This document shows positions 1 to 47,625 of a DNA stretch of 47,625 nt, one piece after another. A program made the position numbers and the translations under genes. Below the pieces are notes generated by a model. It worked only from the letters and a program-made list of their open reading frames with translations, did not search any database and was not told where the DNA came from. The stretch covers positions 1 through 47,625 of the IMG/VR virus record IMGVR_UViG_3300033145_001371. One strand, given 5' to 3'. Within the stretch, counting starts at the first letter, position 1. Each line of letters opens with the position of its first letter. Source of the DNA: a virus.

Positions 1-26
1 AAGGAAAATTACTAAAACTTGACACT
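1..26. repeat. terminal direct repeat (left copy)
   Basis: These 26 bases recur at 47600-47625 with a single mismatch (C at 23, A at 47622). An overlap of this kind at the two contig ends is expected from a circular or circularly permuted genome. If the ends are joined, the last gene (ending 47621) runs straight into promoter P1. Confidence 0.8.
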
Positions 27-47
27 CTTATCAAAAAAGGCTATAAT
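19..47 (+). promoter_or_regulatory. promoter P1, sigma-70 consensus
   Basis: TTGACA at 19-24 and TATAAT at 42-47 with a 17-base spacer, a perfect match to the consensus. Transcription should start near 54. The AGGAGGG ribosome site (48-54) of the first gene lies between the -10 box and that point, so the mRNA may begin at or inside its own Shine-Dalgarno sequence. The promoter would feed the small accessory genes and then terminase. Confidence 0.85.
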
Positions 48-58
48 AGGAGGGTAGG

Positions 59-256
59 ATGAGTGATAATTGGGAAAAATTTTCTTGTGTTATGCCGCAC
101 AGCTCACGGGTGCTTCTCGAAGACGAGCTTGACAGGATAAAATTGTTAGCTGATATTGACCCTGATGACGTTTTATCCGATGAGGTAGTGGCAGGTTTAT
201 GTTTAGAGTATATTGTAGCACTGAGTAGCCAGACTAGCGATGAGGAAATAATGTAA
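59..256 (+). CDS. small acidic hypothetical protein
   Basis: A 65-residue acidic protein rich in Asp, Glu and Leu. I recognise no family. It starts at ATG 59, five bases after AGGAGGG, directly under promoter P1. Its stop (TAA 254-256) shares a base with an ATG at 256, so the next reading frame is translationally coupled. As the first gene after a consensus promoter it is probably well expressed if P1 is active. Confidence 0.65.
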   Translation: MSDNWEKFSCVMPHSSRVLLEDELDRIKLLADIDPDDVLSDEVVAGLCLEYIVALSSQTSDEEIM

Positions 257-629
257 TGTCAAACGTAAAAATAACAATTGGAGAAGTGAAATAAACTACA
301 AACCTTGTAAAGTATGCCACATAGTAAAGCCTTTCACAGAGTTCAGTAAAGATTCTCAGCTTAAATCCGGGCTTAGTAATCATTGTAGAGCCTGTAATAA
401 AATCAAAAACAGTAAACGCACGAGGGTTAAAAAAGGATTCAACTGGCAAGATGTTAGTAAGGGATTATCGTTGACTATAAATGAAGAGTTTAAGGGATTT
501 TATAGAGGCTCGGACGTTGAAGTAAAGGGAAAAGTAGTAATGCAAAAAGGAAAAGTTGTTGATGAAGAATGGTATCAAGAGAAGTTATCGAGTATCCGAA
601 AAGGAGTTAAAGGAGTGGTTAGAGGTTAA
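256..629 (+). pseudogene. zinc-finger protein, HNH/endonuclease VII-like N-terminus, start or frame broken
   Basis: The frame from about 291 to 629 encodes roughly 112 residues with CKVC and CRAC pairs about 23 residues apart, and the pattern K-P-F-T-E-F-S-K-D. This is the zinc-binding pattern common at the N-terminus of phage HNH and endonuclease VII-type proteins. The frame has no ATG, GTG or TTG before the zinc finger. Either the gene starts at ATA 291, which follows a GGAG site at 280-283, or it starts at ATG 256 and a one-base loss in the A-run at 287-290 broke the frame. Restoring one A joins a 12-residue leader smoothly to the zinc finger. A sequencing error is equally possible. Confidence 0.5.
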
Positions 630-632
630 GAA

Positions 633-779
633 ATGAGTAGAACAGATAATAATTATCAACCTTTACAGAGTGAAAACACAAATATATGGCTTGGTGCTGA
701 AGATTATTTCGCACAAGTGGAAGTTGCCAGGGAGGCAAGGAAATTCAGTAAAAGATTCTGTAAAGAGAATGAGAATTAG
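633..779 (+). CDS. small hypothetical protein
   Basis: A 48-residue charged protein starting at ATG 633, three bases after the preceding stop. Its C-terminal half is basic and probably helical (repeated Arg/Lys with Phe). I recognise no family. The upstream AGAGGTTAAG is a modest ribosome site. It sits in a tight same-strand run of small genes. Confidence 0.5.
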   Translation: MSRTDNNYQPLQSENTNIWLGAEDYFAQVEVAREARKFSKRFCKENEN

Positions 780-781
780 AA

Positions 782-943
782 ATGATTGACTGCGAATTCT
801 TGGATAAGCACAATATCTGCACCCACCCAGCCTTGAAGAGACGCAAGGGTAGAAAGTGTGTCTATATCGACAGGGCGGTTACGGAGGAGTGGCGGTGCTT
901 TTTCAGATTGCCGAGAAAGAAAGGAGATAATAATGTCCAATAA
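782..943 (+). CDS. small Cys-containing hypothetical protein
   Basis: A 53-residue basic protein with four Cys and two His spread over the first 40 residues, which could bind a metal. It starts two bases after the preceding stop, with GAGAATGAG-type purine sequence upstream. Its 3' end overlaps the next gene, whose ribosome site (AAGGAG, 920-925) lies inside it. Function unknown. Confidence 0.5.
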   Translation: MIDCEFLDKHNICTHPALKRRKGRKCVYIDRAVTEEWRCFFRLPRKKGDNNVQ

Positions 944-1097
944 CTATTATGGCATTACAAGCTGGGCAATAACGGTTTGTGATTACTGTAAATCAAATGG
1001 CCAGGTAGAATTATTAGAAATAAATGGGATGGTCGTAAGGCTATGCAAAGAATGCCTTGATAAATATATAAAGAAAGTAGGAGTTGCTAGTTATTAG
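933..1097 (+). CDS. small zinc-ribbon protein
   Basis: A 54-residue protein with CDYC near residue 16 and CKEC near residue 39, a classic pair of CxxC knuckles of a treble-clef or ribbon fold. An ATG at 858 is in the same frame, but ATG 933 is preferred because AAGGAG lies just upstream and the stretch before it is already used by the previous gene. The partner (DNA or protein) cannot be told from the sequence. Confidence 0.65.
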   Translation: MSNNYYGITSWAITVCDYCKSNGQVELLEINGMVVRLCKECLDKYIKKVGVASY

Positions 1098-1129
1098 TAA
1101 AGCAGATTAAGCAAAACGAGGAGAAACAG

Positions 1130-1312
1130 ATGATAAAGCAAGATATTCTTAAAACAAAAAAAGAAATCTATGCAGAGACAATGAAGAAGTTATTGACTGT
1201 CTGGGATGATAATTTTTCGGAATTACAAAAACTACATAACGGAGTAGGTATAAGAAGCTCTCAAATAGGAGCGCTAGTAATGCTTCTGATTAAGAAGGGC
1301 ATTTTGAAATAA
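1130..1312 (+). CDS. small helical hypothetical protein
   Basis: A 60-residue Lys-rich protein that looks wholly helical and ends in a hydrophobic patch (ALVMLLIKKG). It starts at ATG 1130 after CGAGGAGAAACAG, a good ribosome site. I recognise no family. It could be a small DNA-binding or helical bundle protein, but no clear helix-turn-helix is visible. Confidence 0.55.
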   Translation: MIKQDILKTKKEIYAETMKKLLTVWDDNFSELQKLHNGVGIRSSQIGALVMLLIKKGILK

Positions 1313-1338
1313 TTGATATATTTAGAAAGGAGCTTGAA

Positions 1339-1506
1339 GTGAATCCAGATTATGAAATATTATTTCAAGTGGGAGGATTATTTCTTGCACGGTGGATAAC
1401 AGATGATAGTTATTTTGGCAAAATATTTGTAGGTCGTTTGAGAAAAGATGCATATGAAATATTGGCCTGGGAAGAAATGAATAATAGATTTGAAAGGAGA
1501 AAATGA
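1339..1506 (+). CDS. small hypothetical protein (GTG start)
   Basis: A 55-residue protein starting at GTG 1339, placed seven bases after AAAGGAG. It is aromatic-rich with a basic C-terminus. No family recognised. The stop overlaps the ATG of the next gene, as in its neighbours. Confidence 0.5.
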   Translation: MNPDYEILFQVGGLFLARWITDDSYFGKIFVGRLRKDAYEILAWEEMNNRFERRK

Positions 1507-1664
1507 TGGTTTGTGGAAATTGTCAAGCTCCTCATTTAAGAATTGTAAGAAGTGAAAGGACAGGCAAGAGGATAGGGGAGGAATGTTGTTTTTGTGGTTG
1601 GTTACATATTTATGATGATGAGGAAGAAGATATAAAAAGGAGTCCACTATGTTCAACAAGCTAA
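1503..1664 (+). CDS. small zinc-ribbon protein
   Basis: A 53-residue protein with CGNC near residue 4 and CCFC near residue 28, then an acidic tail. This is a likely zinc ribbon. The start at ATG 1503 follows GAAAGGAG; a second ATG follows directly at 1506. It overlaps the preceding gene by four bases and the next by 16. Role unknown. Confidence 0.55.
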   Translation: MMVCGNCQAPHLRIVRSERTGKRIGEECCFCGWLHIYDDEEEDIKRSPLCSTS

Positions 1665-1852
1665 AAAGATTTTCTACTATGACATTTGAACAGTGTATAT
1701 ATAGAAAAAAGTGTAAAGACTATCAAGAAGATTCGCATATATGTAATGATTGTTTCGCAGTTTTTCCTGATAATGATAATGCGTATTGCGAAACATATAG
1801 AAGGCTAAATAAGGAGAGAAGTAAAGGAGAATATGTATGTTCAACAAGCTGA
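1649..1852 (+). CDS. small Cys-rich protein, tandem paralog A
   Basis: A 67-residue protein with Cys in the order C-x5-C, C-x2-C, then a single C. It begins MFNKL and is preceded by AAAAGGAG. The next gene (1837) begins with the same residues and keeps the C-x5-C and Y-C-x-x-Y patterns, so the two are a tandem duplicate. The Cys spacing suggests a small metal-binding fold. Function unknown. Confidence 0.6.
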   Translation: MFNKLKRFSTMTFEQCIYRKKCKDYQEDSHICNDCFAVFPDNDNAYCETYRRLNKERSKGEYVCSTS

Positions 1853-2007
1853 GAGAGTCCATTAAGTCAACCAAAGGTAATAAATGTAAATTCAGAAAGG
1901 AATGTAAGCATTATAGAAAGAATTCATACACTTGTAATGCTAGCGTTGATAAGGCATATTGTGGGGCATATAAGAAGTTAGATAAGCCAAAGGAATTAGT
2001 TAGATGA
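1837..2007 (+). CDS. small Cys-rich protein, tandem paralog B
   Basis: A 56-residue protein starting at ATG 1837 inside the end of paralog A, with AAAGGAG upstream. It shares MFNKL, the C-x5-C pair, a middle Cys and the Y-C-x-x-Y motif with paralog A, but has lost one Cys of the C-x2-C pair. Function unknown. Confidence 0.6.
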   Translation: MFNKLRESIKSTKGNKCKFRKECKHYRKNSYTCNASVDKAYCGAYKKLDKPKELVR

Positions 2008-2099
2008 GCAAAGTATCATTGAAAGGATTAAGAAGGCTATTTGAAGTTATATGGACGTTAAATGGGTATATTAGAGGGGAGAAGAGAATATGGAAGTAA
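2004..2099 (+). CDS. very small basic protein
   Basis: A 31-residue Lys/Arg-rich peptide whose ATG overlaps the preceding stop (ATGA) and whose end overlaps the next start. Its first 15 bases are identical to the first 15 bases of a 17-codon reading frame at 31001. Its length alone gives little support; the phase-matched overlaps on both sides are the main evidence. Confidence 0.35.
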   Translation: MSKVSLKGLRRLFEVIWTLNGYIRGEKRIWK

Positions 2100-2275
2100 C
2101 ACTAGAAGCACTTATTAAGAAGTTAGAAATCAAGTCGTTAGTGAGTTTAGATAAGGTAGCTCGGTTAACTTTGGATTTTTCTGCTGAAGATGATGAGGTG
2201 ATAAATAAGGTGAACAGGCTGATGAAATCTGATTCTTTAGTAAAAATTACTATAAGGGAAACAGATGACGCTTAG
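2090..2275 (+). CDS. small acidic hypothetical protein
   Basis: A 61-residue protein with alternating charged and hydrophobic residues, predicted mainly helical with a C-terminal strand. It starts at ATG 2090 after AGGGGAGAAG. It is the last small gene before the HNH gene and overlaps it by 11 bases. No family recognised. Confidence 0.55.
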   Translation: MEVTLEALIKKLEIKSLVSLDKVARLTLDFSAEDDEVINKVNRLMKSDSLVKITIRETDDA

Positions 2276-2963
2276 TATTTTTAGATTTGAGAAGAATTTA
2301 GTGAGATTGAAAGATTTATATGTTGGTGAACGATTATCTCAAAAAAAGTGTGCGGAGATTATGAATGTGAGTCCAACGGCTATCAAGACTGGTTTGAGAA
2401 ATCTACATATAAGATCAAGGGATTTGAGCGAATCTCATAAAGGACAGATTGCTTGGAATAAAGATTTAACAAAAAAAACTGATATAAGAGTAGCTAAATA
2501 TGCAGGAAAAGCAGGTCTTGCTACAAAAAACAAGACGTATGAGGAAATACATGGAGTTGAAAAAGCTAGAAAATTAAGAGAAAAACGAAAGAAAGCTCGT
2601 CAAGATAAGACTTATGAAGAGATATATGGTGGAATTGAAAAAGCAGAGGAAGTAAGAAAGAAATTAAGTGATGCTCACTTAAATGGTGAATTACCAATAA
2701 CACCGTTAAGATTTCGGATTAGAAATAGTTTTGAATATCGTCTATGGCGTTCTGATGTGTTCAAAAGGGATGATTTCACTTGTCAAGAGTGTGGTAAAAG
2801 AGGAGGGAATTTACACGCTCATCATAAAAAGACTTTTTCCTTGATTTTAGAATTGAATAATGTAAGAAATTTCAAAGAGGCTTTGGAATGTTCTGAACTT
2901 TGGGATATAAATAATGGTAAGACCTTATGTGAGAAATGTCATAAGCTGACTTTTAGTTGTTAA
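2265..2963 (+). CDS. HNH homing endonuclease with NUMOD-type repeats
   Basis: A 232-residue protein. The N-terminus has a helix-turn-helix-like segment (S-Q-K-K-C-A-E-I-M-N-V-S). The middle carries two copies of K-T-Y-E-E-I-(H/Y)-G, as in the DNA-binding regions of free-standing phage homing endonucleases. The C-terminus is an HNH nuclease: C-Q-E-C-G, then A-H-H-K, a D-I-N-N-G motif and C-E-K-C-H. All zinc ligands and the catalytic His are present, so it looks active. It lies just upstream of the small terminase gene, a common insertion place for such elements, and probably nicks or cuts phage genomes lacking it. Confidence 0.85.
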   Translation: MTLSIFRFEKNLVRLKDLYVGERLSQKKCAEIMNVSPTAIKTGLRNLHIRSRDLSESHKGQIAWNKDLTKKTDIRVAKYAGKAGLATKNKTYEEIHGVEKARKLREKRKKARQDKTYEEIYGGIEKAEEVRKKLSDAHLNGELPITPLRFRIRNSFEYRLWRSDVFKRDDFTCQECGKRGGNLHAHHKKTFSLILELNNVRNFKEALECSELWDINNGKTLCEKCHKLTFSC

Positions 2964-2993
2964 GATTATCATCAAAAAGGGTGAAGAGACAGT

Positions 2994-3413
2994 ATGAAAG
3001 AGACACTGAAGCATAGCGAGATTTTTGAGTATTACTATAGTTTAGGCACTAAAAGAAATTTCAAGTTAGTAGAAAGTAAGTTTAATGTTAGTAATATGTC
3101 AGTTGCTAGGTGGTCAAAGGCATTTAACTGGCAGAAAAGGATTGGGCAACGGGATATAGAGAATGCTAAGAAATTAGAGGTCAAGATTGATAAGGCTATT
3201 GTAAACTCTAGGGCAGAGTATCGAACTTTAATAAAGAAGGTTGTAAAAGAATTTGAAAAGAAATTGAAGGCGGGTAAGATAAGGATAGACAAGCCTGAAG
3301 ACCTGAGTGTAATGGCAAAGCTTGATTTACTTATGATGGGCCAGGCTACTGAACGAGAAGAGCATAAAGTTGTTCTTAATTTACCAGATGACTTAGATGA
3401 ACATAAACTTTGA
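2994..3413 (+). CDS. terS: terminase small subunit
   Basis: A 139-residue protein placed immediately upstream of, and overlapping by 17 bases, the large terminase gene. The N-terminus has a helix-turn-helix (G-T-K-R-N-F-K-L-V-E, then N-V-S-N-M-S-V-A-R-W) followed by a W-Q-K-R motif, as in terminase small subunits that recognise the packaging site. The rest is helical and would form the oligomerisation stalk. The function rests on fold pattern and position. Confidence 0.8.
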   Translation: MKETLKHSEIFEYYYSLGTKRNFKLVESKFNVSNMSVARWSKAFNWQKRIGQRDIENAKKLEVKIDKAIVNSRAEYRTLIKKVVKEFEKKLKAGKIRIDKPEDLSVMAKLDLLMMGQATEREEHKVVLNLPDDLDEHKL

Positions 3414-4635
3414 TCTTTCTCATCTCCACGAGATTATAAATAATGTGTATTATCCTTTGTTGGAGAATCAGGATAGATACCTTATTTTATATGGTGGAGC
3501 AGGTGGGGGCAAATCACATTTTGTTGCCCAGAAAATTCTTATCCGAATTATTATAGGAATGAAGCAGAGGATACGGCATCGTTTTCTTACTCTTCGAAAA
3601 ACACAGCCAGCAGTAAGAAAATCTGTATTTACTTTATTGAATTATTATATCTATCAATGGAATTTACAGAATTTTGTCAAAGTAAACAGAAGTGATATGT
3701 CTTTTCATTTTATTGGTGGCTCGGAGATTTTATGCGGAGGATTAGATGAGGTAGAGAAACTCAAGTCCATTGAGGGAGTAACAAGTGTCTGGATGGAGGA
3801 AGCTACCGAGTTCAATCAAAGGGATTTTAGACAAATCAATTTAAGGTTGCGAGGGAAGACTTCATCATACAAACAAATCATACTTTCTTTCAATCCGATA
3901 GAGAAGCTCTCTTGGCTCTATAATAGATTTTTTGAAAAATCGGGGGATAAAACTAAAATTGTTCAAACTACATATAGAGATAATTGTTTTATTGATGAGG
4001 AATATATAGAGGTTTTAGAAGGACTTAAAGATGAAGATGAGACTACTTATCAAATCTATAACTTAGGCCAATGGGGCGTCCTTAAAAACATTATTTATTC
4101 TAATTATGATTTAATAGACAAATGGCCTGATGGGATAAGCGAAACCATCCATGGTTTAGATTTTGGGTATAACAACGAAACTGCTCTTTTAGAGATAGGC
4201 ATAAAAGATGAGGAAATTTATCTACGAGAACTTCTCTATGAGACACACTTAACAAATGAGGATTTAATTGAAAAACTCAAAAAACTAATCCCGAATAAAA
4301 GTAGCTCTATCTACGGAGATTCAGCCGAGCCTGCGAGAATACAAGAAATAAAGAGAGCTGGCTTTAATATTTATAAATCAGCTAAGGGCAAAAATAGTGT
4401 AAAAGACGGGATTGATTATGTTAAAAGGAAGAAGCTACATATTCTAAAAAGTAGTGTAAATTTGACAAAAGAGATTCAAAGTTATAAATATAAAGAGGAT
4501 AAAGACGGAAATGTGCTTGAAGAGCCTGTAAAGTTTAGAGACCATTTAATGGATAGTTTAAGAATGGCACTCTGGACACACTTAGGGAAGAGAGCGAAGA
4601 GAAAGAAAGGAACAGCATATTTTAGAGGGATGTAA
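3397..4635 (+). CDS. terL: terminase large subunit (ATPase and nuclease)
   Basis: A 412-residue packaging motor. Walker A is GGAGGGKS (33-40), Walker B with its catalytic Glu is VWMEEA (131-136), and the coupling motif is near L-S-F-N-P (163-167). The C-terminal RNase H-like nuclease shows D255 (L-D-F-G-Y), D308 (G-D-S-A-E) and D382/D386 (R-D-H-L-M-D-S). The length and motif order match the Terminase_3 (PBSX/SPP1-like) group, which usually packages by headful. Headful packaging would fit the terminal redundancy, but the mode is not proven. ATG 3397 lies inside the end of the small subunit gene, so the two are coupled. Confidence 0.95.
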   Translation: MNINFDLSHLHEIINNVYYPLLENQDRYLILYGGAGGGKSHFVAQKILIRIIIGMKQRIRHRFLTLRKTQPAVRKSVFTLLNYYIYQWNLQNFVKVNRSDMSFHFIGGSEILCGGLDEVEKLKSIEGVTSVWMEEATEFNQRDFRQINLRLRGKTSSYKQIILSFNPIEKLSWLYNRFFEKSGDKTKIVQTTYRDNCFIDEEYIEVLEGLKDEDETTYQIYNLGQWGVLKNIIYSNYDLIDKWPDGISETIHGLDFGYNNETALLEIGIKDEEIYLRELLYETHLTNEDLIEKLKKLIPNKSSSIYGDSAEPARIQEIKRAGFNIYKSAKGKNSVKDGIDYVKRKKLHILKSSVNLTKEIQSYKYKEDKDGNVLEEPVKFRDHLMDSLRMALWTHLGKRAKRKKGTAYFRGM

Positions 4636-4679
4636 TCAACTAAAAAATCATTTCAACTATTATTGGAGGTCTGATAAAA

Positions 4680-6143
4680 ATGTTTGGAATAAAAAAGCAA
4701 GACATAAAAACTAAAGAAAAGAAAAGAACTGGAACAGCGTTTTACCGGGAAAGTAAATCTTCTTTCTTTCCATTTCTTCCAAAGAAAGAACGAATCGAAA
4801 AATCAAGCAAACAAGTGAAGGAAGAAGAGAAGTTTGCTGAATCAGAAGGTTTGATAAACAGACCTTACCCGCCAGAATCCTTCCAAGAGTTAAAAGAAAA
4901 TTCTGAAGCCTTTTATAGTTGTGTTAATCAAATAGCAACTGATGTTGCAGGGCTTGGCTATAAACTAATTTTACGGGAAGGAGAGAAGGAGAATCCAAAA
5001 GAAAAAGAGAAAATAGAAATTCTTTTATCTCATCCGAATGACGAAATGGGACTTCGTCAAGTTTTTGATTTATTACTTCAGGACTGGGGGACAATAGGTT
5101 ATGGAGCAATTGAAATTGTAAGGGAAGTCTCAGGGAAAGTGATAGAGCTTTATCCAGTGAGAGGGTCAACTATCTGGGTTCACAAATCAAGGGAAAAGTA
5201 TTGCCAAAAAGTCGGGTGGGATAATAAAGTTTGGTTCAAGAGATTTGGATTGGAGAAGGATTTTTCAGCTAAAACTGGTAAAGAAGGACAATATTCCTTT
5301 GAGGAGAGGGCCAACGAATTAATCTTTTTTGCCACTCATTTCGGTAGGAATAATTTTTATGGAGTTCCTAATGTCCTCCCGGCAATAGCATCGGTCATGT
5401 CTTTGAGAGAAATTAGAAACTATAATCTTTCCTTTTTTAGAAATTATGCAGTCCCTGCCTATGTGATAGTTTTAGAAAGTGGTAAGGAAGGTGAAGGGTG
5501 GGATGATGATGCACAAAAAATAATAACTAAGTTTATGGATGATGAAATAAAGGGAAGTGATAACGCTAATAAGACCCTGGTATTGAAAACACCTGAAGGT
5601 GGAAAGGTTACTTTTCATCCTTTATCTACCGCTGAAAAAGAAGCATCTTTTAGAGGCTATCTACAACTGCTAGAAGATGATGTGTTGATGGCTTATTCTA
5701 TGCCTGCTTACCGAATTGGAAAGAATATTGTAGGTAAACTCGGAGGTTCTAATATAAAAGAAGCTACAATCGTATACGTCCACTCAGTAATTGAGCCTCT
5801 TCAAAATACTTTAGAAGATATAATCAATATCCAGATTATTGAACAAGGACTGGATTGTCACTCATATAGGTTTAAATTTAATGATATAGATATACGGGAT
5901 AGAGATGCCGATGCGAAAAGATACAATTCCTTAATAGAAAGAGGTGCTATGACTCCCAATGAAGTGAGAAATCTTTTAGATTTGGGAAAACCTTACACTG
6001 AAGGAAATCGGTTTTACATCAGTAGTGCCTTGGTTGATATAGGTGAGCAAGAATTAGAGAAGCAAGATAAAAAGGAGATGAAGTTCATAGTCGAGCAGGA
6101 GAAGTTGAGAAAGGAAATTAAGAAGATTAAAAAGAGCGAATGA
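4680..6143 (+). CDS. portal protein
   Basis: A 487-residue protein directly after the large terminase. After a basic leader it has the portal pattern F-Y-S-C-V-N-Q-I-A near residue 80, then L-L-S-H-P-N, a G-Y-G-A-I-E strand, an F-G-R-N-N-F-Y-G-V-P segment, and a helical stem and crown region. It fits the HK97/PBSX portal group that forms the dodecameric DNA channel. The ribosome site GGAGG is about nine bases before ATG 4680. The charged C-terminal helix is consistent with the portal crown. Confidence 0.9.
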   Translation: MFGIKKQDIKTKEKKRTGTAFYRESKSSFFPFLPKKERIEKSSKQVKEEEKFAESEGLINRPYPPESFQELKENSEAFYSCVNQIATDVAGLGYKLILREGEKENPKEKEKIEILLSHPNDEMGLRQVFDLLLQDWGTIGYGAIEIVREVSGKVIELYPVRGSTIWVHKSREKYCQKVGWDNKVWFKRFGLEKDFSAKTGKEGQYSFEERANELIFFATHFGRNNFYGVPNVLPAIASVMSLREIRNYNLSFFRNYAVPAYVIVLESGKEGEGWDDDAQKIITKFMDDEIKGSDNANKTLVLKTPEGGKVTFHPLSTAEKEASFRGYLQLLEDDVLMAYSMPAYRIGKNIVGKLGGSNIKEATIVYVHSVIEPLQNTLEDIINIQIIEQGLDCHSYRFKFNDIDIRDRDADAKRYNSLIERGAMTPNEVRNLLDLGKPYTEGNRFYISSALVDIGEQELEKQDKKEMKFIVEQEKLRKEIKKIKKSE

Positions 6144-6343
6144 ATAAAAAAAGTTTGACTAAAGAGGAAGATAAGATAATGGATTTAATAGGTGATATTT
6201 GGAATGGATTTAACAAATTGCCTATTCAACACCCTGATGATTTGTTTGAATTTAAATTTGGTATTCATTATTTACAGGGTTTGCTTATGCAAAGAGTGGT
6301 AAGAAGAGATTACCCAAAAGAATATTTTAAGATAAATAAATGA
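6140..6343 (+). CDS. small hypothetical protein between portal and Mu F-like gene
   Basis: A 67-residue protein with ATGA overlaps to the portal gene upstream and the Mu F-like gene downstream. It is mostly helical with a hydrophobic core (N-G-F-N-K-L-P, Y-L-Q-G-L-L). No family recognised. Strict coupling on both sides suggests a minor head or assembly role. Confidence 0.6.
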   Translation: MNKKSLTKEEDKIMDLIGDIWNGFNKLPIQHPDDLFEFKFGIHYLQGLLMQRVVRRDYPKEYFKINK

Positions 6344-7203
6344 ATTTAACTTTAACTAAACTTAATAAAATGGATTTAGCTATCTCAGATTTTTTTGAGA
6401 AGATAGACCGCAAAGGTCGTATAGCCCGCCGCCTGCGCAGAGCAATGGATAAGTCCGCAAAGTATCTAAGACCGAAAGTAAACTTATGGTTGGAGAATAT
6501 GAAAAGACGAATCCTCAGAGACCTCACCCGCAAGTTTGCCAAAGACGTAGCTATGGATATAACCACTGAGCTAACCGACTGGGAATGGATTCAGAATAAC
6601 GGAAAGGAGACCTTGAAGCCCGCTATGCTGAAGATTTTAGGCAACGGGGCAAATGAGGCTTTCGTAATAGCTGGAATCGAGGCGAGGTTTGACGTGCTGA
6701 ACCCGAGAAGCGTGGCCTGGGCAGAAAAGCACTGCGCTAAATTGGTTAGAGAGGTAACAAACGAAACTAAAAAGGGAATTAAGGAAATTATTAGACGAGG
6801 AATAAAAGAAGGAAAAGCTATGCCTCGGATTGCTAAAGAGATAAGACCACTGATAGGGTTGACAAAACGTGATATGTTTGCTATAGTTCATTTTGAAGAA
6901 CGTTTAATTATGGAGCGTCCAGAACTATCTCAGCGAGAAATCGATAGAAGGGTAGATGTATATTCTCGTAGAAAGCACCGAAGGCGGGCGGATATGATTT
7001 CAAGAACAGAATCGGCATTTGCGCAGAGTGAAGGAACGCTCCAGGGATACAGAGAAGCGGGAATAGAAAAAGTGGAATGGTTGGCGGCAGCAGATTGTTG
7101 TGAGGAATGTGGGGCGCTGAATGGGAAAACTTTCAAGGTGGAGGAGGCCAGCGGAATGCAGCCAGTGCACCCATTGGGGAGGTGTTGTTTTGCACCAATA
7201 TAA
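6340..7203 (+). CDS. Mu gpF-like head morphogenesis protein
   Basis: A 287-residue protein. The C-terminal region carries the Mu F signature: S-R-T-E-S-A-F-A, W-L-A-A-A-D-C-C-E-E-C, G-K-T-F and H-P-L-G-R-C. Position directly after the portal is typical. In relatives this minor head protein is carried inside the procapsid and contacts the portal. The N-terminal two thirds is helical and basic. The C-terminal Cys cluster could bind a metal. An overlapping small frame begins at 7190. Confidence 0.88.
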   Translation: MNLTLTKLNKMDLAISDFFEKIDRKGRIARRLRRAMDKSAKYLRPKVNLWLENMKRRILRDLTRKFAKDVAMDITTELTDWEWIQNNGKETLKPAMLKILGNGANEAFVIAGIEARFDVLNPRSVAWAEKHCAKLVREVTNETKKGIKEIIRRGIKEGKAMPRIAKEIRPLIGLTKRDMFAIVHFEERLIMERPELSQREIDRRVDVYSRRKHRRRADMISRTESAFAQSEGTLQGYREAGIEKVEWLAAADCCEECGALNGKTFKVEEASGMQPVHPLGRCCFAPI

Positions 7204-7294
7204 TAAAAGTGGAATAATTTTGTTGCTAGGGCATAATACTATCAAAATCCCCAAAACTGGAACACCGATGGATAAAGGGGAAAATGCGGGTTAG
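7190..7294 (+). CDS. possible small overlapping protein (TTG start)
   Basis: A 34-residue frame overlapping the last 14 bases of the Mu F-like gene. TTG 7190 sits five bases after GGGGAGGTG, one of the better ribosome sites in the region. A hydrophobic segment (GIILLLG) is followed by a Gly/Pro/Lys-rich tail. No family recognised. Only the ribosome site and the open frame support it. Confidence 0.35.
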   Translation: MHQYNKSGIILLLGHNTIKIPKTGTPMDKGENAG

Positions 7295-7329
7295 TAACTG
7301 AGTGAATAGAATTGTTAAAAGGAAGAGTG

Positions 7330-7944
7330 ATGACCAAAAAGCAGAAAGCAAGATACGGTAAAAAGTGGAGAAAACTAAACAAGGATAAAACGAGAGGATA
7401 TTGTAAGAAGTATCGGAAGGAGAATAAAGAAAAATTACAGCAATATGGGAAGGAATACCGTAAGAAAAATAAAGAAAAAATACAGCAACACAAAAAGGAA
7501 TGCCGTAGGAAACTGCGACAATATAAGGAAAAGAATATAAGGGAAAGTGAAAAAAAACGACAAGAAATATATAGACAATATCTTAATCGTGACCCTAATT
7601 ACAACCGTGACCGACTAAATAGTAATATTGCAAAAGGAATTAATAGCTCGCTTAAAGGTAGGAAGGATGGACGTCACTGGGAAGATTGTGTAGGTTATAC
7701 TTTGAAACAGCTCATAAAACATCTTGAGAAACAGTTTGGAGAAGGAATGAACTGGGAGAACTATGGAGCTTGGCATATCGACCATAAGATTCCTCAATCA
7801 ATCTTTAACTTCACGAAGATAGAACATATTGACTTCAAGCGTTGCTGGGCGCTTAGCAACCTTCAGCCTTTGTGGGCTTTAGATAATCTTAAGAAAGGGG
7901 ATAGAATTACTAAACCTTTTCAATTATGTTTACCGGTAGGATAA
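7330..7944 (+). CDS. HNH endonuclease with Lys-rich repeat N-terminus
   Basis: About 204 residues from ATG 7330, chosen over TTG 7312 because AAAAGGAAGAG lies just before it. The N-terminal third is a very basic set of repeats of K-E-Y-R-K-x-N-K-E-K type, likely a DNA-binding helix array. The C-terminal third has W-H-I-D-H-K-I-P, then L-S-N-L-Q-P-L-W-A and N-L-K-K-G-D, the HNH layout of many free-standing phage nucleases. It interrupts the Mu F-protease interval and is probably a mobile homing gene. Confidence 0.8.
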   Translation: MTKKQKARYGKKWRKLNKDKTRGYCKKYRKENKEKLQQYGKEYRKKNKEKIQQHKKECRRKLRQYKEKNIRESEKKRQEIYRQYLNRDPNYNRDRLNSNIAKGINSSLKGRKDGRHWEDCVGYTLKQLIKHLEKQFGEGMNWENYGAWHIDHKIPQSIFNFTKIEHIDFKRCWALSNLQPLWALDNLKKGDRITKPFQLCLPVG

Positions 7945-8004
7945 GATTTTTTGAAGAAGTAATAATGAGCAAAAAAAACTAGAAATTAATAGAGGTGAAC
8001 TGAT

Positions 8005-8151
8005 TTGAGAGTAGAAGAGATTGATGAGAAGAAACTAAAGCAAGCTAAGGATAACGAGCTTTACAGCCTCAAACTAAGATGCCTGCAAATATGGCAAAAG
8101 ATAGTAGGTGAGAAAAATGTTAGCAAGAAAAGAACTTTTAGAAAAGTATAA
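8005..8151 (+). CDS. small hypothetical protein upstream of the protease
   Basis: A 48-residue protein starting at TTG 8005 after AGAGGTGAAC. Its sequence (E-E-I-D-E-K-K-L-K, S-L-K-L-R-C-L-Q-I-W) resembles short helical segments that often stand before XkdF-type proteases. It overlaps the protease gene by 35 bases in another frame. It may be a separate small protein or a split-off N-terminus. Confidence 0.5.
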   Translation: MRVEEIDEKKLKQAKDNELYSLKLRCLQIWQKIVGEKNVSKKRTFRKV

Positions 8152-9532
8152 GCTCCTGAAGACCGAGATGCAGAAAAGAGGCTTGAAATTTAGCTCCAAT
8201 ATGCCTCTAGACAAAGCCTCGTTCAAGAAGGCAATGGTCGGAATAGATGTAGAGAGCCTCAGCGACGTTGTTATTATCAAGGATTATGTTTCTATTAGCG
8301 GTCCCTTCGTAAAGTCTTCCAGGGAGGCTAAGGTAGTTGATATAGTTATCAAGGATGATGAAGAGAACAGGGATGAGGAGCTGGAAGAGCAGATAAGCGA
8401 GGCTGTGCAGAGTGAAACTAAAAAGAAATGTAAGTTTACCTATAGCAAGGCTGATTCGATTTCCTCTTTTATACCATTATTTGATAAAGTGATCAGGGCA
8501 AAAAAGGAAACGAGGAAAGTAGAAATCAGCAAACCAGAAACTATCGAAGATTACCACAGGATTCCCGTGAGAGAATGCAAGATAACGGCTACTATCGATA
8601 TTTCCGAGAAGGACGGAATAAAAGCCCTCTATTGCGGCAAGGAGAAGGAGATAGCGACATACCTTTTTCCTGTAGATAAGTTTACTATGAAAGAGGCAAA
8701 GGCTTGGATAAAGGAGCATTCTAAGCAAAAGTTTGATAAATCAGTTGGTGGAGCGAAAAACCTCCCTCTTGATGATACAGTTAAGTGGGATGCTGATGCT
8801 GCCGTGAAGAGAATGAGGAAACTGGCAGGTGGGCCAGACAAGGATAATATGGATTGGAGCAAATACCGCAGGGGTTTTGCTTGGTATGATCCTGAGAACA
8901 AAGAGAACTTTGGAGCATACAAGCTCCCCTTTGCCGATGTAATTGACGGTAAACTGACTGCGATTTGGGGAGGAATATTCAGGGGACTAGCAGTGCTTCT
9001 TGGAGCAAGAGGCGGAGTTGATGTTGGAGACGACAGGAAAGCTGTCTATAATTTCTATATCAGCTATTACAAAAGATTTGACAAAGAGCCACCAGAGTTC
9101 AGAAAATATGAGGAAGTAGAGCTGAAGAAAATGTTTCCAGAGGAGGAGATGGAAAAGATAGACTTCCAGTTCAAGAAAATTGACAAGAAGGAGCATATAG
9201 TTGGAGGTGTAGTTTACGGAGTAAGCGGTGGGCCCGATACACAAGGGGATACTGCAAGCAAAGAGGAAATCTGGAAAGCATTAAAGAAGTTTGCAATTAA
9301 TAAAGGTAATATAAAAGTAATGCATAAAGGCAAAAAACGAAATATTCCAATAGTCGAAAACTATTTTGTGGAATCCGATACATTTAAGGGAGGAACTGGA
9401 CCCGAACATTTATTGAAAGCAGGTGATTGGTGGCTGTCTCTTTACTTGGGTAATGAGAAAGAGATCTTCAATGATGTTTTGAGTGGAAAGTTGACAGGTC
9501 TGAGTATGGGAGGATTTGCGAGTAGCACTTGA
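8117..9532 (+). CDS. XkdF-like prohead protease with extra middle domain
   Basis: About 471 residues from ATG 8117; GTG 8108 is an alternative, but AGGTGAG is better placed for 8117. The middle carries W-D-A-D-A-A-x-x-R-M-R-K, G-F-A-W-Y-D and Y-K-L-P-F-A-D-V-I-D-G, a conserved region of unknown role often joined to phage proteases. The C-terminal 150 residues match the XkdF putative serine peptidase: I-V-G-G-V-V-Y, D-T-Q-G-D, V-M-H-K-G (His), I-V-E-N-Y-F-V-E-S and L-S-M-G-G-F. It should mature the procapsid. The gene ends just before promoter P2. Confidence 0.82.
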   Translation: MLARKELLEKYKLLKTEMQKRGLKFSSNMPLDKASFKKAMVGIDVESLSDVVIIKDYVSISGPFVKSSREAKVVDIVIKDDEENRDEELEEQISEAVQSETKKKCKFTYSKADSISSFIPLFDKVIRAKKETRKVEISKPETIEDYHRIPVRECKITATIDISEKDGIKALYCGKEKEIATYLFPVDKFTMKEAKAWIKEHSKQKFDKSVGGAKNLPLDDTVKWDADAAVKRMRKLAGGPDKDNMDWSKYRRGFAWYDPENKENFGAYKLPFADVIDGKLTAIWGGIFRGLAVLLGARGGVDVGDDRKAVYNFYISYYKRFDKEPPEFRKYEEVELKKMFPEEEMEKIDFQFKKIDKKEHIVGGVVYGVSGGPDTQGDTASKEEIWKALKKFAINKGNIKVMHKGKKRNIPIVENYFVESDTFKGGTGPEHLLKAGDWWLSLYLGNEKEIFNDVLSGKLTGLSMGGFASST

Positions 9533-9556
9533 CATATTAAAATACTTTATTATAAT
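9529..9556 (+). promoter_or_regulatory. promoter P2, sigma-70 consensus
   Basis: TTGACA at 9529-9534 and TATAAT at 9551-9556, spacer 16. The -35 box overlaps the stop of the protease gene. Transcription should start near 9563, just upstream of the structured leader and terminator at 9601-9685. Confidence 0.8.
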
Positions 9557-9562
9557 AAATAA

Positions 9563-9685
9563 TAATTAGGTTGGTAATGTTTGAAAAGTTAAAGGTTCGG
9601 TAGAGTTCCCTTTCGAGGGAAGCTCATGAAAGAACGCTTTAAGCTTTCGAGAAATTATACGAGAGTTTAAGACGTTCTTTTTTTT
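9563..9685 (+). ncRNA. structured leader or small RNA ending in a terminator
   Basis: A transcript from P2 would begin near 9563 and reach a strong terminator at 9685, giving about 120 nt. It includes an eight-codon frame (ATG 9577 to TAG 9603). A hairpin at 9603-9626 has a TTCCCT/AGGGAA stem and a TTCG loop, extended by GAG/CTC. The terminator follows. This layout fits an attenuator for the scaffold-capsid genes or a free small RNA. I know no family that matches it. Confidence 0.5.
9629..9685 (+). terminator. intrinsic terminator with about 20-bp stem
   Basis: AAAGAACG (9629-9636) pairs with CGTTCTTT (9673-9680). The stem continues through 9638-9649 with 9660-9671 using several G-T pairs, closing on a ten-base A/T-rich loop. 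Eight T residues end at 9685. It stands between the protease and the scaffold-like gene, so full-length late transcripts must read through it. Confidence 0.85.
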
Positions 9686-9714
9686 GTTAGATACCAAAAG
9701 AGAGGTAATTTTGA

Positions 9715-10851
9715 ATGGGCAGAAAATTGAAGGAGATCGAGGTTCAAGAAATTAGTCTCGTTGATGCTGCTGCAAATCGGAAAAAATTTCTAATCGTCAA
9801 GAAGGAATTAGGTGAAGGAGCAGGCATTGGGGGGCCACGACAGGGACTCGGAGGTGCTAAGTATTGCGTATGCCCTAAATGCGGATACTCAATCGAGCAT
9901 GCTCAGATTGGCGAAGGCAAATCAAAGCCTTGCGCTCAGATTAAGTGTCCTGAGTGTGGCACTAAAATGGTTGGCTCTAAGACTAAGGAGTTGAGTAAAT
10001 TGAAGAAAAAAGCTCATATTTCGATAGATAGTGACGGGACTATTAAAGGAACTAAGATACTTGTGGATGGAAAAGAGATAAAGGATATTACAGACTTTTA
10101 TTTTTCTTTTTATAAACCAAACACAAGGGGAGATGAGGTAGCTATAAATCCAATTTCTTGTTCTTATTCAAGAGTTACAGAATCCGAAGATGGTTTTAAG
10201 CATACTGATACTTTCTATCTATCTAAATCACTGGAGGTGATACAAATGAAAGAGTTGAAGGAGATTTATAAAGACTTGACCGATGAAGAGTTCTCGGAAG
10301 AGCAAATTAAAAAAGTAAAAAAGCTTTCCGAAGAAGCTCAGAATGTAATCAAGAAAGCACTGAATTCACTAGGGGAATATAAAAACGATATGCCTCAGGA
10401 TCTTAGAGATGCCGTGAAGATATTAGCTAAGAATGCTATTGGTTCTGGAGCTGAGGAAATCAAGAAGTCTGACGAGCCTTATAAACTCGAAGAAGTGCTA
10501 AAGGCGTTGGAGAAAGTTCACCTGGAGAAGGCTGGAGCTAAACTCTCCAAGAATACTAGACAGCAAATCCAGAAGGCTATTGATGCTCTGAAAAAACTTA
10601 TTGAGAATGATCTGAAAAAGGATGACGGAAATCCTGAACTCAAGAAGGAACTAGAGGAGATTAAAAAAGCGGTGGATAAGCTGACCGAAAAAGATGCCGA
10701 AGATTCTAAAAAGGAATTGAAGGATCTAAAGGAACGTCTGGAAGTTATCGAGAAAGCCAAAGGAATAAAAAAATCTATCGATGGTAATGGTGAGAAGGAA
10801 AAAGACGATAAGGTCAAATGGCCATCCTTTTCCGTCTTGGATGAGGAATAG
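9715..10851 (+). CDS. scaffold-like head protein with inserted zinc ribbon
   Basis: A 378-residue protein between protease and capsid genes. The N-terminus (E-I-S-L-V-D-A-A-A-N-R-K-K-F) is the motif usually found at the end of XkdF-type proteins. Residues about 50-90 form a zinc ribbon (C-P-K-C-G and C-P-E-C-G, with a further Cys). A beta-rich stretch follows to about residue 165. The rest is Lys/Glu coiled coil, as in scaffolding proteins. Position and the coiled coil suggest a scaffold or capsid assembly role. ATG 9715 follows AGAGGTAATT. Confidence 0.65.
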   Translation: MGRKLKEIEVQEISLVDAAANRKKFLIVKKELGEGAGIGGPRQGLGGAKYCVCPKCGYSIEHAQIGEGKSKPCAQIKCPECGTKMVGSKTKELSKLKKKAHISIDSDGTIKGTKILVDGKEIKDITDFYFSFYKPNTRGDEVAINPISCSYSRVTESEDGFKHTDTFYLSKSLEVIQMKELKEIYKDLTDEEFSEEQIKKVKKLSEEAQNVIKKALNSLGEYKNDMPQDLRDAVKILAKNAIGSGAEEIKKSDEPYKLEEVLKALEKVHLEKAGAKLSKNTRQQIQKAIDALKKLIENDLKKDDGNPELKKELEEIKKAVDKLTEKDAEDSKKELKDLKERLEVIEKAKGIKKSIDGNGEKEKDDKVKWPSFSVLDEE

Positions 10852-10890
10852 TTGTAAATTAAAATTGTAAATAAAGCGAGGTGTTAAAAC

Positions 10891-11970
10891 ATGATAAGCA
10901 ATAAAGAATTGTTAAACAAAAAGAGAATCCAGAAGATGGTCTCTCTTGATATAACTTTTGCAGCAGAAGAAGCCGACCGATTCATCGATTATATAGTTGA
11001 CGAATCAGTGCTGAAGGACAATGCTCGGATTATAAAGATGGCTAAGGAGTCGAAGAATATCAGAGCATTGGGGTTGGGGACTGGAAGATTCCTAAAACCA
11101 GCCGCAACCTTTTCATCTTCTGACTACAAAAAAGAGTTATCTCACGATCTCATAACTCTATCAGCCAAGAAAGTAAGAGGCTGCATAGTGATATTTGATG
11201 ACGATTTAGAGGATAATATCGAGGGGCAGGCTTTCACTGACCATCTTTTGAAAATGATTGCTGCGAAGATAGCCAACGAGCTAGATGAGGCATACTGGAT
11301 TGGGGACACAGCAGGGAGTTTTGGAAGCGACGATATAAGAGGACTCTGGGACGGTTGGAGATACAGAATCATCAATGGTGATACTGATGGAGATGACTAC
11401 TATAATGATGTATCTGGAGGCTCTAATATTCTGGATGCGGAAAGTGCTTTTGAGTTCAATACTGAGAAGACAATCGCAGAACAGGGCGGCGCAGGTTACG
11501 ACTGGGAATTCAAGTTTGGAAAAATGCTTAGAACGCTTCCTTCCAAATATAAGAAGGGAGGACTAGCTAATCTGAGATTTTTCTGCTCTGACCAGGTAGT
11601 CCAGGATTACATCGAAGCTCTGGCAGCGAGGTCTACTGTCCTGGGTGACAATGCGATTCTCGGTAAGGGGCCGACTCAGTACGGAACTGTTCCTCTTATT
11701 AGCTGTCCTCTGATGCCTACGAATCTTGCCACTGATTACGCAGATTACAGTGATGGATGGGCAGGAGCTAAAACTGACTGCCTATTAACTCATAAGGGCA
11801 ACCTTATAGTGGGAATCCACAGAGACATAAAAATGGAGTCCCAGAGAGAGGCGGCCGACGAGGCTACATATTTCTACTACAGTCTTCGTGCAGACTTGGC
11901 AATCGAAAATATAAATGCGTTGGTCCTCACAAAGAACCTGGAAGTAGGGATAGGTTTTAAGGCAAGCTAA
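10891..11970 (+). CDS. major capsid protein
   Basis: A 359-residue protein behind an AAGCGAGGTG ribosome site. The pattern, a helical N-arm, I-V-D-E-S-V-L-K, F-D-D-D-L-E-D-N, D-E-A-Y-W-I-G-D, then V-P-L-I-S-C-P-L-M and a C-terminal strand A-L-V-L-T-K-N-L-E-V-G, fits the HK97-fold capsid group. The central Gly/Asp-rich stretch (residues 150-185) could be a surface loop. Its place after protease and scaffold and before the connectors supports the call. Confidence 0.85.
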   Translation: MISNKELLNKKRIQKMVSLDITFAAEEADRFIDYIVDESVLKDNARIIKMAKESKNIRALGLGTGRFLKPAATFSSSDYKKELSHDLITLSAKKVRGCIVIFDDDLEDNIEGQAFTDHLLKMIAAKIANELDEAYWIGDTAGSFGSDDIRGLWDGWRYRIINGDTDGDDYYNDVSGGSNILDAESAFEFNTEKTIAEQGGAGYDWEFKFGKMLRTLPSKYKKGGLANLRFFCSDQVVQDYIEALAARSTVLGDNAILGKGPTQYGTVPLISCPLMPTNLATDYADYSDGWAGAKTDCLLTHKGNLIVGIHRDIKMESQREAADEATYFYYSLRADLAIENINALVLTKNLEVGIGFKAS

Positions 11971-12233
11971 TGAAATATCGAATAATCAACCACGGGAATA
12001 CGAGGAAGCTCCCCTACAAGGGAAAGTATTATTTCCTGAAGAAAAAGGGAGGCTTTGAGACTGAAAACAAAGGGGTAGCTGAGGCTCTCTCTAGTTACCC
12101 CTATATCGAGGCTAGGAAGATTGAGAATTTTGAGGGAAAGACTATCCAGCAATTAAGGAAGATTGCCAGTAAGAAAGGCATAAGCTGGATAGGCCTGAAA
12201 AAAGTTGATTTACTGAATAAACTAAACGAGTGA
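11970..12233 (+). CDS. small head protein with SAP/HeH-like C-terminus
   Basis: An 87-residue basic protein whose ATG overlaps the capsid stop (TAATG). The C-terminal half (T-I-Q-Q-L-R-K-I-A-S-K-K-G, then G-L-K-K-V-D-L-L-N-K-L) matches the helix-extension-helix pattern of SAP/HeH/Rho-N domains, which bind nucleic acid. Comparable small proteins follow the capsid gene in many siphoviruses. The exact role is unknown. Confidence 0.65.
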   Translation: MKYRIINHGNTRKLPYKGKYYFLKKKGGFETENKGVAEALSSYPYIEARKIENFEGKTIQQLRKIASKKGISWIGLKKVDLLNKLNE

Positions 12234-12245
12234 GGTGAATAAATA

Positions 12246-13136
12246 ATGGCTAAAAAAAGTGTAGATTTAAGTGCAGATGTTGACATAGGCCAAATGGTTT
12301 CAAGACGAATAGCGGAAGCATTCAAGTATGGTATTGAGTGCGATATGATTTATGGGAAAATGCTGTCAGGAGCATCTGAGCAAGAAATTCATGTAGCAAG
12401 TGCTACCCAAAATTATGTAGCTGGTACACGTCGCGTGACGCCTGAAGGTCGTGTTTACAAATATGGTAAAGCAACGGCTGAAATTGGGCATATGGGATCA
12501 GGTTTAAAATTCTGGTCTTTGCTTAGTGATGGAATAGGCTACAAAGCCCCAAAGCAAACTCAAACTACCAGCGAATCTACTATTTGGCTTGATTCTGGTA
12601 AAGGGGATGGTGGAGTCACTAAAGATGAGTTAGTCGGTGGCTACATTATAATCCACACCCATACTGTTTCCAATGATATGGTTCGTCGTATTATAGCCAA
12701 TACGCTTGCTGATGGAGATGGTTATGTTACGATTACAGTTGATAGACCCTGGGATTATGCTATTTCCACAGACTTTGGTACTGAAACATATCCGAATCCC
12801 TATATGAATTTGCGTCAACGAATTGCAGCGGGTGATTATCCTGCAGCAGGAGACAGGCTTTCGTCTGTTGCTGGTATGCCGACAGTAAGAACTGCTGTTG
12901 CAGATAGGTTCTTATGGCTTCAAACATGGGGACCGTGTTGGGTGACTCCAGAGGGCGATGTTGGAGGTAGTGTTGCCGATGATAGACGAGGTTGCTTCTT
13001 TGATTATGAAGGCAAAATCATCAAGAAGTCAGCTGATGTCCTTACTACTGATATTCAACAGTATGCAGGGTTTATCATCAATAGGGAAGACGCTTCAACT
13101 GGCCCGCCACTGTTTATGTTGCAGATTAGTCCATAA
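12246..13136 (+). CDS. virion structural protein, family uncertain
   Basis: A 296-residue protein rich in Gly, Asp, Thr and aromatic residues with little Lys, unlike its neighbours. An N-terminal helical part is followed by beta-rich sequence (A-T-R-V-T-P-E-G-R-V-Y-like and F-L-W-L-Q-T-W-G-P-C-W segments). Similar sequences turn up next to capsid genes in environmental phages, which suggests a capsid decoration or second head protein. I cannot name a family with certainty. ATG 12246 follows GAGTGAGGTG. Confidence 0.6.
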   Translation: MAKKSVDLSADVDIGQMVSRRIAEAFKYGIECDMIYGKMLSGASEQEIHVASATQNYVAGTRRVTPEGRVYKYGKATAEIGHMGSGLKFWSLLSDGIGYKAPKQTQTTSESTIWLDSGKGDGGVTKDELVGGYIIIHTHTVSNDMVRRIIANTLADGDGYVTITVDRPWDYAISTDFGTETYPNPYMNLRQRIAAGDYPAAGDRLSSVAGMPTVRTAVADRFLWLQTWGPCWVTPEGDVGGSVADDRRGCFFDYEGKIIKKSADVLTTDIQQYAGFIINREDASTGPPLFMLQISP

Positions 13137-13154
13137 GTGAAGGAAAGGCTTTGG

Positions 13155-13175
13155 GGCCTGTGCCTTAAACAGGCC
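13155..13175 (+). other. hairpin in intergenic gap
   Basis: GGCCTGT (13155-13161) and ACAGGCC (13169-13175) form a perfect 7-bp stem with a seven-base loop. No T-tract follows, so it is not a standard terminator. It may mark an mRNA processing or stability site between two structural genes. Confidence 0.5.
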
Positions 13176-13208
13176 TGCCAAAATTTATTGGAGACGAGGT
13201 GATATAAA

Positions 13209-14072
13209 TTGACAGTATTTCAAAAGAAAGAAGCAGAGTGGGGAATTAATACTGGGCGATATTATGGTTTGTCAATAGAGAATAAACCTACAACGGATAT
13301 AGTCAAGGGTTCAGTCTTCATAGAGATAGATACAGGGAAAAAATTCATATACAACGAAACTGCCTGGGTAGAAAGGTTTGAACAAGGGAAAACATATCGT
13401 GAAGCGATGTCCCAAGCGGGGAAAACGTGGATGGAGAGTTTCCTCATAAATACTAATACGGACCTTGCTGACGAAATCGGTGCAACCTATACCACATTAA
13501 GCCTTATTGATGTCCATACTATTGCTGGATCAAATACCCTCGCAGTAGTTAATACAACTGATTTTACTGGCACTATGCACTATATTTATGATGTTGTGGT
13601 GACTAAAGCGGGGGCAATGGCAACTGCAGAGTTTAAGTGGCGCTGGAAGACCCTGATAAGCGACTGGAGCGACTGGACTGAAGGTGTGGTAACAGCAGCT
13701 GACAATGACCTGGGAAATAATGTAGTTATAAACTGGACTGGAATTACAAGCGTACTGGCTGATGAGTATAGAGTGCATGGGGAATGTAGTTGGCATATAC
13801 CTGCGGATGGCTACAAGAGTTTCCTGACTCGATGGGGAATTCGATTTCTCGATGCTACCCCTGCACAAACATATGCTTATGCTCGACTATTAATCGACGA
13901 CAATCACGTGTGGGAGATACTGGACAGGGCTTACAGCGGAGAAGATTTGCGAACTCCTTTATACTTGCTCGGAGACGGCATTAAGCAGATCAAAATGGAA
14001 TTCAAAGAGATAACGAAGGCTGACGTGGAATATCTATATTTCTATATGCGAGGATGGGATGAAGCTATATAA
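13209..14072 (+). CDS. virion structural protein (TTG start)
   Basis: A 287-residue protein starting at TTG 13209 after GACGAGGTGATA. The N-terminus reads like a short beta module (Y-Y-G-L-S, G-S-V-F-I-E-I-D-T-G-K-K-F-I-Y-N-E-T-A-W), as in phage fibre and decoration proteins. The remainder is beta-rich with many Trp and Thr. It lies between a head protein and the connector gene, so it is probably on the virion surface. Family not recognised. Confidence 0.55.
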   Translation: MTVFQKKEAEWGINTGRYYGLSIENKPTTDIVKGSVFIEIDTGKKFIYNETAWVERFEQGKTYREAMSQAGKTWMESFLINTNTDLADEIGATYTTLSLIDVHTIAGSNTLAVVNTTDFTGTMHYIYDVVVTKAGAMATAEFKWRWKTLISDWSDWTEGVVTAADNDLGNNVVINWTGITSVLADEYRVHGECSWHIPADGYKSFLTRWGIRFLDATPAQTYAYARLLIDDNHVWEILDRAYSGEDLRTPLYLLGDGIKQIKMEFKEITKADVEYLYFYMRGWDEAI

Positions 14073-14082
14073 GGAGTGAATA

Positions 14083-14940
14083 ATGGCAGCCAAAGGCAAA
14101 TACATTGATGATAGTTTGGTAGACAACTGGTCTGATGCGGGGATAACTAGTGATGCAGATAAACAAACAGTGATCGACCGCATTGAGGAGCAAGTAGAAA
14201 AGCTCACTCACGACTATTTCTATTCAAAAGATTTCTCCATAACTTTAGACGGTAATGGTAAAAGTAGATTATCTCTCGGCTTAATCCCTGATATTCTATC
14301 CATCAGTTCTGTCAAAATCAGCGATATTACCCTTGCCTCTGCTTTCTATGCTTATGATAAAAATACAATTTTCAGGACGGCTACTACAACTGGGCAATGT
14401 AAGTCTATTAATGGGATAACTTTATCTGGCTCTAATCCTATATCACTGGAAATCACAGCACACGGATTCATTTCAGGGGAGAACATCAAGCTGATTAGTA
14501 TAGCAGGCATTACTCCCAGTCTGGACGGCGAGTATGTTATCACAAAAGTGGATGCTAACAATTTAACCTTGAACGGAACAGATAGCAGTGATTTTACTGG
14601 CACGTTCACCTCGGGCACAGCCTGCTTTGCTTCCCTGGCAGAATTTCATTATCAGGGATTAACCACAAAAGGATTGTTCCCAGCCGGGATAGAAAATATA
14701 GCTATAGTTGGAAAATATGGTCATAACACCTGTCCTGAACAAATTAAAAAGGCTACAATTGTGCTCTGTAGAGCTTCTAATGATTCTACTTTATATACTC
14801 ATTATGCAGATATGGAAAGTGAAAAATTAGGAGATTATGCCTACAATCGAGGAAATAGGAAATTCTTGACAGGAATTCTGGAAGCGGATTCTCTTTTAAC
14901 TCCATTCATTCGGAAGAAAATTCTTTTGGGAGCTATATAA
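14083..14940 (+). CDS. head-tail connector (adaptor) with inserted FCCH-like domain
   Basis: A 285-residue protein. The start (D-D-S-L-V-D-N-W, D-K-Q-T-V-I-D-R-I-E-E-Q-V-E-K-L) and the helical C-terminus (I-K-K-A-T-I-V-L-C-R-A) are typical of connector adaptors that dock below the portal. Residues about 125-185 hold an inserted beta domain (I-T-A-H-G-F-I-S-G-E-N-I-K-L, D-G-E-Y-V-I-T-K-V-D-A-N-N-L-T-L) resembling FCCH-type modules seen in virion proteins. The insertion roughly doubles the usual length. Confidence 0.75.
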   Translation: MAAKGKYIDDSLVDNWSDAGITSDADKQTVIDRIEEQVEKLTHDYFYSKDFSITLDGNGKSRLSLGLIPDILSISSVKISDITLASAFYAYDKNTIFRTATTTGQCKSINGITLSGSNPISLEITAHGFISGENIKLISIAGITPSLDGEYVITKVDANNLTLNGTDSSDFTGTFTSGTACFASLAEFHYQGLTTKGLFPAGIENIAIVGKYGHNTCPEQIKKATIVLCRASNDSTLYTHYADMESEKLGDYAYNRGNRKFLTGILEADSLLTPFIRKKILLGAI

Positions 14941-15470
14941 TGCAACACTTATTTAACAACAAGATTTCTTTTGAACGAGTCTATGAGACAACTAATGAGA
15001 TTGGAGGAAAGACTACGGTCTGGGCTATATTGGAGAAGTTGAACATAGAAGTCATAAGCGGAACTTTTGAATTAGATGAGGAAATTACTAATGGAGAAGA
15101 CCCTGAGGCCACGGCATACATAGGGAAAGTCGGAGCTGACTACCTGGAAATTTATACTAGAAGCGATACTGATTTCCAGAAAGATGAAACTATCACTGGC
15201 GGAACTTCTGATGCTACAGCAAAGATAACTAGCATTGTTACTTTGAAAAACTTACCTTGCCGTCTTCAACCATACTCAGGTAGGGAGCGTTATCTCTCTG
15301 GCAAGACAGGAGCATTCGTTACTTACGGAATGTTTATACGAGTCCCTGCTATAAGCATTTCTGAAAAAGACAGGGTTAAGTTTGGTAGTAGAACTTTTGA
15401 AATAGACCTCGTGAAGAATTGGGACGAGATAGACCGATATTACAAACTTAGTTTAGTGGAATTAACTTAA
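14940..15470 (+). CDS. head closure protein with inserted beta domain
   Basis: A 176-residue protein whose ATG overlaps the connector stop. Head-closure pattern: I-S-F-E-R-V-Y, then C-R-L-Q-P-Y-S-G-R-E-R, V-R-F/V-K-F-G-S-R-T-F-E-I and a terminal strand. Residues about 40-100 hold an inserted module with two G-(T/G)-x-F/T-E-L/I-x-x-x-E-(E/T)-I-T half-repeats, as seen in other virion proteins. Usual members are about 110 residues long, so the insertion is clear. Confidence 0.7.
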   Translation: MQHLFNNKISFERVYETTNEIGGKTTVWAILEKLNIEVISGTFELDEEITNGEDPEATAYIGKVGADYLEIYTRSDTDFQKDETITGGTSDATAKITSIVTLKNLPCRLQPYSGRERYLSGKTGAFVTYGMFIRVPAISISEKDRVKFGSRTFEIDLVKNWDEIDRYYKLSLVELT

Positions 15471-15637
15471 TGCACATACGACTGAAAAAAGACTGGCATT
15501 GGTATTACAGAGGTAGTATAATTGAATTAGACGAATCGGAAGCAAAGGAATTAGTGAGAAATAGAATTGCAGTTTATGCTTCGAGTCAATCGAGTATGAC
15601 TAAACGGGATTTAGATTACGCACTTCGGAGAAATTGA
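15470..15637 (+). CDS. small head-tail region protein
   Basis: A 55-residue protein with its ATG overlapping the preceding stop. The pattern L-K-K-D-W-H-W-Y-Y-R-G-S-I-I-E-L-D-E-S-E-A-K-E-L-V resembles small beta-plus-helix proteins common between phage head genes. A related stretch appears at residues about 236-285 of the fusion enzyme downstream (15874). Role unknown. Confidence 0.55.
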   Translation: MHIRLKKDWHWYYRGSIIELDESEAKELVRNRIAVYASSQSSMTKRDLDYALRRN

Positions 15638-15655
15638 AAGGGAGGTAAATCACTA

Positions 15656-15859
15656 ATGAGTGGAGAAGACTCAAAGAGATACGAACAGACAGAAATTAGG
15701 CTCACAAAAATAGAGATGATATTAAGTGAGATTAGAAAAGGTTTTGGGAATCATCTAAAAGAACACGATAAATTATCTAATCGATTGTTTATTCTATCGA
15801 TGACTCTCTTGGCAGGTTTTATCAGTTTAGTAGGAGTGACAATAGTTTTGCTAAAATGA
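15656..15859 (+). CDS. XhlA-like small membrane protein
   Basis: A 67-residue protein with an N-terminal coiled coil (R-L-T-K-I-E-M-I-L-S-E-I) and one C-terminal membrane span (LFILSMTLLAGFISLVGVTI). This layout matches XhlA-type haemolysin/holin-associated proteins. It is far from the endolysin gene (32350), so a lysis role is only suggested. It could equally anchor the adjacent glycosyltransferases. ATG 15656 follows GGGAGG. Confidence 0.6.
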   Translation: MSGEDSKRYEQTEIRLTKIEMILSEIRKGFGNHLKEHDKLSNRLFILSMTLLAGFISLVGVTIVLLK

Positions 15860-15873
15860 AAAGGAGATGAATA

Positions 15874-18120
15874 GTGGAAAAAGTAAGTGTGCTTGTTCCC
15901 ACACGCCAGCGTTATAAAAAACTGGCAAAATGTTTGACTAAGCTTTTTGAGAATACGGTATATCCTAATTGGGAAGTTGTGGTAATTACAGACAAGGACG
16001 ATCCTGAGTCCATCGATATTATTAAAAAGCTACCTTTTATTGAAGATGAGAATGTAAAGATATTTACTAAAGAAAAACGAGAGATGTATGTAGGCAAAAT
16101 CAATGAGGGTTATCATAAAACAGATTCTCCTCTGATAGTTTTTCTTGCAGATGATGTCGAAGTTCAACCTAATTGGTTGACTGAAGCGGTTAAGACTTTC
16201 AATGAAAGTTTTTCTGATAAAATGGGACTTGTTAGCTTTCAGGATGAATTCGATAACAAGATTGCTCCCCACGGATTGATCTCAAGAAAATATGTCGATG
16301 AATATCTGGACGGAAACATCTTTTACCCTGGATACGTTCACTATTGGTGTGATACTGAATTAACTGTCAGAAGCAAAAGGTGGGGTCGATTTGCCCATTC
16401 TCCCAAATCAGTGACTATTCATAGGTCAAGAGAGGGGATAGATGATTATGGAAAGGACGATGACCATATTCGTAGAGAAGCACGAACAACTCTAAAACAA
16501 GGGGAAAATATGTTGATTTTCCGGCAAGCTACGGGATTCTCTGATGAAATACCAGCAAGCAAACATTATGAGCTACCTAAAAAAGTTGTGGTAAGATTCA
16601 TACCAACAGAAGAGATGTCTTTCTACAAGGGCTTCGGAGTTGATACAAGAGAAAAGCTTGACTGGGAAGTAGATAGAGAAACTGCTTTATTCTTATTAAA
16701 AAATTTTTCAATATGGTTCACTACTCCTGTTTTAGAAAGGGAATATAGCCAGAAGAAAAAGAGAATGGAAAAACTTAAAATACTAGCTTGTCTTTGTGTC
16801 TATAATGAAATGGACATTTTACCTAACCTTCTTGACCATCTTAAATCTCAGGACATTGACGTTTTTGTTTTTGATAATTACTCAACCGACGGGACGTGGG
16901 AATACTTAAAGAAAAATGGTATTGATTATGAGAAGTTGGATACTGGAGAGAAGCTGGATTTAGGAAAAATTATAGAAGCAAAAATGAGAAAATGGAATGA
17001 AGTAAAACCTGATTGGTGTATTTATCAGGATGCCGATGAGTTTCCCTTGACTTCGGAATTTTCCACTTTAAGGGAACTTATTGAGGATAGAGATAAGAAG
17101 GGATTTGATGTTATAAACCAACTGAGGGTTACCTTCTTGCCAGTAGGAGAAGAGATTTTTGATGGAAAGAGTCCTCGTGAAACCTTTCATTATTATGATA
17201 AGAACTACTGGTTTTCTTCTACTAATGCTTGCTCAGATAGAATATTCAAATACAAAAAGGGAATTCGGTTAAGTGGAGGAGCTCATCATATTCTATTTTC
17301 TTTACGGAGGAGCAAAGAGGGCCTTGATAATGTAATTTTCCATTATCCTTATAGAGAATTTGCAAAGAGACAGGTGGAAGAGAGAAAATCCAGGTCTTTA
17401 GAATCTGAAGTTAAGAGAGGTTTGCATAAACATTATTTCGAATCTTATCCAAAAGGTTTCATTTGGAGCAAAGAGGGGAAAGGGGATATAAGGAATTTTG
17501 AAGATCCCTTGCATAAATTTTATGAGAAATGGGAAATTGAGGAAACAAAGAAAATTGCTGAAGGCATTCAGGGCTGGGTTAGTGATAGGGAAGGTGCATA
17601 CCTTTTCCAAAAGGCAAAGGATTGCTCAAAAGGCATAATTATAGAAATAGGATCTTGGAAAGGTAAATCAACTATCTGGCTTGGGAAGGGTTCAAAGATT
17701 GGAAACAAAATTAGAATTTATGCAATTGATCCTTTTGACGGTAGAGATTCAAAATTTATAACAATTCCCCAGCCTGATTATTCAGTTTTTGAAATTTTTA
17801 AGGATAATATAGAAAAAGCTGGACTGGACGGTTTGATAACTCCTATTGTTTCTCGCTCTCAGGACACAAGCGAGAAAATCAAAGAAGGAATAGAACTCCT
17901 TTTTATAGACGGCGCTCACGAATATGAGTTTGTAAAAAAGGACTTTGAGCTATATTTTCCGAAAGTAATTAAGGGTGGAATCATTGCTTTTCATGATGCG
18001 AATGAAAAAAGAGTTTTCAGAGAAGGAGTGATTAAGTTAATAGAAGAACTATCAAAAAGGCAAGACATAGAAAAGGTTAAAACTGTAGATTCAATAATAT
18101 CTTGGAGGAAAGTTTGTTAA
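15874..18120 (+). CDS. glycosyltransferase-glycosyltransferase-methyltransferase fusion
   Basis: A 748-residue protein starting at GTG 15874 after AAGGAGATG. Domain 1 (1-230) is a family 2 GT-A glycosyltransferase: S-V-L-V-P-T-R-Q-R, and a DxD-type A-D-D-V-E at 92-96. Residues 236-285 resemble the small protein at 15470. Domain 2 (302-550) is a second GT (L-C-V-Y-N-E-M-D, F-D-N-Y-S-T-D-G-T at 333-341, Q-D-A-D-E-F at 385-390). Domain 3 (570-748) is a class I SAM methyltransferase: E-I-G-S-W-K-G-K-S at 591-599, F-I-D-G-A-H at 677-682. It likely builds and methylates a glycan on the virion or a host surface molecule. Confidence 0.85.
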   Translation: MEKVSVLVPTRQRYKKLAKCLTKLFENTVYPNWEVVVITDKDDPESIDIIKKLPFIEDENVKIFTKEKREMYVGKINEGYHKTDSPLIVFLADDVEVQPNWLTEAVKTFNESFSDKMGLVSFQDEFDNKIAPHGLISRKYVDEYLDGNIFYPGYVHYWCDTELTVRSKRWGRFAHSPKSVTIHRSREGIDDYGKDDDHIRREARTTLKQGENMLIFRQATGFSDEIPASKHYELPKKVVVRFIPTEEMSFYKGFGVDTREKLDWEVDRETALFLLKNFSIWFTTPVLEREYSQKKKRMEKLKILACLCVYNEMDILPNLLDHLKSQDIDVFVFDNYSTDGTWEYLKKNGIDYEKLDTGEKLDLGKIIEAKMRKWNEVKPDWCIYQDADEFPLTSEFSTLRELIEDRDKKGFDVINQLRVTFLPVGEEIFDGKSPRETFHYYDKNYWFSSTNACSDRIFKYKKGIRLSGGAHHILFSLRRSKEGLDNVIFHYPYREFAKRQVEERKSRSLESEVKRGLHKHYFESYPKGFIWSKEGKGDIRNFEDPLHKFYEKWEIEETKKIAEGIQGWVSDREGAYLFQKAKDCSKGIIIEIGSWKGKSTIWLGKGSKIGNKIRIYAIDPFDGRDSKFITIPQPDYSVFEIFKDNIEKAGLDGLITPIVSRSQDTSEKIKEGIELLFIDGAHEYEFVKKDFELYFPKVIKGGIIAFHDANEKRVFREGVIKLIEELSKRQDIEKVKTVDSIISWRKVC

Positions 18121-18734
18121 AAGTAGTAGTTACTATTTTAACGTATAGACGACCTGATTATTTGAAAAAAACGTTAGAATCATTTTTTGAAATGAATGAT
18201 GCTGATAAATTTTTATTGACAATGCTAGTGCAAGATAGAGATAGGGGAACGGAAAAAGTTTTAGATAAATGGAAGAATCGAATTCACCACATTTCTTATC
18301 CAAATGTAAATTTAGGGTGTGCTGGAGGATGGAATTTCTTAATGGGAAAGACAATGGAATCAGGGCTGCCCTACGTGATACACCTAGAGGATGATTTTGT
18401 ATCTAATGAATCAGTATCAAACTATCTTCCTGAGTTAATTAAATTAATGAAACAAAATAATATCGGCTGTATCAGATTAAGGTCAATCAAGGATAAAGTT
18501 AGTAGCCATAACATAATAACAAAGAAGGAAATAAAATATAGAAGGACGGGAAATATCGGTATTGGGAACGGGCATTTTACGTTTAACCCTACCATTACCA
18601 AGTTATCTGTTATAAAAAAGATAATTCCAGTAACGAGAGAAGGGGAAGCAATGAGAAAATATGAAAAACTGGGCCTGGAGACTGGGCAACTTTTCGCAAA
18701 TTGTTTTTCTCATATAGGAAGGAAAAAGGCCTAA
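18114..18734 (+). CDS. family 2 glycosyltransferase
   Basis: About 206 residues from TTG 18114, five bases after GGAGG; TTG 18102 is in frame but lacks a site. It overlaps the end of the fusion enzyme. It has V-V-T-I-L-T-Y-R-R-P-D-Y-L-K-K-T-L, N-L-G-C-A-G-G-W-N and L-E-D-D-F-V, the nucleotide-sugar and metal-binding segments of GT2 enzymes. It is shorter than most GT2 proteins and has little after the GT-A core. It probably acts with the upstream fusion. Confidence 0.85.
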   Translation: MLKVVVTILTYRRPDYLKKTLESFFEMNDADKFLLTMLVQDRDRGTEKVLDKWKNRIHHISYPNVNLGCAGGWNFLMGKTMESGLPYVIHLEDDFVSNESVSNYLPELIKLMKQNNIGCIRLRSIKDKVSSHNIITKKEIKYRRTGNIGIGNGHFTFNPTITKLSVIKKIIPVTREGEAMRKYEKLGLETGQLFANCFSHIGRKKA

Positions 18735-18735
18735 A

Positions 18736-19083
18736 ATGCTGAAATGGAATGATAAACCTTTGAGGAAATTAGTAGAAGATAAAGCTAAAAGGAATATGAT
18801 TGAGGCTTGTAAATTTTTGGATAGCTATATCAAGCATAGTATAAGTGGACCCTCTCCATCAGCACCCGGTGAGCCTCCAGGGGCAAAAACTGGGACACTC
18901 AGGCGGAGTATCACTTGGGAAATAGATAAAAAGGGAAACGAGCTAATAGGCAGAATCGGTACGAATTTGATTTATAGCTTGCCTCTTGAGTTCGGAACTT
19001 CTAAGATGTCGGCTAGGCCATTCTTGAGACCGGCATTAGAAAAAAATAAAGGCAGAATAGCAAAGATATTAGGCAAAAAATGA
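18736..19083 (+). CDS. HK97 gp10-like tail completion protein
   Basis: A 115-residue protein. An N-terminal helix is followed by P-G-E-P-P-G-A-K-T-G-T-L-R-R-S-I, Y-S-L-P-L-E-F-G-T and A-R-P-F-L-R-P-A-L, the signature of the HK97 gp10 neck or tail completion family. It overlaps the next gene by four bases. The upstream ribosome site is weak (AAGGAAAAAGG). Confidence 0.88.
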   Translation: MLKWNDKPLRKLVEDKAKRNMIEACKFLDSYIKHSISGPSPSAPGEPPGAKTGTLRRSITWEIDKKGNELIGRIGTNLIYSLPLEFGTSKMSARPFLRPALEKNKGRIAKILGKK

Positions 19084-19490
19084 TAGACATAAATTCATTG
19101 AGAACTGGAATATATACGAAATTAAATATTGCAAGCATAACAGATTTACTTAATGGTGGAATAAATCATTTTCACGCTCCCCAGGGCACTGAATATCCCT
19201 TTATCTGCTACTGGATTGTGACGGGAAGTAATGAGGACTCATTTACAGAGTGGAAGGATGAGGTTATCTGCCAGGTAGATATATTTAGTGATTCCTCTTC
19301 AGCATTAGAGTCTGGAGACATAGCCGAGAAAGTAGCAGAGCAAATGGATAATGCAGAGATAGTTGCTGATGGCTACTCGGTATATTTTTGCCAGAGGCAG
19401 GGGCCACCCAGACCATTATATGAGCCCGAAACGAAAATATTCCATTCGATTCTCGAATATCGAATAAAAATAGAAAAAAGTAAAACTTAG
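19080..19490 (+). CDS. tail terminator/completion protein (gp17-like)
   Basis: A 136-residue protein between the gp10-like gene and the major tail protein, the usual place of the tail terminator. Pattern: L-R-T-G-I-Y-T-K-L at the start, Y-P-F-I-C-Y-W, a W-K-D-E-V-I-C-Q-V-D-I-F strand, an A-E-K-V-A-E-Q-M helix and a final strand. It fits the DUF3168/gp17 fold that caps the tail tube. Confidence 0.78.
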   Translation: MIDINSLRTGIYTKLNIASITDLLNGGINHFHAPQGTEYPFICYWIVTGSNEDSFTEWKDEVICQVDIFSDSSSALESGDIAEKVAEQMDNAEIVADGYSVYFCQRQGPPRPLYEPETKIFHSILEYRIKIEKSKT

Positions 19491-19493
19491 GGG

Positions 19494-19931
19494 GTGATTA
19501 AAATTCCAGGCGAAACAATGGCCGTAGCAGGATATAAAGGTGATGTATATGTTGGAACTACATCCGGTACGTTGAACGCAGTTTGCGAAATTGGGCACTG
19601 GACTGGAAGTATCTCTCGGGATTTGATTGATGTACCTAAATTCTCTGAGGATAAACACAGAATCTATGGAAAGAGAGATTTTTCAGGCTCTTTTGACGGA
19701 AGCTGGTATGCAAACGATGAGACGGGACAGAAAGTTCTTCAGGATGCTTTGCTGGCGGATGGCGGAACGGTAATCTATTTGAAGCTTCAGTCTGAGGATG
19801 ATAAGTTCTATAGTTGTTGGGCTTTGATTAGTGGAGAAGCTCTCGATGTAGCTCACGAGGGGGCACAGACTGTTAGTTTTGACTTTAGTTCCAGCGGGAA
19901 AATAGTAGTTGGTTATACAAGTGCAACATAA
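19494..19931 (+). CDS. major tail protein
   Basis: About 130-145 residues depending on start, just before the frameshifted tail chaperones. Beta-rich with Y-V-G-T-T-S-G-T-L, W-T-G-S-I-S-R-D, K-R-D-F-S-G-S-F-D-G-S-W-Y and a C-terminal V-S-F-D-F-S-S-S-G strand, typical of tail tube proteins. The bound shown is the GTG at 19494, but the strong site GGGGGTGAT (19490-19498) overlaps it and is better spaced for ATT 19503; ATG 19518 is the nearest standard start. Confidence 0.85.
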   Translation: MIKIPGETMAVAGYKGDVYVGTTSGTLNAVCEIGHWTGSISRDLIDVPKFSEDKHRIYGKRDFSGSFDGSWYANDETGQKVLQDALLADGGTVIYLKLQSEDDKFYSCWALISGEALDVAHEGAQTVSFDFSSSGKIVVGYTSAT

Positions 19932-19940
19932 AAAAAGATA

Positions 19941-19992
19941 AGGACTGAAGCAGTTTGCTTTGGCTAATCAGCTTCTTGAGCCACTCAGTCCT
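19941..19992 (+). other. branched hairpin after major tail protein
   Basis: AGGACTGA (19941-19948) and TCAGTCCT (19985-19992) are exact inverted repeats closing a 36-base segment, within which GGCT (19962-19965) can pair with AGCC (19979-19982). No T-tract follows. It lies in the 93-base gap before the chaperone gene and may raise major tail protein levels by partial termination or by protecting the mRNA 3' end. Confidence 0.6.
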
Positions 19993-20024
19993 AAAAAGAA
20001 GCAAAAAAAACAAGGAGGGATTTT

Positions 20025-20504
20025 ATGACTAATAATATTGATAGAACTACTGATATTCCAATAGAGGTAGAGTTTAATGGGAAAAAATACAAGTTAAGGC
20101 AGATTACTACCCAAGACTATGGCGAATTAATCCGCTATCTCAAAACGCTCTATATAGGTGAAGTTGGAAAGTCTATGAAAATAGCTGGGATTAGTGAGGA
20201 TAAGGTTATTGCGGAGATAGGAAAGCTCCAGTTTGAGGAGTGGGGTACTAAAGGAAAAAATCAGAAGGAAATAGCCAAGCATTATGACGAAAGAGTAAAA
20301 CCACTAATATCCTCTAACGAAGCGATGAGCTATATACTCTACATAGGGTTGAGAAAAGAGAATTCTGAACTGACCATTGAAGAAGCGAATGATATTGTGG
20401 CGAGCAGTCCCAAAGAGATGGGCGACCTTGTTACCTATGTAATGGGTGGAATCGTAGAACCCAAAAAAGAGAAAGGAAAAAACGTACCCAGAGTGAAGAC
20501 GTAG
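20025..20504 (+). CDS. tail assembly chaperone, short form (gpG-like)
   Basis: A 159-residue protein made by ordinary termination at 20504. It sits between major tail protein and tape measure, the place of lambda gpG. The N-terminus has an F-N-G-K-K-Y-K-L-R-Q-I strand, then helices. Its last codons contain the A AAA AAC slippery site at 20477-20483. ATG 20025 follows AAGGAGGG. Confidence 0.85.
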   Translation: MTNNIDRTTDIPIEVEFNGKKYKLRQITTQDYGELIRYLKTLYIGEVGKSMKIAGISEDKVIAEIGKLQFEEWGTKGKNQKEIAKHYDERVKPLISSNEAMSYILYIGLRKENSELTIEEANDIVASSPKEMGDLVTYVMGGIVEPKKEKGKNVPRVKT

Positions 20505-20794
20505 ATTACTTTTTCCAGCTTTGGACACTAGATTGGGATTTCGTTTTTGCTCAGTTAAAGAGATTTTATAGATGCTCAAAGGATGAATTTAAACGAATGA
20601 CTTTGTATGAAATTTCTGCCTTGATGCGAGATGCAGAAAAGTTGGTGAAAGCAGAAAGTGGAGAAAAAATATCTAAAAAAACAGAGACACGGGAACAAAG
20701 AATACAAAGATTGAGAGATATGGCAAAAAGACACAAAGGACAAAAACCCAAACAGTTGAAATTAAAAAATGGCAAATATGTGCCTATGAGGTGA
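20025..20794 (+). CDS. tail assembly chaperone, -1 frameshift product (gpGT-like)
   Basis: Slipping back one base at A AAA AAC (20477-20483) lets ribosomes continue from 20483 to the stop at 20792-20794. The extension is about 103 residues and makes a fusion of about 256. The -1 frame is open throughout: it begins R-T-Q-S-E-D and runs through W-T-L-D-W-D-F-V-F-A to a basic tail. It has no start with a good ribosome site, so frameshifting is the likely route. The layout matches lambda gpG/gpGT, where the T part binds the tape measure. Confidence 0.85.
20477..20483 (+). promoter_or_regulatory. -1 programmed frameshift slippery site
   Basis: A AAA AAC in the correct phase: zero-frame codons AAA (20478) and AAC (20481), so both tRNAs can re-pair after slipping back one base. 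The stop of the zero frame is 19 bases on. A purine-rich GGA stands just upstream; no strong downstream hairpin is obvious. Confidence 0.85.
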
Positions 20795-20801
20795 TAATAA
20801 A

Positions 20802-23800
20802 TTGGCAGTAGGAAGTAAGATCGGCGAAGCATATATACAATTAGAAGCCCGGATGGGTAAATATGAAGCCCAACTGAAGTCAGCAGAAGTAATGACTGGT
20901 AAATCAGTCGGCAAGATGCAGTCTAAATTTCAGGCTCTAGCTCCTACTTTTAGAAAAGTAGGCATAGGGATGGGTCTTGCCGGCGGAGCTATTACTGCAG
21001 CCGTTGTTGGAACTTTTAAAGCATTTACCGATTATGAAACAAAATTGGTGGATATGGCAAAAGTCACTGGCGAATCGTTTGAATCTATAGAAGAAAAAAT
21101 CACCAGCATAGACCCTATTTTAGGCAGTAGCACTCAATTAATGGCTGGCTATTACCAAGTAATTTCAGCAGGTGTAAAGGACCCTGTAAAGGCTTTGGAG
21201 ACTCTAACTATTGCTGCGCAAACAGCAAAAGCTGCGCACGTTGACCAATCAGAAGTTGTCAAAGGGATTACTAAAATGATGGCTGGTTACGAGGGTGCAA
21301 TAAAAAGCACTTCTGAAGCTGCGGATTTGTTATTTAGTATAGAAAAAGAAGGTCAAACTTCTGTTGCAGAATTAATTCCTGTAATTGGTGGATTAGCAAA
21401 AGTATCTTCTGACCTGAATATAGACCAAATAGCTATGGCGGCATCAATGGCTACCATTACAAAAACGGCTGGAAGCACAGCAGAAGCGTCAACTCAGTAT
21501 GAAGCAATTTTAACTGGATTGATGAAACCTACCGAAAATATGACTAAAGCTATATCAAAAATGGGTTATGAAACAGCAGAGGCGGCTATAAAAGAATTAG
21601 GTTTTGTGCAAGTATTGAAAAATCTTGAAGAAGAAACAGGTGGAAGTGCACAGGCTTTAGGTGAATTGTTTGGTCGAAAAGAAGCTATGATTGGATTTTC
21701 AGCATTGGGAGCTAAAGGGTTTGAAACTCTAAATGATACTATAGTAGAAGTAGGAAAGGGTGTAGGTAGTCAGAAAAGAGCATTCGATGAGTGGTCAAAA
21801 TCAGGCCAGGCATCGATAGAGGAAATTAAAAATACTTTTGTCAATTTTGGTGTAGATGTTGGAAGAATATTAGCTCCGAAAATCAAGGAATTAATGGGAA
21901 AAATAACGGATATTATCAAAAAAATATCAGACTGGGCAAAAGCTCATTCGGGTATTACCTCAGCTATAGTCAAATTTGCAGTGGTTCTGGGGCCCCTTCT
22001 AGTGGGTCTAGGTGGCCTGCTGATGGTTCTACCTGGCTTAGTTACTCTAGCCCCTTTGGTTGGTGCGGCTTTTCATACTATGCTGGGGCCAGTCGGACTC
22101 GTCACCGCAGCAATAGCGGGGGCGGTAGCGGCATTCCTTTATTTCTACAAGACTAACGAAAAGTTTGCGGCCTTTATCAACAAAATGGGCGGAGCGATAA
22201 AAACTTTCGTTACAGACGCTTGGGATAGACTTGTCTGGCTTATTAAGAATTGGGGCGAGGTTTGGGAAGCAGCTAAACAGATAGTCACGGAGACCTTCAA
22301 GTTCATAGGCAAGACAATCTGGAAGGTGCTTACCAACAAGGACGCCTTTATTGCTTTTATTAAACTCTGGAGTCAATTATATATCTCAGTTGGCAAAATT
22401 ATAACTGATACTATGGTGTTTGTAGGAAAGGTGATTGCCAGGGCATCCTCAATTATCTGGGCCCCTATTTGGGAATCTCTGAAGTGGTTAGGTGAGCAAT
22501 TTGCTTACTGGTTCGGCAAGATAGAAAATGCCATACTCAAGGCAATCGGAACTGCGGTCAAATGGGTCACGGAAAAGTTTGTCAAGCTGGCCAACTTTAT
22601 TACCCAGAAAGTGTTGAACCCTATCATTGCGGGCTTTGAATCTTTTGCCAATGCTATCCTCGGTTCAATCGGCTGGGTAGTAGAGAAGATAATCAGATTA
22701 TTTGGCAAGTTGCCTAACTTCATTCTGAAGGCATTCGGGACTTCCAAAGAAGAGGTCAAACAGTTTGCGACCGACATCAAGGAAAAATTCGAGGTTGAAT
22801 TAGGACGGATACCTGAAATAGCCGAAGACGCTCTTACATTTGAAATCCCTCAGAAGACCCTTCAAGAGCCAAAGAAGTTTGCCGACCGAATGAGCGATGC
22901 CTGGGAAATTATCAAGGCACAATACCGAGATATCCCTGGTGACCTAGCAATTTACCTTAAACAATTGGAAACAGAATGGAACGAAATTACGGCTGCTGCT
23001 GGTGAGTTTGGCGATGCAGTGGGTGTTGAAGAATATAAAGCTAAAATTGATGGTGTGATAGCCAAATTAAAGGAACTTGGAATAGATACTACTGAACTTG
23101 AAAAAACACAAAAAGAGTTACAAGAACAATTAGATAAAACAGCAGGCTCAGTTAATAAACTGACAAAGAATCTGGATAACCTGAAGGATGTAGCTATAGC
23201 CACAGGCAAAAAGCTAGTAAAAAGTTTTGATGATTTTGAGGACGTAGCCATACCAGCGACTGCCAATGTCACAGATGCAATAGTAGTATTTCTTAAAAAA
23301 CTGGATGGTGTCACTGAGGCTATCGAAAAGATACCTCCAGCATTGGCAAAAATTAAGGATATAGACGCGTTGGGAGATATTAACGAAGCTCTTGAAGCTT
23401 TATATATGTCGTTTAAGCCTTTCCCCCCAGTTATCGAGAAAGTATCTAAGGCACTCCAGGAAATTAAAGACGTAGAAGCGTTAGGAGACATAAACGAAGC
23501 ACTAGAATTATTGTATATGTCATTTAAACCTCTTCCTAGAACTATCGAAAAAACACGATTGAACTTGGAAAAAATCAAGGATGTGGACGCATTAGGGGAT
23601 ATTAATGAAGCACTAGAATTATTATATCTTTCATTCAGACCGCTTCCTGAGGCTATTAAAAAGATACCAATAGGAATTAAGAAAGCAGAAGACGTTATAG
23701 TCCCAGCTTTTGTCAATATTTCGGTTGCCCTTAGAGACTGGATTATTATGATGACTAAACCTTTACCTGCGGCTATTAAAGCAATCCCCATAGCAGTTGA

Positions 23801-25409
23801 AAAAGCCAAAGATGTGATAGTTGGTGCTACGGACGAGGAAATTCAAGCTATTTTAGACCTCATAAAAGAATGGAAGAAAGCAAGAAATGAGGTTAAAACC
23901 TTCGCAGAAATAGCTGCTGATACTTGGGCAAGTGCATATGAAAGTATAGGAAGGGCAGCATTTTCTAGCATAGTTGATATTATCAGAGGGGTAAAAACAA
24001 TGGAAGAGGCATTCCTTGAGTTTGCCAAAAAGCTCCAGACAATCGTTGTGGATGCTCTTTTGAATCTGGCTGTAGCGGCAGCAAAGTCAGGAAATGCAAT
24101 AGCAGCTATCTTTTTAGGATTAGGGGCTCTAATTGTTGCAACTTTTGATAAGATAATAAGTGAGTTAGATGGATCTGCTGAAGCTGCTAGAGATTTGGAG
24201 AATGCACTTTCAAGAATAGGCGCAACCACAGAGTGGCTAGAGGAAAGCTTCAAAGATATCGGTATATCACTCACTGGTAGTATCAATAATGCAGAGAGGG
24301 CTATACGTAATCTTCAGCAGGCACAGGAAGACCTTGCACTCAATACCCGTGAGAAGCTGATAAAGGAGCTTGACAACTACTACGACTACCGAGTGCTCAA
24401 GGAAATGGACTTGACCGAGCTTCTGGCGTTATCAGCTGAGACTAGACTTGGACTGGAAGCAGGCACGCTTGAGGAGATAGCCGAGACTGCTGAGGAAGTT
24501 GCCGAGAGGGAAAAGGATGCCAAAGTCGGTACGCTTGCAGCAATTGAGGATGCCTATGCCAAAGAATCTGCTTTGATAGATAAGAAAATCAAGCTGATTG
24601 AGATAGAAATAACGCTTCTTATGGCGGCGGCTCAGGCGGAGAGGGGTAATTTGGAGGCAGCAGAACAGCTTAGACGGAAAGCATTGGCTGACCTTTCTCA
24701 GATGCTTTATACCGAAGAAGAACTATTGGAAATGGAAGAAGAAAAAAAGAAAGCAAGGAAAGGAGAAAAGAAGGGGATAGATGATGTTGCAGATGCAACC
24801 AAAGATGCTACTAGAGAAACTAAAAAATACGGAAGAGAGGGAAAAAGGTCGGCAGATGATGTAAGGAATGCTTTCGGGAGAACTAGAAGAGAGATAGAGG
24901 ATTTAGAAGGCTCAACAGATAAGGCAAGAGTAGGAATCGAAGACTGGGGTGACGCTGGGAGGATGAACGCCCAAAAACTAACAGAAGGATTCAACGAAGC
25001 AAGGATAGGCATAGAATTATGGGGAAATGAGATAGACAAGCTGCCGAAGCAAATCGATATAGGGTGGGATATACCCGATTTTCCTGAACTGAAAATCCCT
25101 ACACAGACAATTTATACAGACTGGGGCATAGATACTCCCGATTTCCCTCGCCTGCAAAATTATCAAATAGGGACTCCTTACGTGCCGAGAACCCAGGTGG
25201 CGGTTGTCCACAAAGGGGAAGCTATTATCCCAGCAGGTCAGAATAGAGCAGGCGGAGCAGGCGGAAATGGTGGAACTCAGGTAGTTTATGAGCGGGGAGC
25301 TATCAGGATGATTGTTCAAGGTGGGATTAATCAGCAGGTGGATTTGGAGAAAGCAATGGACTACTTAGCCAAAAAGCAGACTGAATTAATGAGGAGACCA
25401 GGAAGATGA
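20802..25409 (+). CDS. tape measure protein
   Basis: A 1535-residue protein from TTG 20802, after GAGGTGATAATAAA. It is the largest gene, directly after the chaperones. Residues 1-360 match the phage tape measure core (A-Y-I-Q-L-E-A-R, T-A-G-S-T-A-E-A-S-T-Q-Y-E-A, A-L-G-E-L-F-G-R-K-E-A). Residues about 385-450 are strongly hydrophobic and may insert in the membrane. Three near-identical 37-residue repeats lie at DNA 23352-23684. Long coiled coils follow. At about 0.15 nm per residue this predicts a tail near 230 nm. Confidence 0.95.
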   Translation: MAVGSKIGEAYIQLEARMGKYEAQLKSAEVMTGKSVGKMQSKFQALAPTFRKVGIGMGLAGGAITAAVVGTFKAFTDYETKLVDMAKVTGESFESIEEKITSIDPILGSSTQLMAGYYQVISAGVKDPVKALETLTIAAQTAKAAHVDQSEVVKGITKMMAGYEGAIKSTSEAADLLFSIEKEGQTSVAELIPVIGGLAKVSSDLNIDQIAMAASMATITKTAGSTAEASTQYEAILTGLMKPTENMTKAISKMGYETAEAAIKELGFVQVLKNLEEETGGSAQALGELFGRKEAMIGFSALGAKGFETLNDTIVEVGKGVGSQKRAFDEWSKSGQASIEEIKNTFVNFGVDVGRILAPKIKELMGKITDIIKKISDWAKAHSGITSAIVKFAVVLGPLLVGLGGLLMVLPGLVTLAPLVGAAFHTMLGPVGLVTAAIAGAVAAFLYFYKTNEKFAAFINKMGGAIKTFVTDAWDRLVWLIKNWGEVWEAAKQIVTETFKFIGKTIWKVLTNKDAFIAFIKLWSQLYISVGKIITDTMVFVGKVIARASSIIWAPIWESLKWLGEQFAYWFGKIENAILKAIGTAVKWVTEKFVKLANFITQKVLNPIIAGFESFANAILGSIGWVVEKIIRLFGKLPNFILKAFGTSKEEVKQFATDIKEKFEVELGRIPEIAEDALTFEIPQKTLQEPKKFADRMSDAWEIIKAQYRDIPGDLAIYLKQLETEWNEITAAAGEFGDAVGVEEYKAKIDGVIAKLKELGIDTTELEKTQKELQEQLDKTAGSVNKLTKNLDNLKDVAIATGKKLVKSFDDFEDVAIPATANVTDAIVVFLKKLDGVTEAIEKIPPALAKIKDIDALGDINEALEALYMSFKPFPPVIEKVSKALQEIKDVEALGDINEALELLYMSFKPLPRTIEKTRLNLEKIKDVDALGDINEALELLYLSFRPLPEAIKKIPIGIKKAEDVIVPAFVNISVALRDWIIMMTKPLPAAIKAIPIAVEKAKDVIVGATDEEIQAILDLIKEWKKARNEVKTFAEIAADTWASAYESIGRAAFSSIVDIIRGVKTMEEAFLEFAKKLQTIVVDALLNLAVAAAKSGNAIAAIFLGLGALIVATFDKIISELDGSAEAARDLENALSRIGATTEWLEESFKDIGISLTGSINNAERAIRNLQQAQEDLALNTREKLIKELDNYYDYRVLKEMDLTELLALSAETRLGLEAGTLEEIAETAEEVAEREKDAKVGTLAAIEDAYAKESALIDKKIKLIEIEITLLMAAAQAERGNLEAAEQLRRKALADLSQMLYTEEELLEMEEEKKKARKGEKKGIDDVADATKDATRETKKYGREGKRSADDVRNAFGRTRREIEDLEGSTDKARVGIEDWGDAGRMNAQKLTEGFNEARIGIELWGNEIDKLPKQIDIGWDIPDFPELKIPTQTIYTDWGIDTPDFPRLQNYQIGTPYVPRTQVAVVHKGEAIIPAGQNRAGGAGGNGGTQVVYERGAIRMIVQGGINQQVDLEKAMDYLAKKQTELMRRPGR
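23352..23684 (+). repeat. three tandem 111-bp repeats inside the tape measure gene
   Basis: Units at 23352-23462, 23463-23573 and 23574-23684 each encode 37 residues with the core A-L-G-D-I-N-E-A-L-E-x-L-Y-x-S-F. The DNA has diverged at third positions while the protein is kept. Degenerate copies of similar period flank them on both sides. Confidence 0.85.
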
Positions 25410-26164
25410 GTGTAATCTTAAAAAATAGCTCAAATGTAATTCAATATACTTTCCCTTCTGGGTGCGAGATTGATTCAGAACCTTTTTCCAAACGATTAGA
25501 TACAGAGCCTAAAGCTTTTGCTCACGGTGGAATTATTGTAAGTGATAGTAAGATTTCGACAAGGTTCATTTCCCTTCACGGTATATTTGCCAAAGCTACT
25601 CAAACTCTTATGGAAAGTGAACTTAATTCTATCAAAAAAGCAGTTTATACTGAGGATTTACGTTTATACGCAACTCAAAATGCCAATGACTTCTATAAAG
25701 TTGAATGTCTTAGCTTTGAGCATACTTTTTTAGGGATGATTCAGAATGTAGAGATAAATATCGACTTCCTCGTGAGCGACCCTTTTCGGTATTATAAGGA
25801 CTTGACTACCGATACAAAAAATCCCGTAGTATCAGGGACTCCCTACACAGTCAATAACGCAGGGGATGTTGAGGTAAGTCCTGTAATTTCCTATACCGCA
25901 GGCGGAACGCAGAGCAAGGTTAAAATCCAGAATAATGAGGATGCTGGGAAATACTTTGAATATTCAGGTGGACTGGTCAATACTGACGTTTTGGAGATAG
26001 ATTGCTTAGAAGGGACAGTAGAGAAAAACGGTAGTGACGTGATAGTGGATTGGTTAGGCAGTTTTATCGATTTGGCAAGTGGAGATAATACAATAACCAT
26101 TACCATTACAGGAACTTCGGGAACTTCCGTATGTATATTTACTTTTAGAAAAAAATATCTATAA
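25406..26164 (+). CDS. distal tail protein (Dit-like)
   Basis: A 252-residue protein overlapping the tape measure stop by four bases. It has the Dit pattern: an N-terminal strand, then R-F-I-S-L-H-G-I-F, an L-Y-A-T-Q-N-A-N-D-F-Y-K-V-E-C segment, and F-L-V-S-D-P-F-R-Y-Y before a galectin-like C-terminal beta domain (from residue 140). Dit forms the hub at the tail end and holds the adhesion proteins. Confidence 0.82.
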   Translation: MSVILKNSSNVIQYTFPSGCEIDSEPFSKRLDTEPKAFAHGGIIVSDSKISTRFISLHGIFAKATQTLMESELNSIKKAVYTEDLRLYATQNANDFYKVECLSFEHTFLGMIQNVEINIDFLVSDPFRYYKDLTTDTKNPVVSGTPYTVNNAGDVEVSPVISYTAGGTQSKVKIQNNEDAGKYFEYSGGLVNTDVLEIDCLEGTVEKNGSDVIVDWLGSFIDLASGDNTITITITGTSGTSVCIFTFRKKYL

Positions 26165-26188
26165 AAATTAAATAGGGAGGTAATTATT

Positions 26189-26896
26189 ATGGTTTGGGAT
26201 GCTACAAATCCGTCGGGTGCTACCAAAATTAAGGACTCCGATGACGAAATCCGTGACAATTTTGCAGCTATTGAGGCGGTGATAGGTTCAATTGCCGACC
26301 CGTCTAAATTTAGTGTGGATGCTGATGGGAATGTTGATATGCATAGCCACTCAATTAACAATGTGTCGGTAATAAATGCAGTACTTGCCGCTGAGCTTTC
26401 TCAACTTGAGACTATGGGTGCTACCACTATCGTTGCTACTCAGTGGGCTTGGCTTGGGGCGTATGATGCAGAAAGTAATGCACGGGCTTATCTTGCTACT
26501 GCCTCTCAAGACGATTTGGTTGATGGTGTTCCCACAAAAATTCTTCTGAATGCTGAGTCATACGACCCTGGAAGTAACTTTGATCTGGCAAATTCCAGGT
26601 ATGTTATTCCCGTGACAGGATATTATCAGGTGAATGCAAACATATCGTTTAAGAATGTAGTGGCGGATAAATCATACATTGTGCTGATTTATGTGAATGA
26701 GGCTAGGTATTCTCAAAATCTTTCTCATGCTGCCTTTGTTTCCACAACGTATGTTACTCATTCTGACCTCGTTTATGGAGTAGCTGGTCAATATATCGAA
26801 CTATATGGTATATCTAATGCAGGTGTAAATACAGTTGACGTATCGAATGGTACTGGAGCTTGGACTTATATGTCAGTCCATATGGTTACAACTTAG
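26189..26896 (+). CDS. tail fibre with C1q-like head domain
   Basis: A 235-residue protein after GGGAGGTAATTATT. The start (W-D-A-T-N-P-S-G-A-T-K-I-K-D-S-D-D-E-I-R-D-N-F) is a common phage fibre attachment motif. The C-terminal 130 residues follow the C1q/TNF jelly roll: Y-V-I-P-V-T-G-Y-Y-Q-V-N-A-N-I-S-F, I-Y-V-N-E-A-R, L-V-Y-G-V-A-G-Q-Y-I-E-L-Y and W-T-Y-M-S-V-H-M-V. C1q-like heads are trimeric, so this is a good receptor-binding candidate. Confidence 0.78.
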   Translation: MVWDATNPSGATKIKDSDDEIRDNFAAIEAVIGSIADPSKFSVDADGNVDMHSHSINNVSVINAVLAAELSQLETMGATTIVATQWAWLGAYDAESNARAYLATASQDDLVDGVPTKILLNAESYDPGSNFDLANSRYVIPVTGYYQVNANISFKNVVADKSYIVLIYVNEARYSQNLSHAAFVSTTYVTHSDLVYGVAGQYIELYGISNAGVNTVDVSNGTGAWTYMSVHMVTT

Positions 26897-27033
26897 AAGA
26901 GCAAATATTGAGAAACTAAGGACTGAGACGGAAAAACAGCTAAATTATGTAAGGCAACAAATGGTTTTTGGGGACTAAAAGGAAATATTAATAACCCAAC
27001 ACAATATGGGATTTGTTTTGAGGAGACTAAGAA

Positions 27034-27195
27034 TTGAAGAAAAAAGAAACTAAATTAAAACAAATTGACAATCTAAAAACTGAGATTGAGAATAATATTG
27101 TTGGCTTTGATACTCAAATAAAAGAGCTTACTGGCGCAAGGAATTATGCACAGTTTTTGTTAGAAAAAATAAAGAAGGCTAATAATGGCGCTTGA
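27034..27195 (+). CDS. small coiled-coil protein
   Basis: A 53-residue Lys/Glu-rich helical protein starting at TTG 27034 after GAGGAGAC. It overlaps the next gene by 11 bases. Short coiled-coil proteins next to tail-tip genes are common but their role is not known. The 137-base gap before it (26897-27033) holds no gene I can support. Confidence 0.5.
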   Translation: MKKKETKLKQIDNLKTEIENNIVGFDTQIKELTGARNYAQFLLEKIKKANNGA

Positions 27196-29695
27196 TGTAA
27201 TTGCTAATAAAACTTGGGATGAGATAGACAAGACCTGGGACGAGTTTACCTTAGAGACTTGGGAAGGCTGGGTTGAGTTCGGCTATGCTTTGAAAATCTA
27301 CAATACCAGTGGGGACAAGGTTGCCGAGATTACAGGGGACTTGAAGAATCCCACCCTAACCAGTTTAGAATTTGAGACTCTCCAGCAGGGAGGTTGTGGA
27401 GCTTTCTCTTTCACGCTTGCCAAGCCCTACACGCAGGCAACGATAGACTACGATTATCGGGTGGACATTCACTTTTTTACCGCACAGGAGCTTTACTTTT
27501 CTGGCAAGATAATCAACAAGCCCATAGAGGGCACAGAGAAGCCGCAGACCTATTCTGGCTGGGGTTACTTCAACGAGCTGGAGAAGAAGATAATAGACAC
27601 GGAAATCTCGCCTGGTAGTGATATAGCAGTAGCAGTTACTAGTGTTTTGGATACTCATATTACACCTTACACAAGTATAGTCAAGGACGCAACTCTAATT
27701 GATACGGTTAGTCACGATTTGGTAGCCACGATTGATTTTGAGGATGAGTATGCCAACGAAATAATGAAGAGGCTTACCGAGCTTGCGGTTGACTACAAGT
27801 TCGGAGTCAATGAGGACAGGAAATTCTACTTCCAGGCTATTGATACCTCAGTAAACTACTACTGGCACGTAGGCAAGCACCTGTCAGAATTCCTACCAGA
27901 GGAAGACCCTTCAGATATAGTCAAGAAGGTTATAGCTATTTATCCTGAAGTATTTACTGATGGTTATAGACTGAAGATAACCAGCGAGGCAGGAGACTAT
28001 GCGGGGCTTTATGACAAGCGGTTCAGCTTGCCTGAAATAGTCAACCCTTTCTCCACTACAGACAGGGCTCAGGGGACTCCCTCTACAAACCCAGCAGGCA
28101 CGGGAGCAGCTAACCTTACAGATGGTGACTATTCTACCTTGTGGGAAAGTGGAACTAATCAGGCGAGCGGACATTATATTGAGATTGATTTGGGAGCAGA
28201 CTATGAAAATGTTGCTGCAGTAGAGATAGACTCAATCCACGCTAACGCTAAGGAATACTGTGCCAAATCTATCAAGATAGAGGTCAAGCCTGACGGTGGA
28301 AGTTATGTTACTATGCTTTCTTCCGATAATGACATTGGTTGGAAGCCTTATCTTACTTTCAGGCCTACGACTGCAAAGTATATCAAGCTTTCTCTGACTG
28401 GCTCATCAAGTGAGGAGTGGAAAGTCGGATTAGTAAAAGTATACCAGCTTGATTTGACGGATGCTCAGAGATGGGCTGATTGGAAATTATCAACTTTGGA
28501 GAACGTGAAAAAGCGAGCAATTGCCAAAATTAGTAATATACAAAATTTAATAATGAACTCGGCAGGGCTATTTCCCATAAAGCCAGTAGGCAAGGCTAGG
28601 ATATTTGACAGGAACGGGACTAAGATTGATGATTATCAAATTACCGCCTGTAAATATTTCCTATCTTCTGGAGGCTTCAATCTTAATCTTGAGCTGGGTG
28701 ATGTAAAAACCATTGCCGACCCTATGAAGGATATGGAGAGGAGAATTAGAGAGAATGAGAATTCAGGAGTAAGAAGAGCGAAAAATCTCTCGCTTTCAAA
28801 AGGATTCCAGCTTTCTCAGATAAAGGGGACTTACATTGGAGAGAATGAAATTCAGACGAAGCAACTAGCTGCTAAGTCAGTCTTAGCAGGACAGGTTGAG
28901 GTAGTTGGAATTGACGATAATGGCCGAATTGTAATTGCCGATGCAACTGATGCAGATGAGATAACAGGAGGTATAAACAGCTATGCTACAACTCTCATCC
29001 AACCTGCTAAACTTTCTCTTAGTTGGGAAACAGGGAAGATAGTAATTGGCCAGAATGCCCTCGGAACTGACAAACCTGGAATGATAATCAATGACGGGAC
29101 TCATGACAGAATTGAGCTTGGTAAGATAAATAGCGACTACGGGGGGACTTTTAGAGATGCAGATGGAGTCGTTTCAGTTCAGTTGGGCACAGTCCAGGGA
29201 ATTTGGCATGAGGTTTATGATGAAATTCTAACTGAAGCTGCTACATCAATCACTATATCAGACTTAGATGGAAATAGCGATATTCTATATATGATTCGGG
29301 CAAAAATTGTAGCTGGTGCTGGAGGCACAATAGATTTTGCTTTACGCCCGAACAATGACTCAGGAGCAAATTATGGAAGACAGTGGGTTTTAGGAGAGAA
29401 CGATGTAGTTACTGCAGGCAGGCAGACAAATGCTATTAGAATTTTTCTCTTAGATTCTACTGCAGAAAATCAGTTAGGTTATGGGAAAATTATGCTTTGG
29501 GCTAAAAGTGGGGTGAACAGACTTGCTATGACTGATTTTGGTTATAGAGCTGCGGTTGAAACTATAGGAAGAGTTGCTCCTTGTGCACAGATTTGGAACA
29601 ACAGTACTGATAATATCACTTCCCTAGTATTCGCTGCTGATACGGCAAGTGGATTTGGAATAAGATCTCAAATTACCATTTATAAGAAGGTATAG
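27185..29695 (+). CDS. tail-tip protein (Tal-like) with discoidin-like domain and fibre C-terminus
   Basis: An 836-residue protein. Residues 1-270 fit the tail-associated base (L-K-I-Y-N-T-S-G-D-K-V-A, L-Q-Q-G-G-C-G-A-F-S-F, G-W-G-Y-F-N-E-L). Residues about 285-420 resemble an F5/8 type C (discoidin, CBM32) domain: N-L-T-D-G-D-Y-S-T-L-W, Y-I-E-I-D-L-G, A-K-Y-I-K-L-S-L. After a return to base sequence and a coiled coil (about 500-540), the C-terminal 250 residues look like a fibre shaft and head. It probably contacts cell-surface sugar. Confidence 0.8.
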   Translation: MALDVIANKTWDEIDKTWDEFTLETWEGWVEFGYALKIYNTSGDKVAEITGDLKNPTLTSLEFETLQQGGCGAFSFTLAKPYTQATIDYDYRVDIHFFTAQELYFSGKIINKPIEGTEKPQTYSGWGYFNELEKKIIDTEISPGSDIAVAVTSVLDTHITPYTSIVKDATLIDTVSHDLVATIDFEDEYANEIMKRLTELAVDYKFGVNEDRKFYFQAIDTSVNYYWHVGKHLSEFLPEEDPSDIVKKVIAIYPEVFTDGYRLKITSEAGDYAGLYDKRFSLPEIVNPFSTTDRAQGTPSTNPAGTGAANLTDGDYSTLWESGTNQASGHYIEIDLGADYENVAAVEIDSIHANAKEYCAKSIKIEVKPDGGSYVTMLSSDNDIGWKPYLTFRPTTAKYIKLSLTGSSSEEWKVGLVKVYQLDLTDAQRWADWKLSTLENVKKRAIAKISNIQNLIMNSAGLFPIKPVGKARIFDRNGTKIDDYQITACKYFLSSGGFNLNLELGDVKTIADPMKDMERRIRENENSGVRRAKNLSLSKGFQLSQIKGTYIGENEIQTKQLAAKSVLAGQVEVVGIDDNGRIVIADATDADEITGGINSYATTLIQPAKLSLSWETGKIVIGQNALGTDKPGMIINDGTHDRIELGKINSDYGGTFRDADGVVSVQLGTVQGIWHEVYDEILTEAATSITISDLDGNSDILYMIRAKIVAGAGGTIDFALRPNNDSGANYGRQWVLGENDVVTAGRQTNAIRIFLLDSTAENQLGYGKIMLWAKSGVNRLAMTDFGYRAAVETIGRVAPCAQIWNNSTDNITSLVFAADTASGFGIRSQITIYKKV

Positions 29696-29696
29696 A

Positions 29697-29936
29697 ATGA
29701 AACCATACGTTGTGACCTATATGACTAAGAAAGGTAAAATAAAGGAAAAGGGCTTCCAAAATGGACTTAAATCAATTCAGATAATAGAGCCCTCCCAGTG
29801 GTATGAAGATAATGTTATGAAACCTCATCGGGTAATAGCACAGAAGGAAAGAGACTATGAGGAAAAGCAGTTAAAAGTTGCGAGGAAGATGAAAGAAATG
29901 GCAGAAAAGGAAATAGAAAAGGAGAGGAAACTATGA
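29697..29936 (+). CDS. small charged protein of the tail-tip operon
   Basis: A 79-residue protein: a short N-terminal strand region and a long Lys/Glu helix (E-E-K-Q-L-K-V-A-R-K-M-K-E-M-A-E-K). It starts two bases after the tail-tip stop and overlaps the next gene by four bases. No family recognised. Confidence 0.6.
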   Translation: MKPYVVTYMTKKGKIKEKGFQNGLKSIQIIEPSQWYEDNVMKPHRVIAQKERDYEEKQLKVARKMKEMAEKEIEKERKL

Positions 29937-30976
29937 AGGTAAAGTTAGTTATTCCAGAAGAGATTGAAATTGGCAAGAATTTCACGGCTAGAGTTGAAGA
30001 AATAGTAGAAACGGAGGAAGCATTGTTATTGCAGGCTCATAATGAACCAGAAGTATTCGTTATCCTTAAAAATGTAAAGCATTGGTTACAGAATCCTGAG
30101 ACAGCGCTAGCACTGAATTACGATATCTATAAAAGAAAAATGGTTACGCTTGAACAACTCAATGAGTATCCTACTGGTGATACCTTTAAAAAGATTGGTG
30201 AGCCGAAAAGAGCCAGGGATATTTATTATCCTTCTACTGAGCCAGTATGCAAGGCGTGGAGACCTGATAGGAGAGGAATTATAAGCATCGGTACAGGCGA
30301 GGGGTCAATGCCTTCTGTAGAAAATACTAAGAAATTATGTAATATCTGGCTTCCATTCAAAACATACTCAAGTTTTATGGAACAGATTGGTAAGACAGGA
30401 ATAGAAGCGATTTTTATGCATACAAAAAGAGATGAGAATAGGTTCAACGTTGCGGGCTATCTGGCGGTGGAAGAACCATTGAGCAAGCCGTCCGGGAAGC
30501 CTATCGGTGAGCCTGACGACGGAAAGGTGACGGACTCTAATACTATTTGGGGGCGAATAAATACTTTTAGGAGAAAAACTAACAAGCCGATCGGCATTCT
30601 GGATAATGATGTCCATTTTAGAGTCTGGTCAAAAGAATGTAAGAGACATCTGGAAATTTATAAGGCTGTGGATTTCTTGATGAGCGAGCTATATCCTTAC
30701 CATACCCAAGTAGAAGATCCGATTGAGCGAATGGAAAACTCTTATAAATGGATAGCCGAGTTCAGCGAAAAATATGACAAGCCGTTTATTGTTATTGCTC
30801 AGGCTACCTATGGGGAAGCCAATGGCAAACTGAATCTTCCTGACCTACAGGAGCAACACGACTTTTGGTGCAAGGAAAAGGGATTGGGTATTATATGGTG
30901 GAAATGGCAGGGCAGTTCTGGCCAGTCTATCAAGGAAGAGTTCCAGGATGAAATAAAAAGGCTACATAAATTATAA
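29933..30976 (+). CDS. TIM-barrel-like putative glycoside hydrolase
   Basis: A 347-residue protein. The first 95 residues form a small N-terminal region. The rest reads like a TIM barrel: R-G-I-I-S-I-G-T-G-E-G, I-E-A-I-F-M-H, V-A-G-Y-L-A-V-E-E-P-L, K-P-I-G-I-L-D-N-D-V-H, V-D-F-L-M-S-E-L-Y-P-Y, P-F-I-V-I-A-Q-A and G-I-I-W-W-K-W at strand ends, with acidic residues as in retaining glycosidases. Coupled to the tail-tip genes, it could degrade a host surface glycan. No family is certain. Confidence 0.5.
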   Translation: MKVKLVIPEEIEIGKNFTARVEEIVETEEALLLQAHNEPEVFVILKNVKHWLQNPETALALNYDIYKRKMVTLEQLNEYPTGDTFKKIGEPKRARDIYYPSTEPVCKAWRPDRRGIISIGTGEGSMPSVENTKKLCNIWLPFKTYSSFMEQIGKTGIEAIFMHTKRDENRFNVAGYLAVEEPLSKPSGKPIGEPDDGKVTDSNTIWGRINTFRRKTNKPIGILDNDVHFRVWSKECKRHLEIYKAVDFLMSELYPYHTQVEDPIERMENSYKWIAEFSEKYDKPFIVIAQATYGEANGKLNLPDLQEQHDFWCKEKGLGIIWWKWQGSSGQSIKEEFQDEIKRLHKL

Positions 30977-31000
30977 TAAATAGGCCAGAAAGGAGACTAT

Positions 31001-31054
31001 ATGAGCAAAGTATCACCTCAAGAGAAAAGAGGGTTAAAACGTACCTTGAAATAA
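31001..31054 (+). CDS. possible 17-residue peptide
   Basis: ATG 31001 follows AAAGGAGAC. The first 15 bases are identical to those of the gene at 2004. The peptide is basic and very short. It may be the remnant of a small gene rather than a working one. Confidence 0.25.
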   Translation: MSKVSPQEKRGLKRTLK

Positions 31055-31088
31055 GCCTGATAGCAAAAATAGAGAGGAGATGATTACA

Positions 31089-31166
31089 ATGGAATATATC
31101 GGTGGGTTAGCGTTATTTATCGTAGTGGTTTACATTTTCTATAAAGAAGTGATTCAGAAAAAATAG
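31089..31166 (+). CDS. tiny single-span membrane protein
   Basis: A 25-residue protein, nearly all one membrane span (GGLALFIVVVYIFY) with a Lys-rich end. ATG 31089 follows GAGGAG by eight bases. Tiny membrane peptides occur in phage lysis regions, and the endolysin follows 1.2 kb on. That link is only suggestive. Confidence 0.45.
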   Translation: MEYIGGLALFIVVVYIFYKEVIQKK

Positions 31167-31186
31167 CAAAAGGAGAAGATAAAATA

Positions 31187-31369
31187 ATGGCGGGGCCGAA
31201 AGATCCTAGAAAATATAAACTTTGGAAAAAACGGATAAGTGAGACTTTAAAAGGTAGACGCCATTCAGACGAATATAAAGAAAAAATGAGGGAGGCTACA
31301 AAAGGTAAACATGTAGGGGAAAATAATAATTTTTATGGTGGCTTGATTTTCTTCTGGAATAAACTATAA
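31187..31369 (+). pseudogene. truncated NUMOD3-type homing endonuclease fragment
   Basis: A 60-residue frame with I-S-E-T-L-K-G-R-R-H-S-D-E-Y-K and A-T-K-G-K-H-V-G-E-N-N-N-F-Y-G-G, the DNA-binding repeats that normally precede an HNH nuclease. It stops right after the repeats, with no nuclease domain. It lies just ahead of a second, longer copy and looks like the remains of an earlier insertion. Confidence 0.6.
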
Positions 31370-31388
31370 TAAAAGAAAAGGAAACATT

Positions 31389-31877
31389 ATGCCAAAAGGA
31401 ATTTATAAAAGGACTAAAAAAGGAAAAGAAAATATGAGCGAAGCTCATAAAGGACATCTTGGTTTTTGGCTAGGCAAAAAAAGAAGTCCAGAAGATATTG
31501 AAAAGTTTAGACAATCTCATTTAGGAAAGAAACAAAGCAAAGAAACAAAACGAAAAAGAATGGAAAGTATTAGTGGAGCAAATCATTATAATTGGAAAGG
31601 TGGATTGACTCCGTTAGTAAGACAGGTAAGACGGTGTTTTAAGTATAGACAGTGGAGAAGTGATGTATTTACAAGAGATGATTTTACTTATGTTTTATGT
31701 GGAAAGCAAGGTGGTTGGGTAGAAGCAGACCATTATCCGAAAAGTTTTTCAGATATATTTTATGGAAATAAAATTAAAACTATACAAGAAGCATTGGATT
31801 GTGAGGAGTTTTGGAATATAAATAATGGTAGAACTTTATGTCGAAAATGTCATGATAAAACTAAGTCGAGAAAATGA
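31389..31877 (+). CDS. HNH homing endonuclease, zinc site damaged
   Basis: A 162-residue protein with three NUMOD3-like repeats (S-E-A-H-K-G-H-L-G, S-P-E-D-I-E-K, S-K-E-T-K-R-K-R) and a C-terminal HNH domain. The domain is clearly related to that of the gene at 2265 (R-x-W-R-S-D-V-F-x-R-D-D-F-T and I-N-N-G-R/K-T-L-C). Where the other has C-x-x-C-G, this one has Y-x-x-C-G, so a zinc ligand is lost (TAT for TGT). The active-site His and the last C-x-x-C-H are present. Probably decaying. Confidence 0.75.
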   Translation: MPKGIYKRTKKGKENMSEAHKGHLGFWLGKKRSPEDIEKFRQSHLGKKQSKETKRKRMESISGANHYNWKGGLTPLVRQVRRCFKYRQWRSDVFTRDDFTYVLCGKQGGWVEADHYPKSFSDIFYGNKIKTIQEALDCEEFWNINNGRTLCRKCHDKTKSRK

Positions 31878-31933
31878 TGAACTCTAATGTAATCCAATTA
31901 AACTTTAGAATATAACAAAAGGAGGAACGAAAG

Positions 31934-32353
31934 ATGGTATTAAAAAGTTTTGCAATACAGGCAGCGATCAACATAGGGTGGGATTGTGCTCTCTCTCTAA
32001 TCTCTTGGTTATTGAAAAAGGGATATATCTCTTTTGAAGTATCAGTAGGAGAAGGACATCCTCTTTGGAAAGAGGCTGCCAAAATAACTAAGGATGGAAT
32101 CATTACCAAAAGTGAGGTAATCGATTTTCTTAGAGAGACAAGCGAACATATTCCTGGAAGTATAGATGACATAATAATTAATGTTATTTGTATGGCGTTG
32201 GGATATGTAGATAATTTCGAATGGGATGCGTCTGAACAAGAAGAGTTGTTTGAAGCTATTGCACTGATGATAGAAGACGGGAAATTTACAAATTTTGAGG
32301 CAGCGGTAGTCCTTGATGCAGTCAATTCTGTAAGTGGACTGCTTAAAAAATGA
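31934..32353 (+). CDS. hypothetical protein upstream of endolysin
   Basis: A 139-residue acidic, helical protein with Trp residues near the N-terminus (G-W-D-C-A-L-S-L-I-S-W-L-L). Two segments (D-G-I-I-T-K-S-E-V and D-G-K-F-T-N-F-E-A) resemble EF-hand-like or phage head-tail helix pairs. It overlaps the endolysin gene by four bases, so it may be a lysis partner, but it has no clear membrane span. ATG 31934 follows AGGAGGAACG. Confidence 0.5.
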   Translation: MVLKSFAIQAAINIGWDCALSLISWLLKKGYISFEVSVGEGHPLWKEAAKITKDGIITKSEVIDFLRETSEHIPGSIDDIIINVICMALGYVDNFEWDASEQEELFEAIALMIEDGKFTNFEAAVVLDAVNSVSGLLKK

Positions 32354-32778
32354 CTCTGAACAATTTTCAACTGACTGAAAATTTTAACCTACAGGAATAT
32401 GCCTCACCGGACACGGACGAAGTGAAAATCGATAGCAGGGTGGTCGATATATGCCAGGACTTGCGGAACAAGATAGGTAAGCTCACAGTGACTAGCGGAT
32501 ACAGGACTGTAATGCACAACGAAAGAGTTGGTGGAGCTAGCAATTCCTATCATCTGAAAGGGCTAGCTGCGGACATCAGACCCAGAAGGCTAGATATGCT
32601 GCCAGAGCTTTTCAGGCTCGCTACGGGGAACTGGCAAATTAATGGACTGGGTTTGTATAATAAACATATTCATATCGATATAAGAGAAAAAGGACGGGTT
32701 ATCTGGGTGAAACTATTCAACAGAAAGGTTAAATATTTCAACACGTCTGAAAAGGCGTTAGACTACTTTCTCAACTAA
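32350..32778 (+). CDS. endolysin, zinc D,D-peptidase (M15 family)
   Basis: A 142-residue protein with the M15A layout: S-G-Y-R-T at 49-53, the zinc motif H68-x6-D75 (S-Y-H-L-K-G-L-A-A-D-I) and the last ligand H108 in K-H-I-H-I-D. Such enzymes cut peptidoglycan peptide cross-links. No cell-wall-binding domain or signal peptide is seen, so it would need a holin, which I cannot identify with confidence. It ends the late operon; a large hairpin follows. Confidence 0.88.
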   Translation: MTLNNFQLTENFNLQEYASPDTDEVKIDSRVVDICQDLRNKIGKLTVTSGYRTVMHNERVGGASNSYHLKGLAADIRPRRLDMLPELFRLATGNWQINGLGLYNKHIHIDIREKGRVIWVKLFNRKVKYFNTSEKALDYFLN

Positions 32779-32781
32779 CTC

Positions 32782-32838
32782 AGGCGGGGCGGCTGGCATA
32801 AGGCTTTCTCCTTTCCCTTATTATCGGCTGCCCTGCTT
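32782..32838 (+). terminator. large hairpin after the endolysin (possible terminator)
   Basis: A 13-bp outer stem pairs 32782-32794 with 32826-32838, using four G-T pairs. An inner perfect stem ATAAGG (32798-32803) / CCTTAT (32816-32821) closes a 12-base loop. Position at the end of the late genes suggests transcription stop or mRNA end protection. No T-tract follows, so it is not a textbook terminator. Nothing else is seen in the gap 32839-32947. Confidence 0.55.
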
Positions 32839-32947
32839 GACCTACCTATAAAAATCAACTTAAACAATCGGTGGAGTTTTTATTAGCTATGATAGGCTAG
32901 GACTGCATTTGCTAGTTTTGAGGTAGCTATTTTGGCTGATTTGCCTA

Positions 32948-32975
32948 TTGACAATGATAATATATGTTGTATAGT
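32948..32975 (+). promoter_or_regulatory. promoter P3 of the early region
   Basis: TTGACA at 32948-32953 and TATAGT at 32970-32975, spacer 16, in AT-rich sequence. Transcription should start near 32982, with AAGGAG (32994-32998) and ATG 33005 close behind. It stands at the junction of late and early genes and can drive everything to the end of the window. Confidence 0.75.
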
Positions 32976-33004
32976 ATAGGTAACTTGATAATAAGGAGAA
33001 GAGA

Positions 33005-33166
33005 ATGATAATACAAAAGTATAAAGGACATAGGGTTAACCTAGCTACAATAGAACCACTAAAAAAGGGAGATGATTATCAAATAATCTGCATAACAACA
33101 GGAAAGAAAACACATTACTTTTCGATTTCACCTAATATATCAATAGAATGGAGAGAGACAAAATGA
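33005..33166 (+). CDS. small hypothetical early protein
   Basis: A 53-residue protein, beta-rich (R-V-N-L-A-T-I-E-P, Y-Q-I-I-C-I-T-T-G). It is the first gene behind promoter P3, with AAGGAG seven bases upstream of ATG 33005. No family recognised. First genes behind early promoters often counter or redirect the host, but nothing here shows that directly. Confidence 0.6.
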   Translation: MIIQKYKGHRVNLATIEPLKKGDDYQIICITTGKKTHYFSISPNISIEWRETK

Positions 33167-33300
33167 AGATAAGAATAAAGAAAATAGAGTGCCAACGTTG
33201 CGGATGGATTTGGACCCCACGCAAGGATGATGTCAGGAGATGCCCGCATTGCCAGAGTGTCTATTTTGACATGCCGAAAAAACAAGCAAAGGAGAAGTAG
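33163..33300 (+). CDS. small zinc-ribbon protein
   Basis: A 45-residue protein with C-Q-R-C-G-W and C-P-H-C-Q-S, a compact zinc ribbon of the kind C-x-x-C-G-x-x-W. Its ATG overlaps the preceding stop (ATGA). A basic C-terminal tail follows. Probably binds nucleic acid or a protein partner. Confidence 0.65.
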   Translation: MKIRIKKIECQRCGWIWTPRKDDVRRCPHCQSVYFDMPKKQAKEK

Positions 33301-33435
33301 ATGATTATATTCTATATTATTGTCTTTGTTATTATTGGATGGATAATAATATCAGCAATCCAAGAGGAAATATTTTACAATAAGAAAGGTAAAATAATGT
33401 GGTTCAGTAAATCTTGGAGAAGGAGAGTAAAATGA
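33301..33435 (+). CDS. small single-span membrane protein
   Basis: A 44-residue protein starting one base after the preceding stop. It has an N-terminal membrane span (FYIIVFVIIGWIIISA) and a basic C-terminal half (W-R-R-R-V-K) that should face the cytoplasm. AAAGGAGAAG precedes the start. No family recognised. Confidence 0.5.
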   Translation: MIIFYIIVFVIIGWIIISAIQEEIFYNKKGKIMWFSKSWRRRVK

Positions 33436-33536
33436 GCTTATTCGAGATGATTTTTCTAGTGTGCGGAGTGGGAGCTATCTTATTTTTCCCTGTTGTGATT
33501 GTTGTTATGGCGATAGTGGGTAAAATTTTTGAGTGA
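33432..33536 (+). CDS. tiny membrane protein
   Basis: A 34-residue, almost wholly hydrophobic protein (VCGVGAILFFPVVIVVMAIV) whose ATG overlaps the preceding stop. AAGGAGAG lies upstream. With the previous gene it forms a pair of tiny early membrane proteins. Role unknown. Confidence 0.45.
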   Translation: MSLFEMIFLVCGVGAILFFPVVIVVMAIVGKIFE

Positions 33537-33548
33537 AAAGAGGACAAG

Positions 33549-33896
33549 ATGAAACAATCAGAATGTCCAGTATGTAGAAGAGACGTTTTAGCGGATTCCC
33601 CAGGTTTGCAGGCCGTATGTCCGCAGTGTAAGAAGGATTTAGCTGATAAAAAGAAAGGAGATATGATGAACAAACAAACGTTGAAGGAAGAGCTGGTAGA
33701 TTTACGGATGTACCTAGCTGAGGCAGAAAATCAGGCGCTGAAAATAATAAGTAGACCCTGGTTCACAAGCTATAAAGGAAAACTTATCAACGAAGCTCAT
33801 AAGGATATCCAATCAGCCGACGATAAGCTCTGCGAGCTGGCGGAACTATTAGGGCTAGACAAGCTGGATGTTGTCGAGCCAGAGAGGGTAAATTGA
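33549..33896 (+). CDS. zinc-ribbon and helical protein
   Basis: A 115-residue protein. Residues 1-30 are a zinc ribbon (C-P-V-C and C-P-Q-C-K). From residue 39 a double Met preceded by GAAAGGAGATATG starts a helical domain (E-E-L-V-D-L-R-M-Y-L-A-E-A-E-N). Two proteins could therefore be made, the full one and a short one from about 33663. No family recognised. Confidence 0.6.
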   Translation: MKQSECPVCRRDVLADSPGLQAVCPQCKKDLADKKKGDMMNKQTLKEELVDLRMYLAEAENQALKIISRPWFTSYKGKLINEAHKDIQSADDKLCELAELLGLDKLDVVEPERVN

Positions 33897-34099
33897 TGAA
33901 TAGTCCTCGTAACTACAAAGAGCTAGAGAAATTTATCAGTCAAGAAATAAAGGACGGGTTAGGTTTATTGGCAGAAACCAACCAGCAGGCTATTGATAAT
34001 ATTGCCAATAATTTAACAAGTCATATAGCTGAGTTTGTGGGCTATAAGCACGTAGAACTAAGAGAGCGAGACAAAAAGGAGAAGAGAGATGCAAAATGA
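33896..34099 (+). CDS. small helical protein
   Basis: A 67-residue amphipathic helical protein with a very basic C-terminus. ATG 33896 overlaps the preceding stop (TGATG); TTG 33893 is an alternative. AGAGAGGG precedes it. No family recognised. Confidence 0.55.
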   Translation: MNSPRNYKELEKFISQEIKDGLGLLAETNQQAIDNIANNLTSHIAEFVGYKHVELRERDKKEKRDAK

Positions 34100-34241
34100 A
34101 ATATTATGGCGTAAAAATGAAGAAGAGTATAGGGTAGAGAAAAGGTGGACGTTGAAGGAGATAGCGATAGGCCTGATAATAGGGATATTGTATCTACTGG
34201 CAAGTGGCTGGCTGTATTTTGTCACGGTTATGGCGAGGTAG
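34089..34241 (+). CDS. small single-span membrane protein
   Basis: A 50-residue protein with a charged N-terminal half and one membrane span (IAIGLIIGILYLLASGWLYF). ATG 34089 lies after AAAAAGGAGAAGAG, inside the end of the preceding gene. No family recognised. Confidence 0.55.
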   Translation: MQNEILWRKNEEEYRVEKRWTLKEIAIGLIIGILYLLASGWLYFVTVMAR

Positions 34242-34244
34242 AAA

Positions 34245-34493
34245 ATGGACAAACGGCATACTGACAATATTTGGAATTTTATCGAAAGGAAAGTCCAGAA
34301 GGCAGAAAATCAGGTTGATAATAACTGCCCAGAACTAGCGGCTGAAATTTTAGAGAATATAGAAAATGACATCAGGATAGGCATACAGACTGGATTGTTA
34401 CCTGATAATTATTATGCCGAAGCAATTGAGTTCATCTATAATAAAATAGATAGATTGAATAAAATAACAATAGAAGAAAGGGGGATAATATGA
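34245..34493 (+). CDS. small helical hypothetical protein
   Basis: An 82-residue acidic helical protein (W-N-F-I-E-R-K-V-Q-K-A-E-N-Q, E-I-L-E-N-I-E-N-D-I-R) starting three bases after the preceding stop. It overlaps the next gene by four bases. The ribosome site is weak (GCGAGGTAG). No family recognised. Confidence 0.55.
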   Translation: MDKRHTDNIWNFIERKVQKAENQVDNNCPELAAEILENIENDIRIGIQTGLLPDNYYAEAIEFIYNKIDRLNKITIEERGII

Positions 34494-34654
34494 ACCTAGC
34501 AGATAAGACGGACAAGGAATTGTGGGATATGTTAGATAAAATAGATGATGAGATATTAACACTGGAACAAGATTACGATACTGATAAGGCTGAATTAAAA
34601 GATAAAAAACATAAAATATATCGAGAAATCATAAGGAGAGAGAAAGGAGAGTAG
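34490..34654 (+). CDS. small coiled-coil protein
   Basis: A 54-residue protein, one long charged helix with the pattern D-K-T-D-K-E-L-W-D-M-L-D-K. ATG 34490 follows AAAGGGGG. Probably forms a coiled coil. No family recognised. Confidence 0.55.
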   Translation: MNLADKTDKELWDMLDKIDDEILTLEQDYDTDKAELKDKKHKIYREIIRREKGE

Positions 34655-34655
34655 T

Positions 34656-34781
34656 ATGGATAATGATGAAGAATTAAAAGAAGAAGCAAAGGAAGTATGG
34701 GAGAACTTGAGTGGGTATTTTGATAGAGAAGAAATAGAGAAGATAGCACACTTTATAATTAAGTTAGTAAAGGGGGAATAA
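34656..34781 (+). CDS. small acidic helical protein
   Basis: A 41-residue, very acidic helical protein starting one base after the preceding stop, behind AAAGGAGAG. Acidic mini-proteins in early clusters sometimes mimic DNA, but this one is too short to claim that. Confidence 0.5.
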   Translation: MDNDEELKEEAKEVWENLSGYFDREEIEKIAHFIIKLVKGE

Positions 34782-34824
34782 GAGAGTTGAATGAATTTAT
34801 TTACACAAGAAAGGAGAAAGTAGT

Positions 34825-36003
34825 ATGAGTATAATAGGATTATCAGAAAAATTGAGGCTGCCAAGAAAAGGCAAGATTCGACTCGGTGAAAAAAAGCTAA
34901 GCAAGCAAGGCAAGGAATATCCTTCAGCATTGGACTATTTCGTAGTGCCAGAAGAAGTTGCGGAAGTCTATCCTGACAAGCCCCGCAAACTGGACATAAT
35001 GTTTCCTATGGAAAACAGGGACGATTTCTTTCCCCAGTGGTACAAGCGTTACGGAAGCTCGAAAGGTTTAATTTGCAAGGGTGACGGAAAGACAGCTACC
35101 GAGATATTAGCAAGTCACAAAGGGAAACTTATCGAGGACAATAAAGAGATAGAACTCGGAAAGCCAGAAATGAAAGAGATAGACTGTGAGGGCAAGGAGT
35201 GCCCCTACTACCAGAGCAAGGAATGTAAGCAAGTAGGAAACCTACAGATTATCCTGCCGAAAGTGAAGGGGCTGGGAGTCTATCAGATTGACACGTCCAG
35301 CTACAATAGCATAATCAATATAAACAGCGGGATAGAGCTAATAAGAGGAATGCTGGCGAGGGTAGGAATAAATAGGATTAGCTGGATTCCTTTGGTATTA
35401 GAGGTCAAAATGCAGGAAGCTCACCCAGTTGTGAAAAATAAACGAATCAAGACTATCATACCTGTTATGAGCGTTGACCTGGAGATGTCAGTCGAGTTGA
35501 TGATGAAAATGTTAAAAGGTTCAGCCTTGCCAGCTCCGCAAGCAGAGGTAGACAATCCTGATGTGGACGATAAGCCTGAGTTACTATTTTCAGATGAAGC
35601 TAATATAAACACAGGCGATAAAGTCAATTTTGTGAAGACTGGAATCAAATTTGATGCTACTAATTCAGAAAAAAATGAAATAGAAAAGGTAAATAAACTA
35701 GGCGAAACAGAGGTCAAGGATAAAGTCCTGTCAGAAGAGGAAGCCCAGAAGGAACAGGATAGAATATTAGAGGAGAGTAAGCAACCAGATTATGGAAAAG
35801 GCCGTAACCAACTCAACATCCGTTGGCACACTCTCAGAAAGAAGTTGGTCGAGATTAACTTTTTCGGTGATGATGAGAGTTATCGGGACTGGCTCAAATT
35901 TAGCTTCAAGGTCGGGTCCAGTAAAGAATTATCAGACGAAAAAATGAACGAGGGGATAGCATTGATGGCAAAAATATTCAACGAGCAAGAAAAGGAGAAG
36001 TAG
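34825..36003 (+). CDS. recombination directionality factor-like protein (gp3 family-like)
   Basis: A 392-residue protein. The first 210 residues follow the layout of the mycobacteriophage gp3-type family: G-K-I-R-L-G, P-Q-W-Y-K-R-Y, C-K-G-D-G-K-T-A, C-P-Y-Y-Q-S-K-E-C, L-P-K-V-K-G-L-G-V-Y-Q-I-D-T and S-Y-N-S-I-I-N-I-N-S. The rest is an acidic linker (225-330) and a helical C-terminus with a W-x-x-L-R-K-K patch. No integrase is present and a Cas4-type nuclease follows, so a role in replication or recombination is more likely than excision control. AAAGGAG precedes ATG 34825. Confidence 0.6.
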   Translation: MSIIGLSEKLRLPRKGKIRLGEKKLSKQGKEYPSALDYFVVPEEVAEVYPDKPRKLDIMFPMENRDDFFPQWYKRYGSSKGLICKGDGKTATEILASHKGKLIEDNKEIELGKPEMKEIDCEGKECPYYQSKECKQVGNLQIILPKVKGLGVYQIDTSSYNSIININSGIELIRGMLARVGINRISWIPLVLEVKMQEAHPVVKNKRIKTIIPVMSVDLEMSVELMMKMLKGSALPAPQAEVDNPDVDDKPELLFSDEANINTGDKVNFVKTGIKFDATNSEKNEIEKVNKLGETEVKDKVLSEEEAQKEQDRILEESKQPDYGKGRNQLNIRWHTLRKKLVEINFFGDDESYRDWLKFSFKVGSSKELSDEKMNEGIALMAKIFNEQEKEK

Positions 36004-36288
36004 ATGAATTGGTGCAAGATATTAGGGCATAAGTGGTATCATTTTCGATATAAAGTAAATGTCACAAAATGTAAGCGTTGCGGAAAGTATAGAAAAAGTA
36101 AGACATTACAGGAAGAATGGGATGAAGTAGGAAAAGCTTTTAGAGAGTTAGTAGCGGAAGTAGAGAAGACTTGGCCTGCAAAATTTTTAAATTGGCTAGC
36201 AAAAAAATGGTATTGGAAAGTATTTACTTGGTATTTTTTGAGTGGATTGATAATATTGATGTGTTGGGAAATATGGATAAAATCATAA
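36004..36288 (+). CDS. DUF1660-like zinc and membrane protein
   Basis: A 94-residue protein. The N-terminus has C-K-I-L-G-H-K-W and C-K-R-C-G-K, the pattern of the prophage family DUF1660. A helix follows, then a C-terminal membrane span (VFTWYFLSGLIILMCWEIW). It starts immediately after the preceding stop, behind AAAGGAGAAG. Function unknown. Confidence 0.6.
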   Translation: MNWCKILGHKWYHFRYKVNVTKCKRCGKYRKSKTLQEEWDEVGKAFRELVAEVEKTWPAKFLNWLAKKWYWKVFTWYFLSGLIILMCWEIWIKS

Positions 36289-36298
36289 GGAAAATAAA

Positions 36299-37360
36299 AT
36301 GAGCAGAAGCTACTCATATAGCCAACTTAACCGCTGGATAAACTGCCCGCTCTCCTGGAAGTATGCCAAGATTGACAAGCTCCCTCAAATAGAATCACCT
36401 AATCTAATACAGGGGCGGATTATACACGATAAGGTAGATGAGTATATCAAATATCTTGTCAAAAATAAACTGACAACTGACCTGAGCTGGCCTGGATTGA
36501 TCGAGGGGTTAGACGGATTGCCAGAGGGAGCGGAGTTGATGGACAGGTTCGTTAGGTCGTTTGTGCTGAACTCTGAGACTCATATAGGGAGTGAAATTAA
36601 AATAGTTATTACAAAGGAAGGTAAAATAATAGAGGATTGGTGGAGTCAAAAGGCGTGGTTTCGGTTCAAGATAGATAAACTGGATATAGAAAAAGACAGG
36701 GTTATTATCACCGATTGGAAAAGCGGCTGGAATACGGATATTGATAAACTCCAACTGGAAATTTACGCTTGGGGGATAGGATATATGGGTATAGCAAAAT
36801 TTGATACTATACTAGTCAAAAACCACTTTATCCGCTACAAAATCGAGAAATCAATCGAGATACCCGTGTCAGCCATAGAAGGCATCGAGAAGAAGGTCAG
36901 GAAAATAACGGCTCAAATGGAATCAGCTAAGAAATTCCCTGCCAAGCCAGGCAGTTTTTGTTCGTTCTGTGGATACACTAGCCAGTGTGCTAAGAGGATG
37001 AGCCTGGTGGAGAGAGGCAACCTGCCAGTGATAGACACACGAGAGAAAGCGATTGACTACGCAGGCAAGGTGCTGGTAGTCCAGGAAAGATTGAAGGCAG
37101 TTGTAGAACTGCTGAGAGGATATGTCAAAGAAAATGGGAACATCCCTTTGGCTACGGGTAATTATGGGTATAACGAGCAGAACACGCTGGATATACCCGA
37201 TAAGGAGAAAGTATATAACGCCATCTGCGAACAAGGTGAGAATCCGCTGGACTATTTTAATATCGATAAAAGGATAATACGTAAAGCAGGGCTATCAGAG
37301 GAACTAATCAAGCCAGCTACACAAGTGAAGTTTGGATTTAAGAAAGGGGAAATAGTATGA
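36299..37360 (+). CDS. Cas4/RecB-type PD-(D/E)XK nuclease with Fe-S cysteines
   Basis: A 353-residue protein. Nuclease motifs: S-Q-L-N-R-W-x-x-C-P at 8-17, H43 in G-R-I-I-H-D-K, D126, I-I-T-D139-W-K141 and a Q-L-x-x-Y-A motif at 152-157. C16 with C221, C224 and C230 (F-C-S-F-C-G-Y-T-S-Q-C) is the Cas4/AddB 4Fe-4S arrangement. It should resect DNA ends. No CRISPR locus is near, so it belongs to phage recombination together with the gp3-like protein and RusA. Confidence 0.85.
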   Translation: MSRSYSYSQLNRWINCPLSWKYAKIDKLPQIESPNLIQGRIIHDKVDEYIKYLVKNKLTTDLSWPGLIEGLDGLPEGAELMDRFVRSFVLNSETHIGSEIKIVITKEGKIIEDWWSQKAWFRFKIDKLDIEKDRVIITDWKSGWNTDIDKLQLEIYAWGIGYMGIAKFDTILVKNHFIRYKIEKSIEIPVSAIEGIEKKVRKITAQMESAKKFPAKPGSFCSFCGYTSQCAKRMSLVERGNLPVIDTREKAIDYAGKVLVVQERLKAVVELLRGYVKENGNIPLATGNYGYNEQNTLDIPDKEKVYNAICEQGENPLDYFNIDKRIIRKAGLSEELIKPATQVKFGFKKGEIV

Positions 37361-37530
37361 TGATAATTGATTGTCTAGCCAATTTCAAACTAGAAGTAGA
37401 TTGTGATGGTATTGTTATTTCTGATGCTAGAGCAATAAATGTAAAGGTTTTTTCGTGGGAAGAAATTGCTAAGATATTAAAAGGAGCTAATTATGCCAAA
37501 ACTAACCACAGAGAAAATAGCGGAGATTAG
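37357..37530 (+). CDS. small hypothetical protein
   Basis: A 57-residue protein with a beta-rich N-terminus (F-K-L-E-V-D-C-D-G-I-V-I) and helical remainder. ATG 37357 overlaps the preceding stop. Its last 12 codons overlap the next gene. No family recognised. Confidence 0.5.
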   Translation: MMIIDCLANFKLEVDCDGIVISDARAINVKVFSWEEIAKILKGANYAKTNHRENSGD

Positions 37531-37669
37531 GGAAGCACTTAGGATAATTAGTATTGCCGCTGAAACGGTAGACTATCATTATCCAGTCAAAGCCGGGGAT
37601 AACTTGACAATCATTAGGGAAGAGGTTGCAAGCATTGACAAGTTACTGCCAGATGAGGGGGTAAAATGA
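37493..37669 (+). CDS. small helical protein, paralog of the 45642 gene C-terminus
   Basis: A 58-residue protein beginning M-P-K-L-T-T-E and ending in I-D-K-L-L-P. The gene at 45642 has M-P-K-L-T-T-E-E and ends R-I-D-R-L-L-P. The DNA around both starts, including the AAAGGAGCTAA ribosome site, is nearly identical. So the two are copies, with extra sequence inserted in the other one. Function unknown. Confidence 0.6.
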   Translation: MPKLTTEKIAEIREALRIISIAAETVDYHYPVKAGDNLTIIREEVASIDKLLPDEGVK

Positions 37670-37848
37670 TGGAATATGCAATCGAGACTCTAAAAATTGA
37701 AAAGTATAAACTAGTAGGAGTGAGGCGACAACTATTACTAGATGAACGGGAAGTACATATTTCTTTTCGAGAAGAGATAAATGAAATTTGCTATAAATTA
37801 AAGCAACTCGATTCTGCTATAGCTGAGTTAGGAAAGGAGATAAAATGA
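37666..37848 (+). CDS. small coiled-coil protein
   Basis: A 60-residue charged helical protein with ATGA overlaps on both sides. The pattern L-K-I-E-K-Y-K-L-V-G-V-R-R-Q-L-L-L-D suggests a coiled coil. No family recognised. Confidence 0.55.
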   Translation: MMEYAIETLKIEKYKLVGVRRQLLLDEREVHISFREEINEICYKLKQLDSAIAELGKEIK

Positions 37849-38033
37849 AAACAGAATATCTTATTCACGCTCTTGATAGACATACAGATGAGGCAATAGA
37901 CCATCTTCAACATATTATTAGTCTTCTTCGGGGTCGGTCAATAGAGGCTGATTTTTTCTACGGAATGATAAATCGTATTAAGTCAGAGCGAAAAAGAGTT
38001 TGCAGACAAATCATAAGGAAGGAGATAAAATGA
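37845..38033 (+). CDS. small helical protein
   Basis: A 62-residue helical protein with several His and a basic C-terminus. ATG 37845 lies after GGAAAGGAG and overlaps the preceding stop. No family recognised. Confidence 0.55.
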   Translation: MKTEYLIHALDRHTDEAIDHLQHIISLLRGRSIEADFFYGMINRIKSERKRVCRQIIRKEIK

Positions 38034-38191
38034 AGTGCATCGGATATGGTATCTTTGAAGGCAAATGTCAGAACAAAGCAGGAACACCATGGACTCCGTT
38101 TTGGTGCAAGCGGTGTGATGAATTAAGAAAAGCTCATATTACAAAGAATTTAGAAGAAATTAGAGATTCGTTTAAGAAGGACTCGAAATGA
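38030..38191 (+). CDS. small zinc-binding protein
   Basis: A 53-residue protein with C-I-G-Y, C-Q-N-K and C-K-R-C-D-E, four Cys in a zinc-ribbon arrangement. ATG 38030 is preferred over an in-frame ATG at 38000 because AAGGAAGGAG lies directly before it and it overlaps the preceding stop. No family recognised. Confidence 0.6.
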   Translation: MKCIGYGIFEGKCQNKAGTPWTPFWCKRCDELRKAHITKNLEEIRDSFKKDSK

Positions 38192-38616
38192 GACTACTAA
38201 TAATCATCCTAACTATATCAGCTTTCTCGGCAGGTTACATAGCAAGCGAGTTGGTAGTAACCGCTCAGGTTGGATACGATAGGCAATTTGAGGTTGTTGA
38301 GGTGGAGGTAACGGCTTACAGTCCATCAAAAGCTCAAACATCAGGCAATCCATTTGAAATGGCTAGCACCTTAATAGCTATTCCAAATGACCTGTGGGAG
38401 CTAAAATATATTGCGGTTAGCAGAGATTTGAGAGCCGACTATAATATCAAATGGGGCGACAAAATTTTTGTTGAATTCGAGGTGCAAGATTTGATGGGTG
38501 AGACTGCCAATGGAGAAAGAATTGAGAAAACTGTGGATATTTTTATGCACTCGCAACAGATTGCTCTAAATTTCGGACGACAGTTTGATAGAACAATAAT
38601 AATAGAAAGGAGGTAA
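38188..38616 (+). CDS. exported 3D-domain protein
   Basis: A 142-residue protein. The first 26 residues are a signal peptide or anchor (LLIIILTISAFSAGYIAS). The rest matches the 3D double-psi barrel found in MltA and resuscitation-type proteins: V-T-A-Y-S-P, A-S-T-L-I-A-I-P, I-A-V-S-R-D-L, W-G-D-K-I-F-V, D-I-F-M-H-S and A-L-N-F-G-R. It probably acts on or near peptidoglycan outside the membrane, yet lies in the early region far from the endolysin. Confidence 0.72.
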   Translation: MRLLIIILTISAFSAGYIASELVVTAQVGYDRQFEVVEVEVTAYSPSKAQTSGNPFEMASTLIAIPNDLWELKYIAVSRDLRADYNIKWGDKIFVEFEVQDLMGETANGERIEKTVDIFMHSQQIALNFGRQFDRTIIIERR

Positions 38617-38617
38617 T

Positions 38618-38812
38618 ATGAATATAGAATTAAGAACAATGAAGGCTATGGTAAAAGAATGGAGGAAGCGTGTTAAACAAGAAATAGAAGATGCAGAGAG
38701 AGATAGAGACGCAGAAGCACAAGAAGAAAATGAATCGGAACTTGAATGGACAAGATATTACATTCAGGGATTAAAGCGTGCATTAAGGGAAGGCAATATA
38801 ATAGGAGAATAA
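38618..38812 (+). CDS. small coiled-coil protein
   Basis: A 64-residue Glu/Arg-rich helical protein after GAAAGGAGG, one base after the preceding stop. No family recognised. Confidence 0.55.
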   Translation: MNIELRTMKAMVKEWRKRVKQEIEDAERDRDAEAQEENESELEWTRYYIQGLKRALREGNIIGE

Positions 38813-38813
38813 T

Positions 38814-38960
38814 ATGGATAAATTTGACAGGTGGAGATATGAACCATGGCCAGGAGAGGAAGAACTAGAAAGAGAAGAATACGAAATATGTCACGGAGAA
38901 GGTTCAACTACAGACCATCACGATCCTTGTAGTAATTGTGATGGGAAAGGATATTTATAA
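38814..38960 (+). CDS. small protein with DnaJ-type zinc knuckle
   Basis: A 48-residue protein. The C-terminus (C-S-N-C-D-G-K-G-Y) is a single C-x-x-C-x-G-x-G knuckle like those of DnaJ; another Cys and His cluster (C-H-G-E-G) lies before it. ATG 38814 follows ATAGGAG. Probably a mini zinc protein. Confidence 0.55.
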   Translation: MDKFDRWRYEPWPGEEELEREEYEICHGEGSTTDHHDPCSNCDGKGYL

Positions 38961-38966
38961 ATCAGC

Positions 38967-39015
38967 CGACTTTCCCTGAGAGGTGAGCAAAACTACTCGG
39001 AAGAGAATAGAGTCG
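38967..39015 (+). other. possible folded RNA in intergenic gap
   Basis: CGACTTT (38967-38973) pairs with AGAGTCG (39009-39015), with one G-T pair, enclosing 35 bases that can form a weaker inner stem (GAG 38985-38987 with CTC 38996-38998). It stands in a 103-base gap ahead of the gene at 39064. No known riboswitch or ribozyme core fits. Confidence 0.35.
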
Positions 39016-39027
39016 CTAGAATGATAC

Positions 39028-39040
39028 TTAAATGAAGCCT
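39028..39040. repeat. 13-bp direct repeat, left copy
   Basis: TTAAATGAAGCCT here and at 39288-39300, on either side of the gene at 39064. The pair brackets one gene as a cassette of 260 bp. Confidence 0.7.
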
Positions 39041-39063
39041 GAAAGTAAATAAAAGGAGAAGCA

Positions 39064-39291
39064 ATGCGAGAAAAAACATTAAAACTATATATCTGGGAAG
39101 GCGTATTATGTGATTATTATTGTGGGATGATAGTAGCTTTGGCTCATAGTATAGAAGAGGCAAGAAAAATTGTTAAAAAAACAGACCCTTATATAAAATA
39201 CTATCTAAAAGATTTGGATAAAAATCCCAGAATAATATATCTAACAAAAAATACAAGACCTGTAGCGTTTACAGTTTACGGACATAGTTAA
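39064..39291 (+). CDS. small hypothetical protein in a repeat-flanked cassette
   Basis: A 75-residue protein with an N-terminal beta part (L-K-L-Y-I-W-E-G) and a helix typical of small viral proteins (S-I-E-E-A-R-K-I-V). AAAAGGAGAAGC precedes ATG 39064. It lies between two 13-bp direct repeats. No family recognised. Confidence 0.6.
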   Translation: MREKTLKLYIWEGVLCDYYCGMIVALAHSIEEARKIVKKTDPYIKYYLKDLDKNPRIIYLTKNTRPVAFTVYGHS

Positions 39292-39300
39292 ATGAAGCCT
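39288..39300. repeat. 13-bp direct repeat, right copy
   Basis: Second copy of TTAAATGAAGCCT (see 39028). It overlaps the stop codon of the cassette gene. Confidence 0.7.
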
Positions 39301-39313
39301 AAAGGACAAATAT

Positions 39314-39697
39314 ATGAATAAGCAGATAAAATTATCAATACCACAAGTGCCGTTGAGCATAAATGAGACTAGAGGTATGAATATTCACAAATTGAAAAGA
39401 ATAAAGGATATGTGGGTTGATGAAGTTTGGGTAGCGTCAGTTAAAAGTAAAGTAGGGCTTCATCCACTTGAAAAAGCTCATATATCTATCAAGATATTCT
39501 TTAAAACGAATGCCAAAAGAGATGCTGACAACTATCCCTGTAAAGAGGTGATAGACGCTATTAAGAACAACGGGCTAATTCTGGACGATAACTATGACGT
39601 GATAGGCAAGACAGATATTGACATTACAGGCAGGGATAGAAACAATCCGAGAGTAGAAATTGTTGTAGAAGAGATAACCGAAAAGGAGTTAAAATGA
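39314..39697 (+). CDS. rusA: RusA-type Holliday junction resolvase
   Basis: A 127-residue protein. It carries the RusA motif R-D70-A-D72-N-Y-x-K-x-x-x-D and D91 in L-I-L-D-D-N-Y, with the conserved Lys at 77. The three acidic residues needed for metal-dependent cleavage are in place. It would resolve branched DNA from replication or recombination before packaging. The ribosome site is weak (AAAGGACAAAT). Confidence 0.88.
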   Translation: MNKQIKLSIPQVPLSINETRGMNIHKLKRIKDMWVDEVWVASVKSKVGLHPLEKAHISIKIFFKTNAKRDADNYPCKEVIDAIKNNGLILDDNYDVIGKTDIDITGRDRNNPRVEIVVEEITEKELK

Positions 39698-39945
39698 ATA
39701 GATATTTAGAAGCACAGGAGAAAACAGTATCAGATATTATCAATGAAGCAATAGCACAGATTAATAAGTGGGGATTTCAGAGACACACGTTTGAAGAATG
39801 GGATGTTATCCTAAAAGAGGAGTTTGCAGAGTTTAAGTGTAAAGTTATAGCCGCAAAAGAGTCTGGTTATGATGAGTTAATACATACTGTAGCGGTTGGA
39901 TTAGCTTGGTTGGTTGATATAAAACTAAAAAAAGGAGCTACCTAA
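39694..39945 (+). CDS. MazG-like NTP pyrophosphohydrolase
   Basis: An 83-residue protein with K-W-G-F-Q-R-H, E-E-W-D-V-I-L-K-E-E-F-A-E-F and H-T-V-A-V-G-L-A-W-L, the short MazG-like/DUF550 pattern in which the E-E-x-x-E helix binds magnesium. Phage MazG-like enzymes act on nucleotide pools or alarmones. It overlaps RusA by four bases, so both are co-translated. Confidence 0.7.
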   Translation: MNRYLEAQEKTVSDIINEAIAQINKWGFQRHTFEEWDVILKEEFAEFKCKVIAAKESGYDELIHTVAVGLAWLVDIKLKKGAT

Positions 39946-40178
39946 TGCCAAAAACAAAATTAGAAAAAAGAGTTGAGTGGATTAAGAAAATCAAGAGCTA
40001 TAGAAATCCAGAATGTAGCTATCCCTGGAGTTTAAGCTCTGTAGGCTATTGCTGGGGATATGCTTTGTTAAGGGATAAATTTGGGACCTCTACAGAAAAA
40101 ATAACATTCAAAACTATGTATAAAAAATGGCAGAAAGAACATTGCGAAAAATGTGAATATTGGGAAGGGAATAAATAA
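39945..40178 (+). CDS. small Cys- and aromatic-rich protein
   Basis: A 77-residue protein with C-E-K-C at the C-terminus and two further Cys, possibly a metal site. Many Trp and Tyr. ATG overlaps the preceding stop (TAATG) behind AAAGGAG. No family recognised. Confidence 0.55.
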   Translation: MPKTKLEKRVEWIKKIKSYRNPECSYPWSLSSVGYCWGYALLRDKFGTSTEKITFKTMYKKWQKEHCEKCEYWEGNK

Positions 40179-40558
40179 TGAGCTGGAAGGCAATAAAAAA
40201 GGAGTATGAGGAGTTGGAAGGTAAAATAGTGTTCAGGGAAACCTATAGCGAGGCTAGGATTTATATCCCAGCGGGCACAAGAAGGAGAGCCAAAATAACA
40301 GGGGATTGTTATTGTAGGATTAACCGGTGGGAAAGTAAAGGATCGAGTGAGAATCATCATAAATTATTTATTCAGTTCTTCAAAAAAGAACATCAAGATT
40401 GCAGGCGAGTCCATCATGGCTCATTTGTTATCTCCAAAAAGATAGCCAAAGAATATACCAAAAATATGAAAATACCCAAAAGAATAGTAATCCCTGTAGT
40501 CACAGATAAGTGTAATATGCTTCTTGACTTACGTGACTTGCAAAAAGAGGAAATTTAA
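40178..40558 (+). CDS. hypothetical protein
   Basis: A 126-residue basic protein with a beta-rich centre (A-R-I-Y-I-P-A-G-T-R-R-R-A-K-I) and C-x-C plus two His-rich spots. Overlapping start with the preceding stop (TAATG). No family recognised. Confidence 0.55.
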   Translation: MSWKAIKKEYEELEGKIVFRETYSEARIYIPAGTRRRAKITGDCYCRINRWESKGSSENHHKLFIQFFKKEHQDCRRVHHGSFVISKKIAKEYTKNMKIPKRIVIPVVTDKCNMLLDLRDLQKEEI

Positions 40559-40695
40559 TGACTGAAAAAAATGAGTTTATATCCTGTATTTATTGCAATT
40601 CAACCAATATCTACGAATGCGACGGGCTTTGGTATTGTAATGTATGCGGGCAGGTCTGGGATAATAACACAATTTTTGAAGGGAGGAAAAATTGA
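40558..40695 (+). CDS. small zinc-ribbon protein
   Basis: A 45-residue protein with C-I-Y-C and C-N-V-C-G-Q-V-W, a zinc ribbon like those of transcription and tRNA-associated factors. The ATG overlaps the preceding stop. It may bind nucleic acid. Confidence 0.62.
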   Translation: MTEKNEFISCIYCNSTNIYECDGLWYCNVCGQVWDNNTIFEGRKN

Positions 40696-40955
40696 TAGAA
40701 AGGAAAAAGGGTGTAGTAACAGTTAGAAACTGGGTTTATTGTGGTGACGGTAATCAGTATAAGGCGTTTTTCGGATGGACAAGATTTGAAAAAGCGGAGG
40801 ATTTGCTTGGATTCAAGCCGGGATCAGGCCAGGCTAATTTTATCATTACTGTAGGATTTACAGACCCCATTTTGATTAGCGGCTGTGAGTTTATAGCTTT
40901 TGAGCAGTGCAATGAATTGACTGGCAAATCTAAGGATATTTTTTTGGTAGAATAG
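40692..40955 (+). CDS. hypothetical protein (TTG start)
   Basis: An 87-residue protein, mixed alpha-beta with many Phe and Gly. TTG 40692 follows GGGAGG and overlaps the preceding stop. No family recognised. Confidence 0.55.
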   Translation: MIERKKGVVTVRNWVYCGDGNQYKAFFGWTRFEKAEDLLGFKPGSGQANFIITVGFTDPILISGCEFIAFEQCNELTGKSKDIFLVE

Positions 40956-40968
40956 AAAGGAGCGTAAA

Positions 40969-41193
40969 ATGATACATAAGGTCAAGGTGATCACCTGGGA
41001 GGTCAGGAGTCATAGGAATTGCACTACGCTTTCAGGGGAAGGAAGGATAACGGATACTACTGTGTCTCCTGTAGTATGGTCAAAGCCTGTTGTGAAGAGA
41101 GCGATATGGCACTTGCAGGACGTGCTGAAATGTATAAAGCGAATTGAGAAGGAGAAAATTAAAAAGAAAGGAGCGCAAGATGAAAGAGATTAA
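40969..41193 (+). CDS. small basic hypothetical protein
   Basis: A 74-residue protein. The N-terminal half is beta-rich (V-K-V-I-T-W-E-V-R-S, G-E-G-R-I-T-D-T-T); the C-terminal half is a basic helix. GAAAGGAGCG precedes ATG 40969. No family recognised. Confidence 0.55.
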   Translation: MIHKVKVITWEVRSHRNCTTLSGEGRITDTTVSPVVWSKPVVKRAIWHLQDVLKCIKRIEKEKIKKKGAQDERD

Positions 41194-41416
41194 GATCAAG
41201 GAGAAGTGGCTTTATGAGGCGATGAATAGGGCGATGGAAAAGAAGGACGGCTACAGACAGGCTCTCGATGCTTTGTCTGATGGTATGAGGGAAACTAATA
41301 AGGTGATAAGCGACCTTTGGTGTGAAATGGAGAAGCTATACAAGCTCGATCCGAAGAAGAGATACTACTATATAAAGAGGACTCATACTCTCCAGGATAC
41401 TTGTGCTAGGAATTGA
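41180..41416 (+). CDS. small helical hypothetical protein
   Basis: A 78-residue charged helical protein. ATG 41180 is preferred over an in-frame ATG at 41144 because GAAAGGAGCG lies just before it. It overlaps the previous gene by 14 bases. It is the last gene before promoter P4. No family recognised. Confidence 0.6.
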   Translation: MKEIKIKEKWLYEAMNRAMEKKDGYRQALDALSDGMRETNKVISDLWCEMEKLYKLDPKKRYYYIKRTHTLQDTCARN

Positions 41417-41441
41417 GAGCCGGCTTGGCTGAAAAGGTCAC

Positions 41442-41469
41442 TTGACAAAAAATATTGAGGTGGTATAAT
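41442..41469 (+). promoter_or_regulatory. promoter P4, sigma-70 consensus
   Basis: TTGACA at 41442-41447 and TATAAT at 41464-41469, spacer 16. Transcription should start near 41476, which is one base before the GTGAGGGAA element of the leader. It is internal to the early region and gives the gene at 41665 its own transcription start. Confidence 0.85.
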
Positions 41470-41475
41470 TAAAAT

Positions 41476-41581
41476 AGTGAGGGAAGAAATGAACATAATC
41501 AAAAATACAATTAGGAAAAAATTAAAAACTGCTCTAGGCTATGTTCAGCCTATTCCCTCACGGAAATTGAGCAGTTTTTTT
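41476..41581 (+). ncRNA. structured leader with possible pseudoknot, ending in a terminator
   Basis: A transcript of about 105 nt from P4. Its 5' end, GTGAGGGAA (41477-41485), is perfectly complementary to TTCCCTCAC (41553-41561), which lies in the loop of the terminator stem. An inner hairpin TAGGCT/AGCCTA (41535-41552) stacks on that stem. Pairing of the 5' end with the loop would make a pseudoknot or compete with the terminator, and would hide the GAGGGAAG ribosome-like site before ATG 41489. It may be an attenuator for 41665 or a small RNA. Confidence 0.6.
41524..41581 (+). terminator. intrinsic terminator
   Basis: AAAAACTGCTC (41524-41534) and GAGCAGTTTTT (41569-41579) form a perfect 11-bp stem, followed by a T-run ending at 41581. 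The long loop is itself structured. The stem begins with A's, so it could act in both directions. Confidence 0.85.
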
Positions 41582-41585
41582 CATT

Positions 41586-41628
41586 GGGCTCGTTATCGGA
41601 CTGCCTTTTGGTTTTCTGGTGCGAGCCC
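41586..41628 (+). other. second hairpin in the 41665 leader
   Basis: GGGCTCG (41586-41592) pairs perfectly with CGAGCCC (41622-41628) around a 29-base U-rich loop. It lies between the terminator and the ribosome site (AAAGGAG, 41652-41658) of the membrane-protein gene. Confidence 0.6.
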
Positions 41629-41664
41629 GTACTATTTTGAAAAAACTAATAAAAGGAGAAGTAG

Positions 41665-42075
41665 ATGGCAGAAAAGAAAAAGAGAAAAGGTTGGATGGTC
41701 GCCCTAGGAATGATATTTTTTCTGATAATTCTTATGGCAGGGGTCGGGATTCTGGTAAGTGATAGCGAAACAACCAAAACAGAAGTAGTGCAAACTAAGA
41801 CCCTGAGTGCAGAAATAACGTTTGATGGATCTCAATTCATTATCACTAATAATGATAATTATACCTGGACTTCAGTCAAGTTTATGCTGAATAGCGGCAT
41901 TATTAGTGATGGCTATGTTCTGAGATATTCCCGAATTGAAGCAAAGACTACTTATACCGTAGGAACGTTGCAGTTTGCCAAATCAGACGGAACAAGATTC
42001 AACCCTATTACTATGAAACCGCAAAGTATTGTTATTCTTGCTGACCAGGGAAATTGTGCCCTCTACTGGAAATGA
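41665..42075 (+). CDS. membrane-anchored extracellular beta-domain protein (cargo candidate)
   Basis: A 136-residue protein. A basic start (KKKRKGW) and one membrane span (residues 9-31) are followed by an outside domain of about 100 residues with an immunoglobulin-like beta pattern (A-E-I-T-F-D-G-S-Q-F-I-I-T-N-N-D, W-T-S-V-K-F-M-L-N). It has its own promoter P4 and regulated leader. That is typical of a moron-type gene expressed apart from the rest, for example for superinfection exclusion or host surface change; this role is inference. AAAGGAG precedes ATG 41665. Confidence 0.65.
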   Translation: MAEKKKRKGWMVALGMIFFLIILMAGVGILVSDSETTKTEVVQTKTLSAEITFDGSQFIITNNDNYTWTSVKFMLNSGIISDGYVLRYSRIEAKTTYTVGTLQFAKSDGTRFNPITMKPQSIVILADQGNCALYWK

Positions 42076-42095
42076 TTAGAATATAAGGAGGTAGA

Positions 42096-42326
42096 ATGAA
42101 TATAGAAAAATTAGCTAAGTTTTTTTACTCAAGTAATTCAAGCAATGATGTTCCCTTTAGATTATCCCTATCGGCAGGACAATATAGCGGGTTTGACTTA
42201 GATGAGGAGCAAATAAAGGAATTATTGAAATTTTTACAAGACGAAAAGAACTATAATAAGGAAAAATTTCAAGGTTTCCTAGAGAAATGGATTTATCCGA
42301 ATGAGAGGACAAAAAATGAACTATAA
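42096..42326 (+). CDS. small hypothetical protein
   Basis: A 76-residue protein (F-D-L-D-E-E-Q-I-K-E-L-L-K-F-L helix) after TAAGGAGG. It overlaps the replication gene by 11 bases. No family recognised. Confidence 0.6.
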   Translation: MNIEKLAKFFYSSNSSNDVPFRLSLSAGQYSGFDLDEEQIKELLKFLQDEKNYNKEKFQGFLEKWIYPNERTKNEL

Positions 42327-43017
42327 CGGATGGCTTCGTTTTCATAGGAAACAGTGGGGTAATTGGATTAGTGAGGATAAACCATTTTGTAAAGGATATG
42401 CTTGGACTTATTTATACTCTGAAGCTAATTGGGAAGATGAAATATGGGCAAAAGAAAACGTTAAAATTAAAAGAGGACAGCTTCCTACTTCTGTTAATAA
42501 ATTGGCACAAAATTGGGGGTGGAGTAGAGGCAAAGTTAATACGTTTCTAACCAGACTCAAAAATGATAGGATGATTGACATCGAAAAGACAATAAAATAT
42601 ATCGTGGTAACTATTATCAATTATGAGTTATACCAATCAAAGGAAGGTGAACCTGACACAAACCTGACACAAAAAAGACATAAAACCTTACATACTATAA
42701 GAAGTAAAGAAGTTAAGAATATAAAAAGAACTACTACTACTAAACAGAAGCAGAAAATTAACTTCGACTTTGATAAAGAAATTTGGGAAAATATTACAGA
42801 TAAAGATATTGTCTCTTGGAGTAATGCTTATCCTGCATGTCGGATAGATCTTGAATTAAAGCAAATGGAACAGTGGTTATTGAGTAATCCTGATAAAAAG
42901 AAAAGCAGATATAGAAGATTTATTACTAACTGGCTTATAAGGTCACAGGATAAAGGTGGCACAAAAGGGCTAGTAAAAGACAATATCGACAACTTACCAA
43001 ACTTGATGGAGGACTAA
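42316..43017 (+). CDS. replisome organiser / replication initiation protein
   Basis: About 233 residues from ATG 42316; ATG 42301 is in frame but poorly placed. The N-terminal domain is a winged helix typical of phage replisome organisers (Y-L-Y-S-E-A-N-W, R-G-Q-L-P-T-S-V-N-K-L-A, G-W-S-R-G-K-V-N-T-F-L). A linker and a C-terminal helical region (M-E-Q-W-L-L-S-N-P-D-K-K-K-S-R-Y-R-R-F-I-T-N-W-L) follow, as in helicase-loading proteins. Two 11-bp iterons lie in the linker-coding DNA. It stops one base before the helicase gene. Confidence 0.82.
   Translation: MNYNGWLRFHRKQWGNWISEDKPFCKGYAWTYLYSEANWEDEIWAKENVKIKRGQLPTSVNKLAQNWGWSRGKVNTFLTRLKNDRMIDIEKTIKYIVVTIINYELYQSKEGEPDTNLTQKRHKTLHTIRSKEVKNIKRTTTTKQKQKINFDFDKEIWENITDKDIVSWSNAYPACRIDLELKQMEQWLLSNPDKKKSRYRRFITNWLIRSQDKGGTKGLVKDNIDNLPNLMED
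42650..42671. repeat. two tandem 11-bp iterons, possible replication origin
   Basis: AACCTGACACA occurs twice in a row (42650-42660 and 42661-42671) in the middle of the organiser gene, followed by about 80 bases of A-rich DNA. Lambdoid and similar phages keep their origin inside the initiator gene in this way. Confidence 0.55.
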
Positions 43018-44283
43018 ATGGAAATAGAAAAGGCTTTTCTGGCCAACCTGATAACAGGCGGACTCAAAGAGGCCAAAAAGATTAAGGAGATTATTCACCC
43101 GAATGATTTCATAGTAGAAATGCACCAGGAAATATATCAGGCAATAGTCGAATTTGTGGAGAATGATAAGCCGTTTGACGCCCCTCTCCTGATTGACCAT
43201 CTGCGGGTTCATTCTCGTCTGGCGAATGCGACTACACCTGTTAGATATTCTAAGGTAATCCTAGATATATTGGATTGGAAGGTTAGCTCTGCTCTCCAGG
43301 GTGAGTATATCGAGAAGTTCTATGAACAGAGATTGCGCAGGAAAATATCAGCAATCATAGAAGAGCTTCCTGAGAATTTTGACAAGGTTGACCCTGCCGA
43401 TTTTTTCAAAAAGATAGATAATATCAAAAAAGAGGTGAAGGGAATAAGTGAGTTTGTCAAGCTATCAGATATAATGAGCAGAGTCCTGGATAGCATAGAG
43501 AAAAAGCAGGGCGTAGACTTCCAGTTCTCACTTATGGATTTAAACAATTCGCTAGGTGGGCTAGCTAGAGGCGAGTTGCTGCTTATCGGCGGTTTCACCT
43601 CGCAGGGCAAATCTAGCCTGTGCATCCAAATGGCTATGGACTTCGCCGAGCAGGGCAAAAAGGTGCTATTCTGCTCCTCAGAGATGAGCGAGTTCGAGAC
43701 CGCCAGGAGAGTTTTGGGTAATTACTGTGACTTGGTAATTAGCGACTTGAGAAGGGGGATACTGGAAAGGGACATATCTGAATTACGAGACGTGATAGAT
43801 ACATTGAAATCCTGGAAGGTTGTCCTCCATATTATATCCAGCACTGAGCAAGTCGGTAAAGCAGTGCTTAAATACCAGCCTGACATTGTTATAGTCGACC
43901 ATCTGCATAATCTGAGAGGACAGGGCAGGAGTCCTTATGAGCGAACTACTTATAATATTAAAAGTTTGCATGAAATCTGCAGAGTGGAAAGGGTAGGAAT
44001 GGTAGTTGCCAGTCAGCTCCACAGGCCACAAGATGAGAAGTTGAGACCTCCCAGAATATCTGACTTGAGGGAAAGCGGGGCGGTGGAGGAGACGGCCAAC
44101 AGTATCATTCTGCTATACTGGAAGAACCAGAGGGAGAACGGGGAGATAAAAGAACAGGAAATAATGGAGGTCAGACTGGTCAAGAACAGGGACGGCAAGA
44201 CTGGCAAATTTCCTATGCTTTTTGAACCTCGCTATTGTAGGTTTAGAAATATTTTCAAGGGAGATATACCAAATGGCAAGTAA
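43018..44283 (+). CDS. dnaB: replicative DNA helicase, DnaB-like
   Basis: A 421-residue protein. An N-terminal DnaB domain (residues 1-110) and linker are followed by the RecA-type core: Walker A G-G-F-T-S-Q-G-K-S-S (191-200), S-S-E-M-S (220-224), Walker B V-I-V-D-H-L-H-N (291-298), the Q-L-H-R-P segment, and S-D-L-R-E-S-G-A-V-E-E-T-A-N near 350. All core motifs are intact. It follows the organiser gene directly and would be loaded by it. No primase or polymerase gene is seen, so the host supplies those. Confidence 0.93.
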   Translation: MEIEKAFLANLITGGLKEAKKIKEIIHPNDFIVEMHQEIYQAIVEFVENDKPFDAPLLIDHLRVHSRLANATTPVRYSKVILDILDWKVSSALQGEYIEKFYEQRLRRKISAIIEELPENFDKVDPADFFKKIDNIKKEVKGISEFVKLSDIMSRVLDSIEKKQGVDFQFSLMDLNNSLGGLARGELLLIGGFTSQGKSSLCIQMAMDFAEQGKKVLFCSSEMSEFETARRVLGNYCDLVISDLRRGILERDISELRDVIDTLKSWKVVLHIISSTEQVGKAVLKYQPDIVIVDHLHNLRGQGRSPYERTTYNIKSLHEICRVERVGMVVASQLHRPQDEKLRPPRISDLRESGAVEETANSIILLYWKNQRENGEIKEQEIMEVRLVKNRDGKTGKFPMLFEPRYCRFRNIFKGDIPNGK

Positions 44284-44548
44284 GCTGCTTGAGATTTGCA
44301 AAAGGCATAATCCCGAAATTAAGGAGATTGTTGATGATATTGAAAGGGGGGATAGAATGGCAAATGAGAAGGTCAAAATGCAGGTTATCCTGTTCGATAT
44401 TGTCAATCATCTGAGGGAGAAGGGCATAATAGACGATGAGAGGAAGGAATACTATATGAGTAAGCTGGTCAAAGGTATGGATATGATGGCTGACAGGGAT
44501 TTCTGGGAGCTTATAGACGATATGTGGACAGTAATACAAAGGAGCTAA
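44273..44548 (+). CDS. small helical hypothetical protein
   Basis: A 91-residue protein from ATG 44273, behind AAGGGAGATATACC, overlapping the helicase gene by 11 bases; an earlier in-frame start at 44222 lies inside the helicase gene without a site. Charged helices with many Met and Asp. No family recognised; position suggests a replication accessory role. Confidence 0.6.
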   Translation: MASKLLEICKRHNPEIKEIVDDIERGDRMANEKVKMQVILFDIVNHLREKGIIDDERKEYYMSKLVKGMDMMADRDFWELIDDMWTVIQRS

Positions 44549-44549
44549 A

Positions 44550-44804
44550 ATGGACTCATTCGTAGCAACCAAAAAAGGCAAGCGGATAGTAGTCAGTTTG
44601 GATGATAAGGTAGTAATTGAGCGTCACACCAATAGGATAAATGCAATCAATAAGTTCGATGCTAGGAAGAAGGAGCTGAAGAAACTAGGCTACCATATCC
44701 AGCATATTGCAGTCGATACTATCCAGGGCAAGCGTATCGAGAGGAGCGAGTCCGTCCAGCGGCAGAGGAAGATCAGGGTATTAGGGCAATGGGTAAATGC
44801 GTGA
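44550..44804 (+). CDS. small basic hypothetical protein
   Basis: An 84-residue basic protein, beta-rich at the start (R-I-V-V-S-L-D-D-K-V-V-I-E-R-H) and helical later. AAAGGAGC precedes ATG 44550. No family recognised; it could bind nucleic acid. Confidence 0.6.
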   Translation: MDSFVATKKGKRIVVSLDDKVVIERHTNRINAINKFDARKKELKKLGYHIQHIAVDTIQGKRIERSESVQRQRKIRVLGQWVNA

Positions 44805-44822
44805 AAGGGGGAGAAAGAAGCA

Positions 44823-44954
44823 ATGAACTATAAAGAGTTAACGAAGAAGATAAAGGAAGCAGAAGCACATAGAGAGTTTGCACAAGCTACTGAAACACGG
44901 GATTTCTGGAAAGGTTATATCTATGCTTTAAAGGAAGTTAGAAAAGGAGAATAA
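44823..44954 (+). CDS. small helical protein
   Basis: A 43-residue charged helical protein ending in Y-I-Y-A-L-K-E-V-R-K. Ribosome site GGGGGAGAAAG. The pattern W-K-G-Y-I-Y-A-L-K resembles other mini-proteins here (compare 38618). No family recognised. Confidence 0.5.
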   Translation: MNYKELTKKIKEAEAHREFAQATETRDFWKGYIYALKEVRKGE

Positions 44955-44977
44955 TAAGGGATAAAGGGAGATAAAAA

Positions 44978-45175
44978 ATGTTGTCATCATTAGAATTACT
45001 TGAACGGGAACGGCTGAATCACTTACATTTTATAGAAAAGTATAGTAGAGATCCTGAAACTGCTCAGTATGTTTGGAAAGAAGTTGAAGAATCACATAAG
45101 CAATTGAAACGACTAAATATAGCAATTCAGAAGTTGAGTAAGGAATGGAAGGAAAAAAATGATACCAAAATATAG
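44978..45175 (+). CDS. small coiled-coil protein
   Basis: A 65-residue charged helical protein (E-L-L-E-R-E-R-L-N-H-L-H-F-I-E-K, L-K-R-L-N-I-A-I-Q-K-L) after AAGGGAG. Probably a helical hairpin. No family recognised. Confidence 0.55.
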   Translation: MLSSLELLERERLNHLHFIEKYSRDPETAQYVWKEVEESHKQLKRLNIAIQKLSKEWKEKNDTKI

Positions 45176-45198
45176 AGTATATTCAGAGAAGGACGGAG

Positions 45199-45627
45199 AT
45201 GACTAAACAGGAAATACTTAAACAAGCACAACGTCGGGTATGTGAGGCATATAAGGAGCTACAGTCAGCAGTAGTGTGTTTAACGGAGACTAACGCTTTA
45301 TTAGAAGAAGTAATCAACAGGGAGGATAAGGAGGAAATCAAGATGAAAATAATGGCAATATGGGATAGGCATATACCAGCACCAGAAAGCTCAACGATAT
45401 TTTGCTTATTAGATAACGGGGAATTTTTAGAACTTAGATTGGATACAGAATATAAAGGGACTGATGCGGAAGGAAAATCACTCTATAAAGAAACAGGAGA
45501 GCCTTATTACGAGGCAACTTTTGGCAAAGGGGACAGATTTACGTTTGGAGAAGCGAACTATATGATAAGGAATTTTGGAGGGACGTTGTTAATAAATTTT
45601 GAAGAAAAAGTAAAAGGTAATAATTGA
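45199..45627 (+). CDS. hypothetical protein, possibly two products
   Basis: A 142-residue protein. Residues 1-48 are a helix; from residue 49 a beta-rich domain (S-S-T-I-F-C-L-L-D-N-G-E-F-L-E-L-R-L) follows. A strong site AAGGAGGAAATC stands before an internal in-frame ATG near 45343, so the second domain could also be made alone. No family recognised. Confidence 0.55.
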   Translation: MTKQEILKQAQRRVCEAYKELQSAVVCLTETNALLEEVINREDKEEIKMKIMAIWDRHIPAPESSTIFCLLDNGEFLELRLDTEYKGTDAEGKSLYKETGEPYYEATFGKGDRFTFGEANYMIRNFGGTLLINFEEKVKGNN

Positions 45628-45641
45628 AAGGGAATAAAATT

Positions 45642-46103
45642 ATGAGAAAAAGTTGGCGGTCAAAAAATTTGATTGACTATATAGCTAAAATATGGCTAAA
45701 ATATGGTGGAGATTTTGAAGGATTTAGGGCATGCTCTACTGTGATAGAACAAAGGATAATGTTAAGAGGAGCAAGCCGAAAAAACATTATGGGATTAAAG
45801 GAGCTAACCATGCCAAAACTAACCACAGAAGAAATGTTGATGAAAGATATTAGAATTAAGGAAGGAAATAGAAGCAAAGGCGGACTGAATGAAATACCTA
45901 CTACTCCAAGACCAGAGCCACCAAAGCCCCAGGGTATAAAAAGGGAACTAACCATAGAGTCAGAGAATATAGCGGGGATTAGGAAGATTTTGCAAGAGAT
46001 ATTGTTAGAAGCTCAGTATATACAAATTCCAACAACTAGGTATAACATCATCGGACAGGTCAAAAGGATTGACAGGCTATTGCCAAAGGAGCAAGCTAAA
46101 TGA
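45642..46103 (+). CDS. hypothetical protein with duplicated C-terminal module
   Basis: About 153 residues from ATG 45642; TTG 45624 is an alternative. From ATG 45810, preceded by AAAGGAGCTAACC, the sequence M-P-K-L-T-T-E-E repeats the start of the gene at 37493, and both end in I-D-(R/K)-L-L-P. A Pro-rich insert lies between. Either one long protein or a separate product from 45810 is made. The N-terminal part (residues 1-56) has no recognised relative. Confidence 0.55.
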   Translation: MRKSWRSKNLIDYIAKIWLKYGGDFEGFRACSTVIEQRIMLRGASRKNIMGLKELTMPKLTTEEMLMKDIRIKEGNRSKGGLNEIPTTPRPEPPKPQGIKRELTIESENIAGIRKILQEILLEAQYIQIPTTRYNIIGQVKRIDRLLPKEQAK

Positions 46104-46348
46104 ACAAAATCCTGTACGACAAAATAACCAGTAACGACAACTGGGTGCTGGTAGCCCAGGCGCTCATAGACAAACAGGCTGAGATAGTGGAGCACTATAA
46201 TGCAATAAGGGATTGGATAACTGAAACTGAGAAGATTCTGAATAATATGAATGAATTTAATCATATTTCTGTAAAGAAATTAGAGAAGGTAATGAACTGG
46301 ATAAACGGGCTGGAGAAATTGGCTGAGAAGCAGGAGATAATTAAGTGA
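46100..46348 (+). CDS. small helical hypothetical protein
   Basis: An 82-residue helical protein with ATGA overlap to the preceding gene. Pattern W-V-L-V-A-Q-A-L-I-D-K-Q-A-E-I-V and W-I-N-G-L-E-K-L. No family recognised. Confidence 0.55.
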   Translation: MNKILYDKITSNDNWVLVAQALIDKQAEIVEHYNAIRDWITETEKILNNMNEFNHISVKKLEKVMNWINGLEKLAEKQEIIK

Positions 46349-46635
46349 TAAGTCAGCAGGCCAGAAGTAGAAAGAAAAAGAGGGAAGACTACGAGGCACA
46401 GCAGTCTTACTGGGAAGGGCATAGGTGGTGCGAGGTGTGCCTATTTGAAGGAAGGGGACGGGTTGAAGCAGTCTGCGCACACGAAATATTATACAGGTCA
46501 CAGGGAGGCAAGTGTGAAGAGGATAATATGTTAAGCGTCTGCAACGACTGCCATTTGAGGACACATTTCAGGAAGACCCCTTATTTACACAGGGACGACT
46601 TATATAAGATGAAGGGAGGAAAAGATGTTAGATAA
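46345..46635 (+). CDS. HNH endonuclease (small)
   Basis: A 96-residue protein from GTG 46345 behind CAGGAG. It has a basic N-terminus, C-E-V-C at about 29-32, A-H-E-I-L-Y-R-S-Q-G-G with the catalytic His, N-M-L-S-V-C-N-D-C-H and a final T-H-F. This is the compact Zn-HNH layout of phage nucleases that often assist packaging or cut host DNA. It lacks the DNA-binding repeats of the homing types, so it is probably a resident phage gene. Confidence 0.78.
   Translation: MISQQARSRKKKREDYEAQQSYWEGHRWCEVCLFEGRGRVEAVCAHEILYRSQGGKCEEDNMLSVCNDCHLRTHFRKTPYLHRDDLYKMKGGKDVR
46603..46619. repeat. 17-bp repeat spanning a ribosome site, copy 1
   Basis: TATAAGATGAAGGGAGG occurs here and at 47448-47464; a 14-base part recurs at 46924-46937. 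Each copy supplies the Shine-Dalgarno site of the next gene. Confidence 0.7.
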
Positions 46636-46927
46636 AAACAACTATCCTGACGAACAATCACTGAAGGAAATAGCAGAGTGGGACATCCTCAAGCAGGGTA
46701 TTCGGGGTCTCTTAGTTTTGGTTGAAGAGAATACGAACTGGCCTGATTGGGCATTTTCTATCAAAGGTAAGAGAGTTCTCCGCTTTGAGTATCACACTGG
46801 AGGCTGGTCAGGGAATGAGGATGTTATCAATGCCTTACAAGAGAACATACTATTTTGGGCAATGTATTGGCAGAAATCAGAAGCAGGTGGGCATTACTAT
46901 TTTAGAATAATGCCGATAAAGAAATAA
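46625..46927 (+). CDS. hypothetical protein
   Basis: A 100-residue protein rich in Trp, mixed alpha-beta (W-A-F-S-I-K-G-K-R-V-L-R-F-E-Y, G-G-H-Y-Y-F-R-I). AGGGAGG precedes ATG 46625. It overlaps the HNH gene by 11 bases. No family recognised. Confidence 0.6.
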   Translation: MLDKNNYPDEQSLKEIAEWDILKQGIRGLLVLVEENTNWPDWAFSIKGKRVLRFEYHTGGWSGNEDVINALQENILFWAMYWQKSEAGGHYYFRIMPIKK

Positions 46928-46937
46928 GATGAAGGGA
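46924..46937. repeat. partial copy of the ribosome-site repeat
   Basis: ATAAGATGAAGGGA matches 14 bases of the repeat at 46603 and 47448 and stands before the gene at 46948. Confidence 0.55.
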
Positions 46938-46947
46938 AGGAAATAAT

Positions 46948-47040
46948 ATGGGATGGATAATAGGAACTATAATTGGCATTATCAGTCTTGTAGGGTTCGG
47001 GCTAGTATATTGTGAGATTATAAAAAGGAGAATGAGATGA
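46948..47040 (+). CDS. tiny single-span membrane protein
   Basis: A 30-residue protein, mostly one membrane span (WIIGTIIGIISLVGFGLVY), then a basic tail. AAGGAAAT precedes ATG 46948. It overlaps the next gene by four bases. Role unknown. Confidence 0.5.
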   Translation: MGWIIGTIIGIISLVGFGLVYCEIIKRRMR

Positions 47041-47228
47041 AAAGTAAGTATATCAAATTATCAGAAGTTTTAGAGGTAAATAAGGACTCAATAACGGTAA
47101 AGGTTGAGTTTGACATCAAGGAGTTGGTAGTTGATTTTATCGGCTATACGAATCATATTGCTGATATAATTAAAGATTTAGCCGAGAGAATGGGTAAGAG
47201 AATTATGGAAGGAGAGAATTTAACTTAA
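47037..47228 (+). CDS. small hypothetical protein
   Basis: A 63-residue protein with strands (S-I-T-V-K-V-E-F-D-I) and a C-terminal helix. AAAAGGAG precedes ATG 47037. No family recognised. Confidence 0.55.
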   Translation: MKSKYIKLSEVLEVNKDSITVKVEFDIKELVVDFIGYTNHIADIIKDLAERMGKRIMEGENLT

Positions 47229-47263
47229 CAAACTTACCGATATAAAATAAAGGGAGAAATATT

Positions 47264-47434
47264 ATGTCAAAAGACCTGATAGACAAAATAAAAGAGGATA
47301 TAAAGGACTGGCGAAAGGTGTCAGAATCAGGGGAAACTCCTAAATTGCCAGGGGAAGGCTTTGAAAAAGGATGGAAATTAGGGATAAATAGAGTATGCAA
47401 TACGATTGAGAGGATAATAAAAGAGAATGAATAG
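47264..47434 (+). CDS. small hypothetical protein
   Basis: A 56-residue charged protein with a C-terminal helix (W-K-L-G-I-N-R-V-C-N-T-I-E-R). AAGGGAG precedes ATG 47264. No family recognised. Confidence 0.55.
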   Translation: MSKDLIDKIKEDIKDWRKVSESGETPKLPGEGFEKGWKLGINRVCNTIERIIKENE

Positions 47435-47447
47435 GTGGAAGGATTTG

Positions 47448-47464
47448 TATAAGATGAAGGGAGG
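47448..47464. repeat. 17-bp repeat spanning a ribosome site, copy 2
   Basis: Second full copy of TATAAGATGAAGGGAGG. It provides the ribosome site of the gene at 47472. Confidence 0.7.
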
Positions 47465-47471
47465 GAAATAG

Positions 47472-47621
47472 ATGACAATAATATCGTATATTCTGTTTCC
47501 AGTAGGCATATTGATAGGAATGATAGTAGGACAGCTTTCAGTTTGGAGGTATCTCAGGAAGAAAAGGACTGTTCGTATTGATATATGGGAATATAGTGCA
47601 AGGAAAATTACTAAAACTTGA
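47472..47621 (+). CDS. small membrane protein at the genome junction
   Basis: A 49-residue protein with one membrane span (ISYILFPVGILIGMIVGQL) and a basic C-terminal half. GGGAGGG lies upstream of ATG 47472. Its last seven codons fall in the terminal repeat, so its stop codon and the -35 box of promoter P1 share bases when the ends are joined. Confidence 0.55.
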   Translation: MTIISYILFPVGILIGMIVGQLSVWRYLRKKRTVRIDIWEYSARKITKT

Positions 47622-47625
47622 AACT
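47600..47625. repeat. terminal direct repeat (right copy)
   Basis: It matches 1-26 at 25 of 26 positions. The mismatch (A at 47622 for C at 23) changes the -35 box from TTGACA to TTGAAA in this copy. Confidence 0.8.

Follow-up and report, generated by a model that had tools for sequence, protein, structure and literature searches.

The late gate of phage lambda, pR'-tR', with its 6S RNA and Q protein, places a strong promoter and then a close intrinsic terminator before a gene block. Classical attenuators, such as the L10 leader of B. subtilis rplJL, are built from a terminator and an antiterminator (PMC4538822). From a single promoter, IsrK of the Gifsy-1 prophage yields both a terminated short RNA and a read-through mRNA, with alternative structures and a hidden ribosome site (PMC4825925), and in Tn916 terminators before the replication genes are overcome most likely via a cis-acting RNA, canT (PMC11658703). 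Studies of IsrK and Tn916 show layouts of this type in use by mobile elements. For uncultivated phages, it is mostly unknown how the timing of gene blocks is achieved with host polymerase alone.

Here, we analysed the virus record IMGVR_UViG_3300033145_001371 over its whole length of 47,625 bases (the window). It contains two units with the layout of an attenuator, that is promoter, leader and intrinsic terminator before a gene. We give about even weight to the reading that unit 1 is a promoter-leader-terminator gate (a transcription attenuator) at the entrance of the replication block and that unit 2 gates the structural block likewise. An attenuator at unit 1 had been suggested in an earlier note; its promoter, its terminator and the competing pairing were borne out, and the lack of an Rfam match and a second unit of like build add to them, while the proposed control of a cargo gene was not supported.

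Gene layout and promoters of the record

The genes of the record run almost all rightward and include terminase, portal, tail, exonuclease, DnaD-like and DnaB-like genes. A near-exact 26-bp terminal repeat at its ends (1-26 and 47600-47625) suggests that the record is near-complete; the one mismatch of the repeat falls in the TTGACA of the 19 promoter. The tape-measure-like gene holds three 96-nt repeats spaced 111 nt apart (23350-23667). A terminase gene with 57% identity to that of the record is found on a contig (L050, 1-3507) binned as a Candidatus Aenigmatarchaeota genome, a bin that may contain a stray phage contig.

Promoters matching the consensus at 12/12 positions occur three times on the + strand, at 19, 9529 and 41442, compared with a shuffle mean of 0.1 per genome. 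Only those at 9529 and 41442 have a strong terminator close behind, and these two terminators are also the only strong ones on the + strand that stand between genes with a clean U-tract.

Promoter, terminator and leader pairing of unit 1

The elements of unit 1 are as follows.

41442-41469, + strand: promoter, sigma-70 type, TTGACA-16-TATAAT with TG before the -10, 12/12 match
41477-41485, + strand: leader segment L1, GUGAGGGAA, including the SD-like GAGGG; exact complement of 41553-41561
41489-41707, + strand: SD-led open frame spanning the terminator and the second hairpin; non-gene-like composition
41490-41497, + strand: leader segment L2, UGAACAUA, overlapping the AUG at 41489; complement of 41538-41545, paired in the MFE fold
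41524-41581, + strand: branched intrinsic terminator (predicted) with outer stem, two inner hairpins and U-tract; same shape in L042, the relative described below
41538-41561, + strand: terminator-interior segments, the partners of L2 and L1
41586-41628, + strand: hairpin of 8+6 bp with a bulged U, 3' of the U-tract; conserved, z -5.8

The consensus promoter reported in the earlier note is thus present in full, including the TG ahead of its -10, and transcription is predicted to start at ~41476. The 11-bp terminator described there has the expected stem, of ~11 bp, and the exact complement; it is branched rather than a simple hairpin, the outer stem enclosing two small hairpins (z -5.3), and what had been called its loop (41553-41561) is in part the 5' arm of the second inner hairpin. 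The hairpin past the U-tract had been given as 7 bp and in fact comprises 8+6 bp with one bulged U.

The perfect complementarity of nine bases that drew attention to the leader is exact: GTGAGGGAA (41477-41485) is the complement of TTCCCTCAC (41553-41561), and this pair pattern occurs once in the whole record and in 0/100 shuffles. Beyond the earlier note, we found a second pairing of 8 nt between TGAACATA (41490-41497) and TATGTTCA (41538-41545), which stacks with the first in the same register to give a long collinear helix. The joint duplex of L1 and L2 reaches -27.1 kcal/mol, an energy matched in 0/5,000 dinucleotide shuffles and also attained in 47/4,752 genome windows (1%); the joint duplex is strong, but not unique.

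These statistics bear on an alternative in which an ordinary terminator of the upstream operon lies beside the promoter of the next operon and a purine-rich transcript start matches a pyrimidine-rich stem by chance. Taken alone, the 9-mer has p ~0.02 in dinucleotide shuffles of leader and terminator; genome-wide, 23 pairs of 9 nt, this one included, are exactly complementary with starts 40-100 bases apart (several of them overlapping). The pairing is also missing in L042, and all of this would fit chance. We nevertheless hold this alternative to be very improbable: the joint pairing is better than all 5,000 shuffles, and the promoter is upstream of the terminator, so that its transcripts must traverse it, an order that recurs in unit 2.

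Alternative folds and the ribosome site of unit 1

Folding without pseudoknots gives -23.7 kcal/mol for the leader pairing vs -22.2 kcal/mol for the branched terminator, and transcripts that end before the 3' arm of the terminator are predicted to form the leader pairing first. The outer terminator stem could also form as a pseudoknot beside the paired leader, so that leader pairing need not block termination. The two roles proposed for the pairing were competing with the terminator and bracing it; the two folds are near-isoenergetic alternatives, and the pseudoknot could allow both folds.

The same pseudoknot is central to another explanation, a small RNA gene whose stable product of ~105 nt has its 5' end locked in the terminator and acts in trans or, IsrK-like, on its own read-through transcript. 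When energies are added up roughly, the state with the 9-bp pairing, the outer stem and one of the inner hairpins comes out ahead (-19.1 and -14.2 kcal/mol, any pseudoknot penalty aside), the concealed SD and AUG fit a non-coding product, and IsrK with its short and read-through isoforms is a prophage precedent (PMC4825925). Yet the leader sequence is not kept in L042, where no promoter would produce such an RNA, and we judge a small RNA gene to be distinctly unlikely.

The ribosome-like site that the earlier note described as hidden is there: the SD-like GAGGG lies in L1 and the AUG at 41489 is overlapped by L2, and leader pairing therefore conceals it. The open frame behind it scores 0.009 per codon, compared with -0.043 off frame and 0.215 for real genes in frame. 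A conserved leader peptide was considered, as "FFxWARY" is common to the record and L042, and rejected; the codon score is unlike that of genes, and between the record and L042 the conserved 3' arm of the hairpin falls in different reading frames, which places the conservation at the RNA level.

A relative of unit 1 and the gene block behind it

The sole relative found with the unit 1 element is L042 (IMGVR_UViG_3300024429_000009, record G020). It was reached via a recombination-directionality-like protein that is 71% identical when the full alignment is counted and 62% identical within the tblastn segment. Its positions 8900-9060 contain, in this order, SD and AUG, a branched terminator, a U-tract and a bulged-U hairpin. 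The terminator (8948-9006, z -3.1) is branched like that of unit 1, the leader likewise has an SD-AUG start with an open frame, and the hairpin has z -6.4. Comparing the bulged hairpin between record and L042, 14/14 pairs are kept and one is changed on both sides, which with two sequences is weak as covariation; slid controls drop to 33-57% paired.

The counterpart in L042 has no promoter, and the 9-nt pairing is lost there, the best remaining match being 7 nt (p ~0.15, 516/2,000 shuffles as good). Homologs whose complementary segments change without compensation had been named as evidence against the proposal, and L042, one divergent relative, goes part of the way in this direction, since its pairing is no better than chance and its promoter is absent. 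Elsewhere in L042, an intergenic stretch (7390-7450) combines an acceptor-like stem, AGCCCGT...GCGGGCT, with a T-loop-like GTTCAATCC; ARAGORN calls no tRNA.

Behind unit 1, the record has the following genes.

41665-42075, + strand: gene for a 136-aa protein with an N-terminal hydrophobic helix and a beta-rich domain
42301-43017, + strand: DnaD-like helicase loader gene (PHROG 2514, E 3e-25)
43018-44283, + strand: DnaB-like helicase gene (PHROG 19, E 2e-62)

For the 136-aa protein, the predicted structure (pLDDT 72.7) has one N-terminal hydrophobic helix and, in agreement with the earlier note, a beta-rich domain; its fold has no match in the PDB at E <0.001 and its gene none in Pfam or PHROG. 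A 13-nt exact inverted repeat lies within this gene (41842-41910, starts 41842 and 41898). The earlier note had taken this membrane-protein gene as the regulated cargo. We rejected it as the target of unit 1: its homologues in L010 and L011 are without the leader, and in L042 the element stands ahead of a replication gene and a gene for a DnaC-like loader (functions assigned by reading the sequences). For these reasons the target of unit 1 is probably the replication block. A type III toxin-antitoxin system was also rejected, as the downstream gene has no Pfam or PHROG match and the complementary pattern occurs once, where tandem pseudoknot repeats before a ToxN-like gene would be expected.

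Searches for further copies of unit 1 covered several collections. Broad conservation of the leader was rejected, since pattern scans of IMG/VR, run with the bulged hairpin and with the 9-nt pair, found chance matches only. DNA searches returned no match to unit 1 in the phage collection and one chance-level match in the plasmid collection, and relatives sought via the replicative helicase (genome contigs, phage and plasmid collections) gave no useful match. Helicase loader homologues in G007 and G018 were discarded as unit 1 sites; in G007 the loader is just 17 nt from the upstream gene, which leaves no room for the element. A weak model match in G005 (L047) was dismissed, being an ordinary tandem terminator whose long stem is perfect. 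At L047 1450-1545, the first of the tandem terminators is this perfect long hairpin, a 63-aa open frame comes next, and the phage has a related terminase.

A second unit before the structural block

A second promoter-leader-terminator unit, absent from the earlier note, lies at 9529-9687 ahead of the capsid block.

9529-9556, + strand: promoter, TTGACA-16-TATAAT, 12/12
9586-9598, + strand: predicted antiterminator strand AAGUUAAAGGUUC, pairing with the 5' arm of the terminator in predicted folds of truncated transcripts
9603-9625, + strand: hairpin GAGUUCCC/GGGAAGCUC with a bulged G
9629-9687, + strand: intrinsic terminator (predicted) and U-tract, with covariation in three phages; model match 9582-9687

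The terminator (9629-9680) starts 73 bases past the end of the 9529 promoter. Both L018 (G007) and G020 have homologous copies, which precede the same structural gene, and a model built on the three phages matches only these three among 20 virus records; the DNA search of the phage collection gave weak partial matches only. The hairpin, AGUUCC...GGAAGCU with its bulged G, is common to the three phages and occurs once per genome. A promoter is directly adjacent to the unit in two of the three; in L018 a gene stands between the unit and the nearest 12/12 promoter.

Terminator and hairpin together are 93.9% paired with nine both-sides changes, and 0/500 shuffles match either value; slid controls are far lower. 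In all three phages, truncated transcripts are predicted to fold as antiterminator and full-length transcripts as terminator. The antiterminator helix has eight columns changed on both sides, counted in a three-sequence alignment made by hand along the predicted folds and hence biased towards them. The antiterminator duplex is clear of shuffles in two of the three phages (as good in 9/2,000 for the record and 0/2,000 for L018), and no better than shuffles in G020 (245/2,000). The predicted fold switch of unit 2 has comparative support; for unit 1, a fold switch is suggested by one genome's sequence and by the analogy with unit 2. Switching is better supported in unit 2 than in unit 1.

Unit 2 also helps to weigh a constitutive gate of promoter and terminator as in lambda pR'-6S-tR', at which every leader transcript would be terminated until a phage protein made the polymerase termination-resistant, and leader pairing would be uninvolved in the switch. 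Perfect promoters just ahead of terminators at the start of both the replication and the structural block speak for such a gate, as does the terminator of L042, which lies inside a rightward operon without a promoter of its own, so that something must overcome it. The three promoters, however, have no obvious common element beyond the consensus, and the alternative RNA folds of unit 2 with their covariation exceed what the model needs; we regard a protein-operated gate as possible, though rather unlikely.

Proposed mechanism

On the attenuator reading, the perfect promoter of unit 1 would fire and many transcripts would be expected to end at the branched terminator, ~105 nt on. Early pairing of L1 and L2 with the terminator interior would abolish the two inner hairpins, and the polymerase would read on. 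An occupant of the 5' end, either an initiating ribosome or a regulator, would liberate the terminator interior and favour termination; the trigger may be a ribosome that loads on the hidden SD, a protein of the phage or a signal from the host. The hairpin past the U-tract may serve the read-through transcript as an element for processing, stability or factor binding, and by analogy it is a candidate for a processive antiterminator RNA (put, canT). Unit 2 would act in the same manner as a separate gate for the structural block. The sequence anatomy, the predicted shapes of the terminators, the presence of terminator and second hairpin in one relative of unit 1 and the covariation in unit 2 are direct results of the analysis; from these we infer termination, switching and a trigger, and a shared logic of unit 1 and unit 2.

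A more far-reaching version, which we consider unlikely, is that the replication and structural blocks are gated by two different self-contained RNA switches at the module borders and that, in the replication switch, the SD-bearing 5' end is itself the antiterminator, one 9+8 nt element reading out both ribosome loading and termination. Two structured units, one at the head of the replication block and one at that of the capsid block, suggest RNA gates that replace or join protein antiterminators, and unit 2, conserved in three phages, offers a concrete testable model.

Comparison with known systems

Rfam covariance models gave no match at the gathering threshold in the whole record, with sub-threshold chance matches only; known families (riboswitch, sRNA, abiF RNA and others) were accordingly rejected, and the earlier view of unit 1 as an undescribed RNA agrees with this. 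The gating principle is already known; within the reach of Rfam, the phage collection and a limited search of open-licence papers, the RNAs of both units are undescribed.

In classical attenuators like the L10 leader, the choice between mutually exclusive leader folds determines termination, as may be the case here; the present element is phage-borne and matches no Rfam family. The likeness to IsrK is one of layout only (one promoter, short and read-through forms, alternative folds and a hidden ribosome site), whereas sequence and genes differ and the open frame of the leader is without gene-like composition. Tn916 is likewise a mobile element with terminators ahead of replication genes; canT, however, works processively on distant terminators, while the competing segments described here overlap the terminator itself. 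Units 1 and 2 both resemble lambda pR'-tR' in placing a strong promoter closely ahead of an intrinsic terminator before a gene block, and differ from it in that unit 2 has a predicted RNA antiterminator with covariation in the hand-made alignment.
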